Below are positions 1 through 50,670 of a stretch of 50,670 bases of DNA, piece after piece. The stretch is from Thermomicrobiales bacterium (GTDB lineage: Bacteria; Chloroflexota; Chloroflexia; Thermomicrobiales; CADCWN01). Both the position numbers and the translations under genes were made by a program. Position 1 is the stretch's first letter. Each line of letters starts with the position of its first letter. Below the pieces are notes generated by a model. That model did no database searches. It was not told the origin of the DNA and saw only the letters and a program-made list of their open reading frames with translations. The stretch covers positions 59,287 to 109,956 of the forward strand of contig JAUJMV010000018.1 in assembly GCA_030446685.1 (NCBI GenBank), in the 5' to 3' direction.

Positions 1-197
1 TTGCGCGCCGCGAGGCTGGCCAGGCCGGAGATCAGCCCGATAATGATGGCGAGCGCGATGGCGAACGGCCACGGGCGAGCGGCGGCGATCTGCCGCATCG
101 CATCGACCGGGCGGATGATCACGCCGATCACCGCCTCCAGCGGATTGAACGGGCGTTGAGCGGGCGCGGCGTACCCCGCGCCTCCCATGCTATCCAT
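1..197 (-). CDS. Yip1-like integral membrane protein, N-terminal part
   Basis: Only the first 65 codons are in the window; the gene runs off the left edge. The ATG at 197 follows a GGAGGAGGA ribosome site at 203-211. A short polar leader is followed by a segment (FNPLEAVIGVIIRPVDAMRQ) and then a hydrophobic helix from about residue 44, the usual start of Yip1-domain membrane proteins, which begin with an amphipathic RP-containing segment before the first membrane span. The function of bacterial Yip1 proteins is poorly known. The family assignment rests on this short piece only. A good sigma-A promoter lies upstream at 255-282. Confidence 0.6.
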   Translation of the reverse strand, partial: MDSMGGAGYAAPAQRPFNPLEAVIGVIIRPVDAMRQIAAARPWPFAIALAIIIGLISGLASLAAR

Positions 198-732
198 GCC
201 GTCCTCCTCCCGCATCACCCACCGTTGCCTTGCTCGCCCCGACGGCCCGCCCCAATCATACAGGCGTTGGCGATTCGCGCAACCGGTGAATGAGGGGCCG
301 GCCCCGTCGCCGGTCGGCCTCACAGCCTGCCAAGTCCAGGGTCGCGGCCGGGTACGTGCCGCATAGCGCGGAGCGCCATCCCGCGCCCCGTACTTCTACG
401 TAGCGCCCCTCCCGTCGCCGGCGGCGAGGCGCACTCGCCGATCCCGTAGTTCTTACGATGTGCCGCCCCCCCGGCCGCCGTAAACTGGGCGCAGTGGGCG
501 GCACCCCGTACGGCTGCCTCGAGGGCGAGCGGGACGGCGGAGGGCGCGGCCCGGCGTGGCCACGCGCACGACTCGGGCGCGCTGGAAGGCGGGGGCCATG
601 CGTTGCCACCCGCGCGCGGCGGTAGCCCCGGCGGCACGTCTGCCGCGCGGGGGTGCGACGCCGGGCGGACGGCCGCGGGGACTGTACTCGCCGACCCGAA
701 CGGGGCGGCGCGGACCAACGAGGGGAGGGACC
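198..732. other. Divergent intergenic region
   Basis: This 535-bp gap separates the Yip1-like gene (minus) from the deacetylase (plus). It contains the minus-strand promoter at 255-282 and the deacetylase ribosome site (AGGGGAGGGA, 721-730). No open frame here looks like a protein. I see no convincing plus-strand promoter; a TACGAT near 451 has no matching -35 box. Confidence 0.5.
255..282 (-). promoter_or_regulatory. Sigma-A promoter of the Yip1-like gene
   Basis: Read on the minus strand: -35 TTGCGC (282-277), 16-bp spacer, -10 TATGAT (260-255). It sits about 60 bp upstream of the ATG at 197. Confidence 0.55.
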
Positions 733-1869
733 GTGACTCGACGATCGACGCTCACGCTGCCACTGGCGATCATCCTGCTGCTCGTCGCGCTGCTCCCCGG
801 CCAGGCGGCGGCCGGGAGCGCGCAGACCATCTCCCGCTTCGCGACCAGTGAACCGATCGCGGTGTTGACCTTCGACGCCGGGGCGGATCGCGGCTACGCG
901 GCCGGCATCCTCGACACGCTGGCCGCCAAGGGGGTCAAGGCCACCTTCGGCATGACCGGCCAGTGGGCGTCCGCGCACCCCGACCTGATCGGGCGGATGG
1001 TGCGCGAGGGGCACCACCTGATGAACCACACCTGGGATCACAAGTCCTTCACCGGCTACTCCACCGGGGCGGCGCCCCTGACCGCCGCCCAGCGGGCCGA
1101 GGAGATCACGAGGACAGCGGACCTCATCCGGAGCCAGGTAGGCGTGGAGCTGGCGCCCTACTTCCGGCCCCCCTACGGGGATTACGACAGCGCCACCCTG
1201 GACCTGCTCGGCCAGCGCGGCTACGCCTACAATGTGATGTGGACGGTCGACTCGCTGGGGTGGAAGGGCCTCACGGCCGCGCAGATCACCCAGCGGGTCG
1301 TCGCCAACACCGTGCCGGGGGCGATCATCCTCCTGCATGTGGGCGCGGGCTCACAGGACGGGCCGGCGCTGCCCAGGATCATCGACCAACTTCGCGGGCG
1401 GGGCTACCGCTTCGCCACGGTGCGCGACTTCCTCGGCGGCGCCCCGCCGCCACCCGCGTCGGCGGAGATCGTGGTCGACAACGCCACGGCCGGGCGCCTG
1501 ACAGCCAGCGGCAACTGGGGCGTCTCGAGCTGGAGCGGTCAGCGCTACGGCGCCAATTATCGCTACGCCACGCCCCAGGCGATCAGCGACGCCGCCTGGT
1601 TCAAGGCCGCCATCCCCGCGACCGGCGCCTACGAGGTCTTCGTCTGGTATCCCGCGGCCTCGGGGTACAACTCGGCCACGCCGTTCGTCATCGAGACGGC
1701 GGGCGGGCGGGTGGTGGTGCGGGTGGACCAGCGCCTGAACGGCGGCCGCTGGGTCAGCCTCGGCACGCACACGCTGAACGCCGGCGACTACAACGTGGTG
1801 GCGGTGAGCCGCTGGAGCGCGGCGAGCGGCTACGTCATCGCCGACGCGATCAAGCTCGTGCGGCGCTGA
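733..1869 (+). CDS. Secreted polysaccharide deacetylase (CE4) with golvesin-like C-terminal domain
   Basis: Predicted to remove acetyl groups from cell-wall or capsular N-acetyl sugars outside the cell. The GTG at 733 is chosen because AGGGGAGGGA lies just upstream and the product then starts with a typical signal peptide (MTRRSTLTLPLAIILLLVAL, Ala-rich cleavage site near residue 27); the same frame is open upstream to 556 but lacks protein character. The NodB-fold domain occupies roughly residues 35-235, with TFDAG (motif 1), HLMNHTWDH (metal-binding histidines), YFRPPYGDYD and ILLHVG. Motif 1 has Ala where many CE4 enzymes have a second metal-binding Asp. From about residue 245 a second domain (IVVDNATAG..., GYNSATPF) resembles the golvesin C-terminal, carbohydrate-lyase-associated fold. 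378 residues. It converges on dnaK. Confidence 0.88.
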   Translation: MTRRSTLTLPLAIILLLVALLPGQAAAGSAQTISRFATSEPIAVLTFDAGADRGYAAGILDTLAAKGVKATFGMTGQWASAHPDLIGRMVREGHHLMNHTWDHKSFTGYSTGAAPLTAAQRAEEITRTADLIRSQVGVELAPYFRPPYGDYDSATLDLLGQRGYAYNVMWTVDSLGWKGLTAAQITQRVVANTVPGAIILLHVGAGSQDGPALPRIIDQLRGRGYRFATVRDFLGGAPPPPASAEIVVDNATAGRLTASGNWGVSSWSGQRYGANYRYATPQAISDAAWFKAAIPATGAYEVFVWYPAASGYNSATPFVIETAGGRVVVRVDQRLNGGRWVSLGTHTLNAGDYNVVAVSRWSAASGYVIADAIKLVRR

Positions 1870-1894
1870 CGGCCGGCGTTCCCGCGCCCGAACG

Positions 1895-1926
1895 ACGGCG
1901 CCGGGGGCGGTTGCCCCCGGCGCCGT
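1895..1926. terminator. Strong hairpin between convergent deacetylase and dnaK
   Basis: A 14-bp GC-rich stem (1895-1908 with 1913-1926) and a 4-base loop lie between two convergent genes. There is no clear T tract, so termination is inferred from position and stability; it could serve both strands. Confidence 0.6.
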
Positions 1927-1968
1927 GTCGTCTTGCGTTGTCGGAGATGGCGGGCGCCAGGCGCCCGG

Positions 1969-4013
<2,045 letters not shown>

Positions 4014-4658
4014 CAACTCGTCGTCGCCCACGACGACCATCGCGGGGCGCAGGACGCGCCCGTGCTGCGTGTAGCCGCGCTGGTATTCCTGGGCCACCGT
4101 CTGGCCGCTGCCGCCGACCGCCTCGTGGAAGGCGGGGTCGAACGGCTGGCCGAGCGCCTCGATCGGCCGGACACCCTGGCGCTCCAGGATCGCGCGGAAC
4201 TTGCGCTCGACCAGTTGGACGCCCTCGACCCACTTGCTCGCGGCCTCCCCGGTCGGCAGGTTCGCCAGCGCCCGCTCCAGGTCGTCGAGGACCGGCAGCA
4301 GCTCCAGGATCAGCGCGCCGTTCGCGCCGCGCAGCAGATCAGCCCGCTCCTGCTCGGTCCGGCGCTTGTAGTTGATGAACTCGGCGGTAGATCGCTTCCA
4401 GCGGTCCTCGTACTCGGCGGCCTGCGCGCGGGAGCGCGCCAACTCGTCCTCCACCGGCGGCGCCGCGGCGCCGGCCAGCGGCTCCGCCACCGTGCCGTCC
4501 GCCAGCCCCGGCTCGGCCCCCTCGGCCACGGTCAGTGTCTCGCGTTCGTCTCGTTCGCCCTGCATACCGTCCGGTTCCCCCCTGCCGTCGTCATCGTCAT
4601 CATCCGCCGGCGCCCGCGCCGACGCCCGCACACCGGATCGCACGCAGGGATGGTGCCA

Positions 4659-5735
4659 CTACGGGCGATGGTTCCCACCCCGCACGCTGTCGCCCTCGCC
4701 GCCGTCGCCCGCCCCGGTGTAGAGGCGGCTGACCAGGCCGCTCATCAGGTCGGCGATGTAGCGCACCGAGCCGATCGAGCGCTCGTAGGACATCCGGCGC
4801 GGGCCGAGGACGCCGAGCAGCCCGATCACCTCGCGGCGCACGCCGTAGGTGGCGACGACGATGCCGTAGGGCCGCAGCTCGTCGGCGACGTTCTCCCCGC
4901 CGACGAAGACCTGCACGTCGTCGGCCAGCCGCAACTGCGGCAGGAGCGCGCCGAGGAGGCCGCCGCCCTGGATCAGCTCGACGATCCGCCCGGCCGCCGG
5001 CCCGCCGGCGAACTCCGGCTGCTGCAGGGCGTGCTCCAGGCCGGCGTGCTGCACGTCGACCGCGGTCACAGTCTCCAGGTCGCGCAACTGCTCCGCCATC
5101 TGCTCGGCCACCAGGCGCGCCAGCCCCTCCTCCCCGGCGGCGCGCGCGGCGATCTCGGTGGGGGCCAGCGCGGCGTAGCGCGCGTTGAGCGCGTCGCCGA
5201 GGGCGCGCAACTCGGCCCGCGTGACCGGGTGACGCCAGTGGAGCACCGCCTGCTTCACCCCGCTGTCCTGCGTCACCAGCACCAGCAGGAAAACCTGGTC
5301 CTGGATGCCGACCAGTTCGAGGTGCTTGAGGCGGGCGGTCTGGGCGCGCGGCGCGGTCACGACCGAGACGTGGCCGGTGGTGCGCGCCAGCGCGGTCACC
5401 GCCAGTTGCATCGAGCCCTCGAGCTGCATCTCCACCTGGCGGAACTGGTGGCGGATCATCGTCTGCTCGGCCGGCGGCAGGTGCGGCTCGCCGATCAGGC
5501 GCTCGATGTAGTAGCGGTAGCCGGCGTCGGTCGGAACCCGGCCGGCGGAGGTGTGGGGCTGGTCGATCAGCCCGGCGCGCTCCAGCTCGGCCATCTCATT
5601 GCGGATGGTCGCCGAGCTGACGCCGAGCTGGTAGCCCTCGACCAGCGTCTTGGAGCCGACCGCGCGCCCGGTGCCGACGTACTCATGCACGACCAGCCGC
5701 AGCAACTGTTCCTGACGCTCGGTCAGCCGGTCCAC
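4659..5735 (-). CDS. hrcA: Heat-inducible transcription repressor HrcA
   Basis: Represses heat-shock genes by binding CIRCE. The N-terminal winged helix (MDRLTERQEQLLRLVVHEYV, then GVSSATIRNEMAELERAGLI and QPHTSAGRVPTDAGYRYYI) is diagnostic. The C-terminal GAF-like domain includes GIVVATYGVRREVIGLLGVL and GPRRMSYERSIGSVRYIADL. 358 residues, usual length. First gene of the operon with grpE and dnaK. It has a CIRCE site between its promoter and start codon, so it should autorepress the operon, as is established for this family. Confidence 0.96.
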   Translation of the reverse strand: MDRLTERQEQLLRLVVHEYVGTGRAVGSKTLVEGYQLGVSSATIRNEMAELERAGLIDQPHTSAGRVPTDAGYRYYIERLIGEPHLPPAEQTMIRHQFRQVEMQLEGSMQLAVTALARTTGHVSVVTAPRAQTARLKHLELVGIQDQVFLLVLVTQDSGVKQAVLHWRHPVTRAELRALGDALNARYAALAPTEIAARAAGEEGLARLVAEQMAEQLRDLETVTAVDVQHAGLEHALQQPEFAGGPAAGRIVELIQGGGLLGALLPQLRLADDVQVFVGGENVADELRPYGIVVATYGVRREVIGLLGVLGPRRMSYERSIGSVRYIADLMSGLVSRLYTGAGDGGEGDSVRGGNHRP

Positions 5736-5751
5736 GCGCGCCTCCCGCCGC

Positions 5752-5778
5752 TTAGCACTCGCCCGCGCCGAGTGCCAA
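5752..5778 (-). promoter_or_regulatory. CIRCE operator
   Basis: TTAGCACTC, 9-base spacer, GAGTGCCAA (5752-5760 and 5770-5778). One base differs from the consensus TTAGCACTC-N9-GAGTGCTAA. It lies directly downstream of the hrcA -10 box, where bound HrcA would block transcription. Confidence 0.96.
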
Positions 5779-5786
5779 CGGCCTAT

Positions 5787-5815
5787 AGCATAGCAGTTGA
5801 TAAAGGCGATGTCAA
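5787..5815 (-). promoter_or_regulatory. Sigma-A promoter of hrcA-grpE-dnaK
   Basis: Minus strand: -35 TTGACA (5815-5810), 17-bp spacer, -10 TATGCT (5792-5787). A near-consensus promoter immediately upstream of CIRCE. Confidence 0.9.
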
Positions 5816-5945
5816 GGTGGGGGCTCGTTTTATGTCAAAGAGCGGGCCGGCCGGGCAGGGAATCGCCGGGCGCGGGATGCCGACGCCCCCTTGAAGGCCC
5901 TCTGGCACGGACCAACCTCGGTCATCTCCACCCGGCGCTTAACGT

Positions 5946-5998
5946 GCATACCGTCCGGACGGTATGCTAACCGACGTTCATCAACCGTCTGAACGGTT
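5946..5998. promoter_or_regulatory. Two palindromic operators upstream of the TetR gene
   Basis: A perfect 22-bp palindrome at 5946-5967 (core ACCGTCCGGACGGT) and a related one at 5983-5998 (AACCGT CTGA ACGGTT). Both share ACCGTC-type half sites, typical of TetR-family operators. They lie 19-71 bp before the GTG of the TetR gene, so autoregulation is likely. Confidence 0.75.
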
Positions 5999-6016
5999 CG
6001 TGAAGGGAGGAGGCAA

Positions 6017-6259
6017 GTGTCCGCGAGACAATTGACGGCCGCGCGGACGCGGACGCGCCTGCTCGACGCGGCCGCGCAGACGCTACGGGATCAGGCCATG
6101 GCCGGGCCAACGCTCGCCGCGGTGGCGAAGGAGGCCGGGGTCGGCAAGGGCGGCCTGCTCCACCACTTCCCCTCCAAGGACGCGCTCGTCAAGGCCGTCC
6201 TGCGCCGGCTCTGCGGCGCGGCACTGGCCCTGAACGCCGCCGCCGCGCTCATCACCTGA
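6017..6259 (+). CDS. TetR-family regulator, truncated to the DNA-binding domain
   Basis: GTG start with a strong GGGAGGAGG site. The whole 80-residue product is a TetR N-terminal helix-turn-helix (TRTRLLDAAAQTLRDQ, TLAAVAKEAGVGKGGLLHHF, PSKDALVKAVLRRL) and then stops. Family members are usually ~190 residues with a ligand-binding dimer domain, which is missing. Either a deletion removed the C-terminus or this is a stand-alone DNA-binding remnant. Intact palindromic operators upstream suggest recent truncation. The next gene starts 94 bp downstream with its own promoter. Confidence 0.75.
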   Translation: MSARQLTAARTRTRLLDAAAQTLRDQAMAGPTLAAVAKEAGVGKGGLLHHFPSKDALVKAVLRRLCGAALALNAAAALIT

Positions 6260-6284
6260 GGCCGACTGCGTCCCGCCCTGCCCC

Positions 6285-6338
6285 TTGACCATTCCGGCAT
6301 TCGCCACTACGATACTCTAAAGTTCCATACATCTGGAA
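6285..6338 (+). promoter_or_regulatory. Promoter and operator of the ArsR-type gene
   Basis: -35 TTGACC (6285-6290), 17-bp spacer, -10 TACGAT (6308-6313), followed by an inverted repeat TTCCA TACATC TGGAA (6323-6338) overlapping the expected transcription start. The layout fits autorepression by the downstream regulator. Confidence 0.7.
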
Positions 6339-6353
6339 TTACGGAGAGGGTTC

Positions 6354-7010
6354 GTGGCGAGGGACATCGAGGCCGAGGTTGACGAACTGCGCGAACAGGT
6401 CCGGCAACTCGCCGAGACCGTCGCCGGGCTGGCCGGGCGGCCGGTCGGGGCCATCCGCGCGCCCTCCGGCGGCATTCCCGGCCCGCCCTTTCGCAAGGAG
6501 GCGCTCTGGAACGCCACCGCGCACCTGGCGCGGCGCGCGGAGGAGATCGGCGCGGCGGGGGTGGTCACTTACGCCGGCAGCTACCGCTCCCCCGCTGGCA
6601 GGGGCGAGTACCGCTGGAACCGGCCGGAACAGCCGGTCGAGGAGTTGCTGGGGCAGGCCGACGCGGCGGTGGCGCGGGTGCTGGCGGCGCTCGGCAACCC
6701 GCAGCGACTGGCGCTCCTGAAGGCGGTCCTGGAGCGGCCCGGTTCGGCCGCCGAGTTGATCGAGCGGGTCGGCCTGACCTCGACCGGGCAGACCTACCAC
6801 CACCTCAACACTCTGCAGGCGGCCGGGCTGATCCGGTCGGGGGAGCGGCGGCAGTTCGCGTTCGTCGGCCACCAGGCCCCCGCCTTCCTGATGCTGCTGG
6901 CCGGCGTCTGGTCGATGCTCTACACCGGGTACGGCACCGGCGCCTGGGAGGAGGGCGCCGACTCGCACGCCACCGGCCCGGATAGCGGCACCGCGGCCGA
7001 GCCGTCATAG
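6354..7010 (+). CDS. ArsR-family winged-helix regulator with N-terminal coiled coil
   Basis: A DNA-binding repressor or activator; ligand unknown. GTG start. Residues 1-30 form a heptad-like coiled coil (DIEAEVDELREQVRQLAETV). A middle segment (LWNATAHLARRAEEIGAAGV) is not recognised. The winged helix lies near residues 98-165: RVLAALGNPQRLALLKAVLE, AAELIERVGLTSTGQTYHHL, LQAAGLIRSGERRQFAFVGH. No Cys metal site is visible, so a metal sensor is unlikely. A methyltransferase gene follows 36 bp downstream and may be its target. Confidence 0.8.
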   Translation: MARDIEAEVDELREQVRQLAETVAGLAGRPVGAIRAPSGGIPGPPFRKEALWNATAHLARRAEEIGAAGVVTYAGSYRSPAGRGEYRWNRPEQPVEELLGQADAAVARVLAALGNPQRLALLKAVLERPGSAAELIERVGLTSTGQTYHHLNTLQAAGLIRSGERRQFAFVGHQAPAFLMLLAGVWSMLYTGYGTGAWEEGADSHATGPDSGTAAEPS

Positions 7011-7046
7011 CGCGAGTCCCACTGCCGTATGGGAGGAGAAAGCGAC

Positions 7047-7890
7047 GTGGAACATACCGATGCCAGTGGCTGGGGTAACGAGGCCACGGCCCGTGCCTAC
7101 GCGGCGTACGCGCGGGCCTACCCCATGTACCGAGAAACCGCACGGGATCTGGTTGCCATCGCGCAGGTGGCACCGGGGGCAGTGGTAATCGATCTGGCTT
7201 GCGGCACGGGGGTCGTGACCGAGGAGCTGCTGGGACGGGTCGGCGTCGCGGGCCACGTCACCGGCGTCGATAGCTCGCGCGCGATGCTGGACATCGCCCG
7301 CGGTCAGATACGGGCTCACAACGTCCGGTTCGTCCAGGCCCCCGCCGAGCAGTTGCCGACGTTGGTCGCGTCCCAGGTCGATATCGTCGTGTGCAACTCA
7401 GCCTTCTGGCAGTTACCCCTCGCCGAGACCCTACACGCGATCGCGGCAGTCCTCGCGTCGCGCGGGCGGTTCACGTTCAACCTGCCATGGCGCTTCTTCC
7501 GTCCTGTAGCCAAGGAGGACACCCCTGTCGCGCCCCCTCGCTGCTCCAACTCATGGTGGAAATTGCCATCAACGACTACGGGTACCGGCCGCCCGCAAGG
7601 CCGCCACGGCGCCCGCTGGACCTGGCACAACTCGGGACGCTTGTCGCCGCCAGCGGCCTCCGGATTGCGTCCCAGGAGACGATCACCTATTGCCATCAAC
7701 AATCGCCGGCAGAGCAGGTCGCGTTCCTGCGCATCCCAGTGATGACTGAGCGGCAGTTCCCCGATCTACGCTACCCGGTACGCATGGAGTTGCTCGACCA
7801 GGCATGCCAACGCTACGAGCCGCATAGCGCCGCCAGTCGCTGGACTTACTTCGTCACCATGACGCTGCTCGGGGTACAGCACCAAGCTGA
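7047..7890 (+). pseudogene. SAM-dependent methyltransferase (class I), frameshifted
   Basis: Predicted to transfer a methyl group from SAM to an unknown small molecule. The GTG at 7047 is chosen because GGGAGGAGAA (7031-7040) sits correctly before it. SAM site VIDLACGTGVVTEELL and motifs VTGVDSSRAMLDIAR and VDIVVCNSAFWQLPL are clear. After FRPVAKEDTPV the frame is lost at a C run (7533-7537); one extra C restores LLQLMVEIAINDYGYRP...LDLAQLGTLVAASGL...WTYFVTMTLLG. The C-terminus after about 7870 is uncertain: the restored frame stays open but stops looking like protein, and another frame stops near 7890. Either a sequencing error plus decay, or a true pseudogene. Confidence 0.65.
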
Positions 7891-8069
7891 CGCGGCGATA
7901 TGCCCGCGCCGCTGGTGCTCACCCGGCCACAACAGGGCGCCGGTCGGTCACCTGCCGCACCCTATACAACGCCCCGTCGAAAGGCAAGGGCGGCGGCACG
8001 ACGGGTCAGTGTACCGGTCACCAATGCGACCGGGATGTATCCCCCGATGTCCTGGTAGGGTGCAGGCAG

Positions 8070-8294
8070 GTGAAAGCGATTATCGCTTCCAACCACCAGG
8101 ACTACGCGCTCACCCATCGCTCGCCGGACAACAACCTCTATGCGTGGTTCAAAGTGCCGAACCTCCCGACGCTCTGGGCCGCGTTCGCGTCGGGCGCCCT
8201 CGACGAGCCGGCGCTCTTCGACGCGATCGCCAGGGAGCGATTCGCCGAGGGGCGCCGGTGCGCTCTGGGGCGGCGTGATCGGGCAGGAAGGTAA
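8070..8294 (+). CDS. Short hypothetical protein or gene remnant
   Basis: A 74-codon frame from GTG 8070 with a weak AGGGTGCAGG site. The sequence (DYALTHRSPDNNLYAWFKVP, TLWAAFASGALDEPALFDAI) has a protein-like composition up to about residue 62, then turns Arg-rich. I do not recognise it. It lies between the decayed methyltransferase end and a repeat element, and could be a fragment of a lost gene. Confidence 0.3.
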   Translation: MKAIIASNHQDYALTHRSPDNNLYAWFKVPNLPTLWAAFASGALDEPALFDAIARERFAEGRRCALGRRDRAGR

Positions 8295-8343
8295 CCTCTC
8301 GATGCCGAGCTTGGGATCGCGTTGAGGACGCCCCCGCCATCGG

Positions 8344-8734
8344 TAGGGGCAGGCCCCCGTGCCATTGGCTCCAACTAATTCGCGTTTTCGTCGGTGGAGC
8401 GCCGAAAACCGACGCTCTCCTGCCCTCACCATAGCCTCTGGGAGGCCCCGTGTCGAGCGCCCGCAACCGGCGGCACCCCGACGATCGCGCCTTTCGCGTG
8501 TTGCCGCGCCGCTCGGAGCAGCGGGCGGGCGTGGCGTGATCGGCGCGGCAACACGCGAAACGGCCGGGCGACAGGTGTACGGACAGAAATAGTTGGAGTA
8601 GATGGCCCCCGTGCCTGACCGCCTAGCCGGCCGCCGACGCACTCGATCGGGTGCGTCCCCTGGCCAGCCCACGGCCCCGGCCTGCCGATCGCGCCGGTGG
8701 TGAGCCAGGCGGGCAGGCACGGGGGCCTGCCCCT
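8344..8734. repeat. Nested inverted-repeat element, about 390 bp
   Basis: Outer arms: 8344-8363 and 8716-8734 (GGCACGGGGGCCTGCCCCT on the right, complementary to the left). Inner arms: TCCAACTA (8370-8377) with TAGTTGGA (8590-8597), and a perfect 20-bp pair 8492-8511 / 8541-8560 (TTTCGCGTGTTGCCGCGCCG). No transposase. The outer arm type recurs at 47026-47139. Looks like a non-autonomous palindromic (MITE/REP-like) element with a nested second palindrome. Confidence 0.7.
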
Positions 8735-8810
8735 CCCCCCGCCCCACGCGGGTCCCCTCTCCCTGCACCGGATCATTTTGTCGGCAACCTGGCGTCGCCT
8801 GGACCCAGCC

Positions 8811-8886
8811 CGCGCCGGCGGGTTTATGCCCCGAAGGGTACTTCGTGGCCGGAGGCCCGTGAGACGCCGGTTTCAACCGGCGGCCT
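8811..8886. repeat. Half copy of the GTTGAAAC palindromic element
   Basis: The segment ending GACGCCGGTTTCAACCGGCG matches the right halves of the elements at 26481-26705 and 27879-28026, including the inner GGGTTTATGCCCCG/GGGTACTT block. No left half is seen. Confidence 0.6.
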
Positions 8887-8921
8887 CCTCGCTCGCCCCC
8901 CACTCGCTCGCTCCCCGCCCC

Positions 8922-10781
8922 CTACTCCGCGCGCAGCAGCGCCGCGCTGTGGCCCGGCACGATCAGGCGATCGGCCTCGGCGCGCGGGGCGAGGCCGTTG
9001 CCGCCGAAGCGCGGCTCGCCGGTGTGGAGCGCCAGGTGCAGGCGGCCGGCGGCGGGGTGGGCGAAGGTCGCCTCGTCGCCGAAGTTGGCGACCAGTACAC
9101 GCCGGCCCTCGGCGGTCGCGATGGCGACGAGCACCGCCTTGGCCTCGGCGCGGGTCTCCAGCGGGGGGCGGGAGCGCCGGGCGGCGCGCAGGACCGGGTC
9201 GGCCAGGCGCAGCCGAAGCGCCTCGCGGTAGAGGTCCCGGGCGAGCAGGCCGGCGCCGTAGGCCGCCTCGTCGTGGTTCAACTGCGAGCGGGCGAAGGTC
9301 TTGGGGTCCTGCGGGTCGGGGATCAGCTCGCGCACGGCGGGGTCATTGAAAGCGGCGAAGGGGGCGAACTCGCGGCGGCGCCCCTCGGTGACCAGCCGCC
9401 CCAGCTCGGCGTTGTGGTCGGTGAAGTAGAGGAAGGGGGTCGAGGCGAGGAATTCCTGCCCCTGGAAGAGGAGCGGCGTCTGCGGCAGCAGGAGCAGCAG
9501 CAGCGACGACGCCAGGAAGTCGGCGTGCGCCGCGGTCACGTTGAGGCGCTGCCCGAACGCGCGGTTGCCGATCTGGTCGTGGTTCTGGATGCAGTAGACG
9601 AACTGATGCCAGGGCTGCTCGCGCGCCGGCTTGCCGCGCGCCTCGCCCCGGGACGCGTCGGTCTGCCCCTCGAAGAGGAAGCCCTGCGCGATCGTCCGCG
9701 CCAGCTCGGGCGCGGTGCCGGCATAGTTGGCGAGGTAACCCTGCCGCTCCGGCTGGACGATCGTGCGGGCGGCGTGGTGGTAATCGTCGGCCCAGACCGC
9801 GTCGAAGCCGTAGCCGCCCGCCGCGGTCGGGCGCAGGTACGCGGGGTCGTTCTCGTGCGTCTCGGCGATCAGATAGGCACGCCGGTCGCCGCGCCGGTGC
9901 TGGTCCAGCGCGTCGGCGATCTCGGCGAGGATGTGCCGCGGCGAGGCATCCACCATCGCGAAGGTCGCGTCGAGGCGGAACCCGTCGATGTGATACTCGT
10001 GGACCCAGTGCAGCAGGTTCTCGATCACGAAGCGGCGGACCTCCGACGATCCCGGCCCGTCGTAGTTGATCGCCGCGCCCCAGGGCGTCTGGTGGCGCGG
10101 GTTGAGGTAGCCGTCGGCGTAGAGCCCGGTGTAGTTGCCGTCCGGGCCGAAGTGGTTGTAGACGACGTCGAGGATCACCGCCAGCCCGGCGCCGTGCGCG
10201 GCGTCGACCAGGCGGCGCAGCCCCTCCGGCCCGCCGTAGGCCGCCGCCGGCGCGAAGGGCATGACGCCGTCGTAGCCCCAGTTCCAGTAGCCGGGGAAGG
10301 AGGAGACCGGCATGATCTCGATGGCGGTGACGCCGAGGTCGCGCAGCCGCCCGAGCTGGCCGATCGCCGTGTCGAAGCGCCCCTCGGGCGTCAGCGTCCC
10401 GATGTGGCACTCGTAGACGATCAGATCTGCCACGGGCGGCGCCTGCCACCCCGCATCGGTCCAGGTGAATGTGGCCGGGTCGACGACCTCCGACGCCTCG
10501 TGGACGCCCTGCGGCTGGCCGCGCGAGCAGGGGTCGGGGAACGGCCCCGCGCCGTCGAGCAGGTAGCGGTAGCGCGTGCCGGGGCCGGCCCCGGCCACCC
10601 GCGCGACCCGGTACTCGCCGTCGCGCTCGGTCGGCACGACGCGCCGCCCGCCGCCCGCCGGCCCCGTCAGGACCAGCTCGACCCGCTCCGGGCGCGGTGC
10701 CCAGACCCTGAACTCGACCCCTTCGGGCCGCACGATCGCGCCCAGCGTCGCCCCCCAGGCCGCGCCCGAACCCTCGCTCAT
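8922..10781 (-). CDS. treZ: Malto-oligosyltrehalose trehalohydrolase
   Basis: GH13 enzyme that releases trehalose from maltooligosyl-trehalose made by TreY. N-terminal CBM48-like domain (GVEFRVWAPRPERVELVLTG), then the (beta/alpha)8 barrel: VYECHIGTLTPEGRF, GVTAIEIMPVSSFPGYWNWG, LDVVYNHFGPDGNY, the nucleophile region YHIDGFRLDATFAM, acid/base region AYLIAETHEND and NHDQIGNRAFGQR. 619 residues, as usual. ATG 10781 with GGAGAT upstream. treY lies upstream on the same strand across 166 bp of repeat DNA, so the two probably act together in making trehalose from glycogen or maltodextrin. No treX is in the window. Confidence 0.95.
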   Translation of the reverse strand: MSEGSGAAWGATLGAIVRPEGVEFRVWAPRPERVELVLTGPAGGGRRVVPTERDGEYRVARVAGAGPGTRYRYLLDGAGPFPDPCSRGQPQGVHEASEVVDPATFTWTDAGWQAPPVADLIVYECHIGTLTPEGRFDTAIGQLGRLRDLGVTAIEIMPVSSFPGYWNWGYDGVMPFAPAAAYGGPEGLRRLVDAAHGAGLAVILDVVYNHFGPDGNYTGLYADGYLNPRHQTPWGAAINYDGPGSSEVRRFVIENLLHWVHEYHIDGFRLDATFAMVDASPRHILAEIADALDQHRRGDRRAYLIAETHENDPAYLRPTAAGGYGFDAVWADDYHHAARTIVQPERQGYLANYAGTAPELARTIAQGFLFEGQTDASRGEARGKPAREQPWHQFVYCIQNHDQIGNRAFGQRLNVTAAHADFLASSLLLLLLPQTPLLFQGQEFLASTPFLYFTDHNAELGRLVTEGRRREFAPFAAFNDPAVRELIPDPQDPKTFARSQLNHDEAAYGAGLLARDLYREALRLRLADPVLRAARRSRPPLETRAEAKAVLVAIATAEGRRVLVANFGDEATFAHPAAGRLHLALHTGEPRFGGNGLAPRAEADRLIVPGHSAALLRAE

Positions 10782-10817
10782 CTGAGGCTATCTCCGTTCT
10801 TCATCATTCATTGTCAG

Positions 10818-10952
10818 GTGAGGGACGGCCCCCCCGACCCCCCAACGTTGGGGGGAGCAGGACCATATCAGAGCCGCGGCCTATCGGGTACGCTCCCGGC
10901 TGGCCCCGATCTGTCCCCCGAGAGTTGGGGGGCCGGTGGGGCCGTCCTCACG
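10818..10952. repeat. Inverted repeat between treY and treZ
   Basis: Arms 10818-10831 and 10938-10952 (GTGAGG-ACGGCCCC type with GGGGCCGTCCTCAC). Inside are CCCCCCAACGTTGGGGGG (10839-10856) and a second GTTGGGGGG block. The right arm overlaps the treY stop codon (10948-10950). Related G/C-run palindromes occur at 14277-14445, 28983-29036 and around 33010-33120. Confidence 0.65.
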
Positions 10953-13797
10953 ACGCGGCGCCGGCCAGCACCGCGAACGGCAGCCGCGCGAAGAGGTCGG
11001 CGCAGGGCAGCGCCGCCCCATGCCCCACCGCGGCGCCGGTCAGCAGGTCGCGCCAGCCGGACGCGCCCGCCGGCAGTTCGAGCGCCGTGTCGGCCCAGTC
11101 CGCCGGCTCGGGGAAGCGCGCGGTGCCGCCGGTGAGGCGCGTCGTCAGGCGCGGCACGGCGGTCACCACGAACTGCCGGTCGTCGCGCCGCGCGAAGGCG
11201 AAGAGGCTGTCGGCGTGGGCGCCGCTCACCGGCAAGGGCTGGTAGTCGTCGCCGGCGAAGATGGCGGGATATGTCGCGCGGACCCGGAGCAGGCAGCGCG
11301 TCAGCCAGAGCTTCATCGCCGGGGCGGCCGGGTCACCCGGCGGCGCGTCGGGCAGGCCGTCCAGCAGCGCCTGGCGGCGCGCGAAGTCGACCGGGCGGCG
11401 GTTGTCGGGGTCGGTCAGGCTCAGCGCGACCAACTCGGTCCCCTGGTAGAAGTCGGGGAAGCCCGGCGCGGTCGCCTTGACGATCAGGGCGGCGAGCGCG
11501 TTGAGCGTCGCCGCCGGGCGCAAGGAGGCGACGAACCCGTCCAGGCGGCGGAGGAAGGCGCCGGAACGGCGCGGGTCGAGGATCGCCGCGAGGAAATCGA
11601 GGCAGGCCGCCTCGTAGGCCTCGTCGGGGGCGGTCCAACTGGTGTGGACCTTCGCCTCGCGCAGCGCCTTGGTCAGGTAGCCGCGCAGCCGCTCGCGGTA
11701 CTCGTCACCGGGCGACCGCCCGCCCTCGGGCCAGCTCCCGACGAGGCTCTGGTAAATCAGGTACTCGGCGTTGGGGTCGGGGGCCACCTCCCCTTGCAGC
11801 ATCTTGCGGTGCCGGCGGTTCGTCTGTGCCCAGACGCGCACCTCCCTCCGCCAGCGGATCGGCAGTTCGGAGAGGACGTGCAAGCGGGCGCGCAGGTCCT
11901 CGCTCCGCTTGGTGTCGTGGGTCGAGCTGGCCGACATCGCCCGCGGCCAGGTCGCGGCGCGCTCGGCGAACCAGCGGTGGACCCGCGCCGGCGACAGCCC
12001 GAAGCTGGCCGGGTCGCCGCCGACCTCGTTGAGCGAGACGAGGCGGTGGTAGCGGTAGAAGGCGGTGTCCTCGAACCCCTTCGCCATCACCGGCCCGGAG
12101 AGCTGCTGGAAGCGCCGCCGCCAGTGCAGGCGGCGCTCCTGCTCCTCAGGGTCGAGGTCCGGGCGTTCCAGCAGCAGGACCTCCCGCAGCAGGCGCACCA
12201 CCTCCTCGGAGACGAGGGGCTCGCGCCGCCGCGCCTCGGCCAGCGCCGTGGCGATTCGCTCGTCGTCGCGCGCCCCCGGCCGGCCGTCGATCAGGTAGGT
12301 GCGGTAGACCGGGAAGGCGGCCAGCATCGCCTCGATCGTGTTGCGGATCGTCCGCAGGGTGATGTCGCGGTACAGCCGCTCGCGCTGCGCGATCCGGTAG
12401 AACTGGGTCGCCAGGACCGTGACCTCGCCGGCGAACGAGGTGCGCGCGATCTGGCGCTTGGCCTCGTAGACCAGTTGCCGGAAGCGCACCGGCGTGCCGA
12501 GGAAGCGCTCGTAGGCGCGGGTCAGCTCCAGCGCGGCGGCGTGGTCGACGAAGAGGCCGTCGTTGTGGGCCATGAAGTCGTAGCCGGTCGTCCCGGCGAC
12601 CGGCCAGTTCGGCGGCAACTCCTCGTCCTCCTCGAGGATCTTCTCGACGTAGATCGGGATCGCGCGCGGGCCGCCGGGGAGCGCGGCGCCGGCCTCGTGG
12701 AGCCGCCGCTGGAGGCGCTCCAGGTAGGAGGCGGGATCGTAGAGGCCGTCGACGTGATCGACCCGCACGCCGGTGACGAGGCCGCGCTCGACCAGCGCGA
12801 AGAGCAGGCGGTGGATCTCCTCGAAGACGTCCTCGCGCTCGACGCGGATCGCGGCGAGGTCGTTGATGTCGAAGAAGCGGCGGTAGTTGATCTCCTCGCC
12901 GGAGACGCGCCAGTAGGAGAGGCGATAGTGCTGCGCCGAGAGGAGCGCGTCGAGCCGATCGAAACTGGCGGGGTCGCCGGGCGTGCCGTTCAGCCGGGCG
13001 ACCTCCGCGCGGACGTGCGCGGCGATCGCCGGCTCGGAGGCGAGCAGCCGGCGGAAGCGTTCGAGCAGCCGATCCGCCTCGTCCGGCGGCGCGGCCGGCA
13101 GCGCCTCCAGCACCTCCAGGAGTTCGGCGAAGGCGGCCGGGTCGGTCAGCTCCCCGCGCAGTTCGAGCGGCGGCAGCCCGACGACCTGGGGGTAGGAACG
13201 CGGCGCGAGGGGCAGCGCCGCCTCGTAATAGCGCACCGCCAGGTCGTCGTCCACCACGTCGAGCCGCAACTCCCCCGCCTCGAGCGCCGCCCCGAACGGC
13301 TGGCCGAGGGTCGGGTAGACGAGCACGCCGGAGGGCAGGTGCGGCTGCGCCTCCCAGTTGATGTCGAAGTAGGGGGCGTAGCGCGACGCCTGGCCGTGGC
13401 GGAGCACGTCGCGCCACCAGGGGTTCGCGCCGTTCGCCAGCCCGACGTGGTTCGGCACGATATCGAGGATCAGCCCCATGTCGCGCGCGACCAGCTCCTC
13501 GCCGAGCGCGTAGAGCGCGGGCAGCCCGCCGAGTTCGGGATTGATTTGGTTGTGGTCGAAGACGTCGTAGCCGTGGGTGCTCCCCGGCGCCGCGGCGAAG
13601 ATCGGCGAGAAGTAGAGGTGGGAGACGCCGAGGCGGTCGAAGTAGGGCAGCAGCCGGCGCACGTCGTCGAAGCCGAACCCCGCCTGGAGTTGTAGGCGGT
13701 AACTCGCCAGGGGCGGGGCGTACCGCCGGCCGCCGCGGCGCTCTGCCCCCGGCGCCCCGACCGCGGCCGGCCGGCCGGTCGTCGTCTCGACAGTCAT
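10948..13797 (-). CDS. treY: Malto-oligosyltrehalose synthase
   Basis: Converts the reducing end of maltodextrins to an alpha,alpha-1,1 linkage; TreZ then cuts off trehalose. The ATG at 13797 (MTVETTTGRP) is chosen although the frame is open further upstream, because the extra part is Arg-rich and non-family. GH13 motifs: LASYRLQLQAGFGFDDVRRL, GVSHLYFSPIFAAAPGSTHG, LILDIVPNHVG, GVRVDHVDGLYDP, IYVEKILEEDEELP, SSTHDTKRSEDLRARL and a C-terminal PDFYQGTELV. 949 residues, within family range. Together with treZ it forms a trehalose pathway, likely for osmotic or heat protection. Confidence 0.95.
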   Translation of the reverse strand: MTVETTTGRPAAVGAPGAERRGGRRYAPPLASYRLQLQAGFGFDDVRRLLPYFDRLGVSHLYFSPIFAAAPGSTHGYDVFDHNQINPELGGLPALYALGEELVARDMGLILDIVPNHVGLANGANPWWRDVLRHGQASRYAPYFDINWEAQPHLPSGVLVYPTLGQPFGAALEAGELRLDVVDDDLAVRYYEAALPLAPRSYPQVVGLPPLELRGELTDPAAFAELLEVLEALPAAPPDEADRLLERFRRLLASEPAIAAHVRAEVARLNGTPGDPASFDRLDALLSAQHYRLSYWRVSGEEINYRRFFDINDLAAIRVEREDVFEEIHRLLFALVERGLVTGVRVDHVDGLYDPASYLERLQRRLHEAGAALPGGPRAIPIYVEKILEEDEELPPNWPVAGTTGYDFMAHNDGLFVDHAAALELTRAYERFLGTPVRFRQLVYEAKRQIARTSFAGEVTVLATQFYRIAQRERLYRDITLRTIRNTIEAMLAAFPVYRTYLIDGRPGARDDERIATALAEARRREPLVSEEVVRLLREVLLLERPDLDPEEQERRLHWRRRFQQLSGPVMAKGFEDTAFYRYHRLVSLNEVGGDPASFGLSPARVHRWFAERAATWPRAMSASSTHDTKRSEDLRARLHVLSELPIRWRREVRVWAQTNRRHRKMLQGEVAPDPNAEYLIYQSLVGSWPEGGRSPGDEYRERLRGYLTKALREAKVHTSWTAPDEAYEAACLDFLAAILDPRRSGAFLRRLDGFVASLRPAATLNALAALIVKATAPGFPDFYQGTELVALSLTDPDNRRPVDFARRQALLDGLPDAPPGDPAAPAMKLWLTRCLLRVRATYPAIFAGDDYQPLPVSGAHADSLFAFARRDDRQFVVTAVPRLTTRLTGGTARFPEPADWADTALELPAGASGWRDLLTGAAVGHGAALPCADLFARLPFAVLAGAAS

Positions 13798-13856
13798 GAG
13801 CCTCTCTATCCCCTCCGCACGGGCGGGCGCGCTGCGGCCACACCCGACCCCCGATC

Positions 13857-14126
13857 CTACTGCTGTCGCCGGGCGCGCTCCTCGCGCCGCCGCCGGCGCT
13901 CGCGCTGCTGCCGTCGGGCCTGCGGCGCGGTGACGACCGACCAGACGATCTGGACGACGCCGACGATCAGGCCGAAGATCAGCGCGCTCGCGATCGTGCG
14001 GTCGGAGTCGAAGAGCCGCCACACCACGGCGCAGATCGCGCCGGTGATCGCGCCGCGCACGAGCGCCTGCCGCCACACCGGCCCCGCCGGTTCGTCGCGC
14101 TCCGCCTCGTCGCCCCGGTCGAGCAT
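13857..14126 (-). CDS. Small two-helix membrane protein, unknown function
   Basis: ATG 14126 with GGGGAGG 8 bp upstream fits better than the long Arg-rich upstream extension. The 89-residue product has a short acidic head, a hydrophobic hairpin (ALVRGAITGAICAVVWRLF, IASALIFGLIVGVVQIVWSV) and a strongly basic Arg/Gln tail. No family recognised. It lies 59 bp upstream of treY on the same strand and may be cotranscribed. Confidence 0.6.
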   Translation of the reverse strand: MLDRGDEAERDEPAGPVWRQALVRGAITGAICAVVWRLFDSDRTIASALIFGLIVGVVQIVWSVVTAPQARRQQRERRRRREERARRQQ

Positions 14127-14276
14127 CGCATGCCTCCCCGTCGCGCGGCGCGATCGCCCCCGATCACGCCAATCGTCCGCTGGCTTGACGCGCCCAGCGG
14201 ACCCCACGGCACGACCCCGGCCCCTCCAGAGCGAGCCCTTGGTGGCGGCGTCTGGAATCGTCCCGCACAGCCGCAT

Positions 14277-14445
14277 ATCCCGTGCCGCCGCCCCCCCAAC
14301 TTAGCGGAGAGGGCGCCCCCCGGCCCCCTATCCGGGGAAGAAGGTCTTGGCGGACCCCTAGCCTTCCGGAGAGGCGTCCGGCTGACCCCGGTCTTTCCCC
14401 TCCAGAGGTGGGGGCCGGGGGGCCGTTCCGATCCCCGGCGTCCGG
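14277..14445. repeat. G/C-run palindromic repeat region
   Basis: CCGCCCCCCCAACTTAGCGG-type and AGGTGGGGGCCGGGGGGCCG-type blocks, with internal CCTTCCGGAG, lie between the small membrane gene and the amidohydrolase. Same style as 10818-10952. No gene is visible. Confidence 0.5.
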
Positions 14446-14451
14446 TATAAT
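14446..14451 (+). promoter_or_regulatory. -10 box of the M20 amidohydrolase
   Basis: Perfect TATAAT, 72 bp before the ATG at 14523. The -35 region at standard spacing (CCGTTC) is poor, so an activator or an extended promoter would be needed. Confidence 0.45.
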
Positions 14452-14522
14452 GGCCGCCACTTACCAGGCGGCGACCATGCCATTCGGCAATGCGGGCGAG
14501 GGCGCGAGGGGAGCGGGGGGAG

Positions 14523-15770
14523 ATGACGGACACCCGAGGGATCAACGTCGAGGAACTGAAGGCGGCGGCGCGGCACGAGGTCGACCAGGTCGCGGCGCTG
14601 CTGATCGAGACGAGCGACTGGATGGCCGACAACCCGGAGTTGGGCCTGCAGGAACACCAGGCGGCGGCGCGGCTGACGGGGCTGCTGGACGAGTTCGGCG
14701 CGACGGTCGAGCGCGGGATCGCCGGGATGCCGACCGCGTTCGCGGCGACGCTGCCCGGCGCCCGGCCCGGCCCGAAGGTCGCGGTCGTCGCCGAGTACGA
14801 CGCGCTGCCGGATGTCGGCCACGGCTGCGGCCACAACATCATCGCCACGGCCGCGATTGGCGCGGGGATCGCCCTGTCGCGGCTGGCGGGGCGCCTCCCC
14901 GGATCGGTCGTCGTCCTCGGCACGCCGGCGGAGGAGTCGGCGGTGCCGGACGCCGGCGGCAAGATCCCGATCCTCGACGCCGGCTACTTCGACGGGGTCG
15001 ACGCGGCGATCATGGTCCACCCGCTGACGGAGGACGCGATCGCGCTCACCTCGACGCTGGTCGCCCACGGGCTCGACTTCGCGTTCCACGGGCGCCCCGC
15101 GCACGCCGCCGCCAACCCGCACGAGGGGATCAACGCGCTCGACGCGCTGCTCGTCATGTTCAACAGCATCGGCCTGCTACGCCAGCAGGTGCGCCCGGAC
15201 GCGCGCATCCACGGCGTGATCACCTACGGAGGCGGGGCGCCGAACGTGATCCCGCCCCTGACCCGCTGCCGCTTCCGCGTCCGCGCGGCCGACCCGACCT
15301 ACGCGCGGGAACTGGTCGACCGGGTCGTCGCCTGCGCGGAGGCGGGCGCGACCGCGACCGGCGCGCGGATGGAGTGGCGCGAGTACCTGCGCCCCTACTT
15401 CAACATGGTGCCGAACCACGCGCTCGGCGCCGTCCTCCGCGCGAACCTGGAGGCGCTCGGCCGCGACGTGCGGGACGAGCGGACGCGCGACGGCTCCGGC
15501 TCGACCGACTTCGGCAACGTCAGCCACCGCGTCCCGGCCGTCTACGCCTACCTCGGCATCTGCGGCCCGGAGGCCGGCTGGCACTCCAAGGAAGTCGCCG
15601 CCGCCACCAAGACCGCGCGCGGCCACGCCGCCATCCTCGCCGGCGCGAAGAGCCTGGCGATGACCGCCATCGACCTCCTCGCCGACGACGCCCTGCGCGA
15701 CGAGGCCCACCGGGAGCACCGGGAAGCGATGCGGAAGTACGAGCGACGAGCGACGAGCGACGAACAGTGA
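14523..15770 (+). CDS. M20-family amidohydrolase (AbgB/aminoacylase-like)
   Basis: Zinc-dependent hydrolase of N-acyl amino acids or aminobenzoyl-glutamate-type amides; exact substrate unknown. ATG 14523 with a G-rich site just upstream. Conserved metal and catalytic motifs: VVAEYDALPDVGHGCGHNII, VVLGTPAEESAVPDAGGKIP, HGRPAHAAANPHEGINALDA, GSGSTDFGNVSHRVPAVYAY and GWHSKE. The dimerisation insert is present. 415 residues. The last residues (YERRATSDEQ) come from heptamer repeat DNA that starts at 15741, so the native end is probably a few residues earlier. Confidence 0.9.
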   Translation: MTDTRGINVEELKAAARHEVDQVAALLIETSDWMADNPELGLQEHQAAARLTGLLDEFGATVERGIAGMPTAFAATLPGARPGPKVAVVAEYDALPDVGHGCGHNIIATAAIGAGIALSRLAGRLPGSVVVLGTPAEESAVPDAGGKIPILDAGYFDGVDAAIMVHPLTEDAIALTSTLVAHGLDFAFHGRPAHAAANPHEGINALDALLVMFNSIGLLRQQVRPDARIHGVITYGGGAPNVIPPLTRCRFRVRAADPTYARELVDRVVACAEAGATATGARMEWREYLRPYFNMVPNHALGAVLRANLEALGRDVRDERTRDGSGSTDFGNVSHRVPAVYAYLGICGPEAGWHSKEVAAATKTARGHAAILAGAKSLAMTAIDLLADDALRDEAHREHREAMRKYERRATSDEQ

Positions 15771-15831
15771 CGAACGTCACAGAGGGCTGCGCCCACTCGA
15801 CCTTCTGGTTCGTCGCTCGTCGCTCGTCGTT
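15741..15831. repeat. Paired inverted 7-bp tandem repeats after the M20 gene
   Basis: Left arm 15741-15776: GAGCGAC repeated three times, then GAACAGTGACGAACGTCAC. Right arm 15807-15831: GTTCGTCGCTCGTCGCTCGT. The unit and flanks (TTCGTCAC...GTTCGTCGCTCG) match 42258-42304. The left arm encodes the M20 C-terminus; the right arm abuts the stop codon of the peroxiredoxin remnant. Confidence 0.85.
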
Positions 15832-15949
15832 ACAGCGCGCCGCCCCCCTCGATCTGCGCCAGCGCCTCCCACTCGGGGGCGGTGCCCTGGAAGCCGCCGG
15901 GGTTCGGCTCGATGAAGGCGTAGCGCACGGTCCCTTCACGGTCGATCAC
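15830..15949 (-). pseudogene. Peroxiredoxin (AhpC/TSA) C-terminal remnant
   Basis: On the minus strand 39 codons read VIDREGTVRYAFIEPNPGGF then QGTAPEWEALAQIEGGGAL and a TAA. VIDREG-x-V-R-Y is the conserved late segment of redoxins of the AhpC/TSA type. Nothing upstream in frame encodes the catalytic part; the reading frame meets TGA five bases into the adjoining CRISPR-like repeat. So this is the tail of a deleted gene, cut exactly at 15949/15950. Confidence 0.7.
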
Positions 15950-15986
15950 GTTTCAATCCTCGCCCGGCCCGACGGTCGGGCGCTAC
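15950..15986 (-). repeat. Solitary CRISPR-like repeat (37 nt)
   Basis: Read on the minus strand it begins GTAGCGCCCG, has an internal palindrome CCCGACCGTCGGG and ends GGATTGAAAC, the 3' end typical of many type I and III CRISPR repeats. There is one copy only, with no spacers and no cas gene. Its 3' end directly abuts the peroxiredoxin remnant. A lone repeat may be array debris or chance. Confidence 0.45.
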
Positions 15987-16161
15987 TGCTACTGCCCCGA
16001 CACCTCCCTTGTTGCCCTTGCCGTAAAGGGTGAGCCCTGTCGCCTACTGCCCAATCCCGACCATCCGACCCTCCGTCATGATCCTGCATGCCCTCGGCCC
16101 GCGGCGACTCCCCGGCGCTATCGTACCCGCTCCGCGCGGCGCTGACCGGCGGGGGACGCCC

Positions 16162-17576
16162 TTACCGTGGCCGCAGGCGCAGGACGCGGTCGTCGCCCGC
16201 CGACGGGTTGCCGCGACCGTCCCGGCTGCTGGTCAGGACGTAGAGGGAGCCGTCCGGCCCTTCGGCCACCGTCCGCAGACGGCCGTACTCGTCGTCGAGC
16301 AGCGGTTCGAGCTGCCTGGCCCCGTCCGGGCGGAGGTCGAGCCGCCAGAGGGTGGTGCTGCGCAGGCCGGCGAAGAGGAGGTTGCCCCGCCACCGTGGGA
16401 AGGTATCGGCCCCCACGAAGGTCGCGCCGGACGGCGCCCAGGTTGTGTCCGCCCCGCTGGTGATCACTGGGGCGTAAAATCGGTGCTCCCCGCGCCGACG
16501 CGCACCGGGGGCAGCCGGCGGTGCTGCCCCCGGCCCGAGCCGTCCGCCAGCACGTCGCCGCATCAGGGCCAGCCGTAGTTGTCGCCCGGCGCGATCAGGT
16601 TGACCTCGTCGTGCGCGCTCGGCCCGTGCTCGGTCGCGTAGAGCTGGCCGGTCCCCGGCTGCCAGGCGAGCCCCTGCGGGTTGCGGTGGCCGTAGGAGTA
16701 GACCGGCGAGCCAGGGAACGGGTTGTCGTCCGGCACGGAGCCGTCGGGGTTGAGCCGGAGGATCTTGCCGGCCAGCGAGTCCCGGTCCTGCGCGAGGGCT
16801 GGCGCGGCGGCGTCGCCGGTGGTGACGTAGAGCTTGCCATCGGGGCCGAAGGCGATCCGGCCGCCATTGTGGATCGCGGCGGCGGGGATGTCGTCGAGGA
16901 TGACGCGCGGCTCGGTCAGCCCCCGCGCCCCGGCGCGATCGGCCAGCGTGTAGCGGACGACGCGGTTCCGCAGGCCGCCGTCGCTCCCGCTGTAGGTGTG
17001 GTAGAGGTAGAGGTGGCCATTGCCGGCAAAATCCGGGTCGAGCGCCAGCCCGAGGAGCCCGCCCTCGCCCCGCTCGACCACCTCGGGGATCGTCGCCACC
17101 GGCTCGGGTCGCAGCCGCCCCCCCTCGATCACCCGCAGCCGCCCCGGCCGCTCGGTGAAGAAGATGCGGCCGTCGGGCGCGAAGGCCAGGTCCCAGGGCG
17201 TATCCAGCCCCTCCGCCACCGTCTCGACCTGGAAGTCCACCGCGGTAGGGGTTGCCGACGTGGCGGCACCCGCCGGTACGGTGGCCGCCGGCCGGGGCGT
17301 GGTCATGGCGGTGGTCGCGGTGGCGCTGGGGGTCGCCGTTGGCGGCGTGCCGCCCGGCGCACTTGTCCCTGTCGCGGGGGATGGACTGGCTGCCGTCGTC
17401 GCCGTGGGGGTCGCACTTACCCCGGCACTGGTCGCGCCCGCTCCGGCTGGAGAGGTCGCCGCCTGCCCGGTCGCCTCCCCCCCGCCGCAGCCGGTCGCGA
17501 CCAGGAGGAGCAGCGCCAGCGCGCCGCGTCGCCAGGAGCGACCACTAACGCTGCCCCAATTCGGGTGTCGGTTCAC
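16162..17576 (-). CDS. PQQ-dependent sugar dehydrogenase lipoprotein (Gdh/Hhip type), frameshifted
   Basis: Secreted beta-propeller enzyme that oxidises aldose sugars with PQQ and passes electrons to the respiratory chain. GTG 17576 follows AGGAAGG; the product starts with a lipoprotein signal (LALLLLVATGC) and a Thr/Ala/Pro-rich linker. Propeller motifs: LDTPWDLAFAPDGRIFFTER, GLLGLALDPDF, IHNGGRIAFGPDGKLYVTTG, GHRNPQGLAWQPGTGQLYAT, EHGPSAHDEVNLIAPGDNYG. After YGWP a G run (16566-16568) lacks one base; one more restores frame into about 28 low-complexity residues and then FYAPVITSGADTTWAPSGAT and WRGNLLFAGL. The low-complexity insert contains a hairpin (16505-16533). Confidence 0.8.
16505..16533. 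repeat. Hairpin inside the sugar dehydrogenase frame
   Basis: An 11-bp stem (CCGGGGGCAGC / GCTGCCCCCGG, loop 16516-16522) sits in the part of the gene that codes for a non-family, low-complexity insert, suggesting a small palindromic insertion. Confidence 0.55.
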
Positions 17577-17734
17577 GATGCTGCCCGCCTTCCTGCTCCG
17601 CACGGTTCACGCGCATCCCACCCTTTACAACGCCGGAAGACGTCCAGCGTGACCGGGGGCGGGGGGCGTGGGGCGCGTGGCGCAAGGCAGGCAGTGGGCG
17701 GTAGTGATGCGTGCGGTATCCCCCCACGCCCCGC

Positions 17735-18625
17735 TCAACCGGGCGGCAGGTTGATCCGGAACGGCGGCGGGGTGTACTGCCAGCGGTCGACCGCGGCGAA
17801 GGATTCCAGCAGCGCCAGGGAGGGCGGCTCGCCGGGGTGATAGTCGGCGCACCAGCGGTAGAAGGGGACGATCGCGAGGCGCGCGGTCGCGAACTCCTCG
17901 ACCACCAGCCGGCCGACCACGCCGCACTCCTCGACGAAGCCCTGCCGGGCGAACTCGGCGAAGAGCGGCGCGCGGTCGAACGGGACGCGGCGGAAGGTCG
18001 GGCGCCAGCCGTCCGCGTCGCCGTCAAGGAGCAGGTAACTCGCGCTGAAGCGGCCGTCGAGCGGCACGCCGACCGGGCCGGGGTTGAGGATGCGCCGGCG
18101 CCCGACGCGGCGGTCGGTCGGCAGGTGCGTGTGCGCGACGACGACCGTCTCCTCCTCGACGCCCGCCAGCATCGGCTCGACCGCCGCGTCGGGCAGGTGG
18201 TCCGGGTCGGGGTAGATGCCCTCCCAGACGCTGCGCGGCGAGCCGTGGACGACCCGCACCGGCGGCGCGTCCGGGAAGCGTAGGCAGAGGGTGTCCGGCC
18301 AGGCGGCGATGGCGGTGTGCCAGCGCCCGGCCAACTGGCGGCGCAGCCACGGTGGCAGTGGGAAGGTCGCGCGGTCGCGCCAGGTCGCCGGGGCGCGCGG
18401 CGTGTCATAGTCGAGCAGGTAATGCTCGTGGTTGCCACGGATGACGGCCCAGCCCGCGCGGGTGACGCGCTCCAGCACCGCCGCCGAGAACGGCCCCCAG
18501 TTGATCGAGTCGCCCGCCACGACGACATGGTCGACCGCCGGCCGCTGCCGTTCGAGGTCGGCGCAGACCGCCTCCAGCGCGGGCAGGTTGCCGTGGATAT
18601 CCGCCAGGATCGCCAGCCTGGTCAT
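17735..18625 (-). CDS. Calcineurin-like metallophosphoesterase (YfcE/MJ0936 type)
   Basis: Predicted phosphodiesterase with two metals; substrate unknown. Motifs: LAILADIHGNLPALEAV (D-x-H), VVVAGDSINWGP (GD), VIRGNHEHYL (GNHE), VVHGSPRSVWEG and VVVAHTHLPTDRR (GHTH-like), all in order. ATG 18625 (MTRLAIL) is preferred over one three codons upstream; neither has a clear ribosome site. 296 residues. The C-terminal 100 residues (FRRVPFDRAPLFAEFARQGF) are typical of the longer members. It follows the YtkA/cytochrome c genes by 84 bp and may be read with them. Confidence 0.85.
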   Translation of the reverse strand: MTRLAILADIHGNLPALEAVCADLERQRPAVDHVVVAGDSINWGPFSAAVLERVTRAGWAVIRGNHEHYLLDYDTPRAPATWRDRATFPLPPWLRRQLAGRWHTAIAAWPDTLCLRFPDAPPVRVVHGSPRSVWEGIYPDPDHLPDAAVEPMLAGVEEETVVVAHTHLPTDRRVGRRRILNPGPVGVPLDGRFSASYLLLDGDADGWRPTFRRVPFDRAPLFAEFARQGFVEECGVVGRLVVEEFATARLAIVPFYRWCADYHPGEPPSLALLESFAAVDRWQYTPPPFRINLPPG

Positions 18626-18709
18626 GCTTTGCACCGTGCCTGAGGGCGCACGGGCGACGCGCGCCCGCCATCGCCCTCAGTACAACGGCACAGGACGGTT
18701 GGAGTTTCG

Positions 18710-19336
18710 TCAGGCGCTTCCTCGGCGCGCGCGCGCCGGGCTGCCGGTCGCGCTCGGGACCGCCCGCCGGGACCGCGCGCGCCGGGCCGCCGGCAACAGC
18801 AGGCCGGCCGCCAGGAGCACTACCGCCACCCCAAGCCTCCAGATCAACGCCGGCGGGTCAACGGCGCCGCCGGACAGCGGCGCCGAGATGCCCGCAGGAT
18901 CGGCTTCCGACGACTGGGCGGCGATGGCGGGCAGCACCGTCAGGGAGCCCGACCAGACGCCGACCACCAGCGGCTCCGCCTTGACCGTCAGGCGCCACTC
19001 CCCCTCGCTGGGAAAGGTGACCTCGACGGCGAAGTGGCCGGGCGGCCCGGCCTTACGCCCGTCGATCCGCAGCGATTCGCCGGTCGCGCTATTGCGCGCG
19101 CTCAGGTAGGGGCGCACCGGCTTGTCCCCGAAGACGTCGATCGGCCTGCCGTGCGTGCGAACGATGAAGGCCAGCGTCAGCGCCTCGCCGGCGCGCGGCG
19201 CGGTTGGCAGCGGCCCCATCTCCACCGTCCCGCCGTCGCCGGCCAGCGCGGCGGCGCCCCCCGACAGGCCGAGCGCCAGCGCCAGCGCGACGGCCGGGGC
19301 TACCCGGCGAACGATGACTCCAATCCCGCTCCGCAT
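18710..19336 (-). CDS. YtkA-like/FixH-like extracytoplasmic protein with C-terminal anchor (copy 2)
   Basis: ATG 19336 follows GAGGTG. Signal peptide (VAPAVALALALGLSGGAAAL), then an Ig-like domain of about 110 residues (LTLAFIVRTHGRPIDVFGDK, FAVEVTFPSEGEWRLTVKAE), a linker, and a C-terminal helix with Arg tail (LGVAVVLLAAGLLLPAARRA). The layout matches the paralog at 19724-20245: same TLAFIVRxHG, same placement of ATGE, same anchor. YtkA-like domains often occur with cytochromes and copper proteins; the true role here is unknown. 208 residues. Confidence 0.75.
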   Translation of the reverse strand: MRSGIGVIVRRVAPAVALALALGLSGGAAALAGDGGTVEMGPLPTAPRAGEALTLAFIVRTHGRPIDVFGDKPVRPYLSARNSATGESLRIDGRKAGPPGHFAVEVTFPSEGEWRLTVKAEPLVVGVWSGSLTVLPAIAAQSSEADPAGISAPLSGGAVDPPALIWRLGVAVVLLAAGLLLPAARRARSRRAVPSATGSPARARRGSA

Positions 19337-19392
19337 CACTGCACCTCGCGTCATACGGGGGACAGACCCCATCGGGCCAACCCCCGGGACGA

Positions 19393-19727
19393 TCAGGGCT
19401 CGGCGTTGAGGAAGGCAATCAGATCGGCGATCTCGCCATCCGAGAGGCCGAGGGTCGGCATCTTCGTCCCCGGCTTGATCGCCGCCGGGTCGGTCAGCCA
19501 GCGCCGCAGGATGGCGGGGTCGTTGCGATAGCTGGTCAGCGACGGCCCGATGGGAACCCGCCCGGAGCCGGCGACCTCGGCGTGCAGGTGGCAGTCGGCG
19601 CAGCCCTTGTCGCGAAAAGGGTCGCGCCGCGCTCCGCCGACCCGGTCCGGTCGGCGCCCGACCCGCACGCCGCGAGGCCAACAGCGATCAGCAACAAGCC
19701 CGCCGCCAGGCGGGATGCCGCGCTCAC
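19393..19727 (-). CDS. Monohaem cytochrome c lipoprotein, frameshifted
   Basis: A small electron carrier tethered outside the membrane. GTG 19727 overlaps the stop of the upstream gene (GTGA). Signal and lipobox (LAAGLLLIAVGLAAC) are followed by haem motif GCADCH and a distal Met in PGTKMPTLGLSDGEIADLIA. Between ERGATLF and RDKGCADCH one C is missing (G run at 19614, plus strand); adding it joins the two frames. About 111 residues, normal for class I cytochromes of this size. It lies between two paralogous YtkA-like genes and is translationally coupled to the first. Confidence 0.82.
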
Positions 19728-20245
19728 GCCCGCGCCACCCGCCGGTCCCGGCGCGTCCAGGCCAGGCCGAGCGCGCCGGCGAAGAGGCCGACGAGCGCGA
19801 TCACCGACAGCACCGGCCAGAGCCACGCCCCGACCCGCCCGACGAGGGCCGCGTCCGCGCGCGCCGAACCGGGGGCGCCGACCTGGAGCGGGCTCATCCG
19901 CGCCGGTTCGCCGAAGGCCGCGATCTCCCAGGTCCAGGTTCCGGCCGAGGGGAGCGTCAGCGTGGCGACATAGTGCCCGACCGCCCCTTCCGCCACGGCG
20001 ATGGCGGTGACGCGTTCGCCGGTCGCCGCGTTGAGCGCGGTGATGCGCGGGGTCAGCCCGGCCATCGGCTTGTCGCCGTGCTGGCGCACCACGAAGCCGA
20101 TCGTGAACGCCTCGCCCGCCTCGATGTTCGTCGGGGTCCTGTCGAGCGTCGTCACCGACCAGCCCCCCGCCAGCGCGCCGGCGGGCTGCGCCGCCGCGCA
20201 GAGCATGACGAACGCCGCAATGGCCACGGTTCGGGAAATCCTCAT
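19724..20245 (-). CDS. YtkA-like/FixH-like extracytoplasmic protein with C-terminal anchor (copy 1)
   Basis: ATG 20245 with AGGAGGTG five bases upstream. Signal peptide (VAIAAFVMLCAAAQPAGALA), Ig-like domain (AFTIGFVVRQHGDKPMAGLT, ITALNAATGERVTAIAVAEG, VATLTLPSAGTWTWEIAAFG), then a C-terminal transmembrane helix (WLWPVLSVIALVGLFAGALG). 173 residues. First gene of the operon with the cytochrome c lipoprotein. An ECF-type promoter at 20295-20323, the same as that of the sigma gene, drives it. Function unknown; a role in envelope redox or metal stress is an inference. Confidence 0.78.
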   Translation of the reverse strand: MRISRTVAIAAFVMLCAAAQPAGALAGGWSVTTLDRTPTNIEAGEAFTIGFVVRQHGDKPMAGLTPRITALNAATGERVTAIAVAEGAVGHYVATLTLPSAGTWTWEIAAFGEPARMSPLQVGAPGSARADAALVGRVGAWLWPVLSVIALVGLFAGALGLAWTRRDRRVARA

Positions 20246-20294
20246 CGCGCACCTCCTGCACCGATAATAACCGGCCACCGAGTACCGCTACCCC

Positions 20295-20323
20295 TACTAC
20301 ACCGCCCAACGCGGGACGGTTCC
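20295..20323 (-). promoter_or_regulatory. ECF sigma promoter of the YtkA-cytochrome c operon
   Basis: Minus strand: GGAACC (20323-20318), 16-bp spacer, TGTAGTA (20301-20295), about 50 bp before the ATG. Same elements and spacing as at 21961-21989 upstream of the ECF sigma gene. GGAAC -35 boxes are characteristic of ECF sigma factors. Confidence 0.75.
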
Positions 20324-20368
20324 GGGCACGGTTTCCTCGGGTTTGCGGCGGGCAGGGTGGGAAGGGGG

Positions 20369-21332
20369 TCAGCGCAGCGAGGCGGCGATCCGCAGGGCCT
20401 CGTCTTTGGCGATGTTCGCTTCGAGGCGGTAGGTGACGCCGCCCCGCTCCCAGATCAGCGTGTTGTCGACGCGCGGCTCCGCTCGCTCTGGATGGCGCCG
20501 CGCTCGTCGCGGTAGAAGAAGGAGTGCGGCTCGCCGGCGATCCAGTAGCCGCGCGCGCCGTTGACCGTCACCTCTTCGAGCGTGGTTCCCGGCCCGATCC
20601 CTTTCATGTAGAAATCCCGGTTGATGGCGCCGCGGAACTGCGTGAGGTAGAGGCCGAGGCCGGTCCCGACCGCGGGCGGCAGGCCCGGGCGCGCCCCGTA
20701 GACGAGCGCGACCTGCCCGCCGGGCGGCGAGGGGCTGTAATACACCTCGTCCGGCGTGCCGAGTTCCGGCAGGCCGGGCGTCAGCACCGGGAAGTCCACC
20801 CGCCTGCGCGCCTCCTCCAGCGTGACCAGCGCGCCGAAACCGTAGCCGCCGCCGAGCGGCCCGGTGGCGGTGGGTGTGGCGCCGGCGGCGGACGCCGTCG
20901 CGCCCGGCGTGCCGCGCGTGGCGTCGGGCGGTCGCCCCCCGGACGCGGTGCCAGTCGGCGGCGCGGCGGTAGGCGACGGGACGGTAGTCGCCGGCGCGGC
21001 GGCGGTCGCCGGAAGGGTCGGCGTGGTGTAGACGATGGCGATGCCGGGCAGGCCGAGCCGCTCCCCGATGGCGCCCCGCGCGCCGGGGGAGAGCGCCAGC
21101 GCCGCGCAGGCGATCAGGACGACCGCCAGCAGCGCCGGCGCCAGCCGCCGCGGCGCGGGGAAGAGCCCGGCCCAGAAGGGGCGGCGGGCCGGTTGCGCCT
21201 CCAGCCGGCGGCGGACCGCGCGCGCCAGGTCGGGCGTCGGCGGGTAGTCCAGCCGCCCCCGCAGGTCGCGCAGCGCCCCTCCAGTTCGGCCTCGGTCGGC
21301 TCCCGTCGCGGGCGCGGTGGCCGCTCAGCCAT
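20369..21332 (-). CDS. Membrane anti-sigma factor with DUF4367-like sensor domain, two frame breaks
   Basis: Predicted to hold the adjacent ECF sigma factor at the membrane. Start ATG 21332 (MAERPPRPRREPTEAELEG). The cytoplasmic part (GALRDLRGRLDYPPTPDLAR) and one transmembrane helix (APALLAVVLIACAALAL) are followed by a Thr/Pro/Ala linker and an extracytoplasmic domain: RRRVDFPVLTPGLPELGTPD, VYGARPGLP, GYWIAGEPHSFFYRDERG, DNTLIWERGGVTYRLEANIA, the DUF4367 pattern. Two one-base gaps break it: C run 21276-21279 (five expected) and CC at 20479-20480 (three expected). Repairing both gives one product of about 320 residues. Its start lies next to the sigma gene end. Confidence 0.78.
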
Positions 21333-21943
21333 GCGGCGCCCCCTTCCGGTCGGCGGTCTCCACCCTCGGCATCCTCAACCACTGCACCGGCGCGCCCGGC
21401 GAGACGGTCGCGCAGCCGGCCGAGCGCGCGCGCGAGGCGCGACTTGACCGTGCCGCGCGCGCAGCCGAGCGCCGCGGCCATCTCCGCCTCGGACAGCTCG
21501 AGGAAGTAGCGGTAGGCGATCACCTGGCGGTCGTCCTCGCGCAGTTCCGCCAGCGCCCCGAGCAGTTCCTCCCGCCCCGCCGCCAGCGCGCCCGCCTCCG
21601 GCGACGGCTCGACCCCGCCCGCCGCCCCTTCCGCCGCGCGCAGGGCCAGGCGGTCGCGCCGCCCGCTCGCGCGGCGCCGGTTGCGCGCCTCATTCGCGAC
21701 GATCTGGAGTAGCCAGGGGCGGAAGGGGGCGCCCGGCCGGAAGCGGGGCAGCGCGGCGTGCGCCTTCATGAAGGCGTCCTGGGCGGCGTCCTCCGCGTCG
21801 GCGGCCGTCCCGGTGATGACGTAGGCGGTGCGGAAGGCGATCTCCTGATAGTGCCGCACCAGCGTCTCATACGCGCCGACATCGCCCCTACGCGCCCGCT
21901 CGACCAGTTCGCCCTCCGCCGGTTGCGCTGGCTGCCCGTCCAC
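21333..21943 (-). CDS. ECF-family RNA polymerase sigma factor (SigE-like)
   Basis: GTG 21943 with GTGAGGATC just upstream. Sigma-2 region: ERARRGDVGAYETLVRHYQE, TGTAADAEDAAQDAFMKAHA, RFRPGAPFRPWLLQIVANEA. Sigma-4 region: LGALAELREDDRQVIAYRYF, LELSEAEMAAALGCARGTVK, SRLARALGRL. The frame as given runs on past the anti-sigma start without a stop. One base fewer in the G run near 21340 would give a TGA overlapping the anti-sigma ATG (ATGGCTGA), the common arrangement, so the end is uncertain and I close the gene at the anti-sigma start. It appears to control itself through the promoter at 21961-21989. Confidence 0.85.
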
Positions 21944-21960
21944 GCACCGATCCTCACCTG

Positions 21961-21989
21961 TACTACACCGCCGGGCGTGTGGCGGTTCC
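21961..21989 (-). promoter_or_regulatory. ECF sigma autoregulatory promoter
   Basis: Minus strand: GGAACC (21989-21984), 16-bp spacer, TGTAGTA (21967-21961), preceded by CGG as at 20295-20323. Transcription would start only about 10 nt before the GTG at 21943, giving a very short leader. Confidence 0.75.
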
Positions 21990-22250
21990 CGTCGCGCGCG
22001 GCGGGGGCGCGGTCCACGGCGCTCCGCGAAGGGTGCGCGCCCAACGCCGTGCCGTTGACCAGCCGCGAGGAATCCGAGGGACAGCGTAACGCGTCCCACC
22101 CCGCTCGGCAATGGTGGGGCGCGCGACCACGGCGGGCGATGCGTGCGTCGCCGCAAGAGTGGGCTATACGACGAATACAGAGGGCGGGTGGAGCACGCTC
22201 CCCATCCGCCCTCGCCTGGCCGCCGTCCCCGGGATCGGCTGAGCGGCCGG
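21990..22250. other. Intergenic gap between sigma gene and VWA gene
   Basis: No gene. It holds a 12-bp stem hairpin at 22180-22213 and otherwise nothing I recognise. Confidence 0.4.
22180..22213 (-). terminator. Hairpin downstream of the VWA gene
   Basis: GAGGGCGGGTGG pairs with CCATCCGCCCTC (one G-T pair), loop 22192-22201. It lies 38 bp past the VWA stop codon. No T run. Confidence 0.5.
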
Positions 22251-24503
22251 CTACCGGATCGCCTTCGTCTTGCGCTTGCGGTCGACGTAGTCGACCAGGA
22301 TGTACTCGCCGAGGTGTTCGGGCTCGGCGAAGAAGGCGCGGCCGTGGTTGATCTGCGTCACCTGGTTGATGAAGTCGGCCAGGTAGTAGCCGCGCTCCAG
22401 CATGAAGGTGTTGATCACGATGTCGTCCTTGGTGCAGCGGACGACCTCCTTGAGGGTCTCCTGGATCGTGCTGTAGGTGGGGGGGTAGTTGAAGAGGACG
22501 CGGTTGCCGTCCCAGTGCGCGGTCGGCTCGCCGTCGGTGATCATGATGATCTGCTTGTTGGCGCTCTTGTGCTTGCCGAGGAGCTGCCGCGCCAGCATGA
22601 AGCCGTGCTGCATGTTGGTGCCGTACTCGTACTCGTCCCAGACGAGCTGCGGCAGCGCGTCCGGCTTCAGTTCGTGCGCCTGGTAGGAGAAACCGACGAC
22701 GTAGAGGTTGTCGCGCGGGAACTGCCCGCGGATCAGGCTGTTCAGCGCCAGCGCGACCTTCTTCGCCGCGAAGAAGCAGTTCCGCAGGAGCATCGAGCGG
22801 CTCATGTCGACCATCAGCACGGTCGAGGTCTGCGTCAGCAGCTCGGTGCGGTAGACCTCGAAGTCGGCCGGCTGGAGGTGCAGCGGGCTGCCGACCCCCT
22901 CGCGCCGCACCGAGTTCATCAGCGTCCCGCGCAGGTCGAGCAGGAAGGGGTCGCCGAACTCGTACTCCTTGGTGTCGTCGGTGCGGTCGCCGCCGGCGCC
23001 GCGCCGGTCGGTCTGGTGGTTGCCGACGCGGTCGCGCTTGAGGTGCGAGAAGATGTCGGTGAGGGCCTTCTGGCCGATCTTGCGCATCCCGCGCGGCGTG
23101 ATCTCGAACTTCTTGCCGCGCTTCTCGACGTAGCCAGCGTCCTCCAGCAGCTTGGTCAACTGCTGCAAGCGGTTGACATCCTCCGCCGACTCGTTGCCCA
23201 TCAGCTCGCGGACCATCTCGGGGTCGAGGTTTTCCAGCCCGCCGAACTGCGCCTGCCGGAACTGCTGCTCCAGCTCGTCCAGCCCGCGCATCCGCTCCAT
23301 CACGCGCATCGCCTCCTGCAGGGAGAGCGACTCGTCGCCGCGGAAGGGGTACTGCTCCGACTCGATCGGCATCAGCCGGTTGAGGTTCTGCGCCAGTTGC
23401 GCCAGGTCCCAGCGCAGCCGGTCGTCCTGGAGGAGCTGGTCCATCGTCGCCTGCAACTGCTGGCGCTGCTCGGGCGACATGCTGTCGAGGAGCGACTGCA
23501 TCGCCGACTGCTGGCGCTGCATCTGCTGCATCAACTGATCGAGGCTCTCCGCGCCGGGGAAGAACTCGCCGTGCTTATCCATGAAGGACTGGAAGTCCGG
23601 CTCCTGCCCCAGCGCCTTCTGCTCGAGCATCTGGTTGAGGTCGCGGACCATCTCGCGCAGCCGGTCGAGATCCTGCGGCGTCATGTTCTGCAGGCCCTGC
23701 TGCATCCCCTGGAAGTAGGACTGCATCACCTGCTGCTGGAGCATCGCCAGCAGTTCCTGGAACTGCTCGCGCGCGCCGGGGTCCATGAAATCGTATTCCT
23801 GCAACTGCTGGATCTGCCCGGCGGCATCCTGCGGCAACTGGTCGAGGAATTGCTCCTTGCGCCGCGCCCGCTCCTCCAGCATCTTGTGCAACTGTTCGAG
23901 CGTCTCGGGGTCGAGGTCGCCCGGCTCGCCGCCCTCGCCCTGCTGCCCCTGCTGCTGCCCGCCCGACTGCTGGCCGGACTGCCCTTGCTGCCCGCGCTGC
24001 CCCTGTTGCCCCCGCTGGCCGCGCTGCCCCTGTTGCGACTGTTGCCCCTGCTGGCCCGCCTGCCCCTGCTGACCTTCGGAGCCCTCCGACCCGTCGGCGT
24101 CGGCGCCTTCCTGACCCTGTTCGCCAGGCTGCTGCCCCTCGGCCCGCTGCCGGGCCTCCTCCAGCCGCTGGCGCGAGTCCTCACGGCGTTGCTCGATGCC
24201 GTACCGCTCCCGATCCTTGATGTCCTCCAGCTTGCGCGCGAGGTCGTCCATGATCGAGTTCATGTTGTGCTGGTTGAGCTGCTGGCGGCGCTGCTCCTTC
24301 AGCCGCTCCATCAGTTGCTGCAACCCCGGCATCCGGCCGTCCATCCGGCCCTGGTCGCCGTTGCGCATCATCCGCTGGAGGGCGCGCGCCAGGTCGCCGT
24401 CCGCGATCAGCTCGTCGGACAGCGCCTCCATCAGCTCGTCGGCGTCGAACGGGAAGAGCTGCTGCGTGCCGTCCCAGCGCCCGTAGATGTAGTGGTAGAC
24501 CAT
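22251..24503 (-). CDS. VWA-domain protein, partner of MoxR-type ATPase, with Gln/Gly-rich linker
   Basis: ATG 24503 with AAAAGGGGAT upstream. Residues 1-130 are charged and helical (MVYHYIYGRWDGTQQLFPFD). About residues 145-220 form a low-complexity stretch rich in Q, G, E and S (QRGQRGQQGQRGQQGQSGQQ). A long helical region follows (SYFQGMQQGLQNMTPQDLDR). The C-terminal von Willebrand A domain has the MIDAS motif VLMVDMSRSM, IRGQFPRDNLYVVGFSYQAH and MITDGEPTAHW. 750 residues. Such VWA proteins pair with MoxR/RavA-type AAA ATPases and act in assembly or metal insertion of target complexes; the target here is unknown. Directly downstream of the ATPase gene. Confidence 0.88.
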   Translation of the reverse strand: MVYHYIYGRWDGTQQLFPFDADELMEALSDELIADGDLARALQRMMRNGDQGRMDGRMPGLQQLMERLKEQRRQQLNQHNMNSIMDDLARKLEDIKDRERYGIEQRREDSRQRLEEARQRAEGQQPGEQGQEGADADGSEGSEGQQGQAGQQGQQSQQGQRGQRGQQGQRGQQGQSGQQSGGQQQGQQGEGGEPGDLDPETLEQLHKMLEERARRKEQFLDQLPQDAAGQIQQLQEYDFMDPGAREQFQELLAMLQQQVMQSYFQGMQQGLQNMTPQDLDRLREMVRDLNQMLEQKALGQEPDFQSFMDKHGEFFPGAESLDQLMQQMQRQQSAMQSLLDSMSPEQRQQLQATMDQLLQDDRLRWDLAQLAQNLNRLMPIESEQYPFRGDESLSLQEAMRVMERMRGLDELEQQFRQAQFGGLENLDPEMVRELMGNESAEDVNRLQQLTKLLEDAGYVEKRGKKFEITPRGMRKIGQKALTDIFSHLKRDRVGNHQTDRRGAGGDRTDDTKEYEFGDPFLLDLRGTLMNSVRREGVGSPLHLQPADFEVYRTELLTQTSTVLMVDMSRSMLLRNCFFAAKKVALALNSLIRGQFPRDNLYVVGFSYQAHELKPDALPQLVWDEYEYGTNMQHGFMLARQLLGKHKSANKQIIMITDGEPTAHWDGNRVLFNYPPTYSTIQETLKEVVRCTKDDIVINTFMLERGYYLADFINQVTQINHGRAFFAEPEHLGEYILVDYVDRKRKTKAIR

Positions 24504-24520
24504 GCGTATCCCCTTTTCTG

Positions 24521-24645
24521 GGTCGAACGTCGAACGTCTGAACGTCCAAAGTCCACAGAGCCTCGTCAGAAGAACGATCGAGAATTGTTCTTCCCTTATC
24601 AAGCGAGAGACGTCTGGACGTTTGACGTTCTTTGACGTTCGACCC
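24521..24645. repeat. Paired inverted 7-bp tandem repeats between moxR-type and VWA genes
   Basis: Left arm 24521-24554: GTCGAAC GTCGAAC GTCTGAAC GTCCAAA. Right arm 24609-24645: GACGTTT GACGTTC TTT GACGTTC GACC. The arms are complementary and about 55 bp apart. They fill most of the 153-bp gap, next to the ATPase stop codon. Confidence 0.85.
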
Positions 24646-24656
24646 GTTTTCGTTCC

Positions 24657-26066
24657 CTACCGCCGGTACCGCGTGCCGCCGGCGCTGCGGTCCTTGTTCA
24701 GCTTGCGGTTGAGGTGCAGCCCTTCCAGGACGAACTCGACGCCGGAGGCGACGACGGCGGGGTTGCCCTGCGCGCCGATCTTCTCCAGCGCCGCCTTCAG
24801 CTCCTTGCTCTGCATCGCCTGCTTGACGTAGTCCATCGAGGGCTGCAGGGGCGAGCTCTCCATCTTGCGCCCGGTGTCGAAGGCGCGGACGGTCTCGTCG
24901 AACTCATTGACGCTGAAGTAGCGCCCGAAGACGTTGGCGACCGCGTGCTGGATCAGCTTGTCGACGACCTTGCCCTCGTTGCTGTCGCCGACCGACTCCA
25001 GCTCGATCTTGCCCATCGTCGAGGCGACCAGCGCGGGCAGATCGCTGATCCGCGGCGCGGCCTCCCGCTCGTTCAGGCGGATCGCCCGCTTCAGCGCGCT
25101 GGCGACCAGGTTCTCGTAGTTGGCGATCGACATCCGCACGCTGACGCCCGATCGCTGGCTGACGTCGCTGCTCTTGCGCGCCAGGTGGGTGATCTCGGCG
25201 ACGATCTCCTTCATGAAGCGCGGCACGGCGACGTTGTAGCCGTTGGAGTCGAACGACGCGCTCTCCTGCTCGACGATGTCGATTTCCTGCTCGATCGTCC
25301 GCGGGTAGTGGGTGCGGATCTGGGAGCCGTAGCGGTCCTTGAGCGGCGTGATGATCCGCCCGCGGTTGGTGTAGTCCTCCGGGTTGGCCGAGGCGACGAC
25401 GTAGATGTCGAGCGGCAGGCGGATCTTGTAGCCGCGGATCTGGACGTCGCGCTCCTCCATGATGTTGAGGAGGCCGACCTGGATCCGCTCGGCGAGGTCG
25501 GGCAGCTCGTTGAGGCAGAAGATGCCGCGGTTGGTGCGCGGCAGCAGCCCGTAGTGCAGCGTCAATTCGTCCGAGAGGTAGCGCCCCTCGGCGACCTTGA
25601 TCGGGTCGACCTCGCCGATCAGGTCGGCGATCGTCGTGTCGGGGGTCGCCAGCTTCTCGCCGTAGCGGCGGTCGCGCGGCAGCCAGGCGATCTCGGTGGC
25701 GTCGCCGTGCTCGGCCACGCGGTCGCGCCCGAGCTTGGAGATCGGGTCGAAGGGATCGTCGTTGATCTCGGAGCCGGCGATGGTCGGCGTCACCTCGTCG
25801 AGCAGGTTGATCAGGCTGCGCGCGATCCGCGTCTTGGCCTGGCCGCGCTCGCCGAGGAAGATGATGTCCTGCCCGGCGAGGATGGCGTTCTCGATCTGCG
25901 GCAGGACGGTGTCCTCGTAGCCGTAGACGCCGGGGAACGGGTTCTCGCCGTCGCGGATCTTCTGGATCAGGTTCTTCCGCAGCTCCTCGCGGACCGGCAG
26001 GACCTTGTAGCCGCTGGCGCGCAGTTCGCCGATGGTGCGCGCCTGCGTCGGTACCGTCGTCGTCAT
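24657..26066 (-). CDS. MoxR / Mg-chelatase ChlI-like AAA+ ATPase
   Basis: ATG 26066 with AAGGAG upstream (the longer open frame upstream is repeat and promoter DNA). AAA+ motifs: QDIIFLGERGQAKTRIARSL (Walker A variant with GQAKT), GIFCLNELPDLAERIQVGLL (Walker B, NE for DE), IYVVASANPEDYTNRGRIIT (sensor 1), PLKDRYGSQIRTHYPRTIEQ. A C-terminal region includes SDVSQRSGVSVRMSIANYEN. 469 residues, longer than classic MoxR. The gene is followed by the VWA protein, so they likely form a RavA-ViaA/MoxR-VWA chaperone pair. Confidence 0.88.
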   Translation of the reverse strand: MTTTVPTQARTIGELRASGYKVLPVREELRKNLIQKIRDGENPFPGVYGYEDTVLPQIENAILAGQDIIFLGERGQAKTRIARSLINLLDEVTPTIAGSEINDDPFDPISKLGRDRVAEHGDATEIAWLPRDRRYGEKLATPDTTIADLIGEVDPIKVAEGRYLSDELTLHYGLLPRTNRGIFCLNELPDLAERIQVGLLNIMEERDVQIRGYKIRLPLDIYVVASANPEDYTNRGRIITPLKDRYGSQIRTHYPRTIEQEIDIVEQESASFDSNGYNVAVPRFMKEIVAEITHLARKSSDVSQRSGVSVRMSIANYENLVASALKRAIRLNEREAAPRISDLPALVASTMGKIELESVGDSNEGKVVDKLIQHAVANVFGRYFSVNEFDETVRAFDTGRKMESSPLQPSMDYVKQAMQSKELKAALEKIGAQGNPAVVASGVEFVLEGLHLNRKLNKDRSAGGTRYRR

Positions 26067-26343
26067 GAATCCGTCGCTCCTTACACTGTCGCACAGTCGA
26101 TGGGGGTGGGTACGGGTGGCCGGCGGTCGGGCGGGCGTGGCGCATTGTGGTTCACGCGGTCGATCGGGGTGGGGCACTACCCGGTTGCTGAATAGCCGTC
26201 CGCCCGGCATCGCGCGGCAGCGGCTGGCGGGTGGCGCGAGGTGAAGCGGCGATTCGCGGGCGGCGGCGCCCGAGACGGAGTGGCGGTGACTGCAAGCGGG
26301 ACCCTCTCGGTCGGCCGCGAAGCAGTCGGTCACGTTGCAACCA

Positions 26344-26371
26344 TATATACCGCGCGCACCGGCGGCGTCAA
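26344..26371 (-). promoter_or_regulatory. Sigma-A promoter of the MoxR-type ATPase
   Basis: Minus strand: -35 TTGACG (26371-26366), 16-bp spacer, -10 TATATA (26349-26344). Good boxes, but 278 bp from the start codon. Confidence 0.55.
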
Positions 26372-26480
26372 CCCCGGCGCGCGATCAGTATACCAGCCGA
26401 CAGGAAAGCGCAACCACTAGCCAATCGGGTAGGCGCGGGGCGCGAGGTGAAGGGCGGATGGCCGAGGGCAGAAGGCAGGG

Positions 26481-26705
26481 GGCGGAAAGCGGGGGCCGCC
26501 GGTTGAAACCGGCGCCTCACGGGCGCCGCGGCGCCGCGAAGTCCGCCGTCGCGGACTGGGACCGTCGCCGCGCCCCAGCTTCCAAGGTTGCTTGTTGCTT
26601 GGCTCGTCCCCAGTCCGCGACGGCGGGTTCATGCCCCGCAGGGTGCTTTGTAGCCGTTAGGCCCGCGAGACGCTGGTTTCAACCGGCGGCCCCCCGCTTT
26701 CCGCC
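26481..26705. repeat. 225-bp palindromic element, GTTGAAAC family
   Basis: Terminal arms of about 30 bp (26481-26510 with 26676-26705) are complementary apart from one extra C. They include CCGCCGGTTGAAACCGGCG, itself a hairpin. Inner arms GTCCGCCGTCGCGGACTGGG (26550-26569) and CCCAGTCCGCGACGGCGG also pair. No coding capacity. It ends six bases before the M29 stop codon. Related copies: 27879-28026, half copy 8811-8886, single hairpin 30368-30391. Confidence 0.8.
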
Positions 26706-26710
26706 CCTCG

Positions 26711-27814
26711 TCACACCGTGAAGCGCCCCCCCTCGTAGCAGCGCCGGCCGTCGGCGTAGACCTCGCCGCCGGCGCGCAGGTCGCAGACCATGTCCCAGTG
26801 GATCGCCGACTCGTTCGTGCCGCCGCTGTCGGGGTAGGAGCGGCCGAGCGCCAGGTGCGTCGTCCCGCCGATCTTCTCGTCGAAGAGGGTGTTCTTGGTG
26901 AAGCGCGCGATGCCGTAGTTGAGGCCGAACGCGACCTCGCCGAGGCGGCGGGCGCCGGGGTCGAGGTCGAGCATCGCGCGCAGGTAGTCCTCGCCCCGCG
27001 CGGCGGTCGCCTCGACCACCCGGCCGTCGCGGAAGGTCAGGCGCACGTCCTCCACCTCGCGGCCGTTGTGGATCGCCGGGTAGGTGAAGCGGACGGTCCC
27101 GTTGGCCGAATCCTCGTGCGGACCGGTGAAGACCTCGCCGCTGGGGAAGTTGCGCGCCCCGCTGGAGTTGATCCAGGTCCGCCCGCCGACCCGGTAGGTG
27201 AGGTCGGTGTCCGGCGCGACGATGCGGATCTCGTCGTGCCGCGAGAGGAAGGCGATGATCCGGGCCTGCTCGGCGTGGACCGCGCGCCAGGCTGCGGCGG
27301 GGTCGGCGCGGTCCAGCAGCATCGCGCCGAAGACGAAGTCCTCGTAGTCGGCCAGGGACTGGCCGGCGTCCTGCGCGTGCGCCTGGGTGGGGAAGAGGGT
27401 GCCGCACCAGCGCAGCGCGCCGCTCGCCGCGCGCGCCATCTGGCGTCCGCCGATCGGCGCGGCGGCCTGCTGGAGGATCGCGGCGCGGCGCGGGTCGGCG
27501 CCGCTCAAGGCGCGGGTGTTCTCGGCGGCCCGGATGCGCAAGAGCGCGTCGAAGTACTCGATCGCGTGCCGCTCGGTCTCCGGCAGGAAGGCCAGTTGCT
27601 CGTCGCTCGCCTCGCGCAGCTTGATCTCGTCCAGCCCCGCCAGCTCCATCCGCACCTCGGGGTGCGCGCCGGCGCGCAGCGCCTCGGCGTAGACCTCCCG
27701 CACGAGCGGCGCGGCGAGGAACGGGGCGCGGATCAGCAGCTTGTCGCCGTGCTTGAGCGACAGCGAGTACCGGATGAGCACCTCGGCCATCTTCCGGTGA
27801 CGGGGATCGGCCAT
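26711..27814 (-). CDS. M29-family aminopeptidase (AmpS/aminopeptidase T-like)
   Basis: Metal-dependent removal of N-terminal residues from peptides in the cytosol. ATG 27814 with AGGAGG seven bases upstream. Family features: early YSLSLKHGDKLLIRAPFLAA, central DLTYRVGGRTWINSSGARNF with FPSGEVFTGPHEDSANGTVR, and the C-terminal metal-ligand block NYGIARFTKNTLFDEKIGGT, HLALGRSYP and NESAIHWDMVCDLR. 367 residues, usual length. Confidence 0.9.
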   Translation of the reverse strand: MADPRHRKMAEVLIRYSLSLKHGDKLLIRAPFLAAPLVREVYAEALRAGAHPEVRMELAGLDEIKLREASDEQLAFLPETERHAIEYFDALLRIRAAENTRALSGADPRRAAILQQAAAPIGGRQMARAASGALRWCGTLFPTQAHAQDAGQSLADYEDFVFGAMLLDRADPAAAWRAVHAEQARIIAFLSRHDEIRIVAPDTDLTYRVGGRTWINSSGARNFPSGEVFTGPHEDSANGTVRFTYPAIHNGREVEDVRLTFRDGRVVEATAARGEDYLRAMLDLDPGARRLGEVAFGLNYGIARFTKNTLFDEKIGGTTHLALGRSYPDSGGTNESAIHWDMVCDLRAGGEVYADGRRCYEGGRFTV

Positions 27815-27878
27815 CCTCTGCCTCCTTGCATCTGCCCAGCTTCCGTGTCGATCGCCGCCGACGGGGCCGCCGGCGGGA

Positions 27879-28026
27879 CCGCCGGTTGAAACCGGCGCCT
27901 CATGGGCGCTCCGCGCCACGAAGGCCGCCTGCGCGGCCTGGAGCGGCGCCGCGTCGGTGCCCGCGATCCCCCGCCGGGTACTTTGTTGCCGTCAGTCCCG
28001 CGAGACGCCAGTTTCAACCGGCGGCT
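27879..28026. repeat. 150-bp palindromic element, GTTGAAAC family
   Basis: Ends GCCGGTTGAAACCGGCGCCT and CCAGTTTCAACCGGCGG pair; inner segments GGCCGCCTGCGCGGCC pair too. Shorter version of 26481-26705. Its right arm encodes the last residues (PPVETGVSRD) of the ATPase gene at 27992-28894. Confidence 0.75.
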
Positions 28027-28894
28027 TCCCCACGGCCGCCTCCCCTCGCTGGTACGCCGCCAGTGCCGCCCGCACGTCATCCACCGCGCGCACACCGCGC
28101 GCCGCCAGGCCGGCCAGGAACGCCGCCCGCCGCTCGCGCTCCGCGATAAAGGCGTCGGCGGACAGCCCGGCGCGACGCAGCAGGCCGACGGGCGGCGGGC
28201 CGGCGGCGTGGACGATCGTGCCCTGGCCGGCGTCCCACCAGGCCAGCGGGACCGGATCGAGCCGGTCGCCCGCGCCATCGCGGCGGAACAGGGAAAGCGT
28301 GTCGAGGCGGCGGCGCGGGCGGCGGTCGAGGTAATCGACCGCCAGGGTCAGGATGAGGTCGACGCGCGCGATGGCGCGGCGCGGCACGCGGAGCGGGTAG
28401 CCCTCCAGGGCGCCGACGACCTCCTCCGGGCTGTCGGCGTGCATCGTCACGCCGAGCCCGTAACCCTCCGCGACAGCCGCGAAGAGCCGCGCTACCTGGC
28501 GGCCCCAGAGGTAGACCGGCAGGTGCGCGCTGATCTCGTTGCAGAGGAGGTAGCTGCGGCGCGGGTCGGCCTCGCCGAGGAAGGCGAAGGTCTCGTTCCA
28601 GCCGCGCAGGTACAGGCGGTTGGTGTCGGGCGGGAGGAAGTCGGCCAGCGCCGTTAGCGTCGTCGTCTTGCCCGCGCCGGGCGGCCCGGCGGCGACGATG
28701 ATCGAGGCGTGGCGTTCGAGTAGCAGCCAAAGGGTCGCGGCGACCGGCGCGTCGAAGTTGCCCGCCGCGAGCAGTTCGACGACCGACAGCGGATCAGGCG
28801 GATTCCAGCCGTAGCCCCACCAGCCGTACGGCTCGGCGGGGACACGCCGGTCGAGATCGCCCCACATCAGCAGCACCCCGTCATCCCGGCACAT
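27992..28894 (-). CDS. Orphan type II/IV secretion-type ATPase (PilT/VirB11-like)
   Basis: Walker A GPPGAGKTTTLTALADFL near residue 70 and a conserved block YLWGRQVARLFAAVAEGYGL followed by GVTMHADSPEEVVGALEG, the His-box region of secretion ATPases (HADSPEE resembles the H-A-N/D-S of GspE/VirB11). The N-terminal assembly domain is missing or very short (WGWNPPDPLSVVELLAAG is its last part). ATG 28894 is one of three possible starts (28927, 28894, 28867); none has a strong ribosome site. No pilus or secretion genes are near. The C-terminus runs into a repeat element. Confidence 0.7.
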   Translation of the reverse strand: MCRDDGVLLMWGDLDRRVPAEPYGWWGYGWNPPDPLSVVELLAAGNFDAPVAATLWLLLERHASIIVAAGPPGAGKTTTLTALADFLPPDTNRLYLRGWNETFAFLGEADPRRSYLLCNEISAHLPVYLWGRQVARLFAAVAEGYGLGVTMHADSPEEVVGALEGYPLRVPRRAIARVDLILTLAVDYLDRRPRRRLDTLSLFRRDGAGDRLDPVPLAWWDAGQGTIVHAAGPPPVGLLRRAGLSADAFIAERERRAAFLAGLAARGVRAVDDVRAALAAYQRGEAAVGKPPVETGVSRD

Positions 28895-28982
28895 TACAGC
28901 GGCGCCAACCGCCGGCACCCCAACCATGCTACTGCATCGGGCCGTGGCGGGCCAGCGCGCCACTCTGCCGTCCAGGGCGCGA

Positions 28983-29036
28983 CCCCCCCGCCCCCCTCTG
29001 GGGGAGCAGGCGCGGTCGCTCCCCCCGGCGGGGGGA
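28983..29036. repeat. G/C-run palindromes downstream of uvsE
   Basis: CCCCCCGCCCCCCTCTGGGG and CTCCCCCCGGCGGGGGGAG lie 63-115 bp past the uvsE stop. Same family style as 10818-10952; may act as a terminator. Confidence 0.5.
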
Positions 29037-29098
29037 GCGCCGCCGGCGGATACAGCTTCGGGAGGGCATGCGCCCTGTCCCGCCAGCCGGGGGGCGGC

Positions 29099-30133
29099 TT
29101 ATCTGACGCCAGCCGCCGGCTCGGCCAGCGGCAGCAGCGCGTCGAGCGGGAGGGCGCGCAGCTCCTCGCGCAGGCGCAGGACCGCCTTGTCCTTCTCCTT
29201 GGCCTCCAGCATGATGTCGAACGGCAGGGCGCGCACCGCGGCGAGGTAGCGGCCGAACTCGACCGGATCGATGTAATCGGCGTGCTGGCCGACCAGCGGC
29301 GGGGCCTCCGACACGACCCGCTCGCCGGTCTTGCGGTCCTTGCGCTCGATCTGGCGCCGCTCGCGGCGCTGCGTGCTGTAGTGGATCTTCGGCCGCTGCC
29401 CGGCGGGCCAGGTCGCCACCGCCAGGCGCGTCGCCTCGTCCGCGGGGATCCCCTCGGGGTCGTTGGCGGCGTGGTGCAGCCAGTCCCAGACGACCGGGAT
29501 GCCGGTGCGCTCGTGGATCCAGAGGACATCGGGCAGCGAGTAGTGGGTCTCGTCGTTCTCCAGCACCAGCCGAGCGCGGATGTGCGCGGGCAGCGCCGGA
29601 TAGCGCTCCGCGAAGCGGGCCATCGCCGCCGCCTTGTCGCCGTAGACGCCGCCGACGTGGGTGATCACCTTCGCCTCGGGCGGCAGCCCCATCGCGTCGA
29701 GCAGCGCCGTGTGGTACTCGAAGTCGCGCAGCGACGCCTCGTAGATCGCCGGATCGACCGCGTTGAGCAGCGTGTACTGGCCTGGGTGGGTGCTGAGGCG
29801 CAGGCCGTAGCGCCGGGCGCGCGCCCCCAACTCCGCCAGCTCATCCCGGCACTCCTCGATCTGGTTCCAGAACTGCGGCATCGCCGGGTGCGTGATGTAC
29901 GGCGCGACCCCCGAGGAGATGCGGTACATGCGGATGTCGACCTCGTCGAGGTAGTCGAAGATGTCGCGCAGGTAGCCGATGCTGACGCGCAGGTGCGGGT
30001 TGTTCTGCCAGCGCCGCGCATCGTGCGCCTTCAGGCCCGGCCGCCCCAGCACCACACAGGCGAACCCGAGCCGCCGCCCCGCCAGCAGATCGATGCCGCG
30101 CACGGCCCCCCGCTCCACCACCTGTCCCACCAT
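29099..30133 (-). CDS. uvsE: UV DNA damage endonuclease
   Basis: TIM-barrel nuclease that nicks DNA 5' to UV photoproducts. Start ATG 30133 (MVGQVVERGAVRGID); the core begins RLGFACVVLGRPGLKAHDAR. Conserved parts: IRMYRISSGVAPYITHPAMP, LRLSTHPGQYTLLNAVDP, VITHVGGVYGDKAAAMARFA, RLVLENDETHYSLPDVLWIH, GIPVVWDWLHHAAN and IMLEAKEKDKAVLRLREEL. The metal ligands H, E, D, H and E of the family are present. 344 residues. Monocistronic by appearance. Confidence 0.95.
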   Translation of the reverse strand: MVGQVVERGAVRGIDLLAGRRLGFACVVLGRPGLKAHDARRWQNNPHLRVSIGYLRDIFDYLDEVDIRMYRISSGVAPYITHPAMPQFWNQIEECRDELAELGARARRYGLRLSTHPGQYTLLNAVDPAIYEASLRDFEYHTALLDAMGLPPEAKVITHVGGVYGDKAAAMARFAERYPALPAHIRARLVLENDETHYSLPDVLWIHERTGIPVVWDWLHHAANDPEGIPADEATRLAVATWPAGQRPKIHYSTQRRERRQIERKDRKTGERVVSEAPPLVGQHADYIDPVEFGRYLAAVRALPFDIMLEAKEKDKAVLRLREELRALPLDALLPLAEPAAGVR

Positions 30134-30290
30134 ACCGGAATACCAGCCTTCCACTCGCGCCCCCGGCGGCCGGACGCCGCCCGTCGGGGCCACCACACCC
30201 CGCGCGGACGCGGGGCCATGCCCGAATAACCGCAGAAGTTGTGCCTTGAAACAACGAAGGTTAAGAAGGTTGACACACCATATACAACGA

Positions 30291-30319
30291 ACGGCGCGGG
30301 AGCTTTCTTCCCGCGCCGT
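30291..30319 (-). terminator. Terminator of the CAP-domain gene
   Basis: Perfect 11-bp stem ACGGCGCGGGA / TCCCGCGCCGT with a 7-base loop, 120 bp past the stop codon; on the minus strand it is followed by TCGTTGTAT. Confidence 0.65.
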
Positions 30320-30367
30320 GGAGGGTTTCTAACCTGATTGAGGGGGTAGCGGGAAACCGAGGGGAAG

Positions 30368-30391
30368 GGCCGCCGGTTGAAACCGGCGGCC
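30368..30391. repeat. Single REP-like hairpin of the GTTGAAAC family
   Basis: GGCCGCCGGTT and AACCGGCGGCC (11 bp each) around GA. It equals the terminal hairpin of the larger elements at 26481 and 27879. Confidence 0.7.
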
Positions 30392-30440
30392 ACCCCGCCG
30401 AGCACCAGCCCCTGCCTTGCGGGGCAACCCTCTCCAGCCC

Positions 30441-32357
30441 TTACCGCGCGAGGCCCACCGCCGGCCGCGGCGGCTCGCCGTAGCGCCAGACGAAGTAGTG
30501 GAAGCCGACGTTGCCGGCCTCGACCTGCCAGCCGGGCGCGTTGCCCGGCACGAAGGTGAGGATGCGGCGCTCGAAGGCTTGCACCAGCACCCAGGTGTCG
30601 ACGCCGTTGATCAGCGTCCGCGTCCAGTACGGCTCGGTCAGCGGCAAGCCCACGGCGTAGACCCAGTCGACCGGCTGCGCCACCAGCCAGCGCTCGAAGA
30701 CGTCGGCGATGTTATGGCCCGGCCCGTCGTGGTGGCCGCCGTACTGCACGGTCCCCGCGAGTCGCGGCTCGTCACCAATTGCGCCGGTGGCGTCGATCGT
30801 CGCCGTCACCGCCTGCCCCGTGCGCGGCGGGGCGGCATTCGCGCCCGGCGCCAGCGAGGCGACGCCGACCAGCGAGGCGTAGGTCGCGGCGGTGGGATTG
30901 CGGTCGGCCGGGTCGCCGGCCAGCGTGACGTCGGCGGGCTGGGCCGGCTGGAAGGCGCCGTTGCCGACCTGGAACTCCCCGGCGATCATCTCGCGGACCA
31001 GCAGGCCGTTGGTGATGAACCAGGGGTCGGCGCGGTTGCCGGCGGGATCGTTGATCTCCATCCGGCTCTTGTCGAAGTAGTAGACGGTGCGGGCGTCGCT
31101 GGCCGCCTCGGCGTACTCCTCCTGGCGCGTGTCCAGCACCTCCGGCCCCCAGGTCCAGGTGCGGGCGACCGCGCCGCGGTAGACGTCGTAGTCCGCCGCC
31201 TGCCAGCGCGCCGCTGCCGACGGGTCGAGGGCGGCCACGTCGGGCGGCAGCTCCACCACCGGGGCGCGGGGCGTCGGGGTCGGCGTGGCGGTCGGCGGCG
31301 CCGTCGGGGTGGGCGGCGGGGTAGGTGTCGGCGGGGCCGGCTTCGGCGGGGTGGGGGTCGCGGGAACCGCCGTCGGCGGGACCGGCGTCAGCGGGATGGG
31401 CGTCGGTGAGGCGGTCGGCGCGGGGACGGCGACCCGGCTCGCCTCGCCCTTCGTCGTGAAGTTCCAGGCGCGGGTGAAGGGGGCGCCGTCGAGCGTCCCC
31501 TCGATCGTGACCGTGTAGGTCGCGCCGGGGAGCAGCGGCTTGTTGGCCGAGACGATGAAGGTGTTCCTGGTGATGAAGCCGTCGCCGACCTTGGTGAAGG
31601 TCGGGACCGACTGCCCGGCCTGGGTGATCCGGCCGGCGGTGAACGCGACCTGCCCGGCGCCGTGGTACTTGAGCGTCACCGGATAGCCGACCGGATAGGT
31701 CGCGCCGGGGAAGGGGTTGGGGGCCTCGCCGTCGAAGCGCAGGCCGATGTCGGTCGCGTCGGGCGCGGGCCAGGGCGTCCAGGCCGGCTCGAGGACCGAA
31801 CGGTAGGTGACCGTGCCGAGGTCGATCACCTCGATCTTCGCCTTGCCGGCGCCGTCGTTGACCGCGCCGAAGCCGATGTCGGTGTAGCGTGGGTCGAGCA
31901 GCGTCAGGCGGTGGTTGACCGTGGCGATGAACCAGTCGACACTGACGATCATGCTGCCGGAGATGCCGACGTTCTCGTTGATCGAGCCGCTGTAGCCCTG
32001 GGCCTTGGCCCGCGCGGCGAAGTCGGCCCCGGTGAAGCCCGGCTTGCCGGGGTCCTCGTAGTGCAGCCCCATCCCGGACAGGGCGGGGTCGCCGAAGTTG
32101 AGCCGGTAGTAGTTGGCGTGGGCGGACGCGGCGCGGTCGAGCGCGGGGTGGCGGTTCAGCGGCGGCACGCCGATCGCGGCGCGGGCCTGGTTGATCCGGG
32201 CCAGCGCCTCGGTGATCTCGTCGGCGGCGCTGGCGGCGGGGGTGGTCGGCGCGGCGGGGAAGAGGGTCATGAGGAGCGCGAGAGAGAGGATCACGGTCAA
32301 CGCACGCAAGCCGCGGGCGTTCCTGCGGCCGGGTGGCGAGCCCTGGCACAGACACAT
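30441..32357 (-). CDS. Secreted CAP/SCP-domain protein with Pro/Thr linker
   Basis: ATG 32357 with AAGGGAG upstream; a long signal peptide (ALTVILSLALLMTLFPAAPT, cleavage near ASAADE). CAP domain about residues 50-190: ALARINQARAAIGVPPLNRH, LDRAASAHANYYRLNFGDPA, GSINENVGISGSMIVSVDWF, VNHRLTLLDPRYTDIGFGAV (the H/E/H pattern of CAP proteins). An Ig-like domain follows (YPVGYPVTLKYHGAGQVAFT), then a proline/threonine-rich linker (about residues 325-385). The ~240-residue C-terminal module (YFDKSRMEINDPAGN, GNAPGWQVEAGNVGFHYFVW) is unknown to me but is shared in style with Chloroflexota secreted proteins. 638 residues. Confidence 0.82.
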   Translation of the reverse strand: MCLCQGSPPGRRNARGLRALTVILSLALLMTLFPAAPTTPAASAADEITEALARINQARAAIGVPPLNRHPALDRAASAHANYYRLNFGDPALSGMGLHYEDPGKPGFTGADFAARAKAQGYSGSINENVGISGSMIVSVDWFIATVNHRLTLLDPRYTDIGFGAVNDGAGKAKIEVIDLGTVTYRSVLEPAWTPWPAPDATDIGLRFDGEAPNPFPGATYPVGYPVTLKYHGAGQVAFTAGRITQAGQSVPTFTKVGDGFITRNTFIVSANKPLLPGATYTVTIEGTLDGAPFTRAWNFTTKGEASRVAVPAPTASPTPIPLTPVPPTAVPATPTPPKPAPPTPTPPPTPTAPPTATPTPTPRAPVVELPPDVAALDPSAAARWQAADYDVYRGAVARTWTWGPEVLDTRQEEYAEAASDARTVYYFDKSRMEINDPAGNRADPWFITNGLLVREMIAGEFQVGNGAFQPAQPADVTLAGDPADRNPTAATYASLVGVASLAPGANAAPPRTGQAVTATIDATGAIGDEPRLAGTVQYGGHHDGPGHNIADVFERWLVAQPVDWVYAVGLPLTEPYWTRTLINGVDTWVLVQAFERRILTFVPGNAPGWQVEAGNVGFHYFVWRYGEPPRPAVGLAR

Positions 32358-34238
<1,881 letters not shown>

Positions 34239-34636
34239 CGGAGCGAGGGCGCAAGGCAGATGGGGTGTGCGTAGGGGTGCATGGCATACGCCCCGCACCT
34301 CCTCACGACCTCCTGTACACGTATTGCTCGTGCCCTTAGCAGCCGCGTATGATGGCGCGACTGAGCGGACGGTCGCGGGCGACCACTGCTTGGTTCGGGC
34401 ATTCCAACGCGTGGATGTGGTGGATTGTATGTCAGCACGGCACGAGCGGATCGGGCCGACTTACGAGTGACGGCAGAGAGAGTTCCGCGTTCGAGCTGAC
34501 AGGCAGTGCGCATACGCGCTCGACGAACGATGCATGGCCACGGGCGTGCAAATGCCCTTGTCCGCGCTCGACGCCGTCAGCTAACGTTTGGCTTGCGCAT
34601 CCCGATGGGCGCTGACAAGCAGAAGGAATCGCGATC
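34239..34636. other. Gene-free stretch, lower GC than surroundings
   Basis: Starts with GTAGGGGTGCATGGCATACG (34271-34290), the left end of an imperfect inverted repeat. No frame resembles a known protein, on either strand. Confidence 0.45.
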
Positions 34637-35101
34637 GTGCGCTGGATAGAGGTGCTCTTCATTATCAGCGGCATTGCTATTCTCGTGGGTGCGATTCCGT
34701 TGGCGGTGACATTGGTGCGACCGTTCCGCTCCCCCCGCGCTCAACGATGGTTTCCCCTACCGTGGGAGAATGAGCGCTATCTCCCGCGGCAGAGGCGGCG
34801 GAAGCAAGGGTTCTACGTCGGTGGCGCGCTCATCATGGGCTTGGGCACGCTGTTGCGTGGATTGCTCGGGGTGTTCGGCTACCAGAGCGGCTTTGCGGTC
34901 TGGCTCCATGCATCGACGGCTATGCTTGCCGCAACACTTATGCTCGCGACGCTCCTCATCCGGCCACAAGCGCGTTGAGGCCGCTGGGTGGCGCGTGCAG
35001 ACTATGCTTGCTGCCGCCGCTCTAAAACCGTGCCTACTGTGGCCCTCGCCACACGAGTACTATGTGCAAAGGGGGCGCTGACGAGGCGTGTGCGCCCCTA
35101 C
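34271..35101. repeat. Cassette bounded by imperfect inverted repeats
   Basis: Left end GTAGGGGTGCATGGCATACG (from 34271); right end, read on the minus strand, GTAGGGGCGCACACGCC (35101-35085). The DNA between is visibly poorer in GC than its flanks and encodes one small membrane protein. No transposase. May be a non-autonomous mobile unit or an integrated fragment. Confidence 0.5.
34637..34978 (+). CDS. Small membrane protein, unknown function
   Basis: GTG 34637 with AGAAGGAA upstream. 113 residues with three hydrophobic helices: WIEVLFIISGIAILVGAIPL, FYVGGALIMGLGTLLRGLLG and a last one around LHASTAMLAATLMLATLLI. A basic loop (RQRRRKQG) follows an aromatic WENERYLP. I do not recognise the family. 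Codon use is less GC-biased than that of the neighbours, which fits acquisition with the surrounding cassette. Confidence 0.65.
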   Translation: MRWIEVLFIISGIAILVGAIPLAVTLVRPFRSPRAQRWFPLPWENERYLPRQRRRKQGFYVGGALIMGLGTLLRGLLGVFGYQSGFAVWLHASTAMLAATLMLATLLIRPQAR

Positions 35102-35175
35102 GTCTCCCCGCCAAATCGCCCCTCGCCCTTCGGCCCTCCGCCCTCTGCCCACGACCCGCGCCCCGCGCCACTCGC

Positions 35176-37377
35176 CTACGCCGGCTGTGGCTGGGCCGTC
35201 CGGGGCCGGCCGTCCCCTTCGCGCAGGCGCAGGCCGCGCAGCGTCTGGGCGTTGAGCGCGACGATGATCGTGCTCAGCGACATCAGCAGCGCGCCGACCC
35301 AGGCCGGCAGCACGACGCCGAAGGGGGCCAGCACGCCCGCCGCCAGGGGCAGCGCGATCGCGTTGTAGCCGACCGCCCAGGAGAGGTTCTGCACCATCTT
35401 GCGGTAGCTCGCGCGGCTCAGCGCGATGATGCCGGCCACGTCGCGCGGGTCGTCGCGCACCAGCACGATCCCCGCCGAGGCCCGCGCCACGTCGGTCCCC
35501 GCGCCGATCGCGATCCCCACGTCCGCCTGCGCCAGCGCGGGCGCGTCGTTGACGCCGTCGCCGACCATCGCCACCCGCGCGCCGCGCGCCTGGAGTTCCT
35601 TGATCTTCGCGCTCTTGTGCTCCGGCAGCACCTGCGCGAAGTGCTCCTCGATGCCGAGTTCCGCCGCCACCCAGCGCGCCACGTCCTCGGAGTCGCCGGT
35701 CAGCATCGCGACGCGGACGCCCTGCCGCCGCAGCGTCGCGACCGCCTCGCGGCTCTCCGGGCGAATCACGTCGGCGAGCGCGAACGCCGCCAGGGGCCGG
35801 TCTCCCTCGATCAGGTAGACGACGGTCTGGCCGCGCTCGCCCCAGACCCGCGCGCGCTCGCGGAGCGCATCCGGCAGTGCGATCCCCCCCTGTTCGAGCA
35901 GGCGCGGGCCGCCCACTTGCAGGGTCCGCCCACCCACGGTCGCCCCCACGCCGCGCCCCGGCAGGGCCTCGAACGCGGCGGCCGGCGGGATCGCCGCCCC
36001 GCGCTCGCGTGCCGCGGCCACGATGGCGCGCGCCAGCGGGTGCTCGCTGTCACCCTCGACCGCGGCGGCCAGCGCCAGCGCCTCCCGCGCGTCGATCCCC
36101 TCGGCGGTCGCCAGGTCCACCAGGCCCTGGGCGCCGCGCGTCAGCGTGCCGGTCTTGTCGAAGACGACCACGTTCAGCCCTCGCGCCTGCTCCAGCGCCA
36201 GCCGGTCGCGGACCAGGATGCCGTTGCGGGCGGAGAGGGTGGTGGAGATGGCGATTACCAGCGGGATCGCGAGCCCCAGCGCGTGGGGGCAGGCCACCAC
36301 GAGAGTCGTCACGACGCGCTCCAGGGTGTAGCTGTCGAAGCCGCGCGCGAGGGTCCAGCCGACCAGCGCCAGCGCCGCCGCGCCGATCGCGACGAGCGTC
36401 AGCCAGTAGGCGGCGCGATCGGCCAGCGCCTGCGCCCGCGTCCGGCTCGTCTGCGCCTCCGCGACCAGCCGCATGATCCCGGCGAGGGCCGTCGCGTCGC
36501 CGGTCTTGGTGACGCGCGCGCGCAGGCTGCCGCTGCCGTTGACCGTGCCGGCGACCACCTCGTCGCCCGGCGCCTTGTCCACCGGCCGCGACTCGCCGGT
36601 GATCATGCTCTCGTCCACCTGGCTGCGGCCCTCCTCGACCGCGCCATCCGCGGGCACCCGCGCGCCGGGGCGCACCAGCACCAGGTCGCCGGGCCGCAGG
36701 TCGGCCACCGCCACCCGCTCGACGCCGCCGGCCACGATCCGCTCGGCGGTGTCCGGCAGGAGCTTCGCCAGCTCGGCGAGCGCGCTCTGGGCGCTGCCGA
36801 CCGCGCGCATCTCGAGCCAGTGGCCCAGGAGCATGATCGTCACCAGGGTCGCCAGCTCCCAGTAGAAGGGCATGCCCGCGACGATCCCGAAGGTGACCGC
36901 CAGGCTGTAACCGTAGGCGGCGGTGATCGCCAGCGTCACCAGCGTCATCATCCCCGGCCGCCGGGCGCGCAGTTCGGCGACGGCGCCGGTGAGGAAGACC
37001 CAGCCGCCGTACCAGTAGATGATGCTCGCCAGGGCCGGCGCCAGCCAGCGCGAGCCGGGGAAGGCGGGCGCCGCGTAGCCCAGGAGCATTTGCAGGTGCT
37101 CCGCGTAGAGCAGCACTGGGATCGTGAGGATGAGGGAGATCCAGAAGGGGCGCGCGAACATCGCCGCGCTGTGCCCCGCGTGTCCGCCGCCGTGCGCGCC
37201 GTGGCCGGCGTGATCGTCGCCGGCCCCCTGCGCGTGCTCGGCGTGGGCCATCGCCTGGTGGTCGTGGACCGCGGCGGCGCCCAACTCCTCCTGGGCGTGC
37301 TCCGCGGCGGCGCGGCTGCGGGGTGCGGCGTCCGGCGCGTGGTGTTCCGTGTGCCGTGTGTGAGTGTGGTCGTTCAT
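35176..37377 (-). CDS. copB: CopB-type P1B-3 copper-exporting ATPase
   Basis: Pumps copper (Cu2+ or Cu+) out of the cytosol. ATG 37377 with GGAGG upstream. A His-rich N-terminus ([38 protein letters not shown]) replaces the CxxC domains of CopA. Membrane ion site CPH in [20 protein letters not shown] defines the CopB subgroup. Also TGES ([16 protein letters not shown]), phosphorylation site [14 protein letters not shown] motif [11 protein letters not shown] and [20 protein letters not shown]. 733 residues, intact. Downstream of the BNR gene in the copper cluster. Confidence 0.93.
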
Positions 37378-37476
37378 GGTGTGCCTCCGTGACGGGTGCG
37401 ACCGGGATCGCGCCCGCGGCAAGGGGAAAAGGAGATCGATCGCGTCGGGCGGGGCGAGCCGCCCCCCGTCGCCGCG

Positions 37477-38448
37477 CTATCGCTCGTTAGCGCCGCCGCC
37501 CCAGGTGCGCCCGCCGTCGTCGCTCCGGTACACCAGCCCGCGCCCGTTCCGCACGACGATCGCCAGCACGCGCCCCGGCCGCGCCGGGCTGGCCGCCACG
37601 GCGACCGCGTTCTCGCCGGGGAACGGGAGCTTGTCCCAGGTCGCGCCGCCGTCCGCACTCCGGTACAGGCCGCTGCCCGTGCCGGCGTAGACCGTCGCGA
37701 GGGCGGCCGGATCGAGCGCCAGGGCGTAGACGCCGTCGGACCCCGGCTGAGCCGGCGTGCGTTGCCAGGTCCGCCCGCCGTCCGCGCTGCGCAGCAGGCC
37801 CGCGCGCCCACTGCCGAGATAGAGCGTCTCGGGACGCCCGCCGGCGCTGACCAGCGCCGTCACATCGCCCGGCGCATCCCCGCCGGACCGCTGCCAGGTC
37901 CGGCCGCCGTCGGCACTCGTCAGCAGCCCGTGGCTGACGACGAACGCATAAAGCCGGTCCGGGTCATCGGGGCTGACCGCGAACGCGTGGATGTCGGTGC
38001 CCGGCAGATCGTGCGCGACCGGCTGCCAGGTCGCGCCGCCATCCGCGCTGACCCTGAACAGGTCGTGCCCGGCGGCGTAGAGCCGGCGCGGGCTACTCCG
38101 CGGCTGCGCCAGGGCCATCGCGTCGAACCCGTCGCGCTCGACCAGGGGCGCCCAGGCGCCGCCGCCGTCGGTGCTGCGCAGCACCCCCCGGTGATGCCCG
38201 AAGAGGACGACGTCCGGATTGTCCGGGCTGAACAGCAGCGCGTGGAAATCGCCGGTCTGGAGTACCGCGAGGGCGCCCGCCGGCGTCCGCCTAACGTCCG
38301 CGAGCAGCACCCCGGCGGCGATCGCGACCAGCCCGGCGAGGGCCGCGAGGACCAGCCGGCGCCGCCAGCCGCTTCGACGCGCCGCCTGGGACCGGCCCCC
38401 GCGGGTGCGGCCGGCGCGGGCCGGTCGTGCTATGGTTTCGTGCGCCAT
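37477..38448 (-). CDS. Membrane-anchored BNR-repeat (sortilin/sialidase-like propeller) protein
   Basis: N-terminal basic leader then a transmembrane helix (LVLAALAGLVAIAAGVLLAD), followed by a beta-propeller with five to six Asp-box repeats: RSTDGGGAW, VSADGGATW, TSADGGRTW, RSADGGRTW, RSADGGATW, RSDDGGRTW. 323 residues. Related proteins of unknown function often sit in copper-resistance clusters with DUF305 or CopB genes. Thirteen bases separate it from the hydrolase stop upstream; 99 bp lie before copB. No catalytic sialidase residues were identified. Confidence 0.8.
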   Translation of the reverse strand: MAHETIARPARAGRTRGGRSQAARRSGWRRRLVLAALAGLVAIAAGVLLADVRRTPAGALAVLQTGDFHALLFSPDNPDVVLFGHHRGVLRSTDGGGAWAPLVERDGFDAMALAQPRSSPRRLYAAGHDLFRVSADGGATWQPVAHDLPGTDIHAFAVSPDDPDRLYAFVVSHGLLTSADGGRTWQRSGGDAPGDVTALVSAGGRPETLYLGSGRAGLLRSADGGRTWQRTPAQPGSDGVYALALDPAALATVYAGTGSGLYRSADGGATWDKLPFPGENAVAVAASPARPGRVLAIVVRNGRGLVYRSDDGGRTWGGGANER

Positions 38449-38460
38449 TGAACAGACTCC

Positions 38461-39327
38461 TCAGTCAGAGATTGGCCGCCCGGCCCGCGGGGTCGATCCC
38501 CGGCTGACCCCGCGGATCGCTTCGGCCACCCGCTCCGGGTGCGACAACGGCAGATCGTGCCCGGCGTCCGGCGCCACCAGCAGCCGCGCCCGCGGCAAGT
38601 CGCGGACGAGATCCCGCACGGTCTCTACCGGCGCCGTATCGTCGCGCGCCCCGTGGACGAAGACGAGCAGCCGCCCGGCGGCTGCTCGGCGCACGCGGGC
38701 GAACGTCGTGCCGAAGATGACGTTATCCAGCGTGCCGGACAGCGAGCGCCAGCTATGCAGCACGCCATCGCGCGCCACCTCGGGCGGGAAGGCCGGCGCG
38801 AGGCGCGGCGCCAGCAGCCGCCAGAGCGGACGGACCCGGCACATCGCCGCGCAGGTCGCCCGGGCCAGCGGGCGCGAGGTCAGCGTCAGGCGGTGCAGGA
38901 GCGACAGGCGGGCCAGCCGCAGCCGCGCCTGCCGCGCATCGCGGTACATCGGCAGGCCGACCAAGACGGCCCCGACGAACGCCGGCCGGCGCGCGGCCCA
39001 TTCGAGCGCCAGGATCGCGCCCAGGGAGTGGCCGACCACGACGAACGGCGCGCCGGCGAGGCCCGCCGCCGCCCGCCACGCCTCCAGCGCGGCGAGGTGC
39101 TCGTCAACGGTGTAGGAGACGTCGGGCCAGGGCGAGCGCCCGAAGCCGAGCAGATCGACGAGGTAGAGCGGCGATCTGCTGTCACCTGATTGCTCCGCCA
39201 CGCGATACCAGTACCGGCCGGAGGCCGCCAGGCCGTGCAGCAAGACCACGGGCGGCCCGCCGGCACCGGCGGGGCCGCGCCGCTCGGCGAAGAGCGGCGG
39301 GTGGTCGGTGGGCGTCGCGCGCTTCAT
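38461..39327 (-). CDS. Alpha/beta hydrolase
   Basis: Cytosolic esterase-like enzyme, substrate unknown. Oxyanion motif VVLLHGLAASGRYWYRVAEQ, nucleophile elbow VVVGHSLGAILALEWAARRP (G-H-S-L-G), acid region FVHGARDDTAPVETV, and catalytic His LLVAPDAGHDLPLSHPERVA. 288 residues. ATG 39327. It lies in a run of minus-strand copper genes (SHOCT gene 39 bp upstream, BNR gene 13 bp downstream) and is probably cotranscribed with them. Confidence 0.88.
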   Translation of the reverse strand: MKRATPTDHPPLFAERRGPAGAGGPPVVLLHGLAASGRYWYRVAEQSGDSRSPLYLVDLLGFGRSPWPDVSYTVDEHLAALEAWRAAAGLAGAPFVVVGHSLGAILALEWAARRPAFVGAVLVGLPMYRDARQARLRLARLSLLHRLTLTSRPLARATCAAMCRVRPLWRLLAPRLAPAFPPEVARDGVLHSWRSLSGTLDNVIFGTTFARVRRAAAGRLLVFVHGARDDTAPVETVRDLVRDLPRARLLVAPDAGHDLPLSHPERVAEAIRGVSRGSTPRAGRPISD

Positions 39328-39366
39328 CGGTCACCGGTCCTCCCGCTCGTCCCCGCTGTCGCCCGC

Positions 39367-39648
39367 CTACGGCCACGCCCGCTCGTCGCCCGCGAGGAGC
39401 CGGCGCCGCTCGGCGTACTCCTCGGCGCCGATCTCCCCACGGGCGTACCGCTCGCGCAGCGTCGCCAGCGCGCCGTCCTCGACAACCCCGTGCGCCCCGG
39501 CCGGCACGCGCGCGCCACGCCCGCCGCCGCGCACGAGATAGAGGATCGCCGCGCCGATGGCCCCCCAGAACGCGGCCATGGCCCCCATCCCGAGGAACCC
39601 CATCCCCCACCCCACGCCGTTGATACATTCGCCCATCATGCCCATCAT
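39367..39648 (-). CDS. Small SHOCT-domain membrane protein
   Basis: ATG 39648 after GGGAGGAGAC. 93 residues: a Met/Gly-rich start (MMGMMGECINGVGWGMGFLG), one transmembrane helix (FWGAIGAAILYLVRGGG) and a C-terminal SHOCT motif (LRERYARGEIGAEEYAERRR). Such proteins are frequent in metal-resistance clusters; the Met-rich N-terminus could bind copper, though that is inference. Confidence 0.8.
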   Translation of the reverse strand: MMGMMGECINGVGWGMGFLGMGAMAAFWGAIGAAILYLVRGGGRGARVPAGAHGVVEDGALATLRERYARGEIGAEEYAERRRLLAGDERAWP

Positions 39649-39706
39649 CGCTGTCTCCTCCCGTGACCCATTCGACCGCGAACACCGTTCCCACGAGCGA
39701 GGTTCC

Positions 39707-39738
39707 GAGCGCCGGCCCGGCCCGCCGGGCCGGCGCTC
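39707..39738 (-). terminator. Long hairpin after the DUF305 gene
   Basis: 15-bp perfect stem GAGCGCCGGCCCGGC / GCCGGGCCGGCGCTC with two bases between, between the DUF305 stop and the SHOCT start. No T run; may attenuate read-through in the copper operon. Confidence 0.55.
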
Positions 39739-39751
39739 CCCCGCACCAACG

Positions 39752-40354
39752 TTACTGGCCCGGATACCACTGCGCGCGCCACTGCCGCATCTGGTCGATC
39801 TCGCGCTGCTGCTCGGCGGCGATCCGCCCCGCCAGGTCCTTGATCTCCTGGCGCTTGGCCTTCGTCTGGGCCTCGCGCGCCATCTCGATCGCGCTCTGGT
39901 GGTGCGGGATCATCGCGTCGATGAACGCCTTGTCGAAGGGCTGCATGTTCGCCAACTGCCCCAGATCGACATCCATCCCGCCCATCTGGTGGCCGCCGGC
40001 CCCGGCGGGGATGGTGTCGCTGCCGTACCACGCCTTGCGCCACGCCTTCATCTGCGCGATCTCGCCCTCCTGGTCGGTCGCGATGGCGTCCGCCAGGCCC
40101 TTGAGTTCCGCGTGCTCGGCCTTGGTCTGCGCGAGCCGCGCCATGTCGATCGCCGCCTGGTGGTGCGGGACCATCGCGTCGATGAAGGTCTGGTCGTACT
40201 CGGCGGTAGCGGTAGCGCCGGCGGCGCCGTGGCCTCCGCCGTGCTCCATCCCACCACCGCCGCCACCGCCGCCGCAGGCGGCGAGGAGCGCGGCGCCAGC
40301 GGGGATCGCGACGATCCCGGTCAGGAATGTGCGGCGCGTCATGCGTGTCGTCAT
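39752..40354 (-). CDS. Tandem DUF305 lipoprotein (copper-associated)
   Basis: ATG 40354 after GGAGGAACCG. Tat-type lipoprotein signal: MTTRMTRRTFLTG, then LLAACGG with Cys at the lipobox. After a Gly/His/Met-rich stretch (MEHGGGHG) come two DUF305 repeats: FIDAMVPHHQAAIDMARLAQ and FIDAMIPHHQSAIEMAREAQ, each ending in MKAWRKAWYG or MRQWRAQWYPG. The D-M-x-P-H-H motif is a likely metal site; related proteins (for example CopM in cyanobacteria) bind copper. 200 residues. The two halves are clear duplicates. Confidence 0.9.
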   Translation of the reverse strand: MTTRMTRRTFLTGIVAIPAGAALLAACGGGGGGGGMEHGGGHGAAGATATAEYDQTFIDAMVPHHQAAIDMARLAQTKAEHAELKGLADAIATDQEGEIAQMKAWRKAWYGSDTIPAGAGGHQMGGMDVDLGQLANMQPFDKAFIDAMIPHHQSAIEMAREAQTKAKRQEIKDLAGRIAAEQQREIDQMRQWRAQWYPGQ

Positions 40355-40458
40355 CGGTTCCTCCACACGTCGTCACTGTCCGGATAGGCGCGGCGGGCAC
40401 CCGCCGCGCAGATGGAACAGCCGGTCGCGGCGACCGGCACGGCAAGCGACGCGGAGGA

Positions 40459-40935
40459 TCAGTTGAGGAAGACTTGTAGGAGGGCGCGGCGCCGCGCGGG
40501 CGGTGGCGCTAGGGACCAGGGGAAGCCCTCGGCGGGATGGGGCGCACCGGCGGTCTGCATCCGCGCCGTGCCCGCGCGGAAAGCGCCCAGCAACACCAGG
40601 AGCAGCGCGCTCAGCAGCAGAATCGGGAGCACGGCCTGCTGCGCCGGGCAATCGCCCAAGACGGAGCGTGGGGCGCCGGAATCATGCGTTCCGCCGAACG
40701 CCTCGCCGTGCGTCCCGCCGGCGGTAGACTTTCCGGCGGCCAGCGGTTCGGTTACGGCGGTACCCCGCCCCACCATCACCCCGGCGTGGTGCTCGATCAC
40801 CATCAGCGCCTGATGCGTCAGCAATAGGGTGAGCGCCAGCACGCAGGCCAGCGGCAGTCCCCAGCCCACCCACCCGCTATACCGTTGTGCCGCCAGCGCC
40901 CGCATCATCCGTTCTCGTCCGCCACGCCATGGCAT
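40459..40935 (-). CDS. Small membrane protein of the copper cluster, unknown
   Basis: Two hydrophobic helices (WGLPLACVLALTLLLTHQAL and AVLPILLLSALLLVLLGAFR) around a loop with HH and Met (VIEHHAGVMVGRG) and a single Cys. The start is uncertain: ATG 40935 is close to a TATACT -10 box at 40962-40957; internal ATGs at 40911 and 40908 are possible. About 158 residues. I do not recognise a family. A helix-loop-helix with HHxGVMV suggests metal interaction, by context only. Confidence 0.6.
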   Translation of the reverse strand: MPWRGGRERMMRALAAQRYSGWVGWGLPLACVLALTLLLTHQALMVIEHHAGVMVGRGTAVTEPLAAGKSTAGGTHGEAFGGTHDSGAPRSVLGDCPAQQAVLPILLLSALLLVLLGAFRAGTARMQTAGAPHPAEGFPWSLAPPPARRRALLQVFLN

Positions 40936-40956
40936 CATCACGCCCGCACATGGATC

Positions 40957-40962
40957 AGTATA
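40957..40962 (-). promoter_or_regulatory. -10 box upstream of the copper cluster membrane gene
   Basis: TATACT on the minus strand, 22 bp before the ATG at 40935. No convincing -35 box at 16-19 bp, which would suit an activated promoter. Confidence 0.4.
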
Positions 40963-40995
40963 CTCCCGCGCCACCGCAGCCGGCGGCACGTTGCG

Positions 40996-41032
40996 GCGGG
41001 CCGGGCCGGTGCGGGGAACCGGCCCGGCCCGC
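40996..41032 (-). terminator. Hairpin downstream of the Cys-rich protein gene
   Basis: 15-bp perfect stem (40996-41010 with 41018-41032), 7-base loop, just past the stop codon of the Csp-like gene. No T run. Confidence 0.6.
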
Positions 41033-41043
41033 TCGCCCGCCGG

Positions 41044-41454
41044 CTAGGCCGCCAGCGAGGACAGCAACTGGTTGCAGGCCTGCTCGCAACGGCGGCACGC
41101 CTCGGCACAGACCTGGCAGTGAGCCATCCCGTGCTGCGCGTGCTGCGCGCACTCGTCGCCGCACAGCTTGCACGCCCGCGCGCAGGCTTGGAGGACGGCG
41201 CGGGCCATCGCCGGCTCGAACGCCGTCTGCCGCGAGAGGATCGCGCCCGTGGCGGCGCAGACATCGGCGCAGTCCAGGTCGAGCCGGATGCAGCGCGTCA
41301 GCATCTTGGTGTCCTGCTCGCCGAGGCAGGCATCGGCACAGGCGGTGCAAGCCTGGGCGCAATCGAAGCACGCCTGGATGCACTCCGTCAGGGCGGCCAT
41401 GTCGAATGGGGCTTTGCTCGGCGCGGTCTGGGTCATCTGCTGGGCGTAGCTCAT
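41044..41454 (-). CDS. Four-helix-bundle copper-storage protein (Csp-like, DUF326)
   Basis: ATG 41454 after GAGGAGGC. No signal peptide, so cytosolic like Csp3. Cys pairs line the helices: CIQACFDCAQACTACADACL, TRCIRLDLDCADVCAATGA, LQACARACKLCGDECAQHAQ, HCQVCAEACRRCEQACNQLL. More than 15 Cys in 136 residues, with His at AQHAQHGMAHC. Known Csp proteins store many Cu(I) ions inside the bundle. It faces csoR across a shared operator, so copper should induce both. Confidence 0.9.
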   Translation of the reverse strand: MSYAQQMTQTAPSKAPFDMAALTECIQACFDCAQACTACADACLGEQDTKMLTRCIRLDLDCADVCAATGAILSRQTAFEPAMARAVLQACARACKLCGDECAQHAQHGMAHCQVCAEACRRCEQACNQLLSSLAA

Positions 41455-41545
41455 CGGTTCTGCCTCCTCTTGTATACTACCCCGCAACCACGACGCCATC
41501 CGCAGGCGTCGGAGCAAAATGCCGCAAGACCGATGCCAATACTCC

Positions 41546-41562
41546 ATACTCCCATAGGGTAT
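41546..41562. promoter_or_regulatory. Probable CsoR operator between csp and csoR
   Basis: ATACTCCCATAGGGTAT: near-palindrome with the ATAC-CCC...GGGTAT pattern of known CsoR sites. It lies between the divergent Csp-like gene and csoR, 22 bp before the csoR ATG. Confidence 0.6.
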
Positions 41563-41584
41563 TCAGGGGAGATAAGGACAGTGA

Positions 41585-41869
41585 ATGGTCAAACGCACCA
41601 GCTACGCCGACAATAAGCCCGCGCTCCTGCTGCGGCTGCGCAAGATGGAAGGCCAGGCGCGCGGCTTACAGCAGATGATCGAGGACGATCGCTACTGCCT
41701 GGACGTGGTGCAGCAGATCAACGCGCTGACTGCGGCCGCCCGCGAGGTCGCGCTGATCGTCCTCGAGGATCACCTCCGGGCCTGCGTGAGCGAGGCCGTC
41801 AAGGAGACCGACGGCGAGGCCGCCATCAAGGAGATGATGTCCGTCCTGCGCAAGACCCTGCGCCCCTGA
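41585..41869 (+). CDS. csoR: CsoR-family copper-sensing repressor (copy 1)
   Basis: Small all-helical repressor that releases DNA on binding Cu(I). ATG 41585 after AAGGACAG. 94 residues: LLLRLRKMEGQARGLQQMIE, DDRYCLDVVQQINAL (first Cys), and LEDHLRACVSEAV (His and second Cys), the Cys-His-Cys ligand set of CsoR. Divergent from the Csp-like gene and convergent with copZ. A hairpin terminator follows. Confidence 0.92.
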   Translation: MVKRTSYADNKPALLLRLRKMEGQARGLQQMIEDDRYCLDVVQQINALTAAAREVALIVLEDHLRACVSEAVKETDGEAAIKEMMSVLRKTLRP

Positions 41870-41871
41870 GC

Positions 41872-41903
41872 GCGGCGGGGGAGGGCGCTGCCTCCCCCGC
41901 CGC
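41872..41903. terminator. Bidirectional terminator between csoR and copZ
   Basis: 13-bp stem GCGGCGGGGGAGG / CCTCCCCCGCCGC with a 6-base loop, followed by TTT on the plus strand, between convergent genes. Confidence 0.7.
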
Positions 41904-41918
41904 TTTCCGCTCGCGCGC

Positions 41919-42140
41919 CTACTTCTGGACCGGGTAGCCCTCGTCGTCGAGCGTGGCCTCGATCTGATCCAGCGAGACCCGGTTGGGGTCGAACTCGACC
42001 TGGACCTGCTTCGTCGCCTCGCTCGTCTCGACGTGGCTGACGCCGTCCAGCTCGCCGAGCACCCGGTTGATCGTCGCCACACAGTGGCCGCAGGAGATGT
42101 CCGGGGCCGTCAGCGTGGCCTTCTCGATCGTGCTGCTCAT
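41919..42140 (-). CDS. copZ: CopZ-like copper chaperone (HMA domain)
   Basis: ATG 42140 with GGAGGCAG upstream. 73 residues with the ferredoxin-like heavy-metal domain: LTAPDISCGHCVATINRVLG, VSHVETSEATKQVQVEFDP, IEATLDDEGYPVQK. The metal site is C-G-H-C, with His between the cysteines, seen in CopZ proteins. It should carry Cu(I) to CopA, whose gene lies directly upstream; a heptamer repeat array fills the gap. Confidence 0.9.
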   Translation of the reverse strand: MSSTIEKATLTAPDISCGHCVATINRVLGELDGVSHVETSEATKQVQVEFDPNRVSLDQIEATLDDEGYPVQK

Positions 42141-42257
42141 TGGTGCTGCCTCCTTCGCAAGCGCGGGAAAGGGCTTCCCATTCATCGCCGCCGCCCCCAT
42201 TGGCGCCGGCGCCCGATTATTGACTCGCAGGAACGGGGCCAGTTCGCCCCGCCCCTG

Positions 42258-42301
42258 GTTCGTCACCCTTCGTTCGTCGCTCGTCGCTCGTCGCTCGTCG
42301 C

Positions 42302-42304
<3 letters not shown>
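42258..42304. repeat. 7-bp tandem repeat array at the copA 3' end
   Basis: About four copies of CTCGTCG after GTTCGTCACCCTTCGTTCGT. The array begins at the copA stop codon (minus strand: TGAGCGACGAGCG...). The flank GTTCGTCAC...GTTCGTCGCTCG matches the arms at 15741-15831. Only one arm is seen here. Confidence 0.85.
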
Positions 42305-45768
<3,464 letters not shown>

Positions 45769-45776
45769 GGCCCACC

Positions 45777-46553
45777 TTACCCGGATGGTTGCAAAATGAG
45801 ACGGAATCCGTTATTCCACCGACCGCGCGCCGGCCGCGGGGGTCGCCTCGCGCTCGTCCGCACCCGCCGGCGGCGCTGTAGCTCCTCCACCACGTCGACC
45901 ACCGTCCGGCCGCGCCGCCGCCTGACCAGGAGCCAGAGGAGCGCCGCCACGGCGAAGACCACGGTCAGCGGGCCGGCGTTGCGGTCGATGAAGCGCACCA
46001 GCACCGCGAGCGGGTCCGCCGCGACGCCGGCCGCGAACCGCACGAGCAGGACCTGCGCGAGCAGGCCGGCGAGGTCGAGGACGGCGAACTGCCACCGCCG
46101 CATCCCCGACGCCCCGGCCAGCAGGCCGACCAGCGTGCCGGGCGCGAGGAGCACCGCCACGAACCCGGCCCGCGCGAAGAATTCCTCCAGGGTCTCGACC
46201 GGGCCACTCCAGCTTCCGCCCCGGCCCTTCACCCAGCGGAGCGCCCGCTCGCCGTACCACTGCCCCAGCAGGAAGAAGACGGCGTGGCCGGCAAAGCGTC
46301 GGAGGACGACCACCACGACGAGCGGCACGAGGCCGACCCGGGCGCTGACGAGCAGGATATGGCCGGTCGTGGGCTGCAAGAGGAGCATCAGGATCGGGTA
46401 CTCGCTCACCAGGAGCGGCGTCAGCGCGATGCCGACGAAACTCGCGGCGTAGAGCACGGCGAGGATCGCGCCGGCGACGAGCAGCCGCCGCTCCGGCAGC
46501 CGCCGCCCGCCCGTGCGCCGAGGCTCGTCAAGCACCGCAGGCCCCTCCGTCAT
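45777..46553 (-). CDS. DedA/VTT-like membrane protein
   Basis: ATG 46553, weak ribosome site. Basic head, then hydrophobic spans (LLVAGAILAVLYAASFVGIA, LVSARVGLVPLVVVVVLRRF), a re-entrant-like segment with HAVFFLLGQWYGERALRWVK, GFVAVLLAPGTLVGLLAGAS, and final helices (LLAQVLLVRFAAGVAADPLA, LTVVFAVAALLWLLVRR). Pattern F/G...G-x-x-Y/W-G fits the VTT (SNARE-associated) family, but the match is loose. 258 residues. It lies between csoR copy 2 (38 bp) and copA (8 bp), so it belongs to the copper operon; why is unknown. Confidence 0.65.
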   Translation of the reverse strand: MTEGPAVLDEPRRTGGRRLPERRLLVAGAILAVLYAASFVGIALTPLLVSEYPILMLLLQPTTGHILLVSARVGLVPLVVVVVLRRFAGHAVFFLLGQWYGERALRWVKGRGGSWSGPVETLEEFFARAGFVAVLLAPGTLVGLLAGASGMRRWQFAVLDLAGLLAQVLLVRFAAGVAADPLAVLVRFIDRNAGPLTVVFAVAALLWLLVRRRRGRTVVDVVEELQRRRRVRTSARRPPRPARGRWNNGFRLILQPSG

Positions 46554-46591
46554 CGCACCGTCCACCCCGCCGCCTGTCCGTCCCGCATCCG

Positions 46592-46855
46592 CTACTTGCG
46601 GGCGAGATCGAACAGTTGCGCCAGCTCGCCGAGCACCTCGTCGTCGCGCCCCTCGCGGATGCCATCCGGCACGCAGTGGTTGAGGTGATCGCGCAGCAGC
46701 ACCTGCTCGAACTTCTCGATCGCGCGCTGCACGGCGTAGGTCTGCTTGAGGATGTCGACGCAGTACGCCTCCTCCTCGACCATCTTCCTGATCCCGCGCA
46801 GATGCCCCTCGATATAATTCAGGCGCTTCAGCGCGTCTTCCTTCGACGTTTGCAT
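46592..46855 (-). CDS. csoR: CsoR-family copper-sensing repressor (copy 2)
   Basis: 87 residues: LKRLNYIEGHLRGIRKMVEE, EAYCVDILKQTYAVQRAIEK, RDHLNHCVPDGIREG. The Cys-His-Cys ligands are present. ATG 46855 after AGAGGGG. First gene of the operon csoR-dedA-copA-copZ; an operator sits between its promoter and start codon. It differs clearly from copy 1 (87 vs 94 residues, QTYAVQ vs QINAL), so it is an independent paralog rather than a recent duplicate. Confidence 0.9.
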   Translation of the reverse strand: MQTSKEDALKRLNYIEGHLRGIRKMVEEEAYCVDILKQTYAVQRAIEKFEQVLLRDHLNHCVPDGIREGRDDEVLGELAQLFDLARK

Positions 46856-46873
46856 CGCCCACCCCTCTTACCC

Positions 46874-46892
46874 ATACCCCCCGGTGGGGTCT
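46874..46892 (-). promoter_or_regulatory. CsoR operator of the copA operon
   Basis: ATACCCCCCGGTGGGGTCT: a palindrome of the TACCCC...GGGGT type typical of CsoR. It lies between the -10 box and the csoR ATG, where bound repressor would block transcription. Confidence 0.75.
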
Positions 46893-46898
46893 GCAATC

Positions 46899-46927
46899 AG
46901 TATAGACCCATGCTCGTAAAACGTCAA
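46899..46927 (-). promoter_or_regulatory. Sigma-A promoter of csoR-dedA-copA-copZ
   Basis: Minus strand: -35 TTGACG (46927-46922), 17-bp spacer, -10 TATACT (46904-46899). Near-consensus and directly upstream of the CsoR operator. Confidence 0.85.
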
Positions 46928-47025
46928 GCCCAGGAGGACAGCACCGCTGTTGGAGAGATCACGCCCTCGTGGGATACCCCCGGCTCTACCCTCGCTCGTG
47001 CGGGATCGCGCGACAGGGTGGGGAT

Positions 47026-47139
47026 GTAGGGGCAGGCTCGCGGGCCTGCCTGCGGCTCCGCGGGGCCGCCCCACGCCCTTGCCCGACCTGCCGCGTCGGT
47101 GATCGGCCAGGCGGGCAGGCACGGGGGGCCTGCCCTTAC
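47026..47139. repeat. 114-bp inverted-repeat element, GTAGGGGCAGGC type
   Basis: Left GTAGGGGCAGGC (47026-47037), right GCCTGCCCTTAC (47128-47139); inside, GGGCAGGCACGGGGGGCCTG and CGCGGGCCTGCC blocks. Matches the outer arms of the element at 8344-8734. Confidence 0.7.
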
Positions 47140-47247
47140 ACGCGCACGGCCCGCGCTCTCTCCCCCGCGACGCCCCTCGGTCGGCGTCGGCCCGGCCCTT
47201 CAACGTTGGGGAGCCGGGGGGACGGTCTTTCCCCGCCGGCAAGACAA

Positions 47248-47282
47248 AGAGCGCCGCCGGGGCCAGGCCCCGGCGGCGCTCT
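47248..47282 (-). terminator. Rho-independent terminator of the desaturase gene
   Basis: 16-bp stem with loop CAG, followed on the minus strand by TTTGTCTT; 24 bp past the stop codon. Confidence 0.8.
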
Positions 47283-47305
47283 AAGATCGTTCGCCCGTTC
47301 GACGG

Positions 47306-48364
47306 CTACTTGTCGGCGGACAGCTCCAGCGCGGGGTCGGCCGCGGGCGGGTCCGGCTGCACCGCCAGGACGAACTCGCCGGTGCGGCTGAAGGTGACCT
47401 GCTCCGGGCCGAGGCCGGGCGGCAGCTTCTTCGACTCCTGCACCGCCCGCTCCAGCGCCCGCTTGTTCTGGAAGCCGAGCGCGTCGAGGATCGGGTTGTT
47501 CACCGCGCGCCCCTGCTTCAGCGGCGTGTGCAGCAGCGTGCGCTGCATCGCCTCCGCCAGCGCCGAGGCGTTGGGGAGCAGGTAGAGCGCCGGCATGGTG
47601 AAGCCGTTGAAGACCCGCAGCAGCGTGTCGAGCGTCGCGTGCGGCGTGTACTTCATGTGGATGCGGACCAGCTCGAGGAAGATGCCGTGGTGGGCGATCT
47701 CGTCGTTGGCGACGATCTTGAACGCGCCCGCCGCGCCGACCTGCGTGCCGCGCCGCCGCTCCTCCGCGGTCGGCCGCTCCGGCAGGCCGTACTCGGCGCG
47801 GATGCGCTTGCGCATCTCGTCGTAGTTGAAGTAGGTCGCGCGCTCCTGCACCATCGCGTAGCAGGCGACGCCGAGGGGCGTGTCCAGGCCGGGGTGGTCG
47901 TCGCGCATCCGCCACTTGTGCGCCAGCACCGCCTCGCGGTAGTCCGCCAGCTCCGCCGCGGTCAGCCGCCCGGAGTGCAGCAGGACCAGCTCCCACGCCT
48001 CGGCGTGCTTCAGCTCCTCCATCCCCCAGGCCAGCTGGAGGTTGCGGCGCTCGCGCCGGTTGTGCAGCAGGTTCAGCCCGTCCTCGACGTAGTCGCCGAC
48101 GTAGTCCTCGACGCCGAGGTAGGCGGTGATGATCGTGACGGTGTCGGCGCTGAGGCGGTCGCCCAGCGCCGCCATCTCGCCGAGCGGGAGGTCGTCCCAG
48201 GGGGTCCAGTTGCGCACCTTCATCGCCTTGCGGAAGTAGCGGATGAAGGCCTGGTGGGTCTCCGCCGCCGCCGCCCGCTCGCGCGCCTCCCGCGTCCAGG
48301 GGCCCGGCAGCACCAGCGGCATCCCCACCGCCGCGCCCGCCTCGTTGCCCGTCTCAATCGTCAT
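47306..48364 (-). CDS. Ferritin-like acyl-ACP desaturase (fatty acid desaturase type 2)
   Basis: Soluble di-iron enzyme that puts a double bond into acyl-ACP. ATG 48364 with AGGAAGG upstream is preferred over the long Arg-rich upstream extension. Conserved parts: FIRYFRKAMKVRNWTPWDDL, YLGVEDYVGDYVEDGLNLL, first iron motif MEELKHAEAW (E-x-x-H), second motif ANDEIAHHGIFLELVRIHM (E-x-x-H). 352 residues, usual length. Membrane lipid adjustment is the likely role. Has its own promoter and terminator. Confidence 0.88.
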   Translation of the reverse strand: MTIETGNEAGAAVGMPLVLPGPWTREARERAAAAETHQAFIRYFRKAMKVRNWTPWDDLPLGEMAALGDRLSADTVTIITAYLGVEDYVGDYVEDGLNLLHNRRERRNLQLAWGMEELKHAEAWELVLLHSGRLTAAELADYREAVLAHKWRMRDDHPGLDTPLGVACYAMVQERATYFNYDEMRKRIRAEYGLPERPTAEERRRGTQVGAAGAFKIVANDEIAHHGIFLELVRIHMKYTPHATLDTLLRVFNGFTMPALYLLPNASALAEAMQRTLLHTPLKQGRAVNNPILDALGFQNKRALERAVQESKKLPPGLGPEQVTFSRTGEFVLAVQPDPPAADPALELSADK

Positions 48365-48585
48365 CGTCGCCTGAACCTTCCTCCCAGTACCCGTCATCGC
48401 TCCGTGGCGCGAATGTACCTCATCGATGTCGACCGCCGCGCCGCGAATCGGACGGGTCAACCGGCGGCGCTTCGCCGCCTCGTCTCCACCGGCCGTGGCC
48501 GCGCGCAGCCCAGGCCCGGCAAGGCCAGAAGCCGAACCACGCACCCCAGCACTATCGCGCCGCGCAGGGCCAGGAACACCACGAC

Positions 48586-48615
48586 AGCATACCCGGACGC
48601 GCGGCGCGGGGGCAA
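48586..48615 (-). promoter_or_regulatory. Promoter of the acyl-ACP desaturase
   Basis: Minus strand: -35 TTGCCC (48615-48610), 18-bp spacer, -10 TATGCT (48591-48586), about 220 bp upstream of the ATG and right after the preceding gene. Confidence 0.45.
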
Positions 48616-48625
48616 GCGCGACCCG

Positions 48626-49255
48626 TTAGCGGTCGCGCCTGGGGCCGACATCGCGCCGCTCCTCGGTCGTGCGGGTCTCCCGCTGCACGGGCCGCTCCTC
48701 CACCGTGTGCGCCTCCCGCGCGACCGGCTGTTGCTCGACCGCGCGCACCTCCCGGGACGTGCGGGCGATGTGCTGCTCGACCTCAACCTCGGTCGAGCGC
48801 GTCACGGCCGCGACCTCCTCCAGCTCGTACTCGCGCTCCCGGCTCACCACCACCTCGCCGGTGATCACCGGCGTCACCGTCGCCTCGACGCGCTCGGCCC
48901 GGATGGGGATGCGCAGCTTCTCGCGCGAGAAGACCTGGTCGACCAGCGGGGCCAGTTCGGCCGCGACGGGCAGGCGGCGCACCGTCGCCCAGGCGCCGGG
49001 CGCCATGCCGCCGGTGGCGAAGGGGGGCTGGTGCCAGCCGAGCGCCTCGATCTCACCCTGCGGCACCGACAGATGGACCTCGTTGCCGCGCAGTTGCGCC
49101 ACCGCCATCAGCGGCACATAGACGTCCTTCTTGAAGATCAGCCCCTGGCGCAGCTTTAGATAGGTCGGGGTGACCTCGTCGATCTCGCCGATCTTCTTGC
49201 CGTCGCGCCCATAGACGACCCAACCCTGCTGCACCCCGCCCACTTGCATGCTCAT
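48626..49255 (-). CDS. PRC-barrel/DUF2171 protein with DUF2382-like stress domain
   Basis: ATG 49255. Residues 1-75 form a PRC-barrel-like module (QQGWVVYGRDGKKIGEIDEV, LIFKKDVYVPLMAVAQLRGN, VHLSVPQGEIEALGW). Residues ~110-190 are DUF2382-like (REKLRIPIRAERVEATVTPV, VVVSREREYELEEVAAVTRS), ending in charged repeats (VEERPVQRETRTTEERRDVG). Such YsnF-like proteins are induced by general stress in other bacteria; the exact role is unknown. 209 residues. Confidence 0.78.
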   Translation of the reverse strand: MSMQVGGVQQGWVVYGRDGKKIGEIDEVTPTYLKLRQGLIFKKDVYVPLMAVAQLRGNEVHLSVPQGEIEALGWHQPPFATGGMAPGAWATVRRLPVAAELAPLVDQVFSREKLRIPIRAERVEATVTPVITGEVVVSREREYELEEVAAVTRSTEVEVEQHIARTSREVRAVEQQPVAREAHTVEERPVQRETRTTEERRDVGPRRDR

Positions 49256-49378
49256 CGTGTCCCAACTCCTCCCGCTCCCGGGCGTACCGCCGCAAGCCGA
49301 GTTCGCGGGCGGACGCCGCCGCCCGCATCGGCCCCTTGCGGTACCCTAAGCATGTTATGTGCCAGAGCATGCGGCGCG

Positions 49379-50044
49379 CTATTCCCGACCGCCTCCGGCC
49401 GCGCCGAGCAGGGCTTGCGCCTCAGCGAGACGGGCGGGGGTGTTGGCGTTGAAGAAGGAGCGCAGCGCCGGGTCGGCGCGGCGCAGTTCGTCAGCGGGGA
49501 CCGGGTACACGCGGACATGGGGGAAGAAGCCGATGATCTTGAAGCGCCCCGCCGCCAGTTGCTCGCGCATCGCCGGCAGCGCACCGCGGCCGTAGATCGC
49601 GTGCAGCGTCTCGTAGACGCCGCCGGCCCCGCCCTGCCGGTTCTCCCCGCGCGGCTCGACCGGCAGGAAGGGGGCCAGCACGTCGTAGTCGCGCGGCCGG
49701 GCGGCCAGCAGGCGCAGCAGCGGGACCGAGAGGAAGGGCATGTCGCAGGCGACGACCAGGCAGTGCTCGTGCGCCGCCCCGGCGACCGCGCTGTAGATGC
49801 CGCCGAGCGCCCCCGCGCCGGGGAAGGCGTCCGGCACGGTGCGCAGCCCCAGGGAGGCGAGCCGGTCGTCGTTGGCGACCAGGAAGGTCTCGTCGGCGAC
49901 CGCGCCGACCGCCGCGACGACCCGCTCGACCAGCGTCGGGCCGTCCGGCGTCAGGCGCAGCAGCGCCTTATCAGTCCCCATCCGCCGGCTCTGCCCGCCG
50001 GCCAGGATCGCCGCGCTCAGCGGCGCGGCGGGCGGGCCGGTCAC
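49379..50044 (-). CDS. mobA: Molybdenum cofactor guanylyltransferase
   Basis: Adds GMP to molybdopterin to make the bis-MGD cofactor. GTG 50044 overlaps the stop of the response regulator (GTGA), so the two are translationally coupled. N-terminal NTP-binding motif SAAILAGGQSRRMGTDKALL, LRTVPDAFPGAGALGGIYSA, LVVACDMPFLSVPLLRLLAA (metal-binding CDMPF), LHAIYGRGALPAMREQLAAG, and C-terminal FFNANTPARLAEAQALLGAA (NxNTP). 221 residues, normal length. Confidence 0.92.
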   Translation of the reverse strand: MTGPPAAPLSAAILAGGQSRRMGTDKALLRLTPDGPTLVERVVAAVGAVADETFLVANDDRLASLGLRTVPDAFPGAGALGGIYSAVAGAAHEHCLVVACDMPFLSVPLLRLLAARPRDYDVLAPFLPVEPRGENRQGGAGGVYETLHAIYGRGALPAMREQLAAGRFKIIGFFPHVRVYPVPADELRRADPALRSFFNANTPARLAEAQALLGAAGGGRE

Positions 50045-50487
50045 GCCAGGCCCGGCAGCGTGCGGGGTTCCGCGGCGGCCGGCTCGGCGGCCTGCGGCCC
50101 GTCGTCGGCCGGGGGGTGCGGCGGGCCGATCAGCTCGACCACGAGGCCGAGCAGATGGTCGAGATCGAACGGTTTCTCCAGGATGCGCACGCCGGTGCTC
50201 GCCAGCTCCTCCGCGTAGCGGCGCGTGCGGTCGGCCGCCGCCGAGCAGAGGATCACGGGGATGGCCCGCGTCTCGTCGTCGGCCAGCAACTGCGACAGGA
50301 TCACCCAGCCGTCGACCTGGCCGAGCACGAGATCGAGGATGATCAGGGCCGGCGCGACCCGCTTGACCCGTTCGAGGATCTGCTCGCCGCCATTGTGCGT
50401 CTCGGGTGCGTACCCCTCGTCTGACAGGAACTCGCGCATGAGTTCGAGGAACTCGGGCGAGTCGTTGATCACCAGGACCGTCTGCAT
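50041..50487 (-). CDS. Response regulator receiver protein
   Basis: ATG 50487 with GGAGAAACG upstream. CheY-like domain: VLVINDSPEFLELMREFLSD, phospho-Asp in ALIILDLVLGQVDGW, PVILCSAAADRTRRYAEEL, and K in VRILEKPFDLDHLLGLVVEL. No output domain; a short Pro/Ala tail follows. 148 residues. It overlaps mobA by four bases. No histidine kinase is next to it in the window. Confidence 0.9.
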   Translation of the reverse strand: MQTVLVINDSPEFLELMREFLSDEGYAPETHNGGEQILERVKRVAPALIILDLVLGQVDGWVILSQLLADDETRAIPVILCSAAADRTRRYAEELASTGVRILEKPFDLDHLLGLVVELIGPPHPPADDGPQAAEPAAAEPRTLPGLA

Positions 50488-50580
50488 GCTCGTTTCTCCG
50501 GCGCGCGGCCCATTCGACGCGGCGGCCCAGCCAACTGAACGCCCTGCATCGCCCATCGCGGGGAATGTGAAGTAGGGGCA

Positions 50581-50610
50581 AGTATACCACCGCCGAGGCG
50601 CAGCGGTCAC
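50581..50610 (-). promoter_or_regulatory. Promoter of the response regulator and mobA
   Basis: Minus strand: -10 TATACT (50586-50581); -35 GTGACC (50610-50605) at 18 bp. About 95 bp before the ATG at 50487. Confidence 0.55.
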
Positions 50611-50670
50611 GAAACGGCACAAACATCCCGCGGCGGTGAGGCGCACTCCCGACCACGGGGCAGGGGGCAG

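Follow-up and report, generated by a model that had tools for sequence, protein, structure and literature searches.

A predicted autoregulated ECF sigma factor regulon of exported proteins, including YtkA-like and cytochrome c proteins, in Thermomicrobiales and related bacteria

An ECF sigma factor of a Thermomicrobiales bacterium very probably runs an autoregulated regulon of predicted exported proteins, as judged from promoter-like sites and the genes that they precede. Two copies of one signature, P1 and P2, stand before the sigma factor gene and before a row of YtkA-like and cytochrome c genes in the window, by which we mean the whole analysed stretch of 50,670 nucleotides, and 49 of 55 related loci, the window not being counted, have the signature in front of the same regulator. 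An earlier note on this DNA had proposed that a shared, self-regulatory ECF signature links a sigma/anti-sigma pair to YtkA and cytochrome c; this proposal is supported, and the arrangement recurs in orthologous loci.

Results

The operon and its two sites

The elements follow each other on the minus strand in the order P1, ECF sigma factor, anti-sigma factor, P2, YtkA-like protein, cytochrome c lipoprotein, and second YtkA-like protein (Table 1). The boxes of the two sites are identical, as had been noticed earlier; in both, 16 bp separate the boxes and CGG precedes TGTAGTA. With spacers from 14 to 19 allowed, P1 and P2 are the sole two GGAACC/TGTAGTA pairs in the window (0.00 expected from 100 shuffles). 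P1 ends 17 bases before the GTG start of the sigma gene (21943), and 49 bases separate P2 from the ATG of the first YtkA-like gene (20245), which is preceded by AGGAGG. The genome-wide search proposed in the earlier note was carried out in the assembly containing the window (G000; 7,042,692 bases in 111 contigs, 84.9% complete, 2.6% contamination), where GGAACC-N16-TGTAGTA occurs in three exact copies in 7.04 Mb and the reversed pattern in none. The third copy (C21:7607-7635) lies upstream of a lipoprotein reading frame.

Table 1. Features of the predicted operon (positions are those of the window)
Feature	Position	Strand	Remarks
P1, promoter-like, before ECF sigma gene	21961..21989	-	exact GGAACC-N16-TGTAGTA match
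ECF sigma factor gene, GTG start	21335..21943	-	Sigma70_r2 (PF04542) 5.5e-15, Sigma70_r4_2 (PF08281) 7.1e-14; end uncertain
Membrane anti-sigma factor gene	20369..21332	-	read in three frames; matched by ortholog profiles
P2, promoter-like, before YtkA-cytochrome c genes	20295..20323	-	exact GGAACC-N16-TGTAGTA match
YtkA-like exported protein (predicted signal sequence, Ig-like domain, C-terminal membrane helix)	19724..20245	-	PF13115 5.7e-5
Cytochrome c lipoprotein gene (CxxCH)	19393..19727	-	PF00034 6.6e-6 on C-terminal piece 19393-19668; lipobox and CADCH in two frames
Second YtkA-like exported protein	18710..19336	-	PF13115 weak, 0.032; tblastn with YtkA query set 2e-11

The sigma gene encodes a short protein with region 2 and region 4 domains, both over the Pfam cut-offs, as is proper to ECF factors, and three orthologs are 52-64% identical to it. 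The cytochrome c piece scores 27.8 bits against PF00034 (cut-off 21.3) and has the heme motif CADCH. The YtkA-like protein scores 24.1 bits against PF13115, below the Pfam cut-off of 25.9, and a 92%-identical homolog (P0002) carries the PF13115 listing; its predicted model has a pLDDT of 87, and the YtkA-like fold is of the generic Ig type.

Several of these reading frames are interrupted. Two frameshifts affect the anti-sigma gene, near 21275 (21270-21285) and near 20475 (20470-20485), and one the cytochrome c gene, near 19620 (19610-19630); where the sigma gene should end, no stop codon is in frame. One missing base suffices to explain each frameshift in the anti-sigma and cytochrome c genes. 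The lipoprotein frames at C21 and C16 also appear broken, and large adjoining frames in the window, of 783, 558, and 1042 codons, stay open. The frameshifts in the operon are probably single-base sequencing errors; possibly, the window copy of the operon has decayed. Two orthologous sigma genes (L109 in G034 and L115 in G004) also seem frameshifted, at other places.

Conservation of the signature next to orthologous sigma genes

When the 158 genomes of the class were searched with a profile built from five anti-sigma orthologs, 30 gave a match. The set on which the signature was defined comprises 31 loci, namely the window, 26 class loci outside it (G084, G085, and G097 were left out), and four named loci, of which two are labelled Acidimicrobiaceae, one Dormiibacterota, and one Anaerolinea. 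The start of the sigma gene is present in 30 of the 31, and in 29 of these 30, the window included, the pattern GGAAC[CT]-N17-GTA occurs upstream of the sigma gene, against 0/30 for the reversed pattern; the single exception, L133, has CGAACC at the matching place. A GGAAC-type element, the candidate -35 box, is thus present and conserved before the sigma gene at the level of sequence. Of 29 loci, again including the window, 16 have a second site no more than about 300 bp past the anti-sigma gene (reversed pattern, 0); in the other 13, no second site was found in the stretch examined, with L132 and L152 having one just past it. No YtkA gene was found near several loci of the defining set.

In the 45 sites tallied, GGAAC and GTA are fixed by the search pattern itself; at the sixth base, where the pattern admits C or T, 42 sites have C, and 37 have T at the unconstrained base preceding GTA. 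The conserved signature is GGAACC-N16-TGTA; the TGTAGTA box described earlier for the window is too long, as the core conserved across loci is TGTA.

A later profile search of 400 genomes of the phylum, some of which had been seen before, matched 62. The later set consisted of 30 loci, three of them already counted; 27 were tested, and 26 remained when L186, the same locus as L155, was dropped. The upstream site is present in 21 of the 26 and the downstream site in 12; the five in which no upstream site was found include L198, which has no upstream sequence. For all 27 loci the reversed control gave none and the opposite strand one. Moreover, the 26 sigma proteins of the module that could be extracted form one clade (support 0.74) apart from 24 of a set of 29 other ECF factors taken from the window's genome.

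Over the 158 genomes of the class, the strict form of the pattern (see below) has 59 matches, as compared to 12 for its reversed control. Of the 25 loci new from this search, 12 sites stand before a sigma factor, YtkA, a lipoprotein, or another exported or membrane protein, and 13 have no recognisable target. Five strict sites in order-level relatives were looked at separately: three stand ahead of a gene for a sigma factor or an exported protein, and the remaining two have nothing clear downstream. Searches of the only same-family relative covered (G001) found neither the site nor YtkA, nor any match to the anti-sigma factor.

The predicted self-regulation of the sigma gene is well supported, as the signature precedes its orthologs and is often repeated past the anti-sigma gene. 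GGAACC-N16-TGTA is predicted to work as the promoter of both the sigma factor's own operon and the exported genes.

The anti-sigma factor and the output genes

Class I anti-sigma factors (ASDI) have a helical N-terminal domain ahead of a membrane helix; in the structural model of an ortholog, which is of low confidence N-terminally, the anti-sigma factor has helices at 23-36 and 45-54 and a likely membrane helix at 71-98. By fold comparison, the outside domain of an ortholog aligns with the C-terminal domain of RseB/MucB; the anti-sigma profile gave no sequence-level match to the RseB/MucB chains. The designation of the anti-sigma factor as DUF4367-like, made from the window, proves weak: three of the five orthologs match DUF4367 (PF14285) at E <= 0.1, the best at 0.011, short of the Pfam threshold, and a Pfam scan of the in-frame piece from the window found no significant match, DUF4367 included.

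Among class loci, it is mostly YtkA that comes after the second site, and the YtkA gene has different partners. In a motif scan of 21 YtkA loci, all 11 from family f4 showed a type-1 copper loop with Cys-His-Met ligands behind the YtkA domain, although in L112 it lies in a shifted frame; in seven loci (L110, L113, L136, L140, L141, L142, and L145) YtkA is followed by a CxxCH cytochrome c. In L109 the cytochrome c gene is located just upstream of YtkA, outside the scanned stretch, and the window is the ninth cytochrome c case; the scan detected neither motif in L114 and L143. The cytochrome c partner occurs in several families and the blue-copper loop in one. The blue-copper assignment was examined on the domain from L111, which scores 51.2 bits (1.8e-13) against the plastocyanin/azurin family PF00127, over the cut-off of 21.2; the NCBIfam plastocyanin model gave a hit of 52.4 bits, below the cut-off of that model, 87.85. 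Among the matches listed for public proteins, there are YtkA-cytochrome c fusions and, once, a YtkA-cupredoxin fusion. In addition, one YtkA gene in each of G006, G012, G015, and G035 has the site with no sigma linkage seen, that of G012 in a form lacking CGG.

Outside the class, no YtkA was found within 1.5 kb downstream in the loci examined. There, 13 downstream sites were examined, with L186 included: 10 stand before members of one large lipoprotein family and two before another lipoprotein, and the last lies where the contig ends. YtkA and cytochrome c are thus not the output everywhere; outside the class it is usually the large lipoprotein. To label this family beta-propeller would be to rely on weak hits. 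The large lipoprotein, YtkA, and cytochrome c stand in one row in G069 (L136). In the same genome, a strict site (L165, G069:C409:5227-5252) precedes the gene of a membrane protein that presumably resembles DoxX/MauE.

In this class, what the regulon produces is likely to deal with copper or electrons on the outer side of the membrane; for the exported set, such a role is put forward as plausible and tentative. The same outputs can be read in another way, as a general envelope-stress regulon similar to that of sigma-E with RseA-RseB, in which the sigma factor would govern assorted lipoproteins and other exported proteins, and YtkA and cytochrome c would be a lineage-specific case among them that carries no particular redox significance. 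This explanation is a serious competitor and could quite possibly be correct.

The wider site family in the genome

A search of the window's genome with two mismatches allowed gave 37 hits, a subset of which have GGAACC and CGGTGTA in common. The strict core GGAACC-N13-CGGTGTA is found at 11 sites, which leaves out two N12 hits, with none for the reversed control, a count that is no independent test because the core was picked after viewing near-matches in the same genome. By automatic check, a predicted exported protein (seven lipoproteins and YtkA) starts within 260 bp downstream at eight of the 11, or at eight of ten when the sigma factor's own site is excluded. The three strict sites lacking such a target are those before the sigma gene itself, before the gene of a MoxR-type ATPase, and before an exported protein about 400 bp away. 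The corresponding controls are 2/20 for two-mismatch sites without the core (25 loci less the five that carry it, seven further hits being outside this set), 0/11 for the opposite strands, and 37/600 for random positions in sigma loci; the ten non-sigma strict sites differ from the two-mismatch control with Fisher's p = 0.0003. The predicted regulon, which had been called small, is larger than that, with 11 strict sites that lie mostly before exported-protein genes.

Some individual sites deserve mention. The ATPase (L039, G000:C70:59654-59679), named from its reading frame, is the only clearly non-exported target besides the sigma factor. Weakly similar lipoproteins or exported proteins follow the site at L031, L032, and L033 in the same genome, L123 (G035), L194, and L203, the best between-genome pairwise E being 6.5e-4. 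A second ECF gene with an anti-sigma gene (L086, G000:C111:232000-244000) has no site upstream and a strict site downstream, before an exported protein; the C-terminal part of its anti-sigma factor is DUF4367-like by eye.

Given the 47 sigma70_r2 matches in this genome and the strict site downstream of the C111 pair, the sites could serve several paralogous ECF factors with overlapping specificity and would then constitute no single regulon. We consider this unlikely, since only the window's sigma gene among the 47 has a strict site just upstream, and since the site tracks this sigma ortholog through many genomes; a looser site, sought on either strand in 29 other sigma loci of the genome, was not found. 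That the likeness of P1 and P2 is due to chance or a duplication artefact with no promoter function is very improbable: although the evidence consists of sequence and the strict pattern also occurs across the class at places with no recognisable target, the spacers of P1 and P2 differ, the reversed controls are zero in this genome and beside the sigma genes, and the signature is kept before the same gene in other families.

Discussion

Taken as a whole, the observations are probably best explained by an autoregulated envelope regulon whose YtkA and cytochrome c output would likely carry electrons or deliver copper. Under the proposed mechanism, a membrane anti-sigma factor with a single helix and an outside domain would retain the sigma factor at the membrane until a signal, possibly envelope, redox, or copper status, frees it. 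The freed sigma factor would then transcribe its own operon from P1, amplifying itself, and would induce the exported set from P2 and the distant sites. Outside the membrane, the YtkA domain may help to load or dock copper sites, by analogy with CtaK of Bacillus subtilis, and the neighbouring heme or copper carrier may move electrons. The role proposed for CtaK, together with the heme or copper partner of YtkA, suggests that copper is loaded or electrons are transferred on the outer face.

A bolder reading is that a phylum-wide, self-amplifying ECF system controls extracytoplasmic electron carriers, that heme and copper carriers swap in one regulon, and that the anti-sigma factor reads redox or copper status via its RseB-like domain. 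In this reading the carriers interchange, because the same promoter and sigma/anti-sigma pair would drive YtkA with heme c or YtkA with a blue-copper protein depending on the lineage; we regard it as conceivable and rather doubtful.

The window's genome contains many ECF-type candidates, and here one of its 47 sigma70_r2 matches is provided with a clear promoter signature and a list of targets. Two different metal carriers behind the same predicted switch constitute a natural experiment. If confirmed, the system would offer a testable link between surface signalling and copper or heme electron transfer, and its promoter code could be used for prediction of the regulon in many uncultured genomes.

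An autoregulated ECF factor with a membrane anti-sigma factor is a known kind of system, and this ECF group may already bear a number in the group catalogue. Full-text searches of open-licence papers did not find the combination of genes, its promoter signature, or a heme partner replaced by a copper one, in agreement with the initial impression that no system of this composition had been described, and no experimentally described ECF regulon from Chloroflexota was among the papers listed. The closest parallels are sigma-E of Escherichia coli with RseA/RseB and AlgU of Pseudomonas aeruginosa with MucA/MucB, where a membrane anti-sigma factor controls an autoregulated ECF factor with exported targets. 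In the fold comparison, the outside domain of the ortholog anti-sigma factor could be aligned with their RseB/MucB C-terminal domain; in contrast to these systems, one protein would here combine the anti-sigma and sensor-like domains, and the predicted targets comprise lipoproteins as well as YtkA accompanied by a cytochrome c or a cupredoxin.

According to the consulted portion of the report on Thermoanaerobacter tengcongensis, the ECF factor Tt-RpoE1 activates its own gene in vitro, and the adjacent Tt-TolB is an anti-sigma factor predicted to have a single membrane segment, past which a large part of the protein lies (PMC3397946). The window likewise has an ECF factor with an adjacent anti-sigma factor, its self-activation being predicted from the sites; in that portion, however, the Tt-TolB-like protein is itself the anti-sigma factor, whereas here a separate anti-sigma gene is followed by exported targets with a site of their own (PMC3397946). 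CorE of Myxococcus xanthus, as outlined in an excerpted account, is an ECF factor with copper-related targets that is controlled by a metal-binding C-terminal extension (PMC10141476). The targets in our case are copper-related by prediction, and unlike CorE, which that excerpt describes as having no anti-sigma control, the present factor is accompanied by an anti-sigma factor (PMC10141476).

In B. subtilis, CtaK (formerly YtkA) has been proposed to take part in the assembly of the CuA centre of cytochrome c oxidase, and the ycnKJI operon has a copper-dependent repressor, YcnK, according to the sections consulted (PMC13344008, PMC12362106). The proteins described here share with CtaK and the YtkA domain of YcnJ a membrane-anchored exported YtkA domain; copper loading of the oxidase belongs to the latter, and those sections make no mention of ECF control or of YtkA fusion to cytochrome c or cupredoxin (PMC13344008, PMC12362106). 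Finally, in the PetR/PetP system, as presented in an extract, one regulator switches between the plastocyanin and cytochrome c6 genes in response to copper (PMC10141476). The predicted regulon resembles it in that a single regulator would stand over either a heme c carrier or a blue-copper one; in contrast to PetR/PetP, which acts on both genes, each locus examined here has one kind of carrier (PMC10141476).
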